The notes under the pieces: model-generated
Databases searched by the model: none
What the model was told of the DNA's origin: nothing
What the model saw: the letters and a program-made list of their open reading frames with translations, nothing else
Program-made: the position numbers and the translations under genes
Part shown: positions 1-64,000 of the stretch, piece after piece
Numbering within the stretch: the stretch's first letter is position 1
Layout of the letters: every line of letters begins with the position of its first letter
From: an uncultured Prevotellaceae bacterium
GTDB taxonomy: Bacteria > Bacteroidota > Bacteroidia > Bacteroidales > Bacteroidaceae
DNA length: 64,000 nt
Direction: 5' to 3'
Assembly (NCBI GenBank): GCA_946534585.1
Contig: CAMNCV010000137.1
Span: 1-64,000, forward strand

Positions 1-216
1 TTGGTCTATCGCCAGTCCCTTGAACAGTTCTCGCTTACCTTGAAACAAAGCCTTGATTGTAGAGATAAGTAGCGACTTGCCGAAGCGACGCGGGCGTGAA
101 AGGAAGTAATAAGAACCCTCAGAGACGAGGCGATACACCTGCTCCGTCTTGTCAACGTAGAGATAACCGCCAGTGCGGATTTTCTCAAAGTCTTGTATGC
201 CAATAGGTAATTTCAT
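1..216 (-). CDS. AAA-ATPase-like / DUF1703 family protein, 5' end only (continues beyond window start)
   Basis: Minus-strand frame from ATG at 216 gives [72 protein letters not shown], the typical N-terminus with Walker A-like [10 protein letters not shown]. The ORF track lists a different, spurious frame here. Confidence 0.9.
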
Positions 217-403
217 ATTGCAAAGTTACATATTTTCTGTGAAACAACAGCGTTTTTCTTCACAAAAAAACTTAATTGTATAAAAAAACTATGCAATGAA
301 AAATCTTATCACTGCATAGTTTTTTAATCATTATGGCCATACTCAGATTACGTGGCGAGACATATACTGATTAAAGCTGGAGGATTGTACACATCTGTAC
401 CAC

Positions 404-500
404 TTGTAATAGCTATGCTTTTACTGTGTAATCCCTATGCTTTTACCATGTAATCCCTATGCGATTACTGGGTAATCATATAGCTTTCACGGTGTGATGG
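404..500. repeat. 22-bp-period intergenic repeat array, locus 1
   Basis: tgtaatagctatgcttttactgtgtaatccctatgcttttaccatgtaatccctatgcgattactgggtaatcatatagctttcac; units of about 22 bp with GTAATC and TTTTAC/GATTAC half-sites. Confidence 0.8.
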
Positions 501-603
501 CCATGAGATAGCATATTTTCTTGTGAAAAACGGCTGATAGTTGCAAAAAATGTTGTAACTTTGCAGGGAAGTTTTATATAGCAAGCGAAAAAGATATCAA
601 TTG

Positions 604-1422
604 ATGAAAAGAATAATATATGCACTGTTTGCCGTCGGTTTGCTGATGGTGGGAGCAGGGTGCACGGGTGAAGAAAGTCAGCATCGCCTCACAAAGGCTG
701 AGCGCGACTCGCTGCGCCGCATTGATTCTGCTGCGCTGAAGATTGGCGTGTTGCCAGTTGAGGCTTGTCTGCCGATCGTCGTTGCGGAGCAGTTGCGCCT
801 GTATGATACGCTCGGTGTTACGGTACACCTGCGCCGCTACCATGCTCTCTCAGAGTGTCGCATTGCAGTGGAGAAAGCACTTGTAGAGGGTGCCGTATTG
901 GATACCGTGCTTATAGGCATACTGAATAAGAATACACCCGTGGCGTATGCAGCCACTGCGGTGCCCCTTGAGTGGAAACTCCTTACGGCAAAGAAGGCGC
1001 GAGTCACACGCCTTGACCAGTTAGTTGATAAGATGATTGCCGCTGACAGTCATGGCATTACGTATGCTCTGGCTATTCAGGTGCTTGATACCCTGCGCCG
1101 TAAGAAACAGCAGGCGTTCGTCATACAGGTAGAAGATTTGCGAGTGCGTGAGCAGATGCTCGTCACTGGCAACGTGGATGCTGCATTCCTGCCGGAGCCT
1201 TTTGCCTCAAGGGCAGAGAAGAGTGGGGCAAAGGTGCTAAAACTTGCTTCGCCGTCAAAAGGCGAGAGCAAGGCGGTCTGTCACATAGCATACCGCACGG
1301 AGGCCATGAAGGATGCCTCGCGACGACATCAGCAGCAGATGTTTGAGAAGGCGGTGGGCATAGCTGCCGACTCCATACGCCGCTATGGAAAAGAGAAATA
1401 CATGAACATGATGCAATGGTAA
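604..1422 (+). CDS. ABC-type substrate-binding lipoprotein (NMT1/SsuA/ThiY-like periplasmic binding protein)
   Basis: Lipobox LLMVGAGC; PBP-type segments such as LPIVVAEQLRLYDTLGVTVHLRRY and GNVDAAFLPEPFASRAEKSGAKVLKL. ATG at 604 preferred over TTG at 601. Confidence 0.7.
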   Translation: MKRIIYALFAVGLLMVGAGCTGEESQHRLTKAERDSLRRIDSAALKIGVLPVEACLPIVVAEQLRLYDTLGVTVHLRRYHALSECRIAVEKALVEGAVLDTVLIGILNKNTPVAYAATAVPLEWKLLTAKKARVTRLDQLVDKMIAADSHGITYALAIQVLDTLRRKKQQAFVIQVEDLRVREQMLVTGNVDAAFLPEPFASRAEKSGAKVLKLASPSKGESKAVCHIAYRTEAMKDASRRHQQQMFEKAVGIAADSIRRYGKEKYMNMMQW

Positions 1423-1423
1423 T

Positions 1424-3505
1424 ATGATTACGCAGACCATAAACGACCTGCAGACTCGTGCGCAGGCTTATCCTACAGAGAATTTCAACGATCGCATAGA
1501 GGCTATAGCAACGGAGTTTCGCTATATGAGTGATTTCATGATGCGTAACGGTAACGACCCCGGACGCCACGAACTGTATGCCGAACTGAAAGCGCGTCTG
1601 CGCCACATAGCCTACGACCTCGATGTGCGTTCCACGCTGATGGAACAACCCTACATAAAGGCATGGCACAGACAACTGCTCAATGGTGATACCTCGGCGG
1701 AAACCTTGCAGTCGGCTCTGCTCGCTGATGCAACGCCGGAGCGTCATCATGAGTCGTTATATCTTGCCTTCATGGCTCTGCTTACCTCATATCATTGGGG
1801 CAGACAGCAGCAGGAGGAGTGGACGGTTTATCTGGTATCGCAGCAGGTGAGTGTCATAGATCGTGCAACACTCGTCAGCGCCCTGACGCTATCGGCCATT
1901 GAGCATTTCGACAAATATAAGGCAGCCTGTCTTGCCTCGGTGTATGCTAAGGCCACAGACCCCATGGTCAGGGAGCGTGCTTATGTCGGTTGTCTGTTGT
2001 CGCTGAACCGCATTTCGGATGATGAAATGACCGAGGTACGTAAGCCTGTGCTTGATATCTTGGGCACGGTAGAAGTCGCAGAACTGTTCATGCAGATGAT
2101 TTCGTGTACCAATGCTCTGGCTGATGCGCAGGAGATAAGGAAGGAATTGATACCTAACATCTTGCGTAATCAACCCTATGAGATAAAAGATGGTAAGATA
2201 ATAGAAAAGGGTGAGGGAGATGACAATGAGGCAGGGAAAGACTATGACCCTGACGAGGAAAATGCTTCGCTCGACGCAATGGAAGATAGCGTGAAGCGTA
2301 TGATTAAGATGCAGAAGAATGGGTCAGATATTTTCTTCGAGGGTTTTAGGCAGATGAAGCGTTTCCCGTTCTTCCAGAAGTTTGTTAACTGGTTTACTCC
2401 TTATTATAATGAGCACCCCGATATTCCGAAGTCGGAGGCTCTGGCTGAGAGTTCCAACTTCATAGAGCGCGTGACGACGTTAGGCCCTTTCTGCGAGTCT
2501 GATAAGTATTCTTTTGTCATAGCCATGACTGCAGTGCTGAAGAGTATGCCTGAGAACGTGAGAACGATGATGGAAAACGGCGAGATGGGACCGCTCGGTA
2601 TGCACCAATCTGATGACGATATGCTTGCGCCATCGTTACTTCGACTGCAGTATCTGCAGGATTTGTATCGTTTCTATAATATCTGTCCGTTGGCAGAGAA
2701 AATGTATAATCCTTTCAGCGAACTGAACAAATGCTACATAGGTGTGGCCACCGCCACGCATACTACTGACAAGGAAAAGCGCAACCTGTGTCTGTATCTG
2801 CTGAAAAAAGACAAGCAGATGCCCGTGCGCAATACTGTAGCGCGACTGCTTAACCGCTTCATCGACCGTGAGTCGTTCGACCGCCATTATTGTCATGCTG
2901 AACTGAAACTGCTTTCGGGAGACTATCCTGTGGCTGTTTCCTTATATAATAAGTGTCTTGAACTCAAGCCTGGCAACACGTCATGTCTGCGCTCTTTGGC
3001 AAAGGCTTACTACCTGGGTGGCGATTATGAGAAGGCTGCTTTCTATTATGATGCCTTGCATACGTTGCAGCCTGACCGCTTGTCGTATTCGCTCAACTTC
3101 GCCATGGCAATGACGATGGATGGAAAGGCGGATGAGGTAATCAACGAATTGTTTCGCTTGGACTTTGAGCATCCGGATAACTTAAGCATAATGAATACGC
3201 TTGTTTGGACACTGCTTCATGCAGGAAAGACAGAACAGGCTCTCAGCACAGCACAGCGAATGATGAAGAATAGTGGGGCTGTCGGTGATTTCTCAGTATG
3301 TCTTAATGCGGCCTATGCTCAGCTTGCAATGAATAATCCCGTTGATGCTGTGGAAACGTTGCGCTTGTATTACAATGCTATGCCATCAGATAAGCAGCAG
3401 GGCTTCATTGCTATGCTTATGCAAAGCATGAACGCCGATGCTGCATTGCTTGGCAAATACAGCATCGGCGAAGCCGAGATGAATGTCATAGCGAGTCAGA
3501 TATAA
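1424..3505 (+). CDS. Tetratricopeptide-repeat protein
   Basis: 693-aa ORF with TPR-like helical repeats (HAELKLLSGDYPVAVSLYNKCLELKPGNTSCLRSLAKAYYLGGDYEKAAFYYDALHTLQPD). Confidence 0.75.
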   Translation: MITQTINDLQTRAQAYPTENFNDRIEAIATEFRYMSDFMMRNGNDPGRHELYAELKARLRHIAYDLDVRSTLMEQPYIKAWHRQLLNGDTSAETLQSALLADATPERHHESLYLAFMALLTSYHWGRQQQEEWTVYLVSQQVSVIDRATLVSALTLSAIEHFDKYKAACLASVYAKATDPMVRERAYVGCLLSLNRISDDEMTEVRKPVLDILGTVEVAELFMQMISCTNALADAQEIRKELIPNILRNQPYEIKDGKIIEKGEGDDNEAGKDYDPDEENASLDAMEDSVKRMIKMQKNGSDIFFEGFRQMKRFPFFQKFVNWFTPYYNEHPDIPKSEALAESSNFIERVTTLGPFCESDKYSFVIAMTAVLKSMPENVRTMMENGEMGPLGMHQSDDDMLAPSLLRLQYLQDLYRFYNICPLAEKMYNPFSELNKCYIGVATATHTTDKEKRNLCLYLLKKDKQMPVRNTVARLLNRFIDRESFDRHYCHAELKLLSGDYPVAVSLYNKCLELKPGNTSCLRSLAKAYYLGGDYEKAAFYYDALHTLQPDRLSYSLNFAMAMTMDGKADEVINELFRLDFEHPDNLSIMNTLVWTLLHAGKTEQALSTAQRMMKNSGAVGDFSVCLNAAYAQLAMNNPVDAVETLRLYYNAMPSDKQQGFIAMLMQSMNADAALLGKYSIGEAEMNVIASQI

Positions 3506-3513
3506 CCCCGCGT

Positions 3514-4020
3514 TTATTTCTTTTTTAAATCACGATACTCAAGAGACCCGTTGGGGGCATAGTAATATTCTCTATCATAGCTATAGCGGTCATAGCGCCA
3601 GTCACTTACCTTGTAAAAGTTAAATGTTGCAAGGTACTCTCCCGTGTCGTAGTCGATGAAGTCGCCACTGAAGCGGTTGTCCTTGAGTGTGTAGTTGCGT
3701 ATCACCACGCGTGTGCCGTCTTAGTAATTTAAGTAGATACGACCACTTTTTACGGAGAAGGTGAACTCACATTTTGTATAGTAATGGTTTGATTGATAGT
3801 CATACTCCACACCAGTGCCGCTTGCATAGCGAGAAGGGTCTGTATAGAAGTGTATATCTACGTACTGATAATCAGCAGTGTAATTACGATAAGTGAAATA
3901 CTCTGTTGCCACTTCGCCTTCCCAGATACCATCGAGGGTGCGTGCAATCTCATCATCTTCACATGATGTCACGGTCAGCGTCATCACTGCCGCAACGAAA
4001 TAGAATAATAGTCGTTTCAT
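3514..4020 (-). pseudogene. Small lipoprotein gene interrupted by an in-frame TAA at 3721-3723
   Basis: ORFs 3721..4020 and 3514..3708 are in the same frame. Through-reading gives MKRLLFYFVAAVMTLTVTSCEDDE...KSGRIYLNY*DGTRVVIRNYTLKDNRFSGDFIDYDTGEYLATF...DLKKK*. Confidence 0.7.
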
Positions 4021-4066
4021 AGTTAAAGTTTACTTTTGTTTAAATTCTTCACAGAATTGGAAGTGA

Positions 4067-5794
4067 TTATTTTGTCACGTGGAACCAGTCAACATCTACC
4101 CAGCCTCGTACTTTCTTGCCAGCGGGCTCTGCGGCGCATATACCTATCTTGGCACCAATCCACTTGCCTTGACGCATGGTGAAGGCATCACCACATGATG
4201 TAAACTTCTTGCCATCCTTGGAATATGCGAATGTTACTCGGGCTTCGTGCTTGTTATCGCCAGACTTTGTCTTGCCGCCGATGTATTCTACGTTCAAACG
4301 CATATACATCTCGCAGTGAAGCGCAGGCTGATAATCTATCTTGTCTGCCGACGTGGGGTTAATTGTGGCAAGTACTTTAATATCTTCGGGTTTGCCTTTG
4401 TCTGCCTGCTTACAGGTTATCTGTTGCAGTTGAAACTCATTGCCCACTCGGCGCAGTACGATTGAGGAATAGTCCATACCCATGCAGATGATGCCGCCAT
4501 ACTGCCCTTCGTCTTTTGCTGATACGGTCAGCTTTGCAGTTGCAGTGAAATTGTCGGCTGGAGTTTTTTGCAGTAGCAGATTGCCAGCTTCCCACAGGTT
4601 TCTGAAGTCTTGGCTCTGGCGATGGCAGAATACTCGGAAGTAGCCGTAAGGCGTAGGCATACCAAAGGTTTGGTCGTAGTTGGCGTGCCACTGCCACTGT
4701 TTGCCCAGCGTCATAGTGTTAAACTCATCGCTTTCCACGGGGTTGCATACGGGATAGTCCTTGCCTACGTTAGGCTTCTTGTAGCGCAAAACAGGCTGTC
4801 CGCTATATTTCTCGGTCTTGCCATAGGCCTTTACCTTGCCTACGTTCTCACCCATTGTTGGCCAGTTATCTACCCATTTCACCGGCTCAAGCCATACTAC
4901 GCGACCGTAAGCTTCTTTGTCTTGAAAGTGCAAGAACCAATCCTCACCACTCTTCAGATGTATCCAGCCACCTTGGTGAGGTCCGTTGATGTCGGTCGTG
5001 CCCTGAGCAAGCACAATCTTGCTTTCGTATGGACCATAAGGAGAGCGAGAGCGCATAGCCAACTGATGTCCGATAGGCACGCCGCCAGCAGGACACATTA
5101 TCCAGTACCAGCCGTCGCGCTTGTAGAACTTAGGTCCTTCGGCAGTGCGGTCATTGGTGCCGTTACCGTCGAATACTATCACGGGGTCGCCTATCTGCTT
5201 CATACCATCAGCCGACATCTCGCGTACAGTAAGCACAGAATTGAACTGACAGCGTGAGTTTGCCCAACCGTTTACCAAGTAGCAACGACCGTCCTCGTCC
5301 CACAAAGGCGTGGTGTCAATCATTCCCTTGCCTGGTATTACGCACTGTGGCTCAGTCCATTCACCAGCAGGGTCTTTCGCTGTTACCACGAATACTCCGA
5401 GGTCAGGGTCGCCCCAATAAATGTAATATGTTTGGTTATACTCATTATAGCGTATTGACGGAGCCCATACACCATTGCCATGTTGTGGCGTAGCATAGCG
5501 CTCAAGTGGTGGCAGAGCCTTGATGGCATAGTTTATGATTTCCCAGTTTACGAGGTCTTTGGAGTGAAGTACTGGCAGACCAGGTATGCAGTTGAATGAT
5601 GAAGCGGTCAGATAGAAATCCTCACCGCTGGCTCCTACGCATACGTCGGGGTCGGAGTAGTCGGCATTGATTACGGGGTTAGTAAATGTGCCGTCGCCGT
5701 TGTCTGGTGACCACACTTCTGATTTGTAGTTGTCTGCCGCTACTGTAAGTGGCAGAGCGAGTAGAAACGTAAATAATTTCTTTGTCATTATCAT
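4067..5794 (-). CDS. Glycoside hydrolase family 43 protein (beta-xylosidase/arabinofuranosidase type) with C-terminal beta-sandwich domain
   Basis: FTNPVINADYSDPDVCVGASGEDFYLTASSFNCIPGLPVLHSKDLVNW...; signal peptide; about 200-aa C-terminal domain typical of GH43 xylosidases. Confidence 0.93.
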   Translation of the reverse strand: MIMTKKLFTFLLALPLTVAADNYKSEVWSPDNGDGTFTNPVINADYSDPDVCVGASGEDFYLTASSFNCIPGLPVLHSKDLVNWEIINYAIKALPPLERYATPQHGNGVWAPSIRYNEYNQTYYIYWGDPDLGVFVVTAKDPAGEWTEPQCVIPGKGMIDTTPLWDEDGRCYLVNGWANSRCQFNSVLTVREMSADGMKQIGDPVIVFDGNGTNDRTAEGPKFYKRDGWYWIMCPAGGVPIGHQLAMRSRSPYGPYESKIVLAQGTTDINGPHQGGWIHLKSGEDWFLHFQDKEAYGRVVWLEPVKWVDNWPTMGENVGKVKAYGKTEKYSGQPVLRYKKPNVGKDYPVCNPVESDEFNTMTLGKQWQWHANYDQTFGMPTPYGYFRVFCHRQSQDFRNLWEAGNLLLQKTPADNFTATAKLTVSAKDEGQYGGIICMGMDYSSIVLRRVGNEFQLQQITCKQADKGKPEDIKVLATINPTSADKIDYQPALHCEMYMRLNVEYIGGKTKSGDNKHEARVTFAYSKDGKKFTSCGDAFTMRQGKWIGAKIGICAAEPAGKKVRGWVDVDWFHVTK

Positions 5795-6099
5795 ATCTAT
5801 TAACTAAGTTAGCAAATTATATGCTTTCTTCTTGATGTTTGGGGAATTTCAACCACAAAGTTACAAAAAAATATATAATAGAATGCTTTCTTGCGTTAAT
5901 ATTTTCATATTGTACCATAGCTGCGACTTAAAAAGACGCTACTTTACGACCTGTGTGAAATAATTTTCTACCTTCACCATGATTGTCAATGACCATGTTT
6001 GATGGATTGTGGAGGTGTTACATGTCTGTAACGCCCTCGTCTGTGGCATTATTGTTAAATACAGGTGCAAAGGTAGTACTTTTTTCTTATATGTACAAA

Positions 6100-7164
6100 T
6101 TATTTTGCATTTTCTGTATTCGTAAGTTGCAAGTAGAAGTGTCCGTTAGCAATTATTGTTTGCATTACTCCGTGTTCACCTCGTTGTGAAAGCGCAAGAG
6201 CAACGTGACCCATTGTGCGGCGTAGGTTAATCTCTACACTGCTGTGTACGTGGTAGCCTGGTTCGTCATGTCGCGTAACGATCATCATATCTACTCCTAA
6301 TGGACCGATATATTTTTTGCCTATGATGTCAGTAAGATGCCTGCTTACTTCGCAAATTATCTTTTCAATGTCTTTTGATGAAACATATTTAGTGAGCATC
6401 AGCATCTTTTCCTCTTCTGATGCAAGGATATTGCCTGTGTATGTACCGCCGTTTGTACTGAATACTGACAAACCTTCATATTTTATGCTTCCATCAGCTT
6501 CGGCGGTAAGTTCTATTGCAAAATCAAGTATCTTGTCATATTTCCTTTCTACTGTGATGTACTCCTGCTGACGTATGACGTTGTTTATCCATTTACTTGT
6601 GGCATCGTCAATATGATTAACAAATCTCACACCTCTGCCGCTGCTGCTGTAAGGCGCTTTCACTACAATGTTTTTGTAGAGTTCAAGGTATTTATCTACT
6701 TCGTAAGTATGTCTGCACACCTCTGCAATACCCACTGTGCGTCCGACTGATTGCATTCGTGTTGACAGTTGTACGGCAGTTGTTCGTCCCATGAGTAGTC
6801 TAAGTTCCCGCAGTTTTTCCTCCGTAGGTAGCAACTCTGCTGGTACTCCTGCTTGTAGAAATTGCTCGCGCAGGGCCATATTCCATCCCCATGGATTGAT
6901 GCTGGCATTGGCTTGTATCTCAAGTGCAGTATCTTTCATCGTGATGAAACGTACATCAGTATGATGCTTTAGTGGTAGGGCAGCATAAGCTTGCTCCGCC
7001 TTTGCTTTGTTGTCAACAATTATTGCATCGCCTTTCTTTGCCCATAGTGCTGGCAGGAAAGCTAAGTCGCTTTTCATCTGGATAACGTTGCGTGAAGGAA
7101 TGAACTGCTTCACGTTCATAGCTAAGGCTATCTCGTGGTCAGGGTTGAATAATTCATAATTCAT
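6100..7164 (-). CDS. Uncharacterised ATP-grasp-like protein
   Basis: VVKAPYSSSGRGVRFV (nucleotide-binding lysine/glycine loop) and GPLGVDMMIV...SSVEINLRRTMGH (ExNxR metal-binding motif) fit the ATP-grasp fold. Confidence 0.65.
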   Translation of the reverse strand: MNYELFNPDHEIALAMNVKQFIPSRNVIQMKSDLAFLPALWAKKGDAIIVDNKAKAEQAYAALPLKHHTDVRFITMKDTALEIQANASINPWGWNMALREQFLQAGVPAELLPTEEKLRELRLLMGRTTAVQLSTRMQSVGRTVGIAEVCRHTYEVDKYLELYKNIVVKAPYSSSGRGVRFVNHIDDATSKWINNVIRQQEYITVERKYDKILDFAIELTAEADGSIKYEGLSVFSTNGGTYTGNILASEEEKMLMLTKYVSSKDIEKIICEVSRHLTDIIGKKYIGPLGVDMMIVTRHDEPGYHVHSSVEINLRRTMGHVALALSQRGEHGVMQTIIANGHFYLQLTNTENAK

Positions 7165-7272
7165 GATGTATAATTCATAATGAGTGATTTGCTATGTGTG
7201 ATATTCTGTGTATAATTCAAATTGCAGTATGCAGTGATATCATCGCCGCCATGTCTTTACAAGTGACAACCT

Positions 7273-7308
7273 AAAAAATCTCCCCTCGCCGTCGCAGCGA
7301 GAGGAGAC
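7273..7308 (-). terminator. Rho-independent terminator downstream of rnfA
   Basis: Minus strand: GTCTCCTCTCGC-TGCGACG-GCGAGGGGAGA-TTTTTT; 11-bp stem with one GT wobble plus T6. Confidence 0.85.
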
Positions 7309-7369
7309 AACAACACAAACACAAATATGCCCGTGACATTTGTGCACAGGCACTTTTATCAAAATAAAT

Positions 7370-7969
7370 TTATATTCCAAACAACTGCTTGAGACCTCCA
7401 TCAACGCCGCTGAAGCCCATGAATGCTAATGATAGCAGTGAGGCTGTAATGAGAGTGATGGATACTCCCTTCATACCCTTGGGTACGTTGGCAAACTCCA
7501 GTTGCTCGCGCAGGCCTGCAAAAAGTATGAGTGCCAAGCCGAAACCAAGTGCAGAAGCCAATGCATAATCGAGTGACATAAGCAGATTGTAATCCTTCTG
7601 TACCACGAGAATCGCTACGCCGAGTACGGCGCAGTTAGTGGTGATAAGAGGCAGGAATACGCCAAGAGCCTGATAAAGTGGGGGGGAGACTTTTTTTAGT
7701 ATTATCTCCACCATCTGTACCAGTGATGCTATGACGAGAATGAAAGCCAATGTCTGAAGGAATTGTAAACCGAATGGTTCGAGTACGAACATCTGTATGC
7801 ACCACGTAACGAGTGTTGCCAGCACCATGACGAATGCCACGGCTGCCGACATTCCAAGTGATGTGCTAACCTTCTGGCTCACGCCGAGGAAGGGGCATAT
7901 GCCAAGGAATTGGCTCAAGACGATATTGTTGACGAATATCGCTGCTATAAATATCAATAGGTATTCCAT
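7370..7969 (-). CDS. rnfA: Rnf electron transport complex subunit A
   Basis: MEYLLIFIAAIFVNNIVLSQFLGICPFLGVSQKVSTSLGM...; operon position. Confidence 0.96.
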   Translation of the reverse strand: MEYLLIFIAAIFVNNIVLSQFLGICPFLGVSQKVSTSLGMSAAVAFVMVLATLVTWCIQMFVLEPFGLQFLQTLAFILVIASLVQMVEIILKKVSPPLYQALGVFLPLITTNCAVLGVAILVVQKDYNLLMSLDYALASALGFGLALILFAGLREQLEFANVPKGMKGVSITLITASLLSLAFMGFSGVDGGLKQLFGI

Positions 7970-7992
7970 AGTCTGTATGATTTATCCAAAGT

Positions 7993-8577
7993 TTATGCTT
8001 TCTTGAAACGATTGATTATTGCAATGATGAAGCCTAATGTCATGAAGGCTCCTGGTGGCAGGATAAAGAGAAGCATGCCGAAGTCCTCTGGTATCAGACG
8101 TATGTCAAATACGGTGCCGTTACCCAACAGTTCGCGGCAGATGCCTAATAATGTCAGACCAAGTGTGAAACCAAGTCCGATGCCGATGCCGTCAAGGGCA
8201 GAGTCAAGTGGGTTGTTCTTGCCTGCGAAAGACTCTGCGCGACCAAGGATAATACAGTTTACTACGATGAGTGGTATGAACAAGCCGAGTGACTTGTTTA
8301 CCTCTGGCATGTATGCAGCCATGCAAAACTGCACAATAGTCACGAGTGTTGCAATCACTACAATATATACAGGTATATGTACCATGTCGGGAGTAAGGTT
8401 CTTGATGGCAGAGATAATAATATTAGAGAATATCAGTACCGCCATGGTTGCCAATCCCATCATCAGTCCGTTAGTTGCGCTGGTTGTGGTTGCCAACGTC
8501 GGACACATACCGAGCATCAGTGCAAAGGTAGGATTCTCCTTTATGATGCCGTTCATTATAATTCCGAATTTACTCAT
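7993..8577 (-). CDS. rnfE: Rnf electron transport complex subunit E
   Basis: GIIKENPTFALMLGMCPTLATTTSATNGLMMGLATM...LIPLIVVNCIILGRAESFA. Confidence 0.96.
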   Translation of the reverse strand: MSKFGIIMNGIIKENPTFALMLGMCPTLATTTSATNGLMMGLATMAVLIFSNIIISAIKNLTPDMVHIPVYIVVIATLVTIVQFCMAAYMPEVNKSLGLFIPLIVVNCIILGRAESFAGKNNPLDSALDGIGIGLGFTLGLTLLGICRELLGNGTVFDIRLIPEDFGMLLFILPPGAFMTLGFIIAIINRFKKA

Positions 8578-8600
8578 AATTGTTGATTCCTCCTTTCTGA

Positions 8601-9185
8601 TTATTTCTTGTCTTTGTAAACGTTGTATGCTTGCTGTACTGCGCGCAGGAATGAGCGTGACGTAATGGTAGATGCCGTGATAGCATCAATCTCTCCACCA
8701 TCCTTGGATACAGTGAGGTTTGCCGTACCGGGATTCTTACCTATAATGCTTGAGTTGGCAGTGCCACCGCCATTCTCTTGCGTTTGGAACCATTTGTCGG
8801 CTTTTGCACCAAGTCCAGGCGTCTCAGTTGTCTCAAGTATGGTGTACCCCAAAATATCACCCGCCTCGTTGAAACCTACAAGTACAGTGAGATTTCCACC
8901 GAAACCGTTAGGGTCTGTTGATTGTATGGCAGTGCCCTTATCAGTTTTGTATGCTATGTATGCTAGTTCCTTGCCATCAACTACGCGTTTGATAGTGTCT
9001 GTATTCTCAATCTTGCACTTGCCGCACATCACCTGCTCAATACCAGCATTTAATGCTTGGTCTGCAGCCTGCTGACGCGGAGCGGCTGTGAGATTGTTGA
9101 CATAAGCGAGGATACCACCGCAAAGTACTGCCACTGTAGTCAGTACTCCTACCATGTTAGGCAGGTTGGATTTCAATTTCTGCAT
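8601..9185 (-). CDS. rnfG: Rnf electron transport complex subunit G (FMN-binding)
   Basis: MQKLKSNLPNMVGVLTTVAVLCGGILAYVNNLTAAPR...ETPGLGAKAD...IDAITASTITSRSF (flavinylation motif). Internal ATG at 9185 preferred over the ORF-track start at 9272. Confidence 0.93.
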   Translation of the reverse strand: MQKLKSNLPNMVGVLTTVAVLCGGILAYVNNLTAAPRQQAADQALNAGIEQVMCGKCKIENTDTIKRVVDGKELAYIAYKTDKGTAIQSTDPNGFGGNLTVLVGFNEAGDILGYTILETTETPGLGAKADKWFQTQENGGGTANSSIIGKNPGTANLTVSKDGGEIDAITASTITSRSFLRAVQQAYNVYKDKK

Positions 9186-9204
9186 ATCTGTTGTCCTCCC
9201 TTGA

Positions 9205-10206
9205 TTATTTTGCAAGCACCTCGCCGAAGCGCTTTGGTTTAACGTAAGTGTTGATGAGTGGCGTAAACGCATTCATTATAAGTATGGCGAATGACATGCC
9301 TTCTGGATAAGCGCCCCAGTTACGGATGATAATGGTCAGTACACCGATACTCACGCCGTAGATAATCTGACCTTTATGAGTCATAGGCGATGTCACGTAG
9401 TCAGTAGCCATGAAGATGGCACCAAGCATCAGACCGCCAGACAGAATAACCTGTACAGGGTTGGCATATACGGGATTTGCAAGGTGCATAATTCCAGATA
9501 TCACAAACACTGTGGCGATGATGCTTACAGGAATGTGCCATGTGATTATCTTCTTCCAGAGCATGAAGCATAAACCCAGTAACAGAGCTATGGCGCATAC
9601 TTCGCCGATTGTGCCTGCACCCATATTGTTTACGTTGGTCACTCCGAAAAGCATATCCATTGCAGAAGGCATCTTTTCAAGTACAGATGCATCTCCGCTT
9701 TTTATTGCCTGCTTCATTATGGCAAGCGGGGTTGCGCCAGTAGTGGCATCTGTATATGCTGTCAACTGTCCTTCTATTGGCCATGAGGTCATAGCTGTAG
9801 GAAAGCTGACAAGTAGGAAACAACGTCCTACAAGCGCAGGGTTGAAAGGATTCTGACCGATACCTCCGAATGTCATCTTGCCTACGCCGATTGCTATCAA
9901 TGCACCTACAATTATCATCCACAAAGGGAAGTTAGATGGAAGGTTCATTCCGAGCAACAGACCAGTTACGATGGCAGAGCCGTCAAGCAATGTAGGCTCG
10001 CGCTTCAACAGAGCCTTGCATATAGCCCACTCGAAAAAGACGCAGGCTGCCACACTCATCAGACAGACGATGAACGAGCCGAGTCCGAAGAAGTAGAACG
10101 ACGCGAGCAATGCTGGCAGCAATGCGATAACTACGCCGTACATGTTCTTCTCCACAGAGTCGGTGCCGTGAGCGTGGGGTGATTGAGAAACAATTAGATT
10201 TCCCAT
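9205..10206 (-). CDS. rnfD: Rnf electron transport complex subunit D
   Basis: NPALVGRCFLLVSFP...TDATTGATPLA (covalent FMN site) ...ATDYVTSPMTHKGQIIYG. Confidence 0.96.
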   Translation of the reverse strand: MGNLIVSQSPHAHGTDSVEKNMYGVVIALLPALLASFYFFGLGSFIVCLMSVAACVFFEWAICKALLKREPTLLDGSAIVTGLLLGMNLPSNFPLWMIIVGALIAIGVGKMTFGGIGQNPFNPALVGRCFLLVSFPTAMTSWPIEGQLTAYTDATTGATPLAIMKQAIKSGDASVLEKMPSAMDMLFGVTNVNNMGAGTIGEVCAIALLLGLCFMLWKKIITWHIPVSIIATVFVISGIMHLANPVYANPVQVILSGGLMLGAIFMATDYVTSPMTHKGQIIYGVSIGVLTIIIRNWGAYPEGMSFAILIMNAFTPLINTYVKPKRFGEVLAK

Positions 10207-10305
10207 GATTTCTATTTTATGAATTATGTGTATTATTTTTATTAACTGATTGCAAGATATGTGTTCTGATTACGCATATCAGGCATTGTAACTTGACCTT
10301 TCGTG

Positions 10306-11871
10306 TTATTTTGGCCATCCTGCTGGTATGACGGCAGGCTTAGGACCTGTGATTATCTCTGGTATTGGATTTTGCTTTGGTCCAGAGAAATCAATGTCAG
10401 TAGGCTCAATGAAAGGCTTCGGTGCTGTCCACATAGGTTTCTTGTCACCACTCTTTTCAGCTGACGCATTGCTCTTTGCAGGTGCTGCGGCTGGCTTGGC
10501 TGCAGCAGGCGCTGGAGCCGTACGACTACGGATAATGCCCATTACCGTAGCTTTGCCCTTGCGTATGTCGTCAAGCAGTGGACGATGAGCAGGACAGGTG
10601 AACTGGCATGAACCGCACTCTATGCATGTGGTGATGTCCTCTTTCTCCATTAAGTCCCACTTTTCCATTATCGTGCCCTTTGCAAGTAGGAAAGGTTCAA
10701 GTCCCATTGGACATACGCTGACGCATTTTGCACAACGTATGCAAGGCTGAGGTTCTTTGCGCTTGGCATCGTCACCACTGAGTATTGTGATTGAGTTTTG
10801 TCCTTTTCCCACAGTGACTTCAAGCGATGGTACTGCACGTCCCATCATAGGACCGCCGGCCAATACCTTGTTGTCGCCCTCAGGCAATCCACCGCAGAGG
10901 TTTATCAGTTCACCAAAAGAGGTGCCCATACGCACAAGATAGTTGCTTGGCTTTGTCAGCTTTTTGCCAGTTACCGTTGTGTAACGTTCAAACAGAGGCT
11001 TGCGCTTCATTACAGCCTCGTAGATAGCCACAGCCGTGCCTGCATTCTGTACTACAGCACCTACACTGATAGGCAATGCTGGTGGTGCTGGTACCTGACG
11101 CCCGATTACTGCGTCAATGAGTTGCTTTTCTCCGCCTTGTGGATATTTCTTCTGCAATGGTACCACTTCGATGTTAGTGATACCACGACGCTGCAGTTTT
11201 TCTGTGATTGTCTTTATGGCCTCAGGCTTGTTATCTTCAATGCCGATGTAACCCTTGTTGACTTTTACTGCGGCCATAACAAGTTTCAGACCCTCAATCA
11301 GTTCGTTTGGCTTCTCCATCATCAGACGATAGTCGGAGGTGATATATGGCTCACATTCTACACCATTGATGATGACGCACTCTGCCTTAGAGCCAGGAGG
11401 AGGCATCAGTTTTACGTGGGTTGGGAAACATGCGCCACCCATACCTACAATGCCGGCATATTTTATGCGGTTGATAATCTCATCAGGTGACAGTTCTGGG
11501 TGTTCTTCCAAACGCTCCAGTTTCTCGGAACGGTCAATGCTTTCTTCCCATATATTGCCTTCGCCTTCGCGCTGAACGATGATGCCAGGCTTCATGGCAC
11601 CTGATACGTCAAGCACGTCGCCGACTTTTATTACTGTACCTGATATTGATGAGAATATGTTGGCTGATACGAAACCGCCAGCCTCTGCAATCATCGTGCC
11701 CACCTTTACCTTGTCGCCTTCTTTGACGATGGCTTTGGCAGGTGCTCCGATGTGCTGGCTGAGAGAATACACAGCCTGCTTAGGTAATGGCGCAGGTCGC
11801 GTGACGGCATCGTTGCTCAGCTTGTTCTCATCAGGGTGAATACCACCTATTCTGAATGTTTTTGTTTTCAT
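10306..11871 (-). CDS. rnfC: Rnf electron transport complex subunit C
   Basis: GIVGMGGACFPTHVKLMPP..., two [4Fe-4S] motifs (CIRCAKCVSVCPMGL, CIECGSCQFTCPAHRPL). C-terminal tail PKPFIEPTDIDFSGPKQNPIPEIITGPKPAVIPAGW. Confidence 0.96.
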   Translation of the reverse strand: MKTKTFRIGGIHPDENKLSNDAVTRPAPLPKQAVYSLSQHIGAPAKAIVKEGDKVKVGTMIAEAGGFVSANIFSSISGTVIKVGDVLDVSGAMKPGIIVQREGEGNIWEESIDRSEKLERLEEHPELSPDEIINRIKYAGIVGMGGACFPTHVKLMPPPGSKAECVIINGVECEPYITSDYRLMMEKPNELIEGLKLVMAAVKVNKGYIGIEDNKPEAIKTITEKLQRRGITNIEVVPLQKKYPQGGEKQLIDAVIGRQVPAPPALPISVGAVVQNAGTAVAIYEAVMKRKPLFERYTTVTGKKLTKPSNYLVRMGTSFGELINLCGGLPEGDNKVLAGGPMMGRAVPSLEVTVGKGQNSITILSGDDAKRKEPQPCIRCAKCVSVCPMGLEPFLLAKGTIMEKWDLMEKEDITTCIECGSCQFTCPAHRPLLDDIRKGKATVMGIIRSRTAPAPAAAKPAAAPAKSNASAEKSGDKKPMWTAPKPFIEPTDIDFSGPKQNPIPEIITGPKPAVIPAGWPK

Positions 11872-11918
11872 TTGTATTGATTGAAAAGTTGTTTCTTTTG
11901 TTGAATAGTATCGGCTCT

Positions 11919-12422
11919 TTATGCCTTTGCCCAGTTCGTGGGTATGATAGCAGGCTTAGGTCCGTGCTTTATTTCAGGCACAGGATTCTGTTTCGGACCA
12001 GAGAAGTCGATGTTTGGTGTGACGAAAGGTTTTGGGTCAGTAGTCATAGGCTTCAACACCGCAGGCGCTGCAGGCTTTTTTTCTGATTTAGCAGGTGCCG
12101 ATGATGAAGTTTCCGCAGGTGCATCGTTGCCTCCAGCAGCAAGGATTGCAGTAATCTGATCCATTACTTCGGCACCTCCTACAGGACAACTTAGTCCGTC
12201 TGTGGTTCCCTTTTCTGTAGCGGCCTTTACCAGTGCAGCAGCGAAACCAGGGCAACCTGGGAAACCGCAGCCGCCACAATTGGCTTGAGGCAGAATTGCA
12301 GCAATCTGTCCGATGCGTGGATCTTCTTCTACAGCAAATTTCTGAGCGCAGAAATAAAGTATCAGTGATGCCACGACTGCAATGATGCCAAGGGTAATTA
12401 CTGATGATAATATTAAGCTCAT
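11919..12422 (-). CDS. rnfB: Rnf electron transport complex subunit B, short form with one N-terminal Fe-S domain only
   Basis: N-terminal TM; NCGGCGFPGCPGFA...LSCPVGG. Ends at 167 aa with tail PKPFVTPNIDFSGPKQNPVPEIKHGPKPAIIPTNW. Confidence 0.9.
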   Translation of the reverse strand: MSLILSSVITLGIIAVVASLILYFCAQKFAVEEDPRIGQIAAILPQANCGGCGFPGCPGFAAALVKAATEKGTTDGLSCPVGGAEVMDQITAILAAGGNDAPAETSSSAPAKSEKKPAAPAVLKPMTTDPKPFVTPNIDFSGPKQNPVPEIKHGPKPAIIPTNWAKA

Positions 12423-12475
12423 AATGAAATAATTAGTTATTTAGTTTTGTAATATTTGTTGTTTTGTAGTTCAGT

Positions 12476-12886
12476 TTATTCCAGATAGAAAGTCAGTTCT
12501 CGTTCTATTCTCGACCTCATCACATACAATAAAATATAATAAGGTATGAGTATGGCTACTCCAGCGAGTGCGCTGGTCAGTTCATTGTTTGTTATCTTCA
12601 GCGTGATAGCAATGGTGATGAGTATCAGTGCCAGTGGTATCACAAATGCCATCAATACGGCTTTCATGCCTACGGATTGTGCAGCCATTACGGTAACTTC
12701 GTTGCCTACTTGTCTTGCTATACCGTCTGTGCAATGCACGTCAATAATTTTCTCCTTGCTTTCAGCCGAACTGCAGTAGGATGCGACCTTACAACTTGAA
12801 CACGCACTATGTTGGACGATGCGTACGCGCACCATCTCCCCGTCGATGCTGTCTATGACACCAGTATGCGTTATGATTTCGCTCAT
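12476..12886 (-). CDS. rseC: RseC/SoxR-reducing-system family protein
   Basis: MSEIITHTGVIDSIDGEMVRVRIVQHSACSSCKVASYCSSAESKEKIIDV... plus two TM helices. Start reassigned from 13060 to ATG at 12886. Confidence 0.88.
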   Translation of the reverse strand: MSEIITHTGVIDSIDGEMVRVRIVQHSACSSCKVASYCSSAESKEKIIDVHCTDGIARQVGNEVTVMAAQSVGMKAVLMAFVIPLALILITIAITLKITNNELTSALAGVAILIPYYILLYVMRSRIERELTFYLE

Positions 12887-13005
12887 AGTATTCCAGTTAA
12901 GGAAACAAGGTTTGTGTCCCTCAATGCCGGACTTAGGTCTTCTTCTTCTTGGATTTGTATTGCTTGTGCAACTGACACATAATTGTAATGTGGAGATTGC
13001 AATTG

Positions 13006-13036
13006 CAAAAGTAACAATATATTTTGGAAAAAACAA
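13006..13036 (-). promoter_or_regulatory. Bacteroidetes-type promoter for rseC-rnf operon
   Basis: Minus strand TTG (13036-13034), 20-nt spacer, TACTTTTG (13013-13006), matching the TTG-N19-23-TAnnTTTG consensus. Confidence 0.6.
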
Positions 13037-13095
13037 AATTATTCGTAAAAAAACAATCATAAATATTAAAATTTCGCATATTTTAGCAAATTATT

Positions 13096-13126
13096 TTGTT
13101 TTTTGCAGGAAAAAAATGTATCTTTG
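13096..13126 (+). promoter_or_regulatory. Bacteroidetes-type promoter for pyk
   Basis: TTG (13096-13098), 20-nt spacer, TATCTTTG (13119-13126), 40 bp before the pyk ATG. Confidence 0.65.
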
Positions 13127-13165
13127 CATCCAAATTGCATCTAATAAGGAAAAACAAAAACATTT

Positions 13166-14599
13166 ATGAAACAGACGAAGATAGTAGCATCAGTTAGTGA
13201 CCTGCGTTGTGAGGTTGATTTTATCAAACAATTGTATGAGGCTGGCGTAAATGTGATACGCATGAATACTGCCCACGCTACGCCTGAAGGATTGAAGAAG
13301 ATAATAAACAACGTACGCGCGGTTTCGCCACACCTTGGTATTCTTATTGATACGAAGGGACCTGAGGTTCGTACTACTGGTGCTGAAGCCCCGATAGATT
13401 ATAAGACGGGTGAGAAAGTCTGTATCATTGGTAAGCCAGAACAAGATACGGCGCATGATGTGATATGCCTGTCGTATGGTGATATCTGTAAGGATGTAAA
13501 GGTGGGGGATGATATTCTATTTGATGATGGCGAACTCGATATGCGTGTCATAGGCAATGATGGCGAGAAACTTACCGTGGAGGTGATGAACGATGGCAAG
13601 TTGGGTTCGCATAAGTCTGTGAATGTTCCGGGGGAGCATATAGACCTGCCAGCGTTGACAGAAAAAGACAAGCGCAACATATTGCTTGCGATAGAAGAGG
13701 ATATTGACTTCATAGCACACTCTTTCGTGCGCTCGAAGGAAGACCTTATGGAGGTGCAGAAAATACTTGACGAGCATAATTCTGATATTAAGATTATCTC
13801 AAAGATTGAGAATCAGGAGGGTGTAGATAATATAGATGAGATACTTGATCACTGCTATGGTATAATGGTGGCTCGTGGAGATTTGGGCATAGAGATTCCT
13901 GCAGAAAAGATACCCGGCATACAGCGCATGATAATCAAGAAGTGCGTGTTCAGGAAGAAGCCTGTCATCGTTGCTACCCAGATGCTGCATACTATGATTA
14001 AGAACCCGCGTCCTACGCGTGCGGAGGTCAGTGATATCGCAAGTGCAGTATTCCATAATACTGATGCCCTGATGCTTTCAGGTGAGACAGCAAGCGGTGC
14101 ATACCCAATAGAGGCCGTAAAGACTATGGCTAAGATAGCAGAGCAGGCAGAGGCAGACCGCCGCTTGCACCTGCCAAAGGTTGACGTTGACGGTGCAGAC
14201 ACCAATCTGCGTGACTTCCTTTGTAAGGCAGCGATAGAGACGACGGCGAAACTTGGCGTAAAGTGTATCCTTACCGATTCTGGTACGGGCGATGATGCTC
14301 GCACGCTTGCCGCTTACCGCGGACCACAACCTATCGTTGCCATCTGCAAGAGGGAGAAACTGCAACGCTGGCTTGCCTTGTCGTATGGAGTCATTGCTAC
14401 TTATCCTAAGCAGGACGAACTGGAGCGTATGTTCTACAACGTGGTAAAAGACCTTCATAAGAAGGGCATGGTGTCACTTGACGATAAGGTGACCTATCTC
14501 TCTGGTCACATGAATATAGGTATATCTGATAAGTCGGCAGGCGTATCAATGCTTGAGGTCAACACCGTGAGTGAGGTGTTTGCTAATTATGAGAACTAA
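13166..14599 (+). CDS. pyk: Pyruvate kinase
   Basis: TKIVASVSDLRC...IDTKGPEVRTTG...ISKIENQEGVDNIDEIL...MVARGDLGIEIPAEKIP...SGETASGAYPIEAV. Confidence 0.97.
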   Translation: MKQTKIVASVSDLRCEVDFIKQLYEAGVNVIRMNTAHATPEGLKKIINNVRAVSPHLGILIDTKGPEVRTTGAEAPIDYKTGEKVCIIGKPEQDTAHDVICLSYGDICKDVKVGDDILFDDGELDMRVIGNDGEKLTVEVMNDGKLGSHKSVNVPGEHIDLPALTEKDKRNILLAIEEDIDFIAHSFVRSKEDLMEVQKILDEHNSDIKIISKIENQEGVDNIDEILDHCYGIMVARGDLGIEIPAEKIPGIQRMIIKKCVFRKKPVIVATQMLHTMIKNPRPTRAEVSDIASAVFHNTDALMLSGETASGAYPIEAVKTMAKIAEQAEADRRLHLPKVDVDGADTNLRDFLCKAAIETTAKLGVKCILTDSGTGDDARTLAAYRGPQPIVAICKREKLQRWLALSYGVIATYPKQDELERMFYNVVKDLHKKGMVSLDDKVTYLSGHMNIGISDKSAGVSMLEVNTVSEVFANYEN

Positions 14600-14641
14600 A
14601 AAGAATGCTTCGGAACACAGATTGTAGATATATTATAAATA

Positions 14642-15538
14642 ATGTATAATCCGAGACTCAGGGAATATAAACAATACGAAGTTGACAGAGATGTGCCACT
14701 GTTGGAATATCTCCTGACTACGTTGCCTGGTAGCCGCAGTAAGATTAAGAGCACCTTGCAGGGACGCGGCATCAAGGTCAATGGTAAGATGGTGACGCAG
14801 TTTGATTATGAACTGCATAAGGGAGACAAGGTCAGCGTGAGTCAGTCAAAGCAGAATGATACGTTCAAGAGCCGCTATGTCAGCATCGTATATGAAGACC
14901 AGTATATAATAGTAATAGAGAAAAAGCCCGGTATATTATCGATGGCTGCGGGTCATTCGTCGTTAAACGTAAAGACCGTGCTTGACGAGTATTTCAGGAG
15001 AACACGCCAGTCGTGTCGCGCTCATGTAGTGCATCGTCTTGACCGAGATACAAGTGGCTTGATGATTTATGCAAAGGATATTGAGACTGAGCAGATACTG
15101 GAACACGAATGGCATGATATAGTTTTTGATCGCCGCTATGTTGCATTATGTTCAGGAGAATATGAGGAACAGACAGGAACTGTGGCAAACTGGCTGAAAG
15201 ATAATAAGTCATACGTGACGTATTCATCGCCCGTGGATAATGGTGGCAAATATGCCGTTACTCATTATTGGGTGCTTGACAGTTCGCTGGAACATAGTCT
15301 CGTGGAGTTTAAACTTGAGACGGGACGTAAGAACCAGATACGCGTACACTCTGCCGATATGGGGCATCCCGTGTGTGGCGATGTGAAGTATGGCAATGGC
15401 GACAGCCCGTTGCATCGTCTGTGCCTACATGCTTATGTGCTGTGTTTCTACCACCCCGTAACGCATAGGCCAATGGAGTTTTCATTGCCTATCCCTCCAC
15501 AGTTTAAGGAAGTAATAAACAAAGAAAAGAAGAAATGA
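14642..15538 (+). CDS. RluA-family pseudouridine synthase
   Basis: S4-like N-terminus (LPGSRSKIKSTLQGRGIKVNGK), HRLDRDTSGLMIYAKD catalytic motif, ETGRKNQIRVHSADMGHPVCGD. Confidence 0.95.
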   Translation: MYNPRLREYKQYEVDRDVPLLEYLLTTLPGSRSKIKSTLQGRGIKVNGKMVTQFDYELHKGDKVSVSQSKQNDTFKSRYVSIVYEDQYIIVIEKKPGILSMAAGHSSLNVKTVLDEYFRRTRQSCRAHVVHRLDRDTSGLMIYAKDIETEQILEHEWHDIVFDRRYVALCSGEYEEQTGTVANWLKDNKSYVTYSSPVDNGGKYAVTHYWVLDSSLEHSLVEFKLETGRKNQIRVHSADMGHPVCGDVKYGNGDSPLHRLCLHAYVLCFYHPVTHRPMEFSLPIPPQFKEVINKEKKK

Positions 15539-15693
15539 ACGAACTGACTTACTATGCTTTGGCCATAGTGGCCATAATAATTGCTGTCATCCTGCTGAAA
15601 CGCTTTGTAGGATGCCTTTTCCGTATTATAGTAACGGTAGTACTTATGGCAATATTGGGTGCTATATATTATTATGTGAAATTTGGAAATTAA
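15535..15693 (+). CDS. 52-aa single-pass or hairpin membrane peptide, translationally overlapping the upstream pseudouridine synthase gene
   Basis: Not in ORF track (<60 aa): MNELTYYALAIVAIIIAVILLKRFVGCLFRIIVTVVLMAILGAIYYYVKFGN*. ATGA overlap with the stop of 14642..15538. Confidence 0.55.
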   Translation: MNELTYYALAIVAIIIAVILLKRFVGCLFRIIVTVVLMAILGAIYYYVKFGN

Positions 15694-15701
15694 ATGAAAA
15701 T

Positions 15702-16358
15702 ATGAAAAAGTTATTTATAATACTGTTTGCACTTTGTGGCATACTCACAGTGAATGCACAGGGCAAATATACCAAACCTCAGGATATGACAGTACAGGAT
15801 GAGAAGCCTCGTCGTGGATTGTTCGATAAGGATAAAACTCCTATTGACAAGAAGTATCTTGAGGGAGCATGTCCTATGGTCGGCAATAGGATCGTATGGC
15901 AGAAATACTTCTATGCGGATGATCTGACTGCTAAGGAGATATATGACATTATATTGCCGTTTTTACAGAGAATGGCAAAGGAGAAAGGACAGACGGAGAA
16001 GAGTAAAGTGGCTGTGGTAAATGAAGAGGAACATCAGATAGGTGCGCGCTTCGTAGAGAAGCTTGTCTTTCAGAATAGTCCACTGTCGCTTGACCAGGCG
16101 GAGTTCGCTTATCAACTGCTCGTGTACTGTATAGACGGACGTTGTGAGGTCGTAATGACCAATATGAGTTATATCTATGAGGCAGACCGCGCAGGCGGCG
16201 GACAATTTCCTGCAGAGGATATGCTTTCTGATGATAACGCACTTAACAAGAAGAAAGATGGCTTTCACGTAGGTGGATACAAGAAATTCCGTATGAAGAC
16301 CATAGACCGTAAGGATGAAATATTCCGTAATATTGCTAATGCTCTTAAAAAAGAATAA
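15702..16358 (+). CDS. Secreted DUF4468-like protein
   Basis: Signal peptide MKKLFIILFALCGILTVNAQ; CPMVGNRIVWQKYFYADDLTAKEIYDIILPFLQRM... Start moved to ATG at 15702. Confidence 0.6.
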   Translation: MKKLFIILFALCGILTVNAQGKYTKPQDMTVQDEKPRRGLFDKDKTPIDKKYLEGACPMVGNRIVWQKYFYADDLTAKEIYDIILPFLQRMAKEKGQTEKSKVAVVNEEEHQIGARFVEKLVFQNSPLSLDQAEFAYQLLVYCIDGRCEVVMTNMSYIYEADRAGGGQFPAEDMLSDDNALNKKKDGFHVGGYKKFRMKTIDRKDEIFRNIANALKKE

Positions 16359-16376
16359 TGCCAACGATACGCAGTC

Positions 16377-16634
16377 ATGGTAGTAGAAGAAGGAACAATA
16401 GAGGTGCGTCATCGCCGCAGATATGGTAAGGATGACGAACCACAGGACATAGTATTTAAGATACGTCAGATACTCAACTGGACTTTTATCATAGTGGGTA
16501 TCATCGGTATAGCACTTTACACGTATGGCGTGTGGTACAGAAGTAATACCCGGTTTGAAATGATGGGCATTGTGGTAGTGGTCATCGCTGTGGTGGTTAA
16601 GATGTCAGAGTGTATGCTTCGATTGAAAAAGTAG
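16377..16634 (+). CDS. Small two-TM membrane protein
   Basis: 85-aa ORF with two hydrophobic segments (WTFIIVGIIGIALYTYGVWY, MMGIVVVVIAVVVKM). Confidence 0.55.
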   Translation: MVVEEGTIEVRHRRRYGKDDEPQDIVFKIRQILNWTFIIVGIIGIALYTYGVWYRSNTRFEMMGIVVVVIAVVVKMSECMLRLKK

Positions 16635-16685
16635 TAAGTAATAACAGATAATACAATAACAACGAGGAGAACAATCCCGCTTTAG

Positions 16686-18995
16686 ATGAGAGTAAGATTT
16701 TCAATTCTCATGTTTACCCTGTTTGTCTGTATGATGACATATGGACAAATAAGTGATTACGACGACGGCTTCACCGTCGTCGATAATTCGTTTAACCCCA
16801 ATCGTGCTCTTGATTCCCTTAAGACGAAGGATAAAGAAGTGCCTAAGGGTATGTATGTGTGGACAATAGATGATTTGTTCGGAGATCGCACAGACCAACC
16901 GCTTGACACTGTGCAACACTTGTTTATGAACTCTATATTTACCACAGGACGCTATGGTGAATATAATACAACGGGCAACCTCGGTGCACCTCGTATATCA
17001 CGTATCGCAACAGACCGAGACTTCACTGCTCCATTCCCATTTACAGAGCCATACGGGTATTTTATAACGCAACCTTCAGAGTTACGCTACACCAACACAT
17101 TGTCGCCTGTGACCAACCTTTCTTTTAATAGTTGTGGTGATAAAACTAATGGTGAAGACCACCTGAAGGCTCTCTTTGCTACAAATATCAACAAGCAGGC
17201 AGGCATAGGGTTTAAGTTTGACTATCTTTATGGACGAGGCTATTATCAGAACCAATCAACTGCTTTGTTTGACTACACTGTGTGGGGCTCATATATTGGT
17301 GAGCGTTATCAGGCACATCTCTCCATGTCGTTTGACCACATGAAAACGACAGAGAATGGTGGCATAACTGATGATGACCTCATAAAACACCCAGAAGCCA
17401 CTAAAGAAACTTATTCCGAGGGTGAAATCCCTGTGTTGCTCTCTAAGAACTGGAACCGCAATGATGCCTTCCACCTGAACCTGTCACACCGATATAACGT
17501 TGGTTTTTATCGCAAAGTACCAATGACGGAAGCAGAAAAGGAGGCAAAGCGTTTTGCCTTGAGAGCGGAGAAGGAAAAGCAAGAGAAGGAGACAGAAAAG
17601 AATGTCAAACAGGATAAGAAGCAGAATGTGTCTGCTGTAAGATTTGCTGGTAGGCCTGATGATGCTAAGGTCATGGGTGACCTGGATAATGACTCCATCA
17701 AGGATATGATAAAGAAAATGGCTGAGCAGAAGCGACGCCTCGAGGATAGCCTGCGTGCCAATCGTGATACGGTAGTTGCTGATACGTCATGGACTAAGGA
17801 AGAGTATGTGCCAGTGACGAGTTTCATACATACTATGCACCTCGACAATTACAAGCGCACCTACATAGCTTATGCCTCTCCTGCTAACATGTATCTCAAC
17901 CGTTATGCTGTGCCAGAGGATGGAGCACCTGGTGACTCGCTGTATGATAAGACATCATATTTCAATCTGAGAAATGTTTTTGCCGTCGGCTTGCTTGAGG
18001 GATTTAATAAGTACGTGCCTATGGGTGCAAAGGTGTTTATAGCTAATGACCTGCGCCACTTCTCTTTGCCAGAATTGGGTACGGGACGAATGCAGTCATA
18101 TAATGAAAATGCTGTAAACATAGGTGGCGAGATTTCACGCACTGCAGGCAAGGTGTTAAATTACAAACTGCAAGGAGAATTTGGAGTTATTGGCGATGAT
18201 TTTGGTGATATTATGCTTGATGGAAGTGGAGACCTTAAACTACGCTTATCTAAGCGTGACTCCGTAACAGTAGGGTTGAAGGCATTTTATCACCTTACTG
18301 CCCCCACTTTCTATCAGATACACTATCACTCCAAGTTCTTCTGGTGGGACGAAGACAACCTCAGCAAGCAGATGCAAACGCATCTTGAAGGTGAGTTCTC
18401 GCTTAGCCGTACTCATACCACGATACGTTTTGCGTATGATAATTTTCAGAATCTGACATATACGGGAGTAACTTACAACCGTGATGCCAACAATAAGATT
18501 ACGGGCTTCACTGCAGGTGTGCGTCAGACTTCAAAGAATATAAGTCTGTTGACACTGGCGTTGCATCAGGATTTTCGTGTCGGCATACTTAACTGGGAAA
18601 ATCGTATTACTTTCCAAAAGAGCACTGATGACGATATTCTGCCTGTGCCAACGCTAAATATCTGGTCAAACCTATATTTGAATTTCCGTATAGCACGCGT
18701 GCTTCATGTGCACTTTGGTGCTGACGTACGTTATTTTACGGAGTACAAAGCCATGGAGTATGTACCTCAGTTGTCACAATATGCTGTACAGGAGAACGGT
18801 GATGTGAAGACCAAGGTAGGTAACTACCCGATAGTTGATGTATATGCAAACTTTAAATTGCGCCATTGTCGTTTCTTCGTGATGATGAGTCACATAAATG
18901 CTGGTAGCGGTACACCAAACTATTTCCTTACACCTCACTATCCGCTCAACGAGCGTATTCTGCGCCTTGGACTTAGTTGGACGTTCTTCAATTAG
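16686..18995 (+). CDS. Putative porin (Bacteroidetes outer-membrane beta-barrel protein)
   Basis: Signal peptide; long beta-strand-rich ORF ending in aromatic residue (LSWTFFN); N-terminus resembles the putative porin family. Confidence 0.75.
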   Translation: MRVRFSILMFTLFVCMMTYGQISDYDDGFTVVDNSFNPNRALDSLKTKDKEVPKGMYVWTIDDLFGDRTDQPLDTVQHLFMNSIFTTGRYGEYNTTGNLGAPRISRIATDRDFTAPFPFTEPYGYFITQPSELRYTNTLSPVTNLSFNSCGDKTNGEDHLKALFATNINKQAGIGFKFDYLYGRGYYQNQSTALFDYTVWGSYIGERYQAHLSMSFDHMKTTENGGITDDDLIKHPEATKETYSEGEIPVLLSKNWNRNDAFHLNLSHRYNVGFYRKVPMTEAEKEAKRFALRAEKEKQEKETEKNVKQDKKQNVSAVRFAGRPDDAKVMGDLDNDSIKDMIKKMAEQKRRLEDSLRANRDTVVADTSWTKEEYVPVTSFIHTMHLDNYKRTYIAYASPANMYLNRYAVPEDGAPGDSLYDKTSYFNLRNVFAVGLLEGFNKYVPMGAKVFIANDLRHFSLPELGTGRMQSYNENAVNIGGEISRTAGKVLNYKLQGEFGVIGDDFGDIMLDGSGDLKLRLSKRDSVTVGLKAFYHLTAPTFYQIHYHSKFFWWDEDNLSKQMQTHLEGEFSLSRTHTTIRFAYDNFQNLTYTGVTYNRDANNKITGFTAGVRQTSKNISLLTLALHQDFRVGILNWENRITFQKSTDDDILPVPTLNIWSNLYLNFRIARVLHVHFGADVRYFTEYKAMEYVPQLSQYAVQENGDVKTKVGNYPIVDVYANFKLRHCRFFVMMSHINAGSGTPNYFLTPHYPLNERILRLGLSWTFFN

Positions 18996-19061
18996 TGTGA
19001 ATAGATAGACATTACGGTGGTAACTAATAGAACTCCACTTTCATTCAATACAAACATACAC

Positions 19062-19718
19062 ATGGAAAAAGATTCAATACTTATCTATAGCGGTGGTATG
19101 GATTCTACTACTATGCTATATGAATACCACGAGCGTATCGCCATAGCACTCAGTTTTGATTATGGCAGTAAGCATAATGCCAAGGAACTGGAATGTGCCA
19201 GATATCATTGTGGAAAACTTGGCATCAGTCATGTAGTGATACCACTTGCTTTCATGCAGCAGTATTTTAAATCATCGCTACTCATTGGTGGTGAAGACAT
19301 CCCCGAGGGAAACTACGATGATGAGAATATGAAATCTACCGTAGTGCCATTCCGTAACGGCATCATGCTTGCCATAGCCGCAGGTCTGGCAGAGAGCAAC
19401 GGCTTGCTGCACGTGATGATGGCAAACCACGGTGGCGACCACGCCATCTATCCTGACTGCCGTCCGGAGTTCGTAAGCAGTATGAGCGAGGCTATTAGCA
19501 ACGGAACTTACGAACACCTCACTATCCTTGCGCCATATACAGACATAACAAAGAGCGATATCGCCATTCGTGGTAAGCGTTTAGGGATAGACTACGCACA
19601 TACATGGTCATGCTACAAGGGCGGAGATAAGCACTGTGGCAAGTGCGGCACGTGTACGGAACGAAAACAGGCACTGCAAGATGCAGGGATAATTGATGAT
19701 ACAGAATATGAAGGATAG
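19062..19718 (+). CDS. queC: 7-cyano-7-deazaguanine synthase
   Basis: ILIYSGGMDSTTMLYEY (PP-loop), NHGGDHAIYPDCRPEF, CYKGGDKHCGKCGTCTERKQAL zinc site. Start moved to ATG at 19062. Confidence 0.95.
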   Translation: MEKDSILIYSGGMDSTTMLYEYHERIAIALSFDYGSKHNAKELECARYHCGKLGISHVVIPLAFMQQYFKSSLLIGGEDIPEGNYDDENMKSTVVPFRNGIMLAIAAGLAESNGLLHVMMANHGGDHAIYPDCRPEFVSSMSEAISNGTYEHLTILAPYTDITKSDIAIRGKRLGIDYAHTWSCYKGGDKHCGKCGTCTERKQALQDAGIIDDTEYEG

Positions 19719-19780
19719 TACATATTTTTCGTTCAAATAGGCTGCACGTTGTTATAAATCAAGAAGAAATACGAAAACTT

Positions 19781-19822
19781 AAAAAGATGATATAAGTTTT
19801 ATTCTTGTATCATCTTTTTTTT
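19781..19822 (+). terminator. Terminator downstream of queC
   Basis: aaaaagatgata-taagttttattcttg-tatcatcttttt followed by further T residues; 12-bp stem. Confidence 0.8.
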
Positions 19823-19872
19823 GTAAATTTGCATATATTTTTAGTAATTAGATATTTTAGCAAAGCAAAGAT

Positions 19873-22431
19873 ATGGTTAAAAGGTTGTATCTGTCAATGA
19901 TTTTGATGCTCATGACGCTTGTGATAAGTGCTCAGGAGATAACGGGCGTGGTAGTAGATGCCGATACGGGTGATAGTATTTCCTTCGCCAGTGTGACGTA
20001 TCGTGGTCACCACGTTTCCGTGATAAGCGATGGTTGGGGCAAATTCTCAATCAGTCGCCATATAGGTTGGAACCTTACCATTTCGGCAGTGGGCTATAAG
20101 GCAAAAACATATGCTGTGACCGACCGCACACTGAAGCACCTGATAGTGAAGCTAAAGCCTGACACGAAGAACCTTGATGAGGTCATAGTGAAGGCTAAGA
20201 AATCGAAATACTCGCGCAAGGACAATCCAGCTGTCGAGCTGATGAAACGTGTAATTGCCGCTAAGCAGCAGACAAAACTTGAGAATAAGGACTACTTCCA
20301 GTATCGTAACTACGAGAAGATGACCATCTCGCTCAATGATATTTCAGAGAGGCAGATGACCGAAGGCGCGTATGCAAAGAAGGAATGGCTGAAAAACCAG
20401 CTTGAGGTTAACCCCATGACGGGCAAGTCCGTTTTGCCAGTGATAACCAACGAGAAGGTATTCCATCGCTACTACCGTAAGGAACCGGCTAAAGAGCGCA
20501 TCTACATAGATGCAGAGCACAGCAAGGGCGTTAACGACCTGTTGCAGACTGGCGACATCTTCACTGCTTTAGCAAAAGAAGTTTTTACCGAGGTCGATGT
20601 CTATGATGACCAGATGCGCTTGCTGCAATATCCCTTTACGTCGCCTATTGGCAAGGATGCTATAGGTTTCTATCGCTTTTATATCGTAGATACGCTTGAA
20701 GTAGATCGCGACTCCTGCATTCAGGTGTCGTTCGTTCCAAATAATCAGCAGGACTTTGGCTTCCGTGGTGATTTATGGATTCTGAAAGACTCCACGCTCC
20801 ACGTGAAGAAAGTACACCTCAGCATACCTAAGCGTTCCGACGTGAATTTCGTGAGAAATATGTCGATTGACCAGGAATACCTGCGTCTGCCGAGTGGCGA
20901 CTGGGTACTGAGCAATAATGATATGCTCGTTGAGATGTCACTCGTGGGACAGTCGGGTAATTTCCTTATTACGCGTACCAGCCGTCGTGGCGACTACTCT
21001 TTTGACCCTATCGACGACAAAATCTTCCGTGGAAAGGCTCTGGAGAAGCGCGACCCATATTCAGAGATGCGCGATGCTCAATACTGGGATATCAACCGTG
21101 AGGTGGAACTGACCCACGGCGAGGAGGGCATGGACAATTTCCTGCAAGGCATGAAGAGTACCAAGGGCTTTGGCTGGTTGCTCATAGGACTTAAGGCTGT
21201 GATGGAAAACTATGTGGAAACCACCAAAAGCGCCAATCCAAGCAAGGTTGATATAGGACCTATCAACTCTATGCTGTCGTCTAACGATATTGATGGTTTC
21301 CGCTTGCGCGTGTCGGCGCAGACTACCGCCAACTTCAATCCTCATTTCTTCCTGAAGGGTTATGTGGCACGCGGATGGCGCAGCAAGAATAACTATTACA
21401 GCGGCACGCTGACCTACTCATTCAATAAAAAAGCCTACTCGCCTGACGAGTTCCCTATGCGTAACATCTCGTTTACGTCAACTTACGATATCTGTTCGCC
21501 ATCGGATAAGTTCCTTAATGTCGATAAGGATAACGTGTTTGCAGCCATAAAGTGGACAAAGGTGATGAACCAGGCTTTCTACAAGCGTCAGACGCTCGAC
21601 TTCGTTCGTGAAGAAGACTGGGGGTTCGCTGTCAGTGGCGGATTGAAATTTGAAGAGGATGAGGCTGCAGGCCATCTCTATTTTCGCCGACTCAACGAGC
21701 CGGAGCTCGCTAACGGCGTGCATGGCAAGTATCGCTTCAGTGAGGTTTGGGTACAGCTGCTGTATTCTCCTGGTCAGACCTACGTGAATTCCAAGCAAAA
21801 GCGTACGCCTGTTAACCGCGATGCCCCAATATTCAAACTGAAACATACCATCGGTATCAAAGGCTTTATGGGCGGACAATATAACTACCACGTGACCGAA
21901 GCGAGCATCTATTACCGCCAGTGGCTCAAGTCGTGGGGTAAGCTCGATACATGGGTGAAGGGTGGACTGCAATGGAATCAGGTGCCATTCCCTCTGCTCA
22001 TTGCGCCTGCCGCCAACGTGTCATATATCTGGCAGCGTGAGACCTTCGAGCTTATCAATAATATGGAGTTCCTCAATGATCGCTATGTCTCCGTGCAGTT
22101 GGAGTGGGACCTCAACGGAAAACTCTTCAACCGCATCCCCCTGCTCAAGAAATTGCAGTGGCGCGAGCTTATCGGCTTCAATGTGTTGTATGGCGGACTG
22201 TCAGACAAGAATAATCCATTCCTTGATGAAAATGCCGGCAACGGTCGCCTGATGTTCTTCCCTTCGTGCGCCTCTATCATGGATCCTCATGAACCATATA
22301 TGGAGTTCCGCCTTGGAATACACAACATATTGAAGATGCTCAGCGTGGAGTACGTACATCGTCTTAACTACCACCAGTTGCCCACGGCAACAAAGAACGG
22401 CGTGCGCTTTGGCTTCCGCTTTACGTTCTGA
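19873..22431 (+). CDS. DUF5686/carboxypeptidase-like regulatory domain outer-membrane protein
   Basis: ITGVVVDADTGDSISFASVTYRGHHVSVISDGWGKFSI (CarboxypepD_reg-like) followed by a long beta-barrel region ending FGFRFTF. Confidence 0.85.
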   Translation: MVKRLYLSMILMLMTLVISAQEITGVVVDADTGDSISFASVTYRGHHVSVISDGWGKFSISRHIGWNLTISAVGYKAKTYAVTDRTLKHLIVKLKPDTKNLDEVIVKAKKSKYSRKDNPAVELMKRVIAAKQQTKLENKDYFQYRNYEKMTISLNDISERQMTEGAYAKKEWLKNQLEVNPMTGKSVLPVITNEKVFHRYYRKEPAKERIYIDAEHSKGVNDLLQTGDIFTALAKEVFTEVDVYDDQMRLLQYPFTSPIGKDAIGFYRFYIVDTLEVDRDSCIQVSFVPNNQQDFGFRGDLWILKDSTLHVKKVHLSIPKRSDVNFVRNMSIDQEYLRLPSGDWVLSNNDMLVEMSLVGQSGNFLITRTSRRGDYSFDPIDDKIFRGKALEKRDPYSEMRDAQYWDINREVELTHGEEGMDNFLQGMKSTKGFGWLLIGLKAVMENYVETTKSANPSKVDIGPINSMLSSNDIDGFRLRVSAQTTANFNPHFFLKGYVARGWRSKNNYYSGTLTYSFNKKAYSPDEFPMRNISFTSTYDICSPSDKFLNVDKDNVFAAIKWTKVMNQAFYKRQTLDFVREEDWGFAVSGGLKFEEDEAAGHLYFRRLNEPELANGVHGKYRFSEVWVQLLYSPGQTYVNSKQKRTPVNRDAPIFKLKHTIGIKGFMGGQYNYHVTEASIYYRQWLKSWGKLDTWVKGGLQWNQVPFPLLIAPAANVSYIWQRETFELINNMEFLNDRYVSVQLEWDLNGKLFNRIPLLKKLQWRELIGFNVLYGGLSDKNNPFLDENAGNGRLMFFPSCASIMDPHEPYMEFRLGIHNILKMLSVEYVHRLNYHQLPTATKNGVRFGFRFTF

Positions 22432-22458
22432 TTTCTCGACACTTATCCATAGCATCAC

Positions 22459-22545
22459 AATCGCTATCTGATTACCGTGTAATCGCTATCATATTACCAT
22501 GTAATCGCTATGCTTTTACCATGTAATCTCTATCTGATTACGACA
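22459..22545. repeat. 22-bp-period intergenic repeat array, locus 2
   Basis: caatcgctatctgattaccgtgtaatcgctatcatattaccatgtaatcgctatgcttttaccatgtaatctctatctgattacgac. Confidence 0.85.
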
Positions 22546-22592
22546 TGGTTGCTATCCAGTTGAATTTTAGCTGGATAGCAACCATGTTTTTT
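22543..22592 (+). terminator. Strong intrinsic terminator joined to repeat locus 2
   Basis: ACATGGTTGCTATCCAG (22543-22559), 11-nt loop, CTGGATAGCAACCATGT (22571-22587), then a T-run: 17-bp perfect stem. Confidence 0.9.
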
Positions 22593-22773
22593 CTGCTGTG
22601 TACTCAATATCAGTGCAGACAGGCAGATATCCAATTTTAAGTGGTCTATTGTTGTTTTTTAACAGATATGAAGCGGAATTATTAAAAAGAAATGTGTACC
22701 TTTGCAGGTAATAATGCTGTTTATAATACTATGAATAAACTGATTCAAACCGCTTTTGTGGCTATCACCTGAG

Positions 22774-22881
22774 ATGTGGAAACTGCTGGATACCAGTCTC
22801 GTCACTACAGACTATATACGTGTGGCTCCTAAGAAATACTATAGCCGTATGCGCCCATACATAGAAACATTGATGAAATAA
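22774..22881 (+). other. Possible 35-aa ORF or gene remnant upstream of yigZ
   Basis: MWKLLDTSLVTTDYIRVAPKKYYSRMRPYIETLMK*; protein-like composition but no complete domain. Confidence 0.3.
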
Positions 22882-22892
22882 TATGGTTAGAA

Positions 22893-23477
22893 ATGAATGA
22901 TATTTATACAACGATAGAAGGAACTGCCGAGGGATATTATACAGAGAAGAGAAGTAAATTCTATGCCTTTGCACATCACGTCACTACGGCTGACGAGGTG
23001 CGTGAACTCAATCAGATGTATCGTAAGAAATACTACGATGCCCGACACGTGTGTTATGCTTATCGACTTGGAGCTGAAGGAAAGGAATATCGAGCAAATG
23101 ACGATGGGGAACCCTCAAGCACGGCTGGAAAACCTATACTTGGAGTATTGTTAAGTGCGGATGTTTCGGATGTCGTAATCTTCGTGATACGCTATTATGG
23201 AGGAGTTAATCTCGGAACGGGCGGTCTCATAGTGGCTTACCGTGAGGCAGCACACGATGCCATGGAACATGCAGCGAAGGTGGAGCGTCAGGTAGAAGAG
23301 AGCATAATATGGAACTTCGCTTATCCACAGATGAATGCCGTAATGCGAGTGGTGAAGGACATGGACGCACGTATCGTGGCACAGGATTTCCAAACCTCAT
23401 GTTCGATAACGCTTTCGATAAGACGCTCGCTGATGCCTCAACTGAAACAGAGGCTGGAAGCAATAAATTTTTCTTGA
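22893..23477 (+). CDS. YigZ/IMPACT family protein
   Basis: KRSKFYAFAHHVTTADEV...ARHVCYAYRLG...NDDGEPSSTAGKPIL...VIRYYGGVNLGTGGLIVAYREAA. Confidence 0.93.
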   Translation: MNDIYTTIEGTAEGYYTEKRSKFYAFAHHVTTADEVRELNQMYRKKYYDARHVCYAYRLGAEGKEYRANDDGEPSSTAGKPILGVLLSADVSDVVIFVIRYYGGVNLGTGGLIVAYREAAHDAMEHAAKVERQVEESIIWNFAYPQMNAVMRVVKDMDARIVAQDFQTSCSITLSIRRSLMPQLKQRLEAINFS

Positions 23478-23576
23478 GAAACCGTTATGTGACTTTCTTC
23501 TTAGAATTGAAACCATCGGGAACTGTATTCTTGATATATTAGCAAAGCGGTGTTGCGCCTTTTTCGTGTGATTTCT

Positions 23577-23606
23577 TTGATATGTCAGAAAAAAGTATTA
23601 ACTTTG
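23577..23606 (+). promoter_or_regulatory. Bacteroidetes-type promoter for hisE
   Basis: TTG (23577-23579), 19-nt spacer, TAACTTTG (23599-23606). Confidence 0.6.
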
Positions 23607-23641
23607 CACAACGAAATAAAACATAACAAGATAACATACTA

Positions 23642-23956
23642 ATGGAAGAGAAAAATCCGTTGCTGTTCCTTAGCGAACTGCAAGACTTTATTGAGAAGCG
23701 TCATGAAGAAATGCCAGAAGGTTCATACACTACATCTTTGTTTAAGGATGGATTGAACCGTATGGCACAGAAAGTGGGCGAGGAAGCCCTTGAACTCGTT
23801 ATAGAAGCTACTAATGGAACTAACGACCGTTTAATCTATGAGGGGTCAGATATGCTCTATCACCTCATTGTATTGCTTACATCGAAGGGATTGCGCATAG
23901 AAGATCTTGCAGCAGAATTGGCGGAACGCCATAATCCTGGTTGGAAGAAGCACTGA
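23642..23956 (+). CDS. hisE: Phosphoribosyl-ATP pyrophosphatase, stand-alone
   Basis: SYTTSLFKDGLNRMAQKVGEEALELVIEA...IYEGSDMLYHLIVLL; 104 aa, no HisI domain attached. Confidence 0.93.
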   Translation: MEEKNPLLFLSELQDFIEKRHEEMPEGSYTTSLFKDGLNRMAQKVGEEALELVIEATNGTNDRLIYEGSDMLYHLIVLLTSKGLRIEDLAAELAERHNPGWKKH

Positions 23957-24030
23957 TTCTGGCATATAGTTGATAGAACAGAATTATATGTACCTCATAC
24001 AACCGATGATAAACTCCAAAACGACCATCC

Positions 24031-24693
24031 ATGTTAATAAATTACAAGAACGTAAATATCAGTCATTACGATGAAGAGACTGTACTCAAAGGTGTTAACT
24101 TCAAGGTCAACGCTGGTGAGTTTATATACATCATCGGTAAAGTAGGCTCTGGTAAGAGTTCACTTTTGCGTACTGTGTATGGCGAATTGGATATTGACAG
24201 TGCATTCACTGCCAACGTGCTCGGGCGTGATATGATGCGCATAAGGCGCAGTGAGGTACAGTCGTTGCGCCGTGAATTGGGAATAGTATTTCAGGACTTC
24301 AAGTTACTTACCGACCGTTCTGTACGACGAAATCTTGAGTTCGTATTGCGTGCAACTGGTTGGAAAGATGCATATGATATAGACAAGCGCATATCTGAGG
24401 TGCTGAAGTCTGTCGGTATGGAAGGGTATGATGAGCGTATGCCTCATGAACTTTCGGGTGGAGAGCAACAGCGTATTGCCATAGCGCGTGCCTTGCTAAA
24501 CTCTCCGAAACTGATATTAGCTGATGAACCTACGGGAAATCTTGACCCGGAAACGGCTGAGAGTATCGTTGGATTATTTCGAGATATATCGTCAACGGGT
24601 ACTGCTGTAGTTATAACAACACACAATATGACGCTGCTTGAGAAATTTCCCGGCATAGTATATAAATGCGAAGACGGAAAACTTATCAATTGA
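24031..24693 (+). CDS. ftsE: Cell division ATP-binding protein FtsE
   Basis: GKVGSGKSSLLRTVYG (Walker A), LSGGEQQRIAIARALLNSPKLILADEPTGNLDPE; FtsE-type length. Confidence 0.88.
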   Translation: MLINYKNVNISHYDEETVLKGVNFKVNAGEFIYIIGKVGSGKSSLLRTVYGELDIDSAFTANVLGRDMMRIRRSEVQSLRRELGIVFQDFKLLTDRSVRRNLEFVLRATGWKDAYDIDKRISEVLKSVGMEGYDERMPHELSGGEQQRIAIARALLNSPKLILADEPTGNLDPETAESIVGLFRDISSTGTAVVITTHNMTLLEKFPGIVYKCEDGKLIN

Positions 24694-24749
24694 ATTGCAG
24701 AGGAATAAAATAGTAATAATAACACAAAACAACATACACATAAACAAAA

Positions 24750-25490
24750 ATGGGAAGAGCATTTGAATATCGTAAGGCCACCAAGTTGAAGCGTTGGGGG
24801 CACATGGCAAAGACATTCACACGTCTGGGTAAGCAGATTGCAATAGCTGTGAAGGCAAGCGGTCCAGATCCAGACACTAATCCTACGCTGCGTTCTATCA
24901 TAGCAACATGTAAGCGTGAGAACATGCCTAAGGATAACATAGAGCGTGCAATCAAGAATGCTATGGGTAAGGACCAGTCTGACTACAAGGAGGTGACATA
25001 CGAGGGATACGGTCCTCATGGAATCGCTGTCTTTGTAGATACACTGACAGATAATACTACACGTACTGTAGCTGACGTTCGTTCTGTATTTAATAAGTTC
25101 TCTGGCAACCTTGGCACTACGGGTTCGCTGTCTTTCCTGTTCGATCACAAGTGCGTGTTTACTTTCAAGAAACCTGCCGACCTTGATATGGATGACTTGA
25201 TTCTCGAACTCATAGACTTTAATGTAGATGATGAGTTTGATGAAAACTATGACGAGGAGAAGGATGAGACGACAATCTCTATCTATGGTGATCCGAAGTC
25301 GTATGCTGCCATACAAAAATTCCTTGAGGAAAAGGGCTTTGAGGAAATCGGTGGTGAATTCACTTACATTCCAAATGACCTGAAAGACGTAGATGAGGAG
25401 CAACGTGCTACTATCGATAAGATGGTAGAGAAACTCGAAGAGTTTGATGACGTGCAGACTGTCTATACCAATATGAAGCCTGAGGAGTAA
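24750..25490 (+). CDS. YebC/PmpR/TACO1 family protein
   Basis: MGRAFEYRKATKLKRWGHMAKTFTRLGKQIAIAVKASGPDPDTNPTLRSIIATCKRENMPKDNIERAIKNA... Confidence 0.96.
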   Translation: MGRAFEYRKATKLKRWGHMAKTFTRLGKQIAIAVKASGPDPDTNPTLRSIIATCKRENMPKDNIERAIKNAMGKDQSDYKEVTYEGYGPHGIAVFVDTLTDNTTRTVADVRSVFNKFSGNLGTTGSLSFLFDHKCVFTFKKPADLDMDDLILELIDFNVDDEFDENYDEEKDETTISIYGDPKSYAAIQKFLEEKGFEEIGGEFTYIPNDLKDVDEEQRATIDKMVEKLEEFDDVQTVYTNMKPEE

Positions 25491-26155
25491 TGCAATTACC
25501 CGTATATAACAGTGCTGGACTGGCGGAACTCGTTAACGAACTTGGTTTCCTTCCATTGCTTGACAGTGGCATTGCAGGTTTTTCTGCAGAGGAAATGGTG
25601 GACGATGATTGCCGTTACGTGACCTTTCCCGAAGGTGGTTGGGACTGGCCTTTGTGGAAGTGGAAAGGTAGTGTAATCACTGAAGGTGGCTGTGTATATG
25701 GGAAGTTCTTCGCAGGTAAGGCTGGCTTCATAAGTCGTGAGTGGTGGCCAGACTTCTGTAATTATCGCAGAAGCACCCATTCGGAACCGCAAGAAGGCTC
25801 CATTGAGCAGGCAATTTTGCTTACATTGCAAGAGCAGGGGAGTATGATAACGCGTGAATTGCGTGCGGCTTGTGGCTTTACCGGACCGAAGATGCGAAGT
25901 CGTTTTGATGCTTTTGTAACTCGATTGCAGATGGATTGCTGCATAGTGACGGAGGATTTTGTATATCCTCATGACCGTCATGGCAAGGAGTATGGCTGGG
26001 GATGGTCACTGCTTACAACCCCAGAGCAACTCTATGGTGCGGCTTTCTGCCATGCTGACAGAACTCCTGATGAGTCATATAGCAGGATGACCGCGCAGTT
26101 GAAGGCTATATGCCCACAGGCTACAGAAAAACAGATACAGAGGTTGTTGAAATAG
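25490..26155 (+). CDS. AlkZ-related winged-helix-like protein
   Basis: ATG overlaps the yebC stop (TAATG). PEGGWDWPLWKWKG...TRELRAACGFTGPKMRSRFDAFVTRLQMDCCIVTEDFVYPHDRHGKEYGWGWSLL. Confidence 0.5.
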   Translation: MQLPVYNSAGLAELVNELGFLPLLDSGIAGFSAEEMVDDDCRYVTFPEGGWDWPLWKWKGSVITEGGCVYGKFFAGKAGFISREWWPDFCNYRRSTHSEPQEGSIEQAILLTLQEQGSMITRELRAACGFTGPKMRSRFDAFVTRLQMDCCIVTEDFVYPHDRHGKEYGWGWSLLTTPEQLYGAAFCHADRTPDESYSRMTAQLKAICPQATEKQIQRLLK

Positions 26156-26169
26156 ATAACAATGATTAT

Positions 26170-26335
26170 AAGTAGGTGTACATAATTATTTATACAATCC
26201 TTGCATCATCTGACAATGCATCTTCAGCACCTGCTAACGGTTGAGTAGGAGTTACTACACGCCCTAATATCATGTACTGAACCTACGTCATCATGCAGTT
26301 CAAACATTATAAAAAATAATTATGCACACCTGCTT
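26170..26335. mobile_element. MITE-like element or long imperfect stem with about 25-bp terminal inverted repeats
   Basis: Left AAGTAGGTGTACATAATTATTTATA (26170-26194); reverse complement of right end (26335-26308) AAGCAGGTGTGCATAATTATTTTTTATA. Confidence 0.5.
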
Positions 26336-26346
26336 AGTTTGAAAAG

Positions 26347-26383
26347 AATAATCCCTCGCTGCAACTTGCAGCGAGGGATTATT
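26347..26383. terminator. Perfect 18-bp palindromic terminator next to the GTPase stop codon
   Basis: AATAATCCCTCGCTGCAA-C-TTGCAGCGAGGGATTATT; 37 nt, adjacent to the stop codon at 26384 of the minus-strand gene. Confidence 0.85.
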
Positions 26384-27670
26384 TTATGCTTCAGTCCAGT
26401 CAACCAGACAACTGTCGAGTTCGGCTGTGATTGCCTTGCGGTCAAGATGCTGTCCGATGAATACAAGCTTCTGTTGGCGGTCGCCATAGCGGTCATCCCA
26501 ATCGCGATTGACACCAGGATTGTCCTTGCGGAATTGCTCTAATTCGTCGGCAGGCATTGTTGCATACCACTGTCCTGCATTCTGTAGCTGCACTTGACGG
26601 CCCGCCTGCTCGAAGATATAACACAGATGCGGTTGGTCTTCAAACCAACATAATCCCTTGGCACGTATTATGCTCTTAGGCCAGCGACGCGCCACAAAGT
26701 CATCGAATAGATTGATGTTAAACGGACGGCGCGCATAATATACGAACGTACCAATGCCATATTCTTCAGCTTCGCCCTCATCGTGATGATGGTGGTGGTG
26801 ATGATGGTGGCAAGTACATTCTCCACCGTGATGTGATTCGCAATGTTCATGATGATGTTCATGCTCGTGTTCATCGTCGTGTTCATGATGATGGTGATGC
26901 TCATGCTCGTGCTCATCATCGTGTTCATCATCGCTCTGATAGTTCTCGATTTCACTTATCCAAGCGGCAGAGGTAGCTACATCGTCGAAATTGAAACGAC
27001 CTGTTCCAAGTATCTTTTCAAAATCTACGTTTCCGTAATCACAGTCTATTATCTCGGCCTTTGGTTGTATGGCTCGTACAATCTGGCGTACTCGCTCCAA
27101 TTCTTCTGGTGACACCTCTGAGGCCTTGTTGAGTAATATTATATTGCAGAACTCAATCTGTTGTATCACAAGATTTTCAATATCTTCCTCGTTACGCTTT
27201 GCGCCAAGCAATGACTTACCGCATCCGAACTCGTCTTTCATGCGCAGTGCATCGACCACGGTCACGATGCAGTCAAGTCGAGGAGTGCCTCCTTCGTTGT
27301 ACTGAGCGCCCATCTGTGGTATTGAACAGATAGTCTGTGCGATAGGAGCAGGTTCGCAGATGCCGCTTGCCTCAATGACGATATAGTCAAACTTCTGCAT
27401 TTTCACGATGTCGCTGAGTTGCTGTACGAGATCCATCTTTAGCGTACAGCAGATACATCCGTTCTGCAGGGCAACGAGAGAGTCATCCTGCTGTCCTACG
27501 ACACCACCTTGCTGTATGAGGTCTGCATCGATGTTGACCTCGCCTATGTCATTGACTATCACTGCGAACTTTATTCCCTTCTCGTTGTTGAGTATGCGAT
27601 TGAGAAGTGTGGTCTTTCCGCTGCCTAAATAACCCGTAAGCAGCAGGACGGGAATCTCTTGTGAGTTCAT
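26384..27670 (-). CDS. CobW/COG0523-family (G3E) GTPase, putative metal chaperone, with His-rich loop
   Basis: VLLLTGYLGSGKTTLLNRIL, CICC motif (NGCICCTLKMDL), C-terminal CobW_C region, and a run HDDEHEHEHHHHHEHDDEHEHEHHHEHCESHHGGECTCHHHHHHHHH. Confidence 0.95.
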   Translation of the reverse strand: MNSQEIPVLLLTGYLGSGKTTLLNRILNNEKGIKFAVIVNDIGEVNIDADLIQQGGVVGQQDDSLVALQNGCICCTLKMDLVQQLSDIVKMQKFDYIVIEASGICEPAPIAQTICSIPQMGAQYNEGGTPRLDCIVTVVDALRMKDEFGCGKSLLGAKRNEEDIENLVIQQIEFCNIILLNKASEVSPEELERVRQIVRAIQPKAEIIDCDYGNVDFEKILGTGRFNFDDVATSAAWISEIENYQSDDEHDDEHEHEHHHHHEHDDEHEHEHHHEHCESHHGGECTCHHHHHHHHHDEGEAEEYGIGTFVYYARRPFNINLFDDFVARRWPKSIIRAKGLCWFEDQPHLCYIFEQAGRQVQLQNAGQWYATMPADELEQFRKDNPGVNRDWDDRYGDRQQKLVFIGQHLDRKAITAELDSCLVDWTEA

Positions 27671-27672
27671 TG

Positions 27673-28047
27673 TTATTGTCTGTTTTGTTTTATTAGTGAA
27701 TTCTTTTTTCCGCTGCGGTATAGTAACAGTCCGATCGCCAGTGGAATTAGCGCAACGACTATTATTACCAATGCTATCAGCCCGCCGAAGAGTGTGGCAA
27801 AGCCCCCTTGTCGGATGATAGGCCGCGGATATTGTGCGTCAATGATAGAGTCTGGCACGCCTACCTCCATCAGAGAATCTATCGTAGTGAGATGATTGTT
27901 GTATTCTTCCCATTGAGCATGATTCTTCTTGCCTGCATCAACATCGGCTGTATAGCATGCCACGGCGAAAAAAATGCCACAGACTATCATCATTGCACCG
28001 ATGACAGCGAGAAGGCATCCGCCTGCTTTTTTCAATCCTGCGCTCAT
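27673..28047 (-). CDS. Two-TM membrane protein of unknown function
   Basis: MSAGLKKAGGCLLAVIGAMMIVCGIFFAVACYTADVDAGKKNH...GGFATLFGGLIALVIIVVALIPLAIGLLLYRSGKK. ATG at 28047 avoids the overlap with trmD implied by the ORF-track start. Confidence 0.6.
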   Translation of the reverse strand: MSAGLKKAGGCLLAVIGAMMIVCGIFFAVACYTADVDAGKKNHAQWEEYNNHLTTIDSLMEVGVPDSIIDAQYPRPIIRQGGFATLFGGLIALVIIVVALIPLAIGLLLYRSGKKNSLIKQNRQ

Positions 28048-28073
28048 ACGTTGCGTTGTTTTTGCTTGTCGCT

Positions 28074-28751
28074 TCAGTTTTTCAAGAGGTCTGGTCTGAG
28101 CCTTTTCGTGCGCTCCAGAGCCTGCTCCATCTCCCATTCCTTTATCTTTGCCTCGTGTCCGGAGAGCAGAATGTCAGGCACGCGCCATCCTTTGTATTCA
28201 GCAGGGCGTGTATAGATAGGAGCCGACAGCAGGTCGTCCTGAAAACAGTCACTAAGTGCACTCTGCTCATCTCCTATCACACCTGGGATTATACGCACGA
28301 TGGCATCAGCCATGACCGCTGCAGCGAGTTCGCCACCCGTTAGCACAAAGTCGCCTATGCTTATTTCCCTTGTTATGAGATGATCACGCACTCGCTGGTC
28401 AATCCCCTTGTAATGGCCACACAGTATTATTATGTTTCCTTTCAGTGAGAGGTCGTTTGCAATATGTTGGTCAAACTTCTCACCATCGGGCGAGGTATAT
28501 ATAACCTCGTCGTAGTTGCGCTCAGTCTTCAATGCACTGATGCAACGGTCGATAGGCTCACACTGCATCACCATGCCTGCGAAACCACCGTAGGGATAAT
28601 CATCAACGCGTTTCCACTTGTCGAGAGTGTAGTCGCGCAGGTTGTGCAGATGTATCTCTGCCAGACCTTTTTTCTGTGCACGTGCCAGAATCGACTCGTT
28701 GAAAAATCCCTCAAGCATCTCTGGCAATACGGTTATAATATCTATGCGCAT
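28074..28751 (-). CDS. trmD: tRNA (guanine-N1)-methyltransferase
   Basis: [42 protein letters not shown]...[19 protein letters not shown]...[35 protein letters not shown]. Confidence 0.97.
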
Positions 28752-28811
28752 ATAATGTCGTGCGGTTTTCTTGTTTGTTTTACAACTTCAGTATCAGGAC
28801 GTTACGTTTAC

Positions 28812-28905
28812 TACTGTAAAAGCATACATATTACCATGTAATCGCTATGCTTTTACACAGTAATCTGTATGCTTTTACAGTGTAATCGCTATGCTTTTAC
28901 AAAGC
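28812..28905. repeat. 22-bp-period intergenic repeat array, locus 3
   Basis: ctgtaaaagcatacatattaccatgtaatcgctatgcttttacacagtaatctgtatgcttttacagtgtaatcgctatgcttttacaaagc. Includes a 15-bp perfect inverted pair, 28813-28827 and 28867-28881. Confidence 0.85.
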
Positions 28906-28919
28906 CATTTGTTTGCATA

Positions 28920-30308
28920 TCACTGCATATCGTAAACCACCTGCATGATTTTCTTGCCGAGGGCATCTGCCTCATCCATGCTGTGCGCCTCGCTGTAAAC
29001 GCGGATTATCGGCTCGGTGTTTGACTTGCGCAGGTGTACCCACTTGTCGGGGAAATCAATCTTCACACCGTCAATGTCGTTTACCTGTGCATCCGACTGT
29101 GCACTGTACATTTCTTTTACCTTGCTTAGTATGGCATCAACGTCGGTTTCTGGCGTGAGGTCAATGCGGTTTTTGGCAATGAAATACTCAGGGAAGGTCT
29201 TGCGCAGTTCGCTGACCTTACACTCCTTCTGTGCTAAAGAGCTGAGGAATAAGGCAATGCCTACGAGTGCGTCGCGACCGTAGTGGCTCTCGGGGTAAAT
29301 CACTCCTCCGTTGCCTTCGCCGCCGATAACGGCACCCACCTCGCGCATCTTGGTCGTTACGTTTACCTCGCCCACGGCGGCTGCACTGTATTTGCCTCCA
29401 TGCTTCTCCGTCACGTCGCGCAGTGCGCGGGTGCTTGACAGATTGCTTACCGTAGCACCAGGAGTATGTGACAGCACATAGTCGGCCACGCTGACCAGCG
29501 TATATTCCTCGCCAAACATCGTGCCATCTTCACATATAAATGCCAGTCTGTCAACATCAGGGTCAACTACGATACCGAGATCATAGTTACCATTGCGCAG
29601 GGCATCCATAATGCCGCTGAGGTTTTTCTCCAAAGGTTCGGGATTATGGGCAAAATCTCCGTTTGCTTCGCCGTTGAGGAATGTGTAGGTCACACCGAGA
29701 CGGTCGAGTAGTGGAGGGAGTATTATGCCGCCTACGCTGTTGATAGAATCGACGACGACACGGAAATGTGCTTTCTTGACAGCCTCCTCATCAACCATTT
29801 TCAGTGCCATCACTGCGTCAATGTGGCGCTCGTCGAAGCTTTCTTCGGTGTAATGACCTATGTTATCTACGTCGGCATATACGAAGTCCTCTGCTTCTGC
29901 CGTGGCGAGTACCTCGGCACCATCCTGCGCAGTGAGGAATTCACCACGGTTGTTTAGCAGTTTCAGCGCGTTCCAATGGCGTGGATTGTGAGAAGCTGTG
30001 ATTATAATACCGCCGTCAGCACCTGCCATGGTGACAGCGAGCTCGGTGGTAGGAGTAGAGGCCAGTCCGATGTTTACTACGTCGAAGCCCATGCCGAGCA
30101 GTGTGCCACAGACGACATTCTTCACCATCTCGCCAGAGATGCGTGCGTCACGACCCACTACAATCTTGCCGCTGCCGTTTGGATAGGTCTTGCGTATGAA
30201 AGTGGCATATGCCGAAGTGAATTTTACTATGTCGAGCGGATTGAGGGTGTCGCCTGCAGGTCCGCCTATTGTACCGCGTATGCCGGATATTGATTTTATT
30301 AAAGACAT
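28920..30308 (-). CDS. glmM: Phosphoglucosamine mutase-type alpha-D-phosphohexomutase
   Basis: SISGIRGTIGG...VVGRDARISGEMVKNVV...GIIITASHNPRHWNALKLL...VDPDVDRLAFICEDG...GGEGNGGVIYPE. Confidence 0.88.
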   Translation of the reverse strand: MSLIKSISGIRGTIGGPAGDTLNPLDIVKFTSAYATFIRKTYPNGSGKIVVGRDARISGEMVKNVVCGTLLGMGFDVVNIGLASTPTTELAVTMAGADGGIIITASHNPRHWNALKLLNNRGEFLTAQDGAEVLATAEAEDFVYADVDNIGHYTEESFDERHIDAVMALKMVDEEAVKKAHFRVVVDSINSVGGIILPPLLDRLGVTYTFLNGEANGDFAHNPEPLEKNLSGIMDALRNGNYDLGIVVDPDVDRLAFICEDGTMFGEEYTLVSVADYVLSHTPGATVSNLSSTRALRDVTEKHGGKYSAAAVGEVNVTTKMREVGAVIGGEGNGGVIYPESHYGRDALVGIALFLSSLAQKECKVSELRKTFPEYFIAKNRIDLTPETDVDAILSKVKEMYSAQSDAQVNDIDGVKIDFPDKWVHLRKSNTEPIIRVYSEAHSMDEADALGKKIMQVVYDMQ

Positions 30309-30356
30309 GGTTTATTAAAGTTCTAAATTTTTAGTCATGTGTTGGGTAAAACCCCG

Positions 30357-31013
30357 TTATTGTCCTCTTTCGTATGTTATGTCGTAATAGCAAGCGTACA
30401 CACTGCTTGTCGCGTATGCCTGCCCTTGGCCGTGAGGAACGATGAGTCTTACGTGTGCGATACGCTCATCAGCACTTGCAGGGCGGCCGAGATTGATGTA
30501 TGTGAGTGGTATAAGCCATCCCGATGGCACAGAAGCACTGCTGTAACAGTTATACATCAGTCCTTCGCTAAATGATGCGCTGAATGTGCCAGAGGAGTTG
30601 CGTACGCTCATTTTATCTACCCATGTTGAGTAGAGAAACGAACCTCTGTTTGACAGTTGCAGCGAATCACCGTTGATGTTGTATTCCGTAAATCTGCACA
30701 GTACATCGGCACTCTCACCGTTTTTCAGCTTTTCACCGCAACCTTTGTCTATTATCTGCATATAGACACCGGTGGAACTGAACAGTACGTATTCATTCTT
30801 TGCCGTATCAGTCGTTTCGCCCTGTGCCTTGAAGTCAGCCTCGCTTATTACCTTGATGGCTCGTGTGTTAACATTACTGTTGCCTGCAAGAAAGCGGCTG
30901 ATGCAACTGTTTTCATACTCTTTCTGCTCAGCGTAGGTCTGTGTATCGTCGCATGAAGCGAATATAGCCACTATTGCGGTAAGCACAACCAGCGTGTGAA
31001 GAATTTCTTTCAT
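30357..31013 (-). CDS. DUF4827-like lipoprotein
   Basis: Lipobox VAIFASC; DDTQTYAEQKEYENSCISRFLAGNSNVNTRAIKVISEADFKAQG... resembles Bacteroidetes FKBP-like DUF4827. Confidence 0.65.
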   Translation of the reverse strand: MKEILHTLVVLTAIVAIFASCDDTQTYAEQKEYENSCISRFLAGNSNVNTRAIKVISEADFKAQGETTDTAKNEYVLFSSTGVYMQIIDKGCGEKLKNGESADVLCRFTEYNINGDSLQLSNRGSFLYSTWVDKMSVRNSSGTFSASFSEGLMYNCYSSASVPSGWLIPLTYINLGRPASADERIAHVRLIVPHGQGQAYATSSVYACYYDITYERGQ

Positions 31014-31026
31014 AATCTATTATCTC

Positions 31027-32067
31027 TTATTTCAATTTGTCTGCGTAAGCATCGATGGCTTTTTTTACTATCTCCACGGCCTCGCTGAGGGAACATTCCA
31101 GCCTGCCTCCTGCGGCATTCTTGTGACCTCCGCCATTGAAGAATTGCTTAGCCATCTCGTCGCAGGGGAAATCATCAACGGAGCGTGTGCTTATCCACAC
31201 CAGTCTCTCTTTCTCAGTGTCCTCGCGTAGTGATATTGAAAGTTTGTGTTTCAGTATCTTCAGCGGTACGTTTACTAATCCCTCGGCATCTCCTTTCTTG
31301 AAGTTGTACTTCTTCATATCTTCTTTTGAGATGGTGAAGTATGAAGCGTGTTTCGGAGGATAGAGTACCTTTAGGTTTCTGTTGAGCACATGTCCCCATA
31401 GTCTAAGGCGATCTACACTATATACATGGTACACATTGCGATAGATCTTGTCCTTGTCTATGCCCTTTGCCAGTAACTGCGAGATGATGAAGTAAATCTC
31501 AGGTTGTGTGCTGTTGTATGTGAATGCTCCCGTATCAGTCATCATACCACAGTATATATCTGTAGCCATGTCGCGTGTTATTGCGTCATATCCTCCCAGT
31601 TGCCAAATCAGTCGGAATACCATTTCCGAGGTGCTTGACATTTCAGGGTGCGACACCATTATGTCTGCTTTAATCTCTGGCTCCTCATGATGGTCGATGA
31701 GTATGACTTTCCCCTTGTAATTTTCAAGTGCAGCAGGCATCTCATGACCTGTTCTTGAGATTGTGTTGAGGTCGAGATAGCACAGCAAGTCGGCTTCATT
31801 CAGCAGTTGTTGTGCTTGTTCTTTCTTCTTGTCGTAGCGCAGAGACTGCTGCGTGCCAGGTATCCACTGCAGGTAATCTGGGTACATATCTGGCACGATG
31901 ACCGTTGCTTCCTTGCCCTGCTGGCGCAGATATTCTGCCCAGCTCAGTGACGAACCGAGTGCATCGCCGTCGGCGTTCATATGGCATACCAGTGCCACCT
32001 TGGTAGAACTGGCGATGAGGCTGCGCAGTCTGTCAGCCTCGTCGTCAGTCAGTAGGTTGATGTCCAT
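31027..32067 (-). CDS. DHH/DHHA1 family phosphoesterase (NrnA-like)
   Basis: VALVCHMNADGDALGSSLSW...VILIDHHEEPEI...YCGMMTDTGAFTYNST...FNGGGHKNAAGGRL. Confidence 0.93.
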   Translation of the reverse strand: MDINLLTDDEADRLRSLIASSTKVALVCHMNADGDALGSSLSWAEYLRQQGKEATVIVPDMYPDYLQWIPGTQQSLRYDKKKEQAQQLLNEADLLCYLDLNTISRTGHEMPAALENYKGKVILIDHHEEPEIKADIMVSHPEMSSTSEMVFRLIWQLGGYDAITRDMATDIYCGMMTDTGAFTYNSTQPEIYFIISQLLAKGIDKDKIYRNVYHVYSVDRLRLWGHVLNRNLKVLYPPKHASYFTISKEDMKKYNFKKGDAEGLVNVPLKILKHKLSISLREDTEKERLVWISTRSVDDFPCDEMAKQFFNGGGHKNAAGGRLECSLSEAVEIVKKAIDAYADKLK

Positions 32068-32070
32068 CGC

Positions 32071-32991
32071 CTAAAACAATTTGTTTGGGTAAACGCCCTC
32101 TTCTACAAGTTTGGCTATTCGAGCCACGGTGTCAGGACGATCCTCAGAGTATGTAACACCAAACCACTTGCTCGTGGTGTCGAGTACTTTGCACGTAGCA
32201 GTACCCTCGTTGATGAGTTTGTTGACCATCAGTGGGATAAAGAACTCTGATTTCAGGTTTTCAATGTTCGCTTTATCGCTTAGGAACTCCTTGAAATACT
32301 CCTCGCTGTATTGGAAGTAGTCAGGAGTGAAGCCCCACATGTTCATTGATACAGGTGCGTTCTCGTCGATATAAACCCACTCGCCGTCTTCTTTATTGTC
32401 AGCACGATAAGCCACTTTGCCGTCAACTCGTGCTATCTTGGTGCGTTCTACACATGTAGTCAGACATCCGTTGTCGTCCTTGGCGCATACGCCACGGCTT
32501 ACCGTTCCGTTCTCTGAGAGTGTGTTACCTACGCGGAAACCTACCATGGCATACTGTCCTTTAGCGCCTTCTGGCAGTTCGCTGAGGAACTTACCCATAA
32601 CCATGAATGCGTCGCGGTTGTAGAAATCATCGCAGTTGATTACGCAGAAGGGTTCGTTTATCACGTCCTTACCCATCAGTACGGCATGGTTTGTGCCCCA
32701 AGGCTTCTGTCGCCCTTCTGGAACGCTGAAACCCTCAGGCAGGGCATCGATAGACTGGAAACACAGTTCGCACTGTACTTTGCCTTCGTATTTTGCAAGA
32801 ATTTGTGTACGGAACTGCTCTTCGAAGTCCTTACGTATTACCCATACAATCTTGCCGAAACCGGCCTGTATAGCGTCGTAGATACTGTAGTCCATGATTG
32901 TCTCGCCATTTGGTCCGAGACCGTCGAGCTGCTTCAGTCCGCCGTAGCGGCTGCCCATGCCAGCAGCGAGCAGGAAAAGTGTTGGTTTCAT
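32071..32991 (-). CDS. Sugar-nucleotidyltransferase-like NTP transferase
   Basis: LFLLAAGMGSRYGGLKQLDGLGPNGETIMDYSIYDAIQAGFGKIVWVIR...CVINCDDFYNRDAF. Confidence 0.88.
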   Translation of the reverse strand: MKPTLFLLAAGMGSRYGGLKQLDGLGPNGETIMDYSIYDAIQAGFGKIVWVIRKDFEEQFRTQILAKYEGKVQCELCFQSIDALPEGFSVPEGRQKPWGTNHAVLMGKDVINEPFCVINCDDFYNRDAFMVMGKFLSELPEGAKGQYAMVGFRVGNTLSENGTVSRGVCAKDDNGCLTTCVERTKIARVDGKVAYRADNKEDGEWVYIDENAPVSMNMWGFTPDYFQYSEEYFKEFLSDKANIENLKSEFFIPLMVNKLINEGTATCKVLDTTSKWFGVTYSEDRPDTVARIAKLVEEGVYPNKLF

Positions 32992-33073
32992 TTGTTTTTA
33001 TGTGATTTTATTGTTTGTTTAAGCTCTGATACTCCACTGTCCATGGTGAGCAGAGGGTTTGTTGTTGCATCCT

Positions 33074-34405
33074 TTAGTTCCCGTCAGGCTTGCGGTTGTC
33101 GTTGAAGATAGACTCCGGCCAAGGGAAGAACTGCTGTACTTCGGGTGCTGGTAATATGTCAGACGTGGGTTTAATGTCAGGATTGGCAGGCGAGAAATCC
33201 TTCCAGTCGCTGACGATATACTGCGTCAGTGGCGACTGCAATTCCTTCAGTCCCATAACGATAAGCTTTGAGATTTCGTAAGCTCCGAAAGGGTTGAAGT
33301 GTGTGTTGTCAGCAAAAGCCTTTTCCTGCCAAGGGAAAGTGCCGGCAGGGTAGTGTACTAACAGATTGCGGCAACCGTTTTCACCCATTGTCTCAAATAA
33401 TGTCTTCGTTGATGCGTTAAGGTCAATGTACGGTACATTCTCGCGCTCAGCGACGGCTTTCATTGCTGCAGGGAAGTCACCATGAGTGTTGTTCAGGGTA
33501 CCGTCTTTCTTGAAAGAGCGACGCTGTGTTGGAGTACAGAAAATGACATTGCCACCACGTTCGCGCACACGGTCAACGAAAGTCTTCAGTGCTACCGAGT
33601 AATGATACCATGCGCCACGACCAGGTCCCTTTTCCTTTTCGTCGTTATGACCGAACTCGCAGAATACATAGTCACCCTTTTTGAGTTCGCTAAGTATCTT
33701 GTCGAGACGCAGTTGTGCGAGGAATGACGTGGCAGTCAGGCCGCTTTCCCCATAATTAGCCACGCAGACCTTGTCGTTGAACCATCGAGGGAACATCTGT
33801 CCCCACGATGCCCATGGCTCACGTCCTTGGTCAACCACGGTGCTATTGCCGCATAGAAACAGAGTTACGGCGGTGGTGTCAGGCTCTATCGTTATACTCT
33901 GCACAGCAGGAGCCTTACCGCAAAATTCCAATGTCAGCTTGTCATCCCACGTCAGCGAACCAACCTCGCCAGGCTTAATCTTGACCTTTTGCGGTGCGGT
34001 GGCATTGCCAGCGTTGATTATGGTATTACGCTTGTTTACAACAAACGACACAGTGCGCAGTTCCCCCCTCTTCGTCTTACAGCCTTCCACCATCAGTCTG
34101 CGGCTCTCAGCGCGCACCCATGTCTCGGCCGCACGTTTCTTGCTGCCCAGAACGAGTGTTATGCGGTAGTTGCCGTCAGGCACATTTACGGAGTAGTATA
34201 TAGGCTCATTGGGCAGGGTCTTGGCTTGTCCGTTGAGTATGGAACCCATGACAGGAGAGTTGGTGAAGTCCAATCCGTAGCCTTGGTCTTCGTTATATAG
34301 CCCCATTGGGCGGTCAGTAGTGAATGTAGCAGGTAGGTTCACACCACCAAATGCTGCCACTGAAGATGTGGCAACGCACAAGGAAATTATGAAATGTCGT
34401 AGCAT
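33074..34405 (-). CDS. SGNH/GDSL hydrolase, rhamnogalacturonan acetylesterase-like (CE12)
   Basis: TLFLCGNSTVVDQGREPWASWGQMFPRWF...VANYGESGLTATSF...YVFCEFGHNDEKEKGPG...DNTHFNPFGAYEISKL; galactose-binding-like N-terminal region. Confidence 0.9.
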   Translation of the reverse strand: MLRHFIISLCVATSSVAAFGGVNLPATFTTDRPMGLYNEDQGYGLDFTNSPVMGSILNGQAKTLPNEPIYYSVNVPDGNYRITLVLGSKKRAAETWVRAESRRLMVEGCKTKRGELRTVSFVVNKRNTIINAGNATAPQKVKIKPGEVGSLTWDDKLTLEFCGKAPAVQSITIEPDTTAVTLFLCGNSTVVDQGREPWASWGQMFPRWFNDKVCVANYGESGLTATSFLAQLRLDKILSELKKGDYVFCEFGHNDEKEKGPGRGAWYHYSVALKTFVDRVRERGGNVIFCTPTQRRSFKKDGTLNNTHGDFPAAMKAVAERENVPYIDLNASTKTLFETMGENGCRNLLVHYPAGTFPWQEKAFADNTHFNPFGAYEISKLIVMGLKELQSPLTQYIVSDWKDFSPANPDIKPTSDILPAPEVQQFFPWPESIFNDNRKPDGN

Positions 34406-34512
34406 TAAACTCGTGTTTTTAAATTACGGCGCAAAGGTAAGAAAAAAAATCAAAATCCAGACAAGTATAAATGTTTTTTATGTATTATTATATAAATAAA
34501 GTGTAAATTTAT

Positions 34513-34542
34513 TTGTAAACTGAAAGATTTTTTGTATTTTTG
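34513..34542 (+). promoter_or_regulatory. Bacteroidetes-type promoter for sppA
   Basis: TTG (34513-34515), 19-nt spacer, TATTTTTG (34535-34542). Confidence 0.55.
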
Positions 34543-34552
34543 CAGTTGATTT

Positions 34553-36445
34553 ATGAAAGATTTCTGGAAATACGTTTTTGCCACTGTTATTGGCATTTTA
34601 CTGACTGCAACGCTGTGGCTACTCCTTAGTTTGTGTATCCTTGCTTGCTCCATAACTGGAGGCAGCAAGGGCAAAAGCGTGGTACCGAAGGATGGCTCGG
34701 TACTCGTTGTCAAGTTGTCAGGGCAGATTGTAGAACATGTAGAGAGTGATGCCTTCAGCGACTTGCTTGGCGGCAGTGGGGTGGAGCAACAGGGGCTTGA
34801 CGAAATCGTTATGGCTATAGATAAGGCAGCATTATGCCCCGAGATACGTGGAATATATATAGAGGCAGGAATGCTTGACGCTGACTATGCTTCGCTTCAA
34901 GAGATACGCAATGCTTTGTTGCGCTTCAAGTCTGCAGGCTTGAGCAAACAGGCTTCGGGGAAGCGTGGCGCATGGAAGGCTGAGAGCCAGGCTGGAAAGC
35001 GTAAGTTCGTGGTGGCGTATGCTGACGAATATATGCAGGGAGCATACTATGTTTGTTCGGCAGCCGATGCCGTTTGGACTAATCCTCAGGGTATGGTTGA
35101 TCTCCATGGCTTGAGCGCCCAGCCAGTATATATCAAGGATTTGCTTGAGAAGTTCGGCGTAAAGATGACCGTCGTGAAGGTGGGTAAGTACAAGAGTGCA
35201 ACGGAGCAATACACAGAGACGCAGATGTCGGCAGAAAACCGCGAACAGACCAGTCGCTATATAGAGAACCTGTGGCATGAGATAGTGTTGGCAATAAGCC
35301 AGAGTCGTGGCATACCAGCTGACGACCTTAACCGATATGCTGATGAGATGACAGCCTTGCAGGATACGCATTGGCTTTCAACCACCACGGGGTTAGTTGA
35401 CGAACTGATGTATGCCGATGATGTAAAAGGCGAGATTAAGAAACTATTAGGCTTGAATCAGTTAGAGACAGTGCCTCAGGTATCGTGTGGCGAGATGTGT
35501 GGCTACCTTGTTTCAGCAAAGCAGATGAAAAGTCAGGTGGACTACCTCGGAGTGAATGTGGCTGATGATAAGATTGCCGTATATTACTGTGACGGCACAA
35601 TAGCGCAAAATAGTGCTACGGGAACGATAATGGGTGGTGCAGGCATCATCAGCAAAACGATGGTCGATGACCTCGATGCTCTGGCGCAGAATGACGATGT
35701 AAAGGCTGTGGTGATACGTATTAACTCTGGCGGTGGCGATGCCTTCGCCTCGGAAGAGATATGGCATTCAGTAGTAAAACTGCGTGAGAAGAAACCAGTG
35801 GTGGTGTCAATGGGCGGCATGGCTGCATCGGGTGCCTACTATCTCAGTGCTGGAGCATCATGGATAGTGGCACAGCCTACCACGCTGACAGGCTCTATCG
35901 GCATCTTCGGATGCTTCCCGAATATTGGTGGACTGATGCAGGAGAAACTCGGACTGCATTATGACAATGTAAAGACGAATAAGCACGCAGACTTTGATAT
36001 GACGCAGCGCGCACGACCGTTTGACGCTGAAGAGCAGCGCGCTCTGCAACGTTATATCGACCGTGGTTATGATTTGTTCTGCAAGCGTGTGGCTGATGGA
36101 CGGCGTTTGTCTGTCGATTCGGTGAAGGCTATAGCGCAGGGTAGGGTATGGACTGGTGCCGATGCCAAGCAGATAGGACTTGTTGACCAGCTCGGAGGAT
36201 TACCAGAGGCTGTGCGCAGGGCAGCTGCGCTTGCGAAGTTGTCGAGATATGAGTTGATTACGTTGCCGTTGCCAGCAAGCTGGACCGACCAGTTGTTTGA
36301 AACGGTGAAAGGTAATGGCAATAATCTCGATGAGCAGTTGCGTCTGATGCTTGGTACATTCTATGAACCATTCTGTACTGTCAGAAGCATAGAACAGCAG
36401 AGCTATGTGCAGGCTCGCTGTGAATATGTCATAATAAAGAATTGA
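34553..36445 (+). CDS. sppA: Signal peptide peptidase SppA, 67K type
   Basis: 630 aa; VVAYADEYMQGAYYVCSAADAVWTNPQGMVDLHGLSAQ...RINSGGGDAFASEEIWHSV...VVSMGGMAASGAYYLSAGASWIVAQPTTLTGSIGIFG. Confidence 0.96.
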   Translation: MKDFWKYVFATVIGILLTATLWLLLSLCILACSITGGSKGKSVVPKDGSVLVVKLSGQIVEHVESDAFSDLLGGSGVEQQGLDEIVMAIDKAALCPEIRGIYIEAGMLDADYASLQEIRNALLRFKSAGLSKQASGKRGAWKAESQAGKRKFVVAYADEYMQGAYYVCSAADAVWTNPQGMVDLHGLSAQPVYIKDLLEKFGVKMTVVKVGKYKSATEQYTETQMSAENREQTSRYIENLWHEIVLAISQSRGIPADDLNRYADEMTALQDTHWLSTTTGLVDELMYADDVKGEIKKLLGLNQLETVPQVSCGEMCGYLVSAKQMKSQVDYLGVNVADDKIAVYYCDGTIAQNSATGTIMGGAGIISKTMVDDLDALAQNDDVKAVVIRINSGGGDAFASEEIWHSVVKLREKKPVVVSMGGMAASGAYYLSAGASWIVAQPTTLTGSIGIFGCFPNIGGLMQEKLGLHYDNVKTNKHADFDMTQRARPFDAEEQRALQRYIDRGYDLFCKRVADGRRLSVDSVKAIAQGRVWTGADAKQIGLVDQLGGLPEAVRRAAALAKLSRYELITLPLPASWTDQLFETVKGNGNNLDEQLRLMLGTFYEPFCTVRSIEQQSYVQARCEYVIIKN

Positions 36446-36549
36446 TATAGCGACGTAACCACTATCAGAGCGTAATGTTGTTGGAAATAATGATTGTGGG
36501 AAAACTACAGACTAAGAATAATACATCATACACAAAATAAGGCAAAACC

Positions 36550-37734
36550 TTGGAGGGTGATTTCATAAAAATAAACAAATGGCTGATGCCGCTGTCGTGG
36601 TTGTACGGCGTTGGCGTTGGCGTAAGAAATGCAATGTTCGATAATGGGTTGCTGAAATCGCGAGAGTTCGACATTCCTGTTATATCCGTAGGCAATATAA
36701 CCGTGGGTGGTTCAGGTAAGACACCACACTCAGAGTACCTTGTTGACTTGCTCCGCAAGGAGTTTAAGGTGGCTGTGCTCAGTCGCGGATATAAGCGAAA
36801 GACGCGTGGCTATCGCGTGGCTGGTGCTGAGACCACGATGCCACAGATAGGCGATGAACCTTACCAGATGCACCGCAAGTTTCCAGATGCCTACGTAGCC
36901 GTTGATGCCAATCGTTGCCATGGAATCGAACGATTGACAAATGACGAAGCAACGAAAGACGTGCAGGTCATCGTGCTTGACGATGCCTTTCAGCATCGGT
37001 ATGTTAAACCAGGACTGAACATACTGCTCGTTGACTATCATCGGCTGATTATCTACGACAAATTGCTGCCGGCAGGCCGCCTGCGCGAACCATTGAAAGG
37101 AAAGGATAGGGCTGACATCGTTATAGTCACCAAGTGCCCGAAGGAAACAACGCCTATGGGCTACCGCGTACTTCAGCGTGCCATGAACCTCTATCCCTAT
37201 CAGCAGTTGTATTTCACTACGATGAAGCAACTGCCACTTGTGCCTATGTTTCCAGAATGTAAAACGCTGGAACATGACGGATTGTTGCCTAATGTATTAC
37301 TGATTAGTGGCATAGCATCGCCAGAACAGATAATGGAGGATATGAAGGATAAATGCGCCAGTATAACGCCGATGCACTTCCGTGACCACCACCAGTTTAC
37401 GAAGTCTGATGCCGAGGCTATCAATACGCAGTTTCGTATGATGCCAAAGCCTGCCGTTATCATAACAACGGAGAAGGATGCTACGCGACTGGAACTGCTC
37501 ACTAACCTCTCTGATGAAGTCCGTCAGTCAATATATGTGCAGCCGATAAGGGTGTCGTTCATACAGGGCGATGAAGAAGTGTTTAACGAAAAAATCATAA
37601 GCTATGTACGAAAAAATCAAAGAAACGGCGCAGTTCCTGCGTCAGCAGTTACAAAGCCTGTCGGCACTGCAAGCAGACCAACTGCCAACAACAGCGATAG
37701 TACTGGGAACAGGCCTCGGACAATTAGCTTCTGA
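36550..37734 (+). CDS. lpxK: Tetraacyldisaccharide 4'-kinase
   Basis: IPVISVGNITVGGSGKTPHSEYLVDLLR...VLSRGYKRKTRGYRV...GDEPYQMHRKFPDAYVAVDANRCHGIERL...VIVLDDAFQHRYVKPGLNILLVDYHR. Probable TTG start; C-terminus overlaps the next gene. Confidence 0.93.
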   Translation: MEGDFIKINKWLMPLSWLYGVGVGVRNAMFDNGLLKSREFDIPVISVGNITVGGSGKTPHSEYLVDLLRKEFKVAVLSRGYKRKTRGYRVAGAETTMPQIGDEPYQMHRKFPDAYVAVDANRCHGIERLTNDEATKDVQVIVLDDAFQHRYVKPGLNILLVDYHRLIIYDKLLPAGRLREPLKGKDRADIVIVTKCPKETTPMGYRVLQRAMNLYPYQQLYFTTMKQLPLVPMFPECKTLEHDGLLPNVLLISGIASPEQIMEDMKDKCASITPMHFRDHHQFTKSDAEAINTQFRMMPKPAVIITTEKDATRLELLTNLSDEVRQSIYVQPIRVSFIQGDEEVFNEKIISYVRKNQRNGAVPASAVTKPVGTASRPTANNSDSTGNRPRTISF

Positions 37735-38443
37735 AATTGACATCGTGTGGCAGATGTCATACGCTGATATTCCCAATTTCCCGGTTTCAACAGTTGAGGG
37801 ACATGACGGACGCCTCATCGTGGGACGTCTTGGCAACAGCATGGTGCTGGCTATGAAGGGGCGCTTTCATTACTATGAGGGTTACTCCATGCAACAGGTC
37901 ACGTTTCCCGTGCGCGTGATGTATGAACTGGGCATACGCACACTCTTCGTCAGCAATGCCGCCGGAGGTGTCAATGAGAATTTCCGCGTGGGCGACATGA
38001 TGGTCATCACTGACCATATCAATTTCTTCCCAGAGCATCCTCTGCGTGGAAAGAATTTACCAACAGGACCACGATTTCCTGATATGCACGAGCCTTACGA
38101 CCATAAACTCATTGCTCTTGCTGACAAGATTGCGGCTGATAAGGACATACGCCTTGTGCATGGTACGTATATAGGCGTACAGGGACCGAGTTACGAGACA
38201 CCTGCCGAATACCGCGCCTATCACACTCTTGGGGCTGATGCCGTAGGCATGAGCACGGTGCCAGAGGTTATCGTGGCTCGGCATTGTGGCATTCGTGTGT
38301 TCGGTATAAGTATAATTACGAATATCTACATCAGCGATTCGCCCGTTGAGGCTACTCATGAAGAGGTACAGGAGGCGGCTAACAGCGCTCAACCGTTGAT
38401 GACTGAGATATTTAAAGAAATGATAAAGAATGGAGATTGCTAA
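37604..38443 (+). CDS. Purine-nucleoside phosphorylase
   Basis: AIVLGTGLGQLASEI...VEGHDGRLIVGRLG...MKGRFHYYEGYSMQQVTFPVRVMYELGIRTLFVSNAAGGVN...GVQGPSYETPAEYRAYHTLGADAVGMSTVPEVIVARHCG. Confidence 0.95.
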   Translation: MYEKIKETAQFLRQQLQSLSALQADQLPTTAIVLGTGLGQLASEIDIVWQMSYADIPNFPVSTVEGHDGRLIVGRLGNSMVLAMKGRFHYYEGYSMQQVTFPVRVMYELGIRTLFVSNAAGGVNENFRVGDMMVITDHINFFPEHPLRGKNLPTGPRFPDMHEPYDHKLIALADKIAADKDIRLVHGTYIGVQGPSYETPAEYRAYHTLGADAVGMSTVPEVIVARHCGIRVFGISIITNIYISDSPVEATHEEVQEAANSAQPLMTEIFKEMIKNGDC

Positions 38444-39530
38444 ACTTGGTGAGTTTGGACTCATCGAACATCTTACTAAGGAGATTAAACCTAAGAACTC
38501 GTCCACCGTCAAAGGAATAGGTGATGACTGCGCAGTGCTTCACTATGGTGCTTCCCTCGAAACCCTCGTTACTACTGATATGCTTATGGAGGGCGTTCAC
38601 TTTGACCTTACGTATGTTGACCTGCGCCACCTCGGATATAAATCGGCAATGGTCAATATCAGCGATATCTTTGCCATGGGCGGCACACCACGTCAGATGA
38701 CCGTGAGCATTGCCCTGTCAAAGCGCTTTCAGGTGGAGGATCTGGAGGAGTTCTATGACGGAATGCGAATGGCATGTGAGAAATGGCATGTGGATATAAT
38801 AGGTGGCGACACTACGTCGTCGCTTACAGGACTTGCCATCAGCATCACTTGCATAGGTGAAGCAAAAAAGGAGGATATAGTATATCGCAACGGCGCTCGT
38901 GATACCGACCTTGTATGTGTCAGCGGTGACCTCGGTGCTGCATATATGGGTCTGCAGCTCCTTGAGCGCGAGAAAATGGTGTATTACGAGCAGGTACGTA
39001 AGATACAAGCAAAGATGAAAGAAACCAAGGATGCTAAGGCTTTGGAGGCTCTGCGTAAGCAACTCGATGAAGCATGGCAACCTGATTTCGCAGGACGTGA
39101 GTACTTGATTCAACGACAGCTACAGACAGAAGCACGTGGAGATATCATTCAACAACTGCGTTCTGCCAACATCCACCCCACGGCAATGATGGATATTTCG
39201 GATGGTCTCTCGTCTGAACTTCATCATATATGTAAACAGTCGGGCGTTGGTTGCCGCATCTATGAGAAATTCCTGCCTATCGACTACCAGACTGCAGTGA
39301 TGGCAGAGGAACTGAATATGAACGTAACAACCTGTGCCCTTAACGGAGGTGAGGACTATGAACTGCTCTTTACATGCCCCATAGGCGACAACGACACCCT
39401 GCAACAGATGGAAGGCATCAAGGTCATCGGGCATATCACACGTCCTGAATTAGGACTGAAACTCATCAGTCGCGACGGCGGTGAGTTTGACCTCCTTGCC
39501 CAAGGGTGGAATCCTCTGGAGAAATCGTAG
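38430..39530 (+). CDS. thiL: Thiamine-phosphate kinase
   Basis: GIGDDCAVLHYGASLETLVTTDMLMEGVHFDLTYVDLRHLGYKSAMVNISDIFAMGGTPRQMTVSIAL...GGDTTSSLTGLAISITCIG. Confidence 0.95.
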   Translation: MEIAKLGEFGLIEHLTKEIKPKNSSTVKGIGDDCAVLHYGASLETLVTTDMLMEGVHFDLTYVDLRHLGYKSAMVNISDIFAMGGTPRQMTVSIALSKRFQVEDLEEFYDGMRMACEKWHVDIIGGDTTSSLTGLAISITCIGEAKKEDIVYRNGARDTDLVCVSGDLGAAYMGLQLLEREKMVYYEQVRKIQAKMKETKDAKALEALRKQLDEAWQPDFAGREYLIQRQLQTEARGDIIQQLRSANIHPTAMMDISDGLSSELHHICKQSGVGCRIYEKFLPIDYQTAVMAEELNMNVTTCALNGGEDYELLFTCPIGDNDTLQQMEGIKVIGHITRPELGLKLISRDGGEFDLLAQGWNPLEKS

Positions 39531-39583
39531 CTTGCAGTGATATTATTGCAACTTCGTTAGCATAACAACAAAACAATATAATA

Positions 39584-42500
39584 ATGAAAAAACTAACTAC
39601 TTTTCTACTCTTGACGCTATTCGTTCTGACGATGCAGGCGCAGCGTGTCATTGACAATCTTGACCGTGGCGTCGTTGCTGTCAAGACCACTGGTGGCGTA
39701 TTCGTCAGCTGGCGTATTCAGTCTGATGAATACTATGATGTCACCTACAATCTTTATCGTGATGGTTCTCTCATTGCGGAGAATCTGAAAGTGTCTAACT
39801 TTACCGATGCCTCAGGCTCGACCTCAAGCAAATATACTGTTGCGGCAGTCGTCAACGGTGTAGTTCAGAAGCAGAGCCAGCCTGTCGCTGTATGGGCACA
39901 GGATTACATGGAAATTACTCCAAAGCATCCTGAAGAACTCAAGGCAACCTATGTCCCTAACGATGCCTGTGCTGCCGATGTTGACGGTGACGGCGAAGTG
40001 GAACTGCTGATGAAGTACAACAACTCACAGGAGATGTCAAACTCTTTCCCCGTTAATGGCTGGTTTAAAGAGCATACTCTGTTTGAGGTGACAAAGCTCG
40101 ATGGCTCTGTGCTTTGGTGGGTCAACTGCGGACCAAACATGGGTGACTTCCAGAACAATGAACAGAATATCGTAGGCTATGACTGGGATCAGGATGGCAG
40201 TGCAGAGGTACTCATGCGTCTTGAGGAAGGTTCAAGCATACACATGTTTGACGGCTCAGTTTATACTATCGGTGCCGATGGTAAGAATGGTACCGCATGG
40301 ACTAATTACCGCAGTCAGGGCTGGGTTTCTCCTGCTGGTGCGACTGCAGCGATTGAGACTGGTCTGTCATCTGCAGCGACGGCAAGCTGTCCAGCGGATT
40401 GGGTAACCTTAAGTATTGTTGATGGCGTGGTTTACGCTACCGCAGTAAAGAATGGAGATCCGAAGGAAAATCCGAACGTGACTACTACCGCACGTAGCAC
40501 TACAATTACTGTTGTTGACAATGGCGTGACTAAGAAATTCGGTTTCGGTCAGAATTATTACAGAGACGGAAAGGAAATCTCAGGTCAGTACTTTACCCAC
40601 TATGGCAAGGAGTTCCTCGTTTATTGTAATGGTGAGACAGGACAGATATACGACATTATTGACTTCCCTTGCGCACGTTTTGAATCAGGTGAGTCAAACC
40701 TCGAAGCTGCCTGGGGTGACGGCTATGGACACCGTTCAAGCAAGTTCTTCTACGGCGCACCTTACCTTGACGGACGTAATCCAAGCATCTTTATTGGTCG
40801 TGGTATCTACACCCGTCATAAGTTCGTGGCTTTGAATGTTGACAAGAACACCCACAAGCTCTCTGAACGTTGGCGTTGGATGAACAATCAGAAGGGTTCT
40901 CCATGGTATGGTCAGGGTTATCATAACTATGGCATTGCCGATGTTGACTGGGACGGTCGTGACGAAATCGTGTTCGGTGGTCTCGTAATCGATGATAATG
41001 GTATGGGTCTCTCTACCGCAGGATTCGGTCATGGCGATGCTCAGCATCATGGTGACTTCAACCCTTATATCCACGGACACGAGGGATGGTTCTGTAATGA
41101 GGAGCAGCCAAGCAACCACTATCGTGACCTTACTACGGCTAAGCTGTATTATCGTCTTGCAGGAGGTAGTGACGACGGACGTGCCATCGCCGGTAACTTC
41201 TGTAATACTGTGCCTGGTGCATTTGCATCATCTTCCAGAGATTCTGATAATCCAATCAGTCTCGTAACCAATGAACATGTAGCTGGTTATGATACCAATG
41301 GAATGGCACAGAACTTCAACTGTTACTGGGATGGTGACCTTTGCGAGGAAACATATAATGCTGACGGAACTAACTATGATAACAAACCAGGCGCTATCTA
41401 TAAATATGGAAGAGGTAAGATAAAGACGTTCGAGGGTTCGTTGGCAAACAACTGGACTAAGGCTACTCCTTGCTTCATGGGCGACATCCTCGGTGACTGG
41501 CGTCATGAGTTTGTAATGCGTACTGCTGACAACAAGATACGCATCTACACCACTACCATCGAAACACCATGGCGCGTTTACTCTATGTGGTACGACCACC
41601 AGCAGCGTAACGCTATGGTATGGCAGATGTGTGGATACAACCAGCCACCTCATACCTCTTACTTCCTCGGTGAGATGGAAGGCATCACTGCCGCTCCGCC
41701 TGCACTTACCATGAAAGGACGCACAGAGGTGAAGAACAATGGAACTATCAGCAATAACGGCGAGTCTGTCATCACTTGCGAGACAAACGACATGACCGTC
41801 AATGTCGCTGACGGTGCTACACCTTATATATATATAGACAACGCTCCGTCGTTGGTATCTGGTTCTGCTCCTTCCGAGGCTACTGCAAAGGAGTATCCTA
41901 TCACTTATAAATATTATACACACACCCTCACAGGCGGTGCCTTCGCTGGTGATATGCGTCTCGTGAAGCAGGGTGACGGTGCGCTGACTCTCCCTGATGT
42001 AGTGCAGACATATACTGGCCAGACCGATGTGTGGGCTGGTACGCTTAACTTCAACGGTACCTTGCAGAACTCACGCCTCTGGCTCAACCGCTTTGCAGAA
42101 CTCAACTCTGATGGCGGAACGTTTGCTAAGGGCATACAGGCAGAATATGCTGCCATCATCCGTCCTGGTGGTAAGGAGGCTAAGGCTTCTACCATAACCA
42201 CTGACTCGCTTATCCTTGATTTCGGCTCTGTCGTTGAACTCGATATCTACAGTGATGGCTTAAAGGCAGATAACCTCAATGCAAGCGTGCTGAAGATAGA
42301 GAAAAAGAACTGGACTAATGGTCCTCAGTACCTCGCGCCTATATTCCGCATCAATGCACATCCGGCAACAGGAGCGGCTGCTATCGCCGACGGCATTTAT
42401 TGCCTTGGTACAATAGGAGAAGTCAATGGCAGCCTCGATGATATAATCATTGAGAACCTCCCGGGAGCAAGAACGGTGTTGTCGCATGAAGACGGAAAAC

Positions 42501-44443
42501 TATATCTTGAGATAACCAACTATAGTGCAAAAGATCTTGTATGGATTGGTGATGAAAGCTCTGTATGGGAAAATGACGGAGCGGAAAACTTCAAGACGGC
42601 TGATGAAGGAGAGAAGAGTAAGTTCTATCATGGTTCAGAGGTTACATTTAATAATGATGCAGTAAAAACATCCGTAGAGATAAATGGACCGGTAAGTGTT
42701 AGGGCTCTTAATTTCGAAGGAACAAAATCCTTTACGCTATCTGGTGATAGCATTGTCGGAAATCCTGATGTGTACAAGACTGGAACTGGTAGTATAACTC
42801 TCAATAATGTTAACCATACGGGTAATACGACAATTGAGGGAGGATACATATTCGCTGGTTCTCTTGCTAATGAAATAGGTACAGAGTATGGTTCCCTTGG
42901 TTCTGTTGATAAGAGCATCACTCTTGTCAATAATGGTAAGTTAGGTGTCAACTCAACCATGACATCAGGACAGACTATTTACGTTGCTGAAGGTAACGGT
43001 ACATTAAATGTAGGTAGTAATGCAACATTCTCTCAGTCTGCAGACATTATAAGTGTAGGTGGAAACGCATTATATAAGGCAGGTGCAGGTACTCTTAATA
43101 TGCCAAGAAGATTCGGTGTTGATAAACTTGTTATTTCTTCGGGTAATGTCAATGGCGTAGATGATACTTTCTCTGATGATGTTACACTACCTAAGACGGT
43201 AGAGATTAGAAATGCTACGTACACTGATACTAACTCTGAAGGATCTAGTAGCATTAATCCTATCAATTGGCTTGTGCCGTCTGGATATACAGCAACATTG
43301 ATTATTGACCCAAGATGTAATTATACTGGTAAGCTTTCTGGTGCTGGTACCTTTGTGGTTACCGCATCGGGTGTACGTAGCTACCTACAGGGTGACTGGA
43401 GTGGTTTCGAAGGTGAGATTGACGCTCGTACCACTAAGCGCGGCAGTTATAATCCTATCTTCTGCTGGGATAATAACTATGGTTTGCCAAAGGCTGTGCT
43501 GAATGTGGGTTCTGGCTATACCTTCAATACAAATGGCAAGAATATAAATCTGCTTGCCTTTAAGGATGATGCTACCGGTACAATAACAGGTGGTGGCAAA
43601 ATAACTGTAGGTGCAGGGTACGATGCTAATATTTCATGTGCTAATGTCCTTGGTACTGCCGTTGTTTATGCTGGTGAACCTGACAGGCAGATTATATTCG
43701 CCAATGCTAATTGTGAGAATGTAAAGGCAAACTTCACAGTTCAGTCTGGTACATTGTATATACAAGGTACGAGCCGCGTTGCCAATCGGTTGACATTTAA
43801 TCCTTCATACATCACGACTGTAACAGGTAGTGGAATGATGTGTGGTCCGTATATGAAATTCGGTAATGTTGCAGTTTCAAATGGTGGTGTCTTGTCTATT
43901 ACAGGTGCTAATGATGCCTGGACTACTGCCACGGCTACATCCATACTTAATATCAGAAGTGGTGGTGTGCTGGATATGAAGATCACAAGTAACACACAGT
44001 GCTCAAAACTCAACTCAAGTAGCACACTTACTTTTTGGAATGGTTCAAAATTGAAGGTACGTCTTGCAGACGGCGTTACTCTTGCTAAAGGTAATACTTT
44101 TAAGCTTTGGGAAGTAGCTACAATATCTGGTAACGATACCAAGTGTACGGTGGAATTACCAGAGTTGCCTGATGGTCTTATTTGGGATAAGTCTGGTCTA
44201 TGGAATACCACAGGTGTTATAACAGTGATTGAAGATCCTACGTTTATATATGAGAATCTTGCGGATGACGTAGAGTTGACCGCAGATGTGTACTCACTTG
44301 ACGGTATAGCGTACGGACGTATTGTTACGACGAAGGCTGGTGTGCATGAGAGCGTCAGAAAACTCGTATCACAGCAAGGTAACTATGTCGTGAAATTCTC
44401 TAAAGGCACAATAACAGACAACATAATAGTTTCCGTTAAATAA
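39584..44443 (+). CDS. Rhamnogalacturonan lyase-like protein (PL11 type) fused to C-terminal autotransporter-associated beta-strand repeats
   Basis: RVIDNLDRGVVAVKTTGGVFVSWRIQSDEYYDVTYNLYRDG; NDACAADVDGDGEVELLMKYNN; VGYDWDQDGSAEVLMRLEEG; later SITLNNVNHTGNTTIEGGYIFAGSL-type repeats; C-terminal sorting-like tail GNYVVKFSKGTITDNIIVSVK. Confidence 0.85.
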   Translation: MKKLTTFLLLTLFVLTMQAQRVIDNLDRGVVAVKTTGGVFVSWRIQSDEYYDVTYNLYRDGSLIAENLKVSNFTDASGSTSSKYTVAAVVNGVVQKQSQPVAVWAQDYMEITPKHPEELKATYVPNDACAADVDGDGEVELLMKYNNSQEMSNSFPVNGWFKEHTLFEVTKLDGSVLWWVNCGPNMGDFQNNEQNIVGYDWDQDGSAEVLMRLEEGSSIHMFDGSVYTIGADGKNGTAWTNYRSQGWVSPAGATAAIETGLSSAATASCPADWVTLSIVDGVVYATAVKNGDPKENPNVTTTARSTTITVVDNGVTKKFGFGQNYYRDGKEISGQYFTHYGKEFLVYCNGETGQIYDIIDFPCARFESGESNLEAAWGDGYGHRSSKFFYGAPYLDGRNPSIFIGRGIYTRHKFVALNVDKNTHKLSERWRWMNNQKGSPWYGQGYHNYGIADVDWDGRDEIVFGGLVIDDNGMGLSTAGFGHGDAQHHGDFNPYIHGHEGWFCNEEQPSNHYRDLTTAKLYYRLAGGSDDGRAIAGNFCNTVPGAFASSSRDSDNPISLVTNEHVAGYDTNGMAQNFNCYWDGDLCEETYNADGTNYDNKPGAIYKYGRGKIKTFEGSLANNWTKATPCFMGDILGDWRHEFVMRTADNKIRIYTTTIETPWRVYSMWYDHQQRNAMVWQMCGYNQPPHTSYFLGEMEGITAAPPALTMKGRTEVKNNGTISNNGESVITCETNDMTVNVADGATPYIYIDNAPSLVSGSAPSEATAKEYPITYKYYTHTLTGGAFAGDMRLVKQGDGALTLPDVVQTYTGQTDVWAGTLNFNGTLQNSRLWLNRFAELNSDGGTFAKGIQAEYAAIIRPGGKEAKASTITTDSLILDFGSVVELDIYSDGLKADNLNASVLKIEKKNWTNGPQYLAPIFRINAHPATGAAAIADGIYCLGTIGEVNGSLDDIIIENLPGARTVLSHEDGKLYLEITNYSAKDLVWIGDESSVWENDGAENFKTADEGEKSKFYHGSEVTFNNDAVKTSVEINGPVSVRALNFEGTKSFTLSGDSIVGNPDVYKTGTGSITLNNVNHTGNTTIEGGYIFAGSLANEIGTEYGSLGSVDKSITLVNNGKLGVNSTMTSGQTIYVAEGNGTLNVGSNATFSQSADIISVGGNALYKAGAGTLNMPRRFGVDKLVISSGNVNGVDDTFSDDVTLPKTVEIRNATYTDTNSEGSSSINPINWLVPSGYTATLIIDPRCNYTGKLSGAGTFVVTASGVRSYLQGDWSGFEGEIDARTTKRGSYNPIFCWDNNYGLPKAVLNVGSGYTFNTNGKNINLLAFKDDATGTITGGGKITVGAGYDANISCANVLGTAVVYAGEPDRQIIFANANCENVKANFTVQSGTLYIQGTSRVANRLTFNPSYITTVTGSGMMCGPYMKFGNVAVSNGGVLSITGANDAWTTATATSILNIRSGGVLDMKITSNTQCSKLNSSSTLTFWNGSKLKVRLADGVTLAKGNTFKLWEVATISGNDTKCTVELPELPDGLIWDKSGLWNTTGVITVIEDPTFIYENLADDVELTADVYSLDGIAYGRIVTTKAGVHESVRKLVSQQGNYVVKFSKGTITDNIIVSVK

Positions 44444-44475
44444 CGAGTACAGAACGAAATAATAATGCATAAAGA

Positions 44476-44513
44476 AAAGGTATGTTTGCTGACACTTGCT
44501 AACATACCTTTTT
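44476..44513 (+). terminator. Terminator downstream of the PL11-like gene
   Basis: aaaggtatgtt (44476-44486), 14-nt loop, aacataccttt (44501-44511) plus T-run. Confidence 0.8.
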
Positions 44514-44630
44514 CTTTGCTCTATTACTATGAAATGGCGCAGAAACATGTATTATGAGCATAAAACCATGGATTTTTCAATGATTGCTCTTTTTTTTTGC
44601 GAAAAAAAAGTTTTTTTTGCAGAAAATATT

Positions 44631-44660
44631 TTGTTAGAAAAAAAAAAATATGTAAATTTG
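44631..44660 (+). promoter_or_regulatory. Bacteroidetes-type promoter for the dockerin-bearing gene
   Basis: TTG (44631-44633), 19-nt spacer, TAAATTTG (44653-44660). Confidence 0.6.
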
Positions 44661-44735
44661 CAAAATGAAATAGATATAATACCTAAAAGGAATTTTAAAA
44701 AACATAATTAAAATATTAACTAACAACAAACAATT

Positions 44736-47642
44736 ATGATTAAACGATTACTTTCTGGTGCAATGTTGGTTATGTGCACGTTGGGTGCGTTTGCTGACGA
44801 GTATCCTATTGGGACGCTCGTGTACTCAAGTGATGCGTGTTTCCGAATTGCTGGAGACAACCTTTTGTCGAATAGTGATTTTGCATCTGGTTTGACGGCG
44901 AATTGGACATCTATTAATGAGACGTCTTTGGACGAGGTGTTCAATGTTGAAGAAGGTGCTGGTCCAAGTGGAGAAAAAGCTATTGTTGCAAAAGGTGCTT
45001 CTTCAAATGGTTGTTATCAGGCTATACCTGTTGAAACAGCAGGAACCTATGTGCTTGTTCTGCAGATGAAAGGTTCTTCTGCGGGCTTTACACAAGCTTC
45101 AAGAAATGGTACGGCTCCTTTTGAGGCTGGTCAGAACTACATCAATCTTATTTTTAATAGTGATGGTTCTCCTGCCGGTACAACTGATCGTGTAGAGTTA
45201 CCTATAGGTGAGGGTGGCTCTTATGGTACTGATGGATGGACAACGATTTGTTTGCCACTCACTGTAAGCGGTGATGAAGTTCAGGGATATGTCATACCTG
45301 AGATTGCAGCGTTAGCAGAAGGCGTGCAGGTTACTAACGTAGAATTGCACGTCGCAACAAACGTGTTCGATACTCGTACTGCGCAGAATTTCAAAGACTA
45401 CTGTCAGACAATATATGACGGGTATTCATGGGCTAATGATCCAGTTTATGAAGCAGAAGCTGGTGCGCCTCGTGTGCAGATTTCTGAATTCCAGACAGCG
45501 TTGTCTGATTTGCAGTCAGCTATTGATGCAAATGAGGGCGTAGAAGGAAAAGTAGCTTCTCTGCAGACTGCTCTCAAAGCATTCCTTGTTGAGAATGCAG
45601 ATGAGATGTTGCAGTATTATGTAGAAGGAGATGGTGATGACGGATCACTGTCTTGGCAGTATTGGACTGGTAAGTTCAATAAATGTCAAACAGAGATGAC
45701 GGGCGGTCATGCTAATGCTTATTGGAACTTTAATACTGATCGTTGGTGCCATAAGGGTGGCGCAGCAAATACGGATTTGGGCGTTCAGTGGCAGACTAGA
45801 GCAAGTGGTGACTGGGATAATATCGCTACAGCTACAGTAAAACTTGAAAAGGGTACATATTTCTTCGGTTTTGAAGGAGATGGCGGTCGCGGTACAGCAA
45901 ACAAGAGTGATTGGCAACGTTCTAAGGCTGTCAAGGCAGCTTGGTTTCAATATTGGTTCAACGGAGATACTGTTGCAGCTCAGCCTCTTGATCCAGCATT
46001 GCGTATGCGCTTTATTCATGGATTTACTGTTGAAAGTGATACAACCGTGACTTTTGGTATCCGTTGTAATAATACAGAACCAACAGATCCTAATAACTGG
46101 AAGTCGGTCGGTTCTACAGGTATGTTTACTTCTTTCTATGCTCCTGTTCTCTATAAGGTGTATATCCCAGGTCTGTTTACAGAGGAAGAAAAGGCATATC
46201 TGCGTAAAGCGAAAAAGGAGACAACTACTCTTGCTTCTCTTCTGGAAACGTCTGATAAAGACTTGAAGGAGGATGCTTCTCGTCCATGGGGTAAGGATGA
46301 ATATCAGATTGGCTATAATGAAGTTAAGGGTTTGTATGATACTTGGATGGCACTCTCTGATGAGGATATTATTGCAGAGTTTAAGGATAATGACATGACT
46401 TTGGCTGATACTGTTAAAACAAAAGCACAAAAACCTATCAACTCATATAGAAATAATTGGCTAAATCTGAATAAGCCATTCACAAATCTTGTTGACTCTA
46501 TTGCTTATGCTAAGGGTATCTATGAGGATGCAACATGTGAGCTCTATCCTAACCGCGTAGCCTTGAATAGTGCCATAGAGGCTTCGCAGAAGGTATATAA
46601 TGATATTATTGGTGCTTCTACGTCGGAGTTCGTTCAGGCTGATTCCCTTTCTCTCGCAGAGGCTGCACACAATGTAATTGTTGCAGTTGACGACTTTAAG
46701 GCATGGCTCGCTGGTGAGGCAATCCTTGATATTGACTTTGAAAATGCTCCGGTTCAGAATGATGACGAAACTTATACCATAACTGGTGCTGTGGGTCAGA
46801 TGGACTTCCCAACTGCTTTCAGTACATTTGCAGAGGGTGCTGGAGCTGATGCAACAACTAACTTTGCCGTTGGTTATTGGAATGGCTCTGAAACACTGAC
46901 TCCTGGTATTCTTCGCGTAGGTAAGGGTACAGCTACAGCAGTTATTGCTGATGATAAGTTACCTGTAGTTGCTACTGCTGATACAGAGATTGGTTCTACA
47001 GTTGACCTCGTGAACGTAAGCTTCGACCTTTGGTATGGTAATTTTAATGGTGGTTTGACAACGTTCTCTCTTGTGGATACAGATGGTGAGGAAATCGTAG
47101 GTGGTACGTATGGTTGGGGAACACAGGTTGACCCACTTGGAATCGCATCAAAGATTAAGTGCGGTGGCGGTAGTGGTGTTAACAATAACCAGATCTGTGT
47201 TAACGCTTATAAGACACACATGGAGATCACTCTGAACTATGGCTCTCAGACAATGAGTTGCGCTGTATCAAATGGCACTAATGGTTCAATGACTGTTACT
47301 GATGTTCCAATGGCTTCTCCAAAGGCTCTGAAGACTTTCTCTCTCAGTTCTAACTTTGGTAATAGCGGTCGTCGCTCATGGTTCGATAACCTCAAGGTTA
47401 CTGTTGTAAGAGGTGGCGTGAAGGTAACAAACGTTCCTGGTGCAGAAGCTGCTTCAGGCGACGTAAACGGTGATGAATCAGTTACTATGTCTGACGCTAA
47501 CGCTATCGTGAACTACTACCTCGCTGAGGATAAGACAACCGTTACAGGCTTCAACGCTGATGCTGCTGACATGAACGGTGACGGAGATGTTACCATGTCT
47601 GATGCTAACGCAGTAGTTAATATGTACCTCGGTCAGGAGTAA
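44736..47642 (+). CDS. Large secreted protein with C-terminal dockerin type I-like duplicated motif
   Basis: Signal peptide MIKRLLSGAMLVMCTLGAFA; C-terminus GDVNGDESVTMSDANAIVNYYL...DMNGDGDVTMSDANAVVNMYLGQE (two DxNxDxxxxxxD loops, nt 47457-47639). Confidence 0.88.
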   Translation: MIKRLLSGAMLVMCTLGAFADEYPIGTLVYSSDACFRIAGDNLLSNSDFASGLTANWTSINETSLDEVFNVEEGAGPSGEKAIVAKGASSNGCYQAIPVETAGTYVLVLQMKGSSAGFTQASRNGTAPFEAGQNYINLIFNSDGSPAGTTDRVELPIGEGGSYGTDGWTTICLPLTVSGDEVQGYVIPEIAALAEGVQVTNVELHVATNVFDTRTAQNFKDYCQTIYDGYSWANDPVYEAEAGAPRVQISEFQTALSDLQSAIDANEGVEGKVASLQTALKAFLVENADEMLQYYVEGDGDDGSLSWQYWTGKFNKCQTEMTGGHANAYWNFNTDRWCHKGGAANTDLGVQWQTRASGDWDNIATATVKLEKGTYFFGFEGDGGRGTANKSDWQRSKAVKAAWFQYWFNGDTVAAQPLDPALRMRFIHGFTVESDTTVTFGIRCNNTEPTDPNNWKSVGSTGMFTSFYAPVLYKVYIPGLFTEEEKAYLRKAKKETTTLASLLETSDKDLKEDASRPWGKDEYQIGYNEVKGLYDTWMALSDEDIIAEFKDNDMTLADTVKTKAQKPINSYRNNWLNLNKPFTNLVDSIAYAKGIYEDATCELYPNRVALNSAIEASQKVYNDIIGASTSEFVQADSLSLAEAAHNVIVAVDDFKAWLAGEAILDIDFENAPVQNDDETYTITGAVGQMDFPTAFSTFAEGAGADATTNFAVGYWNGSETLTPGILRVGKGTATAVIADDKLPVVATADTEIGSTVDLVNVSFDLWYGNFNGGLTTFSLVDTDGEEIVGGTYGWGTQVDPLGIASKIKCGGGSGVNNNQICVNAYKTHMEITLNYGSQTMSCAVSNGTNGSMTVTDVPMASPKALKTFSLSSNFGNSGRRSWFDNLKVTVVRGGVKVTNVPGAEAASGDVNGDESVTMSDANAIVNYYLAEDKTTVTGFNADAADMNGDGDVTMSDANAVVNMYLGQE

Positions 47643-47680
47643 TTTCTTGAACAAGTAAAAAAAAATGTAAATCATAATAA

Positions 47681-47728
47681 CTCTCTGGTGGTGGCATAGC
47701 CACTCCAGTTATGACCATCGCTAGAGAG
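47681..47728 (+). other. Structured intergenic element between the dockerin and downstream secreted-protein genes
   Basis: CTCTCT (47681-47686) pairs with AGAGAG (47723-47728), enclosing GTGGC-ATA-GCCAC. Confidence 0.4.
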
Positions 47729-47792
47729 CATTTTATAACAGAACAGTGTGAATAACTTATTTATTAATTGTACAATTTAAAATCTTAAGATT

Positions 47793-48464
47793 ATGAAAAA
47801 AATTTACTCTATGATTGCAATGGCAGCTTTTGCTCTTGCTGCTAATGCAGAGATTACTACGGATGTAAGTACATTTAAGAATTATATGTATCTTTCTGTA
47901 GATGGCGACGTTAAAGCTGGTGAGGATAATACCTTCTATTTGAATATCGTACAGGATGGTGCAGGACAGACTATCGGTTGTGATAAAATTTCTTTCCCAG
48001 CAGGTTATGAAATTAAAAAATTTGTTGCAGTAAAGGATATATGGGCTCAAGACCCTGATACAGAAGAGTATTACCTTACTTTAAAACCTGCGACTATTTC
48101 TGGTAATACTTGTAAAATTGGTATTTTAGGTGGTGGAGCTGCTTCAAATTATACTGCGAAAGAAGGTAAGATCGCTAAGTTTACAGTAGCTGTTCCTGCT
48201 AATGCTGATGCTGTTTGTAATGCTACAATGGAGGGTGCAGAAGTATCTGTTTTAGAGTCATATCAGGCGGCACAAGGACTTCCCTATAATTATGAAAAGC
48301 ATGATGTAGCAATGACGTTCAATGTTACTGCTGCTGATGCTATTGAGACTGTAGCTGCTGATGGTACACAGGCTGCTGCTCCAGCAAAGAAGGTCGTTGA
48401 CGGTCAGCTCGTAATCGAGACTGCTAACGGTACTTTCACTGCTGCTGGCGCACAGGTAAAGTAA
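47793..48464 (+). CDS. Small secreted beta-rich protein with cohesin-like features and C-terminal sorting-like tail
   Basis: MKKIYSMIAMAAFALAANA signal; VDGDVKAGEDNTFYLNIVQDGAGQTIGCDKISFPAGYEIKKFV...GNTCKIGILGG...GKIAKFTVAVPANADAVCNATMEGAEVS; tail KKVVDGQLVIETANGTFTAAGAQVK. Confidence 0.5.
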   Translation: MKKIYSMIAMAAFALAANAEITTDVSTFKNYMYLSVDGDVKAGEDNTFYLNIVQDGAGQTIGCDKISFPAGYEIKKFVAVKDIWAQDPDTEEYYLTLKPATISGNTCKIGILGGGAASNYTAKEGKIAKFTVAVPANADAVCNATMEGAEVSVLESYQAAQGLPYNYEKHDVAMTFNVTAADAIETVAADGTQAAAPAKKVVDGQLVIETANGTFTAAGAQVK

Positions 48465-48481
48465 ATAATATCTAATATGTT

Positions 48482-48520
48482 TTTTGCCCCCTCCCGGTTA
48501 CGAGAGGGGGCAAAATTTTT
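48482..48520 (+). terminator. Strong intrinsic terminator after the cohesin-like gene
   Basis: ttttgccccctc-ccggttacga-gagggggcaaaa-ttttt. Confidence 0.92.
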
Positions 48521-48671
48521 ATATATGCTGTATCCATGGCGAGTTTAGTATAGTGAAAACAGAGACTAATGTTATCTCATATATAATGTACAAAAGGAAG
48601 GAATAGTACTATGAGTCTTGCAACGGAAGAAAGGAAGGTAAAATTCATTTTAACGGAAAACAAAGTAATAA

Positions 48672-48770
48672 GATAGCTATTACATGGTAATCGGATAGCT
48701 TTTACATAGTAATCAGATAGCTTTTACGGTGTAATCGCATTGCGATTATGCGACAATCAGATAGCGATAA
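48672..48770. repeat. 22-bp-period intergenic repeat array, locus 4
   Basis: gatagctattacatggtaatcggatagcttttacatagtaatcagatagcttttacggtgtaatcgcattgcgattatgcgacaatcagatagcgataac. Confidence 0.8.
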
Positions 48771-48851
48771 CGTTGTACCTAATATAAAAGGCGCAACTTT
48801 TTTTGTTTTTATAACTTTTTTTGCAATTTTCAAAGTTTTTGTGTTAAAAAG

Positions 48852-48882
48852 TTGCATAATTAAAGAAATTTTAGTTACTTTG
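48852..48882 (+). promoter_or_regulatory. Bacteroidetes-type promoter for the FAS1/SusCD cluster
   Basis: TTG (48852-48854), 20-nt spacer, TTACTTTG (48875-48882), one mismatch to TAnnTTTG. Confidence 0.5.
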
Positions 48883-48995
48883 CATAATCAAAAAGCCGTT
48901 CGAGTGCACCAATGATGTACTTGACGGCCGTTGATGCATATACTAACACTTTGACAATAAATAAAATAAAAATAAAACTAACTACTTCAATCTTT

Positions 48996-51887
48996 ATGAA
49001 AAAACTCATTTTATGGGTGTCGATGGTCAGTGTGGCTTTCGTTTCTTGTACAAAAGATTTATTAGTACCGGAGGAGGAAAAACCAGAATGGCTTGGTGGC
49101 ACAATCTATGAGGAGTTGCAAAATCCTGATCAACGAAAACTCACAGGTACGTTTAATACGTATCTTAGATTAGTTGATGATTTGGGATATGCAGAAGTCC
49201 TAGGACGTACGGGTAGTATGACTGCTTTCCCCGCTAACGATGAGGCTTTTAACCGCTTCTTTAATTCTGACAATGCTTTCGGTGTCAGTTCGTATGAACA
49301 GCTGACAACACCGCAAAAGAAGTTGTTACTTAATTCAAGTTTGCTTAAGAATGCATTGCTGACTTCGATGCTTTCAAACATTCCGCAGGGTGACAATAAT
49401 GTTAGTCGCGGACAGGCAGTAAAACATGAAACGAATGTCAGTGTTATTGACGATATTCAGTTCTTGTCAAACCGTGGAGTCATGCCTCAAGGGAATTCTT
49501 ATTGGGATGCACATGGTAAGACGGGGATCAATTGTGTATTTGATGCTACGGTACCAATGCTGTTTCACTTAACACGTGAGCAGATGCTCAACAATTATAT
49601 TACTACAGTGGGTACAGACTGCGATTTCGGAATATTGCGTGGGGAACCAGTTGGATATAATGTTGATAATGCTGACACTGCTTATGTTTTCCAGAATAAG
49701 ATACTGAACCAGGATGTAGTATGTCAGAATGGATACATACACCAGTTGACAAATGTGCTGGTTCCTCCTGGCAATTTAGGACAGGTGCTCAGGACAGAGT
49801 CCAATGCAAAATTATTCTCACGCATGCTGGATTATCATTGTGCGCCATATTATGATGCCACTACAACGAATAACTATAATTCATGGGCTCGTCAAAATGG
49901 TGCTCCGATACTTGATTCTATTTTCCAGGTTCGTTATTTCAGTACAAAATCTCAAGGTGGTGTAGGTAATACTACTGATCCTGACGGTTCAGGCGTAGCG
50001 TCAAATATGCGCCTTGATTGGGATCCAGGATGGAATCAGTACTACTCGTCATCTACTGCGGCAAACAGCCTTAATGATTTCGGCGCTATCTTTGTTCCTT
50101 CGGATGATGCCGTCATCGACTATTTTGTAAATGGCAGTGGTTCTGATTTCGTATCGTATTATGGTGTCAAGGGATTACCTAACACTCCGGAGAATCTTCC
50201 ACAGCATCTTGATTCTATTTTCGTTAACGGTAATGGTGTGATTACAAGTATTGTCAATAATCACATGAAGAGTTCCTTCGTAGCTTCTGTTCCAAGCAAG
50301 TTCCATACGCTGACAGATATCGGCTCTGGAGAGTTTATGGAAATCTCTGCAGCTAATCATTTGTTGCAGGTAGATGGACATTATGACGTTAAGATTGCAA
50401 ACAACGGTGTAATCTACAAACTCAATAAATTATTTGCCCCAGACGAGTTCCGTTCCGTTATAGGAGGAGCTTTGACACTTCCGAATTTCGATATTATGAA
50501 TTATTTCCTTTCTGATAAGAAGAAAGGAAGTGTGAACTCTGTTTTCGGTGCAGATATGTACTATTATCTCATGGCGATGAAATCTCATTATGCGTTCTTT
50601 ACAATGCATGATAATGATTATGCTAATCCTATAATTGATCCGGTATCGTTGGGATGGTCACAGCCAAGAGCATTGTCTTTCTATACATATCTTGAGCCAC
50701 AGATAAATAAAAAGACTGGTGAGATATTCCGCTATGATCGAAAGTATGCCTTGAAGGCTTATCCTTTCAACCCTAAAACGGGTGTTATCAATTATTCACG
50801 TTCAAATGATTTAGGACAGATTGCTGTAAACGGTAATACCAGCTTTGCTTCTCAGGTATGTGATTATTTGGATTATCAAACAGTTGTGCTTGAAAGCAAC
50901 AGTTTCTATGGAGAAGGTAATAATAATCACTATTATCTGACAAAGAACGGTGGCGCAATATATGTCACAGGTGCTGGTTCAGAAAGTGATTGCGTAGGCA
51001 GAGTCTATGGTGGTGCTCAGTTGGCACATCCAGATAATCTGCCTGCTTCAAAGATCAAAGAACGTTCGCTTAAGGAAAACGGTTTCTCACTTGTTCTGGA
51101 TAGGCCAATACAGACGGCTTATGGAAGTGTGTATTCTTTCCTAAATAATAATAAAGACAAGTTCTCTGAATTCCTTGAACTATGTGCCGCGGTTAGTAGC
51201 ACGACCTATTTGAATTGGGTACGTATCAAGGATACGGCTCCTTCAAAGCAGAATTCTTATCGTATATGGAATGATACGCTTGCTATACAAGGTGATGCGA
51301 ATGTACGTTTCTTTAATGGTTATAATTATACATTGTATGCACCAGACAATGAAGCGGTAGAAAAAGCATATGCAATGGGACTGCCTACGCCTGCACAACT
51401 GGAAGCTGTTATAAATGGTGATTATTCTAGTTCGGAGTTAAAGGCTGCGCGTGAATTGGCTGCTGACATGATTGAACAGATGCGTGCATTCATACGTTAT
51501 CATTTCCAAAACAATTCTGTTTTTGCAGATAATTATCTTCCTGCAACATCTTATCAGTCTATGTATTCGTCAGATTTGGGTATAGCCTCAAATATACGAG
51601 TGTCAAGTCGCAATGGAGTGCTATCTGTTACGGATGTATATCGCGCTTCTCAGGGCTTGAGTCCTCTGACAATTACGGCAGAAAACTTGAATGATGCCAC
51701 GAAGGCAACAGAAAAAATCGTAAATAAGATGACACGTGATATTCAGTATAATGTTGATGCCAAGAGCGCCACATCATTACTTAGTTCGTCATTTGCGGTT
51801 ATTCATCAGATTAGCACTCCGCTCTGTTATTCCGCAAGTGGACGCTATGACGAAATAAAGTGCCCTTCTTCAAATCGAGATGATTAA
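48996..51887 (+). CDS. Fasciclin (FAS1)-domain surface lipoprotein
   Basis: Lipobox VSVAFVSC; LTGTFNTYLRLVDDLGYAEVLGRTGSMTAFPANDEAFNRFF is FAS1-like; further FAS1-like segments (YTLYAPDNEAVEKAYAMG). Start moved to ATG at 48996. Confidence 0.8.
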   Translation: MKKLILWVSMVSVAFVSCTKDLLVPEEEKPEWLGGTIYEELQNPDQRKLTGTFNTYLRLVDDLGYAEVLGRTGSMTAFPANDEAFNRFFNSDNAFGVSSYEQLTTPQKKLLLNSSLLKNALLTSMLSNIPQGDNNVSRGQAVKHETNVSVIDDIQFLSNRGVMPQGNSYWDAHGKTGINCVFDATVPMLFHLTREQMLNNYITTVGTDCDFGILRGEPVGYNVDNADTAYVFQNKILNQDVVCQNGYIHQLTNVLVPPGNLGQVLRTESNAKLFSRMLDYHCAPYYDATTTNNYNSWARQNGAPILDSIFQVRYFSTKSQGGVGNTTDPDGSGVASNMRLDWDPGWNQYYSSSTAANSLNDFGAIFVPSDDAVIDYFVNGSGSDFVSYYGVKGLPNTPENLPQHLDSIFVNGNGVITSIVNNHMKSSFVASVPSKFHTLTDIGSGEFMEISAANHLLQVDGHYDVKIANNGVIYKLNKLFAPDEFRSVIGGALTLPNFDIMNYFLSDKKKGSVNSVFGADMYYYLMAMKSHYAFFTMHDNDYANPIIDPVSLGWSQPRALSFYTYLEPQINKKTGEIFRYDRKYALKAYPFNPKTGVINYSRSNDLGQIAVNGNTSFASQVCDYLDYQTVVLESNSFYGEGNNNHYYLTKNGGAIYVTGAGSESDCVGRVYGGAQLAHPDNLPASKIKERSLKENGFSLVLDRPIQTAYGSVYSFLNNNKDKFSEFLELCAAVSSTTYLNWVRIKDTAPSKQNSYRIWNDTLAIQGDANVRFFNGYNYTLYAPDNEAVEKAYAMGLPTPAQLEAVINGDYSSSELKAARELAADMIEQMRAFIRYHFQNNSVFADNYLPATSYQSMYSSDLGIASNIRVSSRNGVLSVTDVYRASQGLSPLTITAENLNDATKATEKIVNKMTRDIQYNVDAKSATSLLSSSFAVIHQISTPLCYSASGRYDEIKCPSSNRDD

Positions 51888-51935
51888 GGCATAATGCTAC
51901 GTATTTAATAGTAATATAATAAAGTATATTCAATT

Positions 51936-54900
51936 ATGTCAAGAATAAAGATTTTTCTGATGCTGATACTATGCGTGTTCGCTCAATTTGTGATGGCGCA
52001 GGGTACGGTGATATCTGGTACTGTGGAGGATGCCATGGGACCGGTTATGATGGCTAACGTCACGGAGCGCGATGGCAATGACCGTATCGTCAATGCTACG
52101 CAGACGGATATGATGGGTAACTTCTCGATGGAAATCAAGAATACCAAGAACAAACTCGTCGTTTCTTTCGTAGGTAGTAAGACCTGGAAACAGGTAATCG
52201 GAGAACAAACTACCTTCGCAATCAAACTGGAGGATGAGAAAACTACTCTTAATGAAGTGACTGTGCGCGGACGTCGTACGGGTTCTGGTGGTTTGAATAT
52301 TCCAAAAAATGAGGTGACGGTATCTCAGCAGACTTTCAACCTCTCTGACGTGGAAGGTATGGCATTCACATCAGCCGACGAGGCATTGCAGGGTGAGATT
52401 GCCGGTCTTGATATCGTAAGTAACTCAGGAAACCTTGGTTCCGGTACGACTATGCGTTTGCGTGGTGTAACAACCATTAATGGTAATGCAGAACCACTTA
52501 TTGTCGTAGATGATAAGATATTTGATAACCCAGACGCATCTTTTGATTTTACAAATGCTACTGAAGAAGAATATTCTTCATTACTGTCTGTAAATGTGGA
52601 GGATATAGCAAAGATTGATGTCCTTAAAGATGCAGCGGCAACAGCAGTATGGGGTTCCAAGGGTGCCAACGGTGTCATCATGATTACCACGAAGCGTGGT
52701 TCAAGAGGAAAACCACGCGTGAACTTTTCGTACAAGTTAACAGGCACTTGGCAGCCGGAAGGCTATAAACTTCTTAACGGTGATGAATACACCATGCTGA
52801 TTAAGGAGGAGTACTATAACCCTAATCAGTCTTCTACTGCAACCTCTAACATCCGTGAGGTGAACTATGATAAGTCATGGGCTGACTATGAGAACTGGAA
52901 TAACAACACTGATTGGGTAGATGCAGTCAAGCAGTTTGGTGCTATGCACTCATGGAACCTCAATGTCTCTGGTGGTGGTCAGAAGGCCCAGTTCCGTATC
53001 TCTGGCGGTTATGACCATCAGACGGGTTCTATAATAAAGCAGAAACTTGATAGATTATCTACGCGTCTGGTGCTTGACTATAATGTCAGTGACCGTATCA
53101 GGTTCTCAACAAATTTTGCTCTTACATATACGAACAATGTACAAAACTATACAGGTTTGCTTGGTATAGCACAGAAGCTTGCGCCAAATATGTCAATATA
53201 TAGACAGACAGCAGACGGTCAGGATACAGGTGATTACTATATTATGAATCCAGAGGGTACATTAAATGCCAAGACACCATATGTGGGAAACTATTCTTCG
53301 TATGAGTTGCGGGCTATACGTAATCTTGGAAACCCTATAGCTTATGCTAATATGTCTTGGAAGAAAGACCAGACATATCGTATCACTCCTGATTTCAATA
53401 TCAAGTATGAGTTACTTGGAACTGATGTAGGTCAGCATCGTTTGACATTTAATGGACGTGTAGATTTTGATATATATGCACGTTCAGTACCTTCATTCTG
53501 TTCTGCTGGTATTTCAACGATTACTTGGAATGACATGAATTCCTATAATTCTGTTGACAATACAGAATCAAATCGTCTCAAGATTGGTGCTCGAGCAGAA
53601 TTGATTTTTACACCTTATTTCAAGAATGAGGATTTGAGCTTGACTATGCTGGCACGCTATGAAATGAGTACACAACGTAGTAATTCACAGTACATACGTC
53701 AATACTCACTGCCTAATGGTATCACATCACCTACCGTTGATGCTGCGTTATATTACAAGGATGGTACACATGACGGTTTGTCAAGTGGCAATAGCCGTGC
53801 AAATTCACAAAACTGGATATATAATGCCCACTTCTCATACAAGGGACGTTATAATGTAGGTTTCTCTTTGCGTGCTGATGGTGACTCAAAGTTCGGACCT
53901 ATGCAAAAATGGGCATATTTCCCAGGTGTTTCTTTGCGATATAATGTAAGTGACGAGAAATTCTTTGAGCCTGTGAAGAAATACGTATCTATGCTTGGAT
54001 TACGTGCTTCTTGGGGCATCGTAGGTAAAGCACCAGATTCAGACTATCTTTTCTATAACACGTACGTTACGGGAGCAAGTGGCGCTTACGGCAACTACGC
54101 TTATATGGATGGCTTGAAACTTGATAATCTGCGCTGGGAGAAGACTACGTCATACAACCTTGGTTTCAACCTCGGATTGCTCAATGATATGATAGAGATA
54201 GACTTTGACTACTATCATAAGGATACTAAAGACTTGTTGATGCAAAAAGTAGGAATACCTTCTACTGTCGGCTATCCGACACTGGCATACCTAAATGTTG
54301 GTGCGATGAAGAATGATGGATGGGAAATCAACGTTAATGCAAGAAAGTTCATCAAGATTGGAAAATTCTCCGTTTCTGCTGGGTTTAATTTAGCACAGAA
54401 TTACAATGAGATTACAGAAATGGATCAGCGTGTGCTTGATGTCATCAATACAGACTGGTCTGCCACCGTGCGTGGATATACAAAGAATGAAACAGGCTCT
54501 ACATCTTTCTTAAATCATATACAGACAGGTAATCCTTTGGGTTCTATCTATGGTTTCCGATTCAAGGGAGTATATCAATATACATACGACTACTTGAAGA
54601 ACTATAAGACTGAGAATGGACTTTCAGATGCAGCCTTTGAGACTTGGCTTAATAACGAGGTGGCTTCAGGCAAGACCTTCCCCGTTGTGCTTGGTACAGA
54701 TGGAAAGGTAATCATGCAGCCAAATGGTATGCCACAGCGTATGGTATATAATTATAAAAATGGTAAAAGTACATACGAATTCCAAGGTGGAGATGCTATA
54801 TATGAAGACATTAACCATGATGGTCAGATTAACGATTTGGATATTGTTTATCTTGGTAATTCTATGCCGAAATTAAGTGGAGGTTTCAATTTCACGTTCA

Positions 54901-55367
54901 ACTATGGAAACTGGAGTGTTAAAACTCGTTTCATGTTCCGTTGGGGCAATAAGATTATTAATGCTGCACGTATGAATCTTGAATCTATGTCAACAGCTTA
55001 TAATCAAACATCAACCGTAAATTGGAGATGGCGTAAGGACGGCGATGTGACATCGATACCACGTGCTATCTATGTATATGGCGATAATTCTGCTTACAAT
55101 TTCCAAGGATCAGATCGCTTCGTTGAGGATGGTGCTTTCTTGCGTTTCCAAAACTTGCAGATTTCATATAATTTCCCCAAGAAGCAAATAAAGAAGTGGG
55201 GATTGAACCAATTGCAGATTTATGGTTCAATGAACAATCTGTTCTGCTGGACCAAATATTCAGGTGTGGATCCTGAGATTGCCACAGGTGGATGGGGACT
55301 TGCAATTGATAACTCATCTACACCGCGTGCTAAGTCGTTTACGGCAACCATTTCTGTTGGTTTTTAA
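51936..55367 (+). CDS. SusC/RagA-type TonB-dependent outer-membrane receptor
   Basis: VISGTVEDAMGPVMMANVTERDGNDRIVNATQTDMMGNFSM; IDVLKDAAATAVWGSKGANGVIMITTKRG; GGFNFTFNYGNWSVKTRFMFRWGNKI. Confidence 0.96.
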   Translation: MSRIKIFLMLILCVFAQFVMAQGTVISGTVEDAMGPVMMANVTERDGNDRIVNATQTDMMGNFSMEIKNTKNKLVVSFVGSKTWKQVIGEQTTFAIKLEDEKTTLNEVTVRGRRTGSGGLNIPKNEVTVSQQTFNLSDVEGMAFTSADEALQGEIAGLDIVSNSGNLGSGTTMRLRGVTTINGNAEPLIVVDDKIFDNPDASFDFTNATEEEYSSLLSVNVEDIAKIDVLKDAAATAVWGSKGANGVIMITTKRGSRGKPRVNFSYKLTGTWQPEGYKLLNGDEYTMLIKEEYYNPNQSSTATSNIREVNYDKSWADYENWNNNTDWVDAVKQFGAMHSWNLNVSGGGQKAQFRISGGYDHQTGSIIKQKLDRLSTRLVLDYNVSDRIRFSTNFALTYTNNVQNYTGLLGIAQKLAPNMSIYRQTADGQDTGDYYIMNPEGTLNAKTPYVGNYSSYELRAIRNLGNPIAYANMSWKKDQTYRITPDFNIKYELLGTDVGQHRLTFNGRVDFDIYARSVPSFCSAGISTITWNDMNSYNSVDNTESNRLKIGARAELIFTPYFKNEDLSLTMLARYEMSTQRSNSQYIRQYSLPNGITSPTVDAALYYKDGTHDGLSSGNSRANSQNWIYNAHFSYKGRYNVGFSLRADGDSKFGPMQKWAYFPGVSLRYNVSDEKFFEPVKKYVSMLGLRASWGIVGKAPDSDYLFYNTYVTGASGAYGNYAYMDGLKLDNLRWEKTTSYNLGFNLGLLNDMIEIDFDYYHKDTKDLLMQKVGIPSTVGYPTLAYLNVGAMKNDGWEINVNARKFIKIGKFSVSAGFNLAQNYNEITEMDQRVLDVINTDWSATVRGYTKNETGSTSFLNHIQTGNPLGSIYGFRFKGVYQYTYDYLKNYKTENGLSDAAFETWLNNEVASGKTFPVVLGTDGKVIMQPNGMPQRMVYNYKNGKSTYEFQGGDAIYEDINHDGQINDLDIVYLGNSMPKLSGGFNFTFNYGNWSVKTRFMFRWGNKIINAARMNLESMSTAYNQTSTVNWRWRKDGDVTSIPRAIYVYGDNSAYNFQGSDRFVEDGAFLRFQNLQISYNFPKKQIKKWGLNQLQIYGSMNNLFCWTKYSGVDPEIATGGWGLAIDNSSTPRAKSFTATISVGF

Positions 55368-55387
55368 ATTAAAATGCTTTCACAACA

Positions 55388-57289
55388 ATGAAAAAGATAC
55401 TAACAATAATATTTTCGGCTTTTACACTTGCATCATGTGTTGATACTATTATCTTACCAGACGATAAAACCGTCGAGGAAGATTTCTGGAAGACACAAAA
55501 TGATGTGGAAAAGATGGTGAATGGAGCATATACGGCTTTCGCCTGTCAGGGTGTGCAGGAACGTTTAATCGTTTGGAATTCTCGTTCTGACGAGTACACG
55601 GTAAATACTATGCTGCAAAACTCAAATCTTAATCAGATTTATACAGCTGATATGCAGACTGATAACGGATATAATAGCTGGGGAGATTTTTATACTTGTA
55701 TTAATAGGTGTAATCAAGTGATACAGAAATCGCCCAATGTTATGAAGTTAGATCCAAACTATCTTGAGGGTATTCATAATAATTATGTAGGACAGATGTA
55801 TGCCTTGCGTGCAATGTGTTATTTCTACCTAATTAGAGCATTTCATGATGTCCCGTTGATACTTCAGCCATATAATGAAGCATCTCAGGAAATGAATGTA
55901 GAACAGGTTGCTCCTGGTGTCGTCCTTACTCAGATTATCAATGATCTTGAACAGGCAAGGAACATGGTTATTAGTTCGCAGGATCAGTCGTTGTCCAGCA
56001 TGGAACGTGCTTGCTTCTTTACACAAGATGCAGTACTTGCACTTCTTGCAGATGTGTATTTGTGGAAAGCTTCTGTGTATAGGGATATGCAAGCATATAC
56101 GCGTTGTGTGGAACTGTGTGAGCAGATTCATGTTAATCGTAAGAATGCACACGGTCCACGTATAGGTGATATATACATGGCAGAAGACGACGATTACTTT
56201 TTATACAAGTATAATCGTTACTATAATGTGTTTAGTGCAATAAATGATGAGACAATATTTGCACTGGCATATGATGACAACGTGGGATTGCGTAATTCGT
56301 ACTATACAACAGAGAAGAACAAGGCTGAAAAGCAATATTTCTATACTAATACAGTGTATTCTGTAACAGGTGAAACTCCTGCAAGTGGCTATGCGTTCTT
56401 GAAAGATAAAGACGGAAACCTTACGGATGTCCGTTGTTTTGAGAGTGTTTTCTCTTACGGAGCGGCAACGGAAAAAATAGGTATTCGTAAGTATGTGGCA
56501 GAACAAGGACTACTTTATCAGAACCAGGCTGAAAAAGGTACTTCTCGTGACTTCTCTCCATATGCGGTGGACTTTAATATCTATCGTATAACTGATATTA
56601 TGACAATGCATGCAGAAGCATTGGTGCAGCAAGGACGTTTGATTCTTGAAGACGATGCAGAACTCATAGATGCATTGGATGCAGCTACGACGCTTGAAGA
56701 TTCTTTGACTATTGCGAAGAAAATACGTGAAACGAATGATATAGTGTCAAAGAAATATGTAAAGGCGGCTCATCTTGCACAGATTGTAAGTGAACGTGCT
56801 AGTACAAGTGGTAAGGCATCAAATGGTATAGATTCAACAAAGGTGGCAGTTTCTGGTGGCAATTTAAAAGAAGAGCCTACTGATGAAGAGAAACGCGCAT
56901 ACATAAGCACACAAGTTTCTAATCATAACACTTTACTTGTTCCAACTGCAACAAAAGACCTTGAGTTGCTTATAATGGCAGAGCGAGCTAGGGAATTGTG
57001 CTTTGAGGGTAAACGCTGGTATGACATGATGCGATATAATTATCGACATACGGAGATGCCTGCTAATTATGATGCTACTCTCTTTTCTCAGCCTGCATTG
57101 AAAAATAATGATGTTTTTCTTTCATACATTAAGAAAAAATATTCTGGTAATGCGGGTGTCACTGTGACTATGCGTTTGGCAACAGAGCCATATTTGTATA
57201 TGCCTATATATAAGAATGAGATGGATGTTAACTCACTGCTCATACAGAATCCTGTATATAAAGATAATGAGACATCTTCAAAGAACTAA
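55388..57289 (+). CDS. SusD/RagB-type nutrient-binding lipoprotein
   Basis: Lipobox FTLASC; immediately follows susC-like gene; YVGQMYALRAMCYFYLIRAFHDVPLIL; LELLIMAERARELCFEGKRWYDMMRYNYRH. Confidence 0.95.
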   Translation: MKKILTIIFSAFTLASCVDTIILPDDKTVEEDFWKTQNDVEKMVNGAYTAFACQGVQERLIVWNSRSDEYTVNTMLQNSNLNQIYTADMQTDNGYNSWGDFYTCINRCNQVIQKSPNVMKLDPNYLEGIHNNYVGQMYALRAMCYFYLIRAFHDVPLILQPYNEASQEMNVEQVAPGVVLTQIINDLEQARNMVISSQDQSLSSMERACFFTQDAVLALLADVYLWKASVYRDMQAYTRCVELCEQIHVNRKNAHGPRIGDIYMAEDDDYFLYKYNRYYNVFSAINDETIFALAYDDNVGLRNSYYTTEKNKAEKQYFYTNTVYSVTGETPASGYAFLKDKDGNLTDVRCFESVFSYGAATEKIGIRKYVAEQGLLYQNQAEKGTSRDFSPYAVDFNIYRITDIMTMHAEALVQQGRLILEDDAELIDALDAATTLEDSLTIAKKIRETNDIVSKKYVKAAHLAQIVSERASTSGKASNGIDSTKVAVSGGNLKEEPTDEEKRAYISTQVSNHNTLLVPTATKDLELLIMAERARELCFEGKRWYDMMRYNYRHTEMPANYDATLFSQPALKNNDVFLSYIKKKYSGNAGVTVTMRLATEPYLYMPIYKNEMDVNSLLIQNPVYKDNETSSKN

Positions 57290-57302
57290 TAAATAGTAAA
57301 CT

Positions 57303-59507
57303 ATGAATAAGAATATTATAAAAACGGTGTTATGTTTGGCATGTTTAGCGATATTATCGTTGACATCTTGCAATAAAGAGCCAGATGAGTCCAATCTATA
57401 TACTTTCACAGGCCAGACGGTCATGGATTATCTTGAGGCCAATGACAGCATATATCATAGTTTTAATGTGATTTTACATCGTTCAGGCTATGATCGTATG
57501 CTTGATACATATGGTCAATATACCTGCTATGTGCCAAGTGACGAAGGAATAGTAAAGTATATAGACTCTCTCTACAATGACCCAACAGCAGTTTTACCGC
57601 ATAATGGACTCACTGAAAATTCTCTTGATGGTTTGACAGATTCTATGTGCGTGGTTTTGTCAAGGTATCATATCTCTAATATGATATATACATATTTGGA
57701 AGATTTGAGTGATGCTAAATCAAAGACAATAACGACAGCTCTAAACATCTCTTTCCTCGCTAACGCAGATAAGGATGGTATTGTGCGTTTCAACGGAGTT
57801 TCTGCTTTGGATTTACAAAAGCATGACATAGAGTTGACCAATGGTTATGTACAGTGTATAGATAAGGTGATACCGTTGGAGTCAAAGACTATAGTTGACA
57901 AGATGAGCACCATGGATGAGTTCAGCATCTTCTACGATGCTATAAAACTTTGTGGTTTGGATAAGATCCTTTCTGTGAAAGAGAAACCTGGAACATACAC
58001 TGTCAGCTCTTTGGCAGGACGTCCTGGTGGTTCGTGGAATGGTCCTTATTATTATCCTACAGAATGTAAGGTGAAATATACAATATTTGCAGAATCGGAT
58101 GAAGTGTTCCAAGCAAATGGTATTAATTCTCTGGAGGATTTAAAGGCGAAGTGTAATGAATGGTATGCTAATGCTGATGATGAAAATTCAGGATGGTACG
58201 AGCATCCGGTGAAGGATCCGTCAAAGGATAAGGTAAGTACGGGTGATGATTACGAAAATACATATAATACACTGAATATGTTTATTCGTTATCATATCTT
58301 GGCGGCAGGTATGACTGTTTCTAAATTATTGTATGAGCGTAAGGCTAATACTAATAATGTAAACTGGAACTATGCTTTCGGCGGTGAGCCATATGATTAC
58401 TATGAAACATTATTGCCACATACTTTGATGAAGATATGGCAACCTTTATACAGTAATCCTAACAATGGTGATAAAATATGGATAAACCAGTATCACCCTC
58501 TTAATACCTTGACCGATGAGATTGGTACATTTGGTAAGGATTTCCCAGAAGGAATACATAGTATGGCTAATGGAGGCTTTGAAGGCGTGTTGATCGACAG
58601 TGAGAATTCTAATATCAATTCGACAAATGGATATATACATCGTATAAATAAACCATTGATATATACTCGAGACGTTAATGAAAAAGTCCTCAATGAGCGC
58701 TTGCGTATTGATATGTCAACAATCCTCTATGAGATGATTAATAACGACATTCGTTTCGCTACGGGAGTAGAGATTGGTGCCCGTAATCAGAATGGTAACG
58801 ATGGTAACATGGCATTGATACCGAATAACTATTGTGATAATATAGTTGTTTACAATTCAAAGACAAAGATGTCATTCTATGTTCAGGGAGCATGGCGCGC
58901 ATGGGAGTCTGATCAGATTTCTTTCTGGGATGAATATGATTTCGCCTTCCGTCTGCCACCAGTTCCAACAGGCACGTATGAATTGCGTATAATCTTCCCT
59001 GTTACAGATTTTGGTGGGTATATGCAGTATTACATAGGTACGTCAAAGGCAACAAGTAGTATGCAACCTTTGGGTATCCCTGTGGATGCAAGTTATCCTA
59101 ATGTGGATAATGAGGATGACCGAATGAACACTGGCTATTATAAGATTGACGAGGTTGACGACTATGGAGTTGCGAGTGACCTTGTAATGCGTAATCATGG
59201 TTATATGCGTTGTCCTGCGAGCTTTACACGTGGTACATGGAATTCTGTTAAGGAACCTGCTACATCAGTTGAGGACTTTAAAAATGCTTCAAATGGATGG
59301 GATGCCTCGTCACGTTTCTCTAATGCAGGTGGAACGTTATTGCGTAAGATTCTTGGCACAGTGCATCTAAAGCAAGGTGATGAACATTGGATTCGTATTA
59401 AGAATATGATGACAGGATACGATGCATTAGGTGGATCTACAGATTTCATAGAACTCGTTCCGATAAATATTGTAAATAGTCAGGACTATAGTGAAGATTG
59501 GTATTAA
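57303..59507 (+). CDS. Fasciclin (FAS1)-domain surface lipoprotein
   Basis: Lipobox ILSLTSC; TVMDYLEANDSIYHSFNVILHRSGYDRMLDTYGQYTCYVPSDEGIVKYI...NGYVQCIDKVI. Confidence 0.85.
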   Translation: MNKNIIKTVLCLACLAILSLTSCNKEPDESNLYTFTGQTVMDYLEANDSIYHSFNVILHRSGYDRMLDTYGQYTCYVPSDEGIVKYIDSLYNDPTAVLPHNGLTENSLDGLTDSMCVVLSRYHISNMIYTYLEDLSDAKSKTITTALNISFLANADKDGIVRFNGVSALDLQKHDIELTNGYVQCIDKVIPLESKTIVDKMSTMDEFSIFYDAIKLCGLDKILSVKEKPGTYTVSSLAGRPGGSWNGPYYYPTECKVKYTIFAESDEVFQANGINSLEDLKAKCNEWYANADDENSGWYEHPVKDPSKDKVSTGDDYENTYNTLNMFIRYHILAAGMTVSKLLYERKANTNNVNWNYAFGGEPYDYYETLLPHTLMKIWQPLYSNPNNGDKIWINQYHPLNTLTDEIGTFGKDFPEGIHSMANGGFEGVLIDSENSNINSTNGYIHRINKPLIYTRDVNEKVLNERLRIDMSTILYEMINNDIRFATGVEIGARNQNGNDGNMALIPNNYCDNIVVYNSKTKMSFYVQGAWRAWESDQISFWDEYDFAFRLPPVPTGTYELRIIFPVTDFGGYMQYYIGTSKATSSMQPLGIPVDASYPNVDNEDDRMNTGYYKIDEVDDYGVASDLVMRNHGYMRCPASFTRGTWNSVKEPATSVEDFKNASNGWDASSRFSNAGGTLLRKILGTVHLKQGDEHWIRIKNMMTGYDALGGSTDFIELVPINIVNSQDYSEDWY

Positions 59508-59531
59508 TATAGAATAAAAAAGTTGTATATT

Positions 59532-61433
59532 ATGAAATATAGAAATAAAATAAGAGCAATGTTATTGACGGCCTTAACGCTGGTTGTGACATCTTGCTCA
59601 GATTTCAACGACTACAACACTATTCCAGAATTAGGCAATGCACAGGCAACGCAGACGCTTTGGCAAAACATCCAAACGGATGTGAGACTGTCTGATTTTG
59701 CTTCAGTGTTGAAGCGTGTAGGGTATGATAAAGTATTGGATATGCCGCAAGCATATACTGTATGGGCACCAGTTAATGGCGCTATAAATATGGATTCCCT
59801 TGCTAAAGTGAAGGATGATAAAGTTTTAAAGGAATTCGTAAAAAATCATATAGCTAGCTATGTGCATAGAGAAGGTGATGTAAACGATAGCATTATTTAT
59901 ATGCTCAACGGTAAGTTGCAAAAGTTTAATAATAAAAATACTGGTAATCTTACTTTTGCAGGACAGAGAGTAAATTTAAATAATGATATTACGACTGAAT
60001 CAGTGTATAATCATCCGAGTACCAATGGATTGTTATATTCTATATCTTCACCAGCGGTTTTTCGCATGAATCTTTATGATTTTATGTATGAATTGAAAAA
60101 TATATCCGATTCTTTGGCAGACGTGGTTACGAAGTATGATAGAAAATTTCTTGATGAGCAGAATTCCATTAAAGGTGCTATTGTTGATGGAATACAGACC
60201 TATGATGACGAGGTTTATGTATATGGTAACGAATTGTTCTGTAACTATAAGCTTAATGGCTATACTCATCGTAGTCGATATGGATGTACACTCAATGATG
60301 AGGACAGTGCTTATATGATGATTATACCGACTAATGAGGCATGGAAAATAGCTAGAGATAAGATGTCACAGTATTATAAATATGCGGCAAAAACTAATTA
60401 TCAAAACTTATCAAATAGCAATGTAACAGGTCAGAGTGGTTCTCTTGCATCAGGAAAGAATAGTGCTAAAGTTAGACCTGCAAATAGTGGAAGTGAAACA
60501 CTCACTCTTACAGCTAACGCTGTAGATGTGGCTGCATATTGGCAGGATAGTCTTGTAACACGCTTCCTTACTCGTGATTTGGTATATAGTCTTAACAATA
60601 AACGCTATAACAACAAGTTGCAAGAAGGTTCCACTGAAATTGGAAATGATAGTATTATAAATACTACGAATGTATATCATACGGGGATAGATAGTCTGCG
60701 AAAAGCTACAGATGAAATAGTAACACTTAGTAATGGTTATGCTCGTATAGTACATGATTTCCCATTCCGCTCGTGGGAAAGCAGTTCGTTTGCTCCTGAG
60801 ATTAAAGTTCTAAATTTGGGACGTTGTTATCCTGCAGGCTATTATGAGACAAAGTCATACCGCAGAAGTCTGGTTAATCCAGCAATTTGTACGCTAGATG
60901 AAGGCGAAAACTATCTGAATTACTATAAGCAGAAACCTAAAAATGCAGATAATGCAACTCCTATAGAGTTTGATTTCTATTTGGACGACGTGTTATCTAC
61001 GGCTTATAATGTATATATTGTTACGGTGCCAGAGTGTTTTGAAAATCCAAAAGTTGAGAATAAGAGAAAGTATAGCCTCTTTGTTGATATAAATTACATA
61101 GATGACTCTGGTAAGCAGATAGCTGGTCGTTTTAATCCTGTGACCAATGAAATCGCTACAACTCCTGCGAAGATGAAAAAAATAGATCCAATACTATGTT
61201 CCGAAGAGAAAGTAGATACGGTCTTCCTTGGAACAGTAAAGTTCGGAACCTGTTATAAGGGATTACGTACAAGCGATAAGAAAAGTGTTGCGCCAAACAT
61301 ACAAATTATGCATACGACGAAGACTTTCAAAAGCGATCCTACAGCAAATGAGTATGATAATATATTACGAGTTGCAAATGTAATACTTCGCCCAGTGGAG
61401 TATGACGAATACAAATCCTCAAAAAAACAATAA
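59532..61433 (+). CDS. Fasciclin (FAS1)-domain surface lipoprotein
   Basis: Lipobox LTLVVTSC; TLWQNIQTDVRLSDFASVLKRVGYDKVLDMPQAYTVWAPVNGAINM...NHIASYVH. ATG at 59532 (MKYRNK) gives a compact signal peptide. Confidence 0.82.
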   Translation: MKYRNKIRAMLLTALTLVVTSCSDFNDYNTIPELGNAQATQTLWQNIQTDVRLSDFASVLKRVGYDKVLDMPQAYTVWAPVNGAINMDSLAKVKDDKVLKEFVKNHIASYVHREGDVNDSIIYMLNGKLQKFNNKNTGNLTFAGQRVNLNNDITTESVYNHPSTNGLLYSISSPAVFRMNLYDFMYELKNISDSLADVVTKYDRKFLDEQNSIKGAIVDGIQTYDDEVYVYGNELFCNYKLNGYTHRSRYGCTLNDEDSAYMMIIPTNEAWKIARDKMSQYYKYAAKTNYQNLSNSNVTGQSGSLASGKNSAKVRPANSGSETLTLTANAVDVAAYWQDSLVTRFLTRDLVYSLNNKRYNNKLQEGSTEIGNDSIINTTNVYHTGIDSLRKATDEIVTLSNGYARIVHDFPFRSWESSSFAPEIKVLNLGRCYPAGYYETKSYRRSLVNPAICTLDEGENYLNYYKQKPKNADNATPIEFDFYLDDVLSTAYNVYIVTVPECFENPKVENKRKYSLFVDINYIDDSGKQIAGRFNPVTNEIATTPAKMKKIDPILCSEEKVDTVFLGTVKFGTCYKGLRTSDKKSVAPNIQIMHTTKTFKSDPTANEYDNILRVANVILRPVEYDEYKSSKKQ

Positions 61434-61436
61434 GCG

Positions 61437-64000
61437 ATGAAGAGTAAGATATTCGATATAATACAAACAGGGACATATAGATGTGTTCTTAGTGTGGCGG
61501 CTCTGTGCCTTTCTGTAAACGCTTATGCACAAGACGAATTGGACGAGGTTGAAAATGAACAGTCGGTAGATATTAAAGCTCCTAAGCGTAAAGATGTGAA
61601 GGATGAAAATCCGCTTATGACTGTAGAAGGTACTGTCGTTGATTATGCTACAAAAATGCCAGTGGCAGGCGTGCGTGTGATGGCTTTGGGTAATGAAAGA
61701 TATACCTCAATGACAGATGCACAGGGTAAGTTTACACTTACGACTCCGACTTTTACTACCTCAATCTATGTGACAGCGCCAAGGTATGCTGCACAACAGG
61801 TTGCAATTTATCCTAATAATGAGAAGCAAAATATTAACGTTTCTCTTTTGAGTGCTAAGTTTCGTACTATGTACACTGATGGTACAGACTATACAGCTAA
61901 AAGATCAACTGAAATAAAGGAGGGTACAATCGTCGTGGATGATGCCATACAGAGTAATCTTGGCGCGGATGTTCGTTCTGTTAATCGTTCAGGAGCAATA
62001 GATGGTGGTAATGTCATGTTTATTCGTGGTTTGAATTCCCTTAACGTTAATTCTCAGCCATTGGTTATTATTGATGGCGTAGAGTATGATATGCAACGAA
62101 ACAGGGATGCCCTCCATATTGGAAATAACCAAAATATATTGGCAAATTTCTCACCAGAGGATATCGCAAAAGTGACAGTGCTGAAGAATGCTACAGCACT
62201 TTATGGCTCACGAGGAGGAAATGGTGTTATACTTATTGATACAAAGCGTGGTCATTCTATGGCTACCCGTATTGATGCAAATATTTCTGCAGGTGTGATG
62301 CTGAAACCTACTACATTGAAGTTGATGGATGCTTCTCAATACCGTAATTATGCCACAGCAATGATTGGCACCATCAGTGATACATATAAAACGGAAAATC
62401 GAGGTTTGACCTTTAACTTCTTAAATGATGATCCTTCATATGTAAATTATCCAGTGTACCACAATAATACCAATTGGTATGATGAGGTGTATCGTACAGC
62501 TATAACTCAAAACTATAGCATTAATGTACAGGGTGGTGATGATATAGGTATGTATAATCTATCTGTTGGGTATGTTGATTCAGACAGTCCTATCAAGGAG
62601 AGTTATTTCAATAGATTGAATGTACGTTTTAATACAGACATACAGTTGCTGTGGAATTTCTCTACAAAGTTTGATATGTCTTTCTCTCGTACAAATAATG
62701 CGCTTTTTGATGATGGCTTTGCTCAGAATATATCATCTACCGTTGTTACGTCTCCAACAAATTTGGCACAGATAAAGTCTCCTTTGATAGCGCCTTATCA
62801 GTATAATCGTTATGTTAATGGTTTTACGGAATTGTTGTCAGACTATGATCAACTTTATAGTGCATTAAGTCAGGCACAATATGGGAATGATTACTATTAT
62901 TCATTGGCCAATCCAACTGCTATAATAGAGAATGGTAATGGTGATAACAAAAATAAGGTAGAGAATACATTCTTCAATGTGCATGTCCAACCTACTTATG
63001 AGTTTAATCAGCATTTAAAGTTGACAACGCTCTTTAGTTATGTGTTGAATCGTAATTCACAGCGTTATTATCGTCCTGCAAAAGGAGTACCACCATTCAT
63101 GGTAGAAGGTCTCGGTACGGTTTATAACCAGCCATCTTCACTTTTTGCCAAGCAAACAAATGTGTTAAGTAATACACATATTGATTGGCAGAACATTTAT
63201 GGTGCAAATACAGTATCAATAGTTGGCGGTTTCCGTTACAATTATTTCTCATTTGACTATAGTGATGCGACTTCACAATATCGTAGTTCGCAGGATGATA
63301 AAAATCCAACATTGACTGCTAATCCCAATAGCGCATTTTCAAATCTGGCTGGTACAAGTGATGTTTGGAAGAATATGCAGTGGTATATAAATTCGGATTA
63401 CAACTATGCCAACAAGTATTTCCTTACACTTTCCTTGTTGGGTGAGGGTAATAGCCGTTTTGGAAAGAATATATCTGAAAAAACGGGTATAAAGATAGGA
63501 GGGGTACGTTGGGTGCTCTATCCAAGCATACAAGCGGGTTGGGTCGCAAGTAATGAGTCTTGGTTCCCTAAATCATCAGTAGTCAACTATCTTAAGTTCT
63601 ATGCAGGTTTTGATGTAAGTGGTAATGATGACATAAATAACTATGCAGCTTATACAGCCTTTTCTACTGTACGTTATAACAATACGGCAATAGGTATGCA
63701 AATGACCAATGTTGGAAATGATGAGATAAAAGCCGAAACTGTACAGAAATGGAATTTTGGCGTTCAGGCGAATATGTTTAATAACCGTTTGATGATTGGT
63801 GCAGATTTTTATCAACACAAAACTAAAGATTTGTTGACCATAGCTTCATTTGATAGTCCTTTGGGTGGTATTGATAACTATTGGACAAACAATGGTTCTT
63901 TAACAAATATGGGATTGGAATTGTTTGTAACAGGTAAGCCTGTGGTGACAAAAAATTGGTCGTTAGAAATTGGAGCTTCAATGGGCCACAATAAGAATAA
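61437..64000 (+). CDS. Second SusC/RagA-type TonB-dependent receptor, 3'-truncated by window end
   Basis: No stop in window, so absent from ORF track. MKSKIFDIIQTGTYRCVLSVAALCLSVNAYAQDE...MTVEGTVVDYATKMPVAGVRVMALG...GGNVMFIRGLNSLNVNSQPLVIIDGVEYD...VTVLKNATALYGSRGGNGVILIDTKRG. Confidence 0.95.
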   Translation, partial: MKSKIFDIIQTGTYRCVLSVAALCLSVNAYAQDELDEVENEQSVDIKAPKRKDVKDENPLMTVEGTVVDYATKMPVAGVRVMALGNERYTSMTDAQGKFTLTTPTFTTSIYVTAPRYAAQQVAIYPNNEKQNINVSLLSAKFRTMYTDGTDYTAKRSTEIKEGTIVVDDAIQSNLGADVRSVNRSGAIDGGNVMFIRGLNSLNVNSQPLVIIDGVEYDMQRNRDALHIGNNQNILANFSPEDIAKVTVLKNATALYGSRGGNGVILIDTKRGHSMATRIDANISAGVMLKPTTLKLMDASQYRNYATAMIGTISDTYKTENRGLTFNFLNDDPSYVNYPVYHNNTNWYDEVYRTAITQNYSINVQGGDDIGMYNLSVGYVDSDSPIKESYFNRLNVRFNTDIQLLWNFSTKFDMSFSRTNNALFDDGFAQNISSTVVTSPTNLAQIKSPLIAPYQYNRYVNGFTELLSDYDQLYSALSQAQYGNDYYYSLANPTAIIENGNGDNKNKVENTFFNVHVQPTYEFNQHLKLTTLFSYVLNRNSQRYYRPAKGVPPFMVEGLGTVYNQPSSLFAKQTNVLSNTHIDWQNIYGANTVSIVGGFRYNYFSFDYSDATSQYRSSQDDKNPTLTANPNSAFSNLAGTSDVWKNMQWYINSDYNYANKYFLTLSLLGEGNSRFGKNISEKTGIKIGGVRWVLYPSIQAGWVASNESWFPKSSVVNYLKFYAGFDVSGNDDINNYAAYTAFSTVRYNNTAIGMQMTNVGNDEIKAETVQKWNFGVQANMFNNRLMIGADFYQHKTKDLLTIASFDSPLGGIDNYWTNNGSLTNMGLELFVTGKPVVTKNWSLEIGASMGHNKN

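Follow-up and report, generated by a model that had tools for sequence, protein, structure and literature searches.

The 223-aa secreted protein encoded directly 3' of a dockerin-bearing gene in the DNA analysed here is, judging from its predicted fold and from profile–profile comparison, a divergent Bacteroidota cohesin homologue that standard searches miss. We propose, with a probability of roughly two in three, that this cohesin would bind the dockerin of the adjoining 968-aa protein as well as other dockerins carrying the recognition motif TM[AS]DAN, and that it would act as an exported receptor or adaptor retained at the cell surface.

Genomic context

The window, by which we mean the whole stretch of 64,000 nucleotides that was analysed, comes from a Prevotella-type, rumen-type MAG of 2.86 Mb in 180 contigs, 85.9% complete. 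The relatives searched belonged mostly to the same genus as the window genome, and 299 genus genomes were sampled; in what follows G000 is the window genome, G001 that of a sister species, and Tb.RUG.131 (rumen MAG Prevotella sp.) a third species. The original prediction, read from the nucleotide sequence, had placed a dockerin protein and a cohesin-like protein in two consecutive open reading frames of 968 and 223 codons, and both were recovered at these places together with every motif quoted (Table 1). The Pfam and NCBIfam assignments of their neighbours in the window locate the two genes within a polysaccharide-utilisation locus.

Table 1. Features of the dockerin–cohesin region (positions in the window)
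Feature	Position	Strand	Evidence or remark
PL11-type rhamnogalacturonan lyase, upstream	39584..44443	+	Weak type IX tail, 16.9 bits, below the cut-off of 23
968-aa secreted protein with C-terminal dockerin	44736..47642	+	ORF list, Pfam
Type I dockerin, two EF-hand-like repeats, recognition motif TMSDAN	47457..47639	+	PF00404, 41.6 bits
20-bp intergenic RNA hairpin	47676..47735	+	No T-run after it; generic for the genome
223-aa secreted cohesin-like protein	47793..48464	+	ORF list, profile comparison, predicted fold
Cohesin-like beta-sandwich core, about residues 20-180	47850..48332	+	AF2, Foldseek, hhalign
C-terminal tail of 43 aa, conserved; putative signal for sorting or attachment	48333..48461	+	Family absent from Pfam and NCBIfam
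Fasciclin-domain protein, same polysaccharide-utilisation locus	48912..51887	+	Pfam; syntenic in G001 and Tb.RUG.131
SusC and SusD pair, same locus	51936..57289	+	Pfam/NCBIfam; syntenic in G001 and Tb.RUG.131

In clostridial cellulosome operons, an intergenic hairpin sets the stoichiometry of cohesin and cargo. A hairpin also lies between the two genes of the window, and others are present in the orthologous dockerin–cohesin gaps of relatives. A similar role in stoichiometry was nevertheless rejected, because intergenic hairpins are about as frequent after unrelated, non-dockerin genes as they are after dockerin genes.

The dockerin of the 968-aa protein

The duplicated type I dockerin that had been recognised at the C-terminus of the 968-aa protein is genuine. 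The Pfam model Dockerin_1 scores 41.6 bits over residues 908-962, where the curated cut-off is 22.9, the same domain was recovered at an E value of 8.7e-12 in a whole-genome PF00404 search, and in the translation of the ORF the repeats DVNGDESVTMSD and DMNGDGDVTMSD each fit the calcium-ligand pattern DxNxDxxxxxxD. The protein carries a Sec signal peptide and lacks a lipobox, and a Pfam search of its body returned no match outside the C-terminal dockerin. Its orthologues share 56% identity in G001 and 30% in Tb.RUG.131.

Cohesin homology of the 223-aa protein

The 223-aa protein, too, has a Sec signal peptide and is devoid of a lipobox. Taken alone, its sequence gave chance matches only in Pfam, NCBIfam and PDB sequence searches; the cohesin model PF00963 did not match it at E ≤ 1, leaving it outside the curated model, and a match to PF22660 (E 0.028) was dismissed as chance. 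That the core falls below every curated threshold is a weak point of our account.

The cohesin likeness, which had first been noticed by eye, was confirmed by structure prediction and profile–profile comparison. One close homologue, a protein of 230 aa, was found in G001 by whole-genome search. With an alignment of these two rows, AF2 predicted the core strands well (mean pLDDT 61 for the best model and 31-38 for the others), and cohesins accounted for nine of the 14 PDB matches obtained with Foldseek at E ≤ 0.001. When ten remote Prevotella cohesins were joined to the two-row family, all five models converged at a mean pLDDT of 75, most of the core lying between 82 and 95, and the top 12 PDB matches were all cohesins (E 4e-6, best target TM 0.70). 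Models with and without remote homologues both matched solved cohesins best, integrin beta-sandwiches being also present lower in the Foldseek lists, so that the predicted fold, on which the original prediction could have failed, is a cohesin-like one.

Profile comparison pointed the same way. In hhalign, the two-sequence profile of the 223-aa family scored 48.6 (E 8e-8) against a profile of 18 Prevotella cohesins, the controls reaching a maximum of 17.5 in 200 column shuffles and 11.3 for the reversed profile; the 18-cohesin profile itself matches solved PDB cohesins, with a best E value of 5.6e-12. The window protein alone, separated from its G001 homologue, scored 20.4 by hhalign, within shuffles and not significant. 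Since single-sequence searches are not significant, it is the two-row profile and the fold that carry the case for homology.

Core divergence and C-terminal tail

Identity between the G000 and G001 members of the family amounts to 94.7% in the signal peptide, 34% in the core and 81% in the tail, and the core of the window protein is about 20% identical to the Tb.RUG.131 fragments. The strong divergence of the core, set against the constancy of the dockerin motif, constitutes another weak point, as no conserved binding face stands out.

The tail had originally been described as sorting-like. What stands of this description is a real module that recurs in three related genomes (9, 7 and 7 matches at E ≤ 1), at the extreme C-terminus in every protein whose end was read; what does not stand is a likeness to type IX sorting domains already known. 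The Pfam and NCBIfam searches gave no TIGR04183 or PF18962 match in the tail, its comparison with a type IX sorting-domain profile was not significant, and its assignment to that domain type found no support. Because the tail differs from known type IX sorting domains, we infer the surface anchoring of the 223-aa protein only tentatively, and retention through this tail has, in our estimate, somewhat less than an even chance of being correct.

Conservation of the gene pair

The order in which a dockerin gene is followed by a cohesin gene is conserved over two locus types and three species. In G001 the whole block of lyase, dockerin protein, cohesin-like protein, fasciclin, SusC and SusD genes is syntenic with the window. 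Tb.RUG.131 has two separate loci, each with a gene of the 223-aa family directly 3' of a dockerin gene. Its assembly is interrupted by contig ends within the cohesin-like gene, apparently owing to the presence of two nearly identical copies. Each 5' half comes immediately after a TM[AS]DAN dockerin gene. Of the 3' halves, one is followed by fasciclin, SusC and SusD genes, which is the locus type of the window, and the other by another dockerin gene, of the CotH type, and then by the gene of an 827-aa protein. The copies differ in their signal peptides and have an identical start of the core, which suggests that the core may have been homogenised between them, a reading drawn from contig ends and not from finished sequence.

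Dockerins and other cohesins of the genome

A search of the genome for other dockerin-tailed proteins, as had been recommended, yielded 26 matches over the Pfam cut-off. In the recognition helix of the 48 repeat units read in these matches, the motif is with few exceptions TM[AS]DAN, a near-uniformity that fits the expectation of one common partner. At the DNA level the motif pattern occurs in 47 copies in G000 and 61 in G001, against 0 or 1 in the rest of the 299 genus genomes, and widening the scan to 398 genomes added only one further genome, with two copies. Over the same 299 genomes the profile of the 223-aa family gave convincing full-length matches only in G000 and G001, which are close relatives, so that the co-occurrence of motif and family is suggestive and does not count as independent evidence. 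A weak match of this profile on contig C113 was discarded, being located in another coding frame.

The dockerin-bearing proteins comprise C10, S8 and M6 peptidases, a pectate lyase, LRR (BspA-type) adhesins, and CotH, RCC1 and fimbrillin-like proteins. No cellulase was seen among the dockerin cargo read in this genome (86% complete), and the cohesin searches turned up no multi-cohesin protein in it, so that it does not qualify as cellulosomal; its dockerin cargo is a mixed surface set and not a cellulosome inventory. With about 25 other proteins bearing the same dockerin type, the 223-aa cohesin is more plausibly a receptor common to many proteins than a partner reserved for the 968-aa protein. 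The two-part module initially put forward is thus upheld as regards the cohesin homology of the second protein and the conserved pairing, and proved too narrow in being confined to two proteins.

Cohesins over the curated PF00963 cut-off were found in 62 of the 299 sampled genomes. Some of these Prevotella cohesins reside in small proteins that end in a type IX sorting tail and are encoded next to dockerin genes. An example is a 220-aa protein (locus L121), the neighbour of a dockerin protein, in which a type IX sorting domain (32 bits, cut-off 23) accompanies a Pfam cohesin (42 bits), and a different dockerin-bearing gene was present next door in 14 of 20 inspected loci (hand count). In the window genome itself, the PF00963 search gave a sole match, below threshold, on contig C43. 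This second cohesin belongs to a 1528-aa protein and matches the Prevotella cohesin profile with an E value of 4e-13; the protein ends in a type IX-like tail, its neighbours are LRR/PKD proteins, and in the stretch read its gene lies away from dockerin genes. It could be the real partner of the dockerins, which is a further weak point of our account.

The genome also encodes SprA, the type IX translocon (TIGR04189, 2541 bits). At the C-terminus of the lyase encoded upstream of the gene pair, G000 has a weak type IX-like tail and G001 a similar one, whereas the Tb.RUG.131 orthologue carries a dockerin, as if dockerin and type IX tail were exchangeable C-termini of this enzyme.

Proposed function and alternatives

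In the mechanism that we propose, the 223-aa cohesin would bind, with calcium, the TM[AS]DAN dockerin of the adjoining 968-aa protein, and the shared recognition motif would let it bind some 25 other dockerin-tailed secreted proteins, including proteases, the pectate lyase, LRR adhesins and CotH proteins. Once exported, it would be kept at the surface through its conserved tail and would serve as a small receptor or adaptor holding dockerin proteins at the cell. Calcium-dependent binding, this pair included, is probable to about the same degree as the proposal as a whole. A Bacteroidota-specific, type IX-linked form of display, by which small cohesins with a C-terminal signal would carry or hold dockerin proteins devoid of their own sorting domain, is conceivable and on balance doubtful; it might extend to co-export of the complex, and in this lineage it would have one fast-evolving cohesin serve about 25 cargo proteins.

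The divergence of the core could also be explained by a cohesin fold that does not bind dockerins, the 223-aa protein being instead a fast-evolving surface beta-sandwich (an adhesin, a glycan-binding protein or an antigen) encoded beside a dockerin gene. Diversifying surface proteins typically show such a variable core between conserved parts, here the signal peptide and the tail, there are relatives with the cohesin fold for which dockerin binding is not known, and the integrin matches in the Foldseek lists would agree with such a role. We nevertheless hold this explanation to be unlikely, as the adjacency to dockerin genes is repeated over locus types and species, the best structural matches are dockerin-binding cohesins, and most of the inspected cohesin loci of other Prevotella genomes adjoin a different dockerin gene.

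The true receptor of the TM[AS]DAN dockerins may otherwise be another cohesin, either that of the 1528-aa protein or one from another species of the community, with the 223-aa protein specialised or vestigial. The placement of the 1528-aa gene among LRR/PKD neighbours, away from dockerin genes in the stretch read, speaks against this, as does the fact that the 223-aa family tracks the dockerin expansion, and the alternative appears improbable despite the profile match and type IX-like tail of the larger protein. Lastly, the dockerins of this lineage might need no cohesin, serving as C-terminal caps stabilised by calcium or as signals for export that the secretion machinery itself reads. Such a role would accommodate the alternation of dockerin and type IX tail in orthologous lyases, the presence of SprA and the resemblance of the cargo to classes that often bear type IX tails. 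Cohesin homologues adjoin dockerins, however, and the uniform recognition-helix motif exceeds what calcium loops alone would need; this is the least probable of the explanations.

Comparison with known systems

Dockerin-bearing Bacteroidetes MAGs without recognisable cohesins have been reported, and it was proposed that their cohesins are either unneeded or too divergent to recognise (PMC7260996). Elsewhere the role of Prevotella dockerins was not defined (PMC7480376), Bacteroidetes bins with 11 dockerins and 0 cohesins were described together with a mention of cohesins in some Bacteroidetes (PMC6071333), and 79 of 80 rumen cohesin proteins were assigned to Firmicutes, the remaining one to an unknown bacterium (PMC6785717). 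No description of a Prevotella cohesin partner was found in the literature searched, subscription papers being outside its scope and an earlier description therefore possible. A divergent cohesin homologue beside a dockerin gene, along with the Pfam cohesins of the genus, favours the second of the two proposals, that of divergence. The 223-aa cohesin is a testable candidate partner for the unexplained dockerins of Bacteroidota, and the main import of our data is that the open dockerin question becomes a direct binding test of two small soluble domains.

The pair shares with the cellulosomes of Clostridium/Acetivibrio and Ruminococcus (cohesins 6kgc and 5lxv) a C-terminal type I dockerin of two repeats and a cohesin beta-sandwich. 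It differs from them in being located in a SusC/SusD locus of a Gram-negative Bacteroidota without sortase or SLH anchor, in a cohesin that stays below all thresholds, in a cargo of proteases, adhesins and pectate lyase, and in the motif TM[AS]DAN. Like the single-cohesin anchoring scaffoldin ScaE (PDB 2zf9), the 223-aa protein is a small candidate surface receptor with a single cohesin. The cohesin-like modules of Clostridium perfringens glycoside hydrolases (2w1n, 2jh2 and 2vo8), which are among the best structural matches, have a non-cellulosomal cohesin fold as well, but they are embedded in large enzymes, whereas the 223-aa protein consists of a free-standing secreted domain and a conserved tail.

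Type IX cargo (TIGR04183, PF18962) is similar in that it consists of secreted proteins in genomes with SprA; some Prevotella cohesins carry the sorting domain, and orthologues swap it for a dockerin, while the 223-aa protein ends in a module of another, undescribed kind. The closest parallel in phylum and type of habitat is offered by the orphan dockerins of rumen Bacteroidetes (PMC7260996, PMC7480376, PMC6071333), which are also C-terminal and in some cases lie beside polysaccharide-utilisation loci. Whereas those studies recorded no recognisable Bacteroidetes cohesin or left the role of the dockerins undefined, a candidate partner is identified here.

A tail module and a cohesin-like core in two copies

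The 223-aa cohesin-like protein ends in a 43-aa C-terminal module with the consensus ...K-x-V-K-[DN]-G-x-L-V-I-E-T-A-x-G-x-[FY]-x-A-x-G-A-x-[VI]-K, which was also found at loci L037 and L154-L166. Its carriers are secreted proteins unrelated apart from this tail, with 7-9 matches per genome in three related genomes, and the module is undescribed in Pfam and NCBIfam.

The rumen genome Prevotella sp. Tb.RUG.131 (L150-L153) carries the cohesin-like core in two near-identical copies, each behind a different dockerin gene and with a different signal peptide. Since contig ends fall at this repeat, the sequences point to recent duplication or gene conversion.

Features and their coordinates
Feature	Location	Remarks
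PL11-type lyase	window 39584-44443	type IX-like C-terminal tail
PL11-type lyase	L151:3412-8328 (Tb.RUG.131)	C-terminal dockerin
3' hairpin	window 47676-47735	without T-run
Tail module	window 48333-48461	43 aa
EF-hand-like dockerin half-motif	window 54801-54863	single, inside SusC; weak score with the dockerin model
1528-aa protein	L077:4211-8797 (contig C43, window's genome)	InlB-type repeats, cohesin, PKD, LRR; type IX-like C-terminal tail

The two lyases are orthologous and both contain passenger-associated (autotransporter-type) repeats; their C-termini differ between the species. The tabulated hairpin exemplifies those of the genome's intergenic regions: where a gene is followed by a long gap, a strong 3' hairpin (at least 14 pairs) lacking a T-run is present in roughly one case in three.

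Cohesins elsewhere in the genome and genus

The cohesin of the 1528-aa protein matched the Prevotella profile (18 cohesins) with an E-value of 4e-13 and was sub-threshold in Pfam. Cohesins exceeded the cut-off of the Pfam cohesin model in 62 of the 299 sampled genomes of the genus. Architectures seen repeatedly in other genomes of the genus (L090-L139) were cohesin-dockerin, cohesin-dockerin-cohesin-sorting tail and single cohesin-sorting tail.
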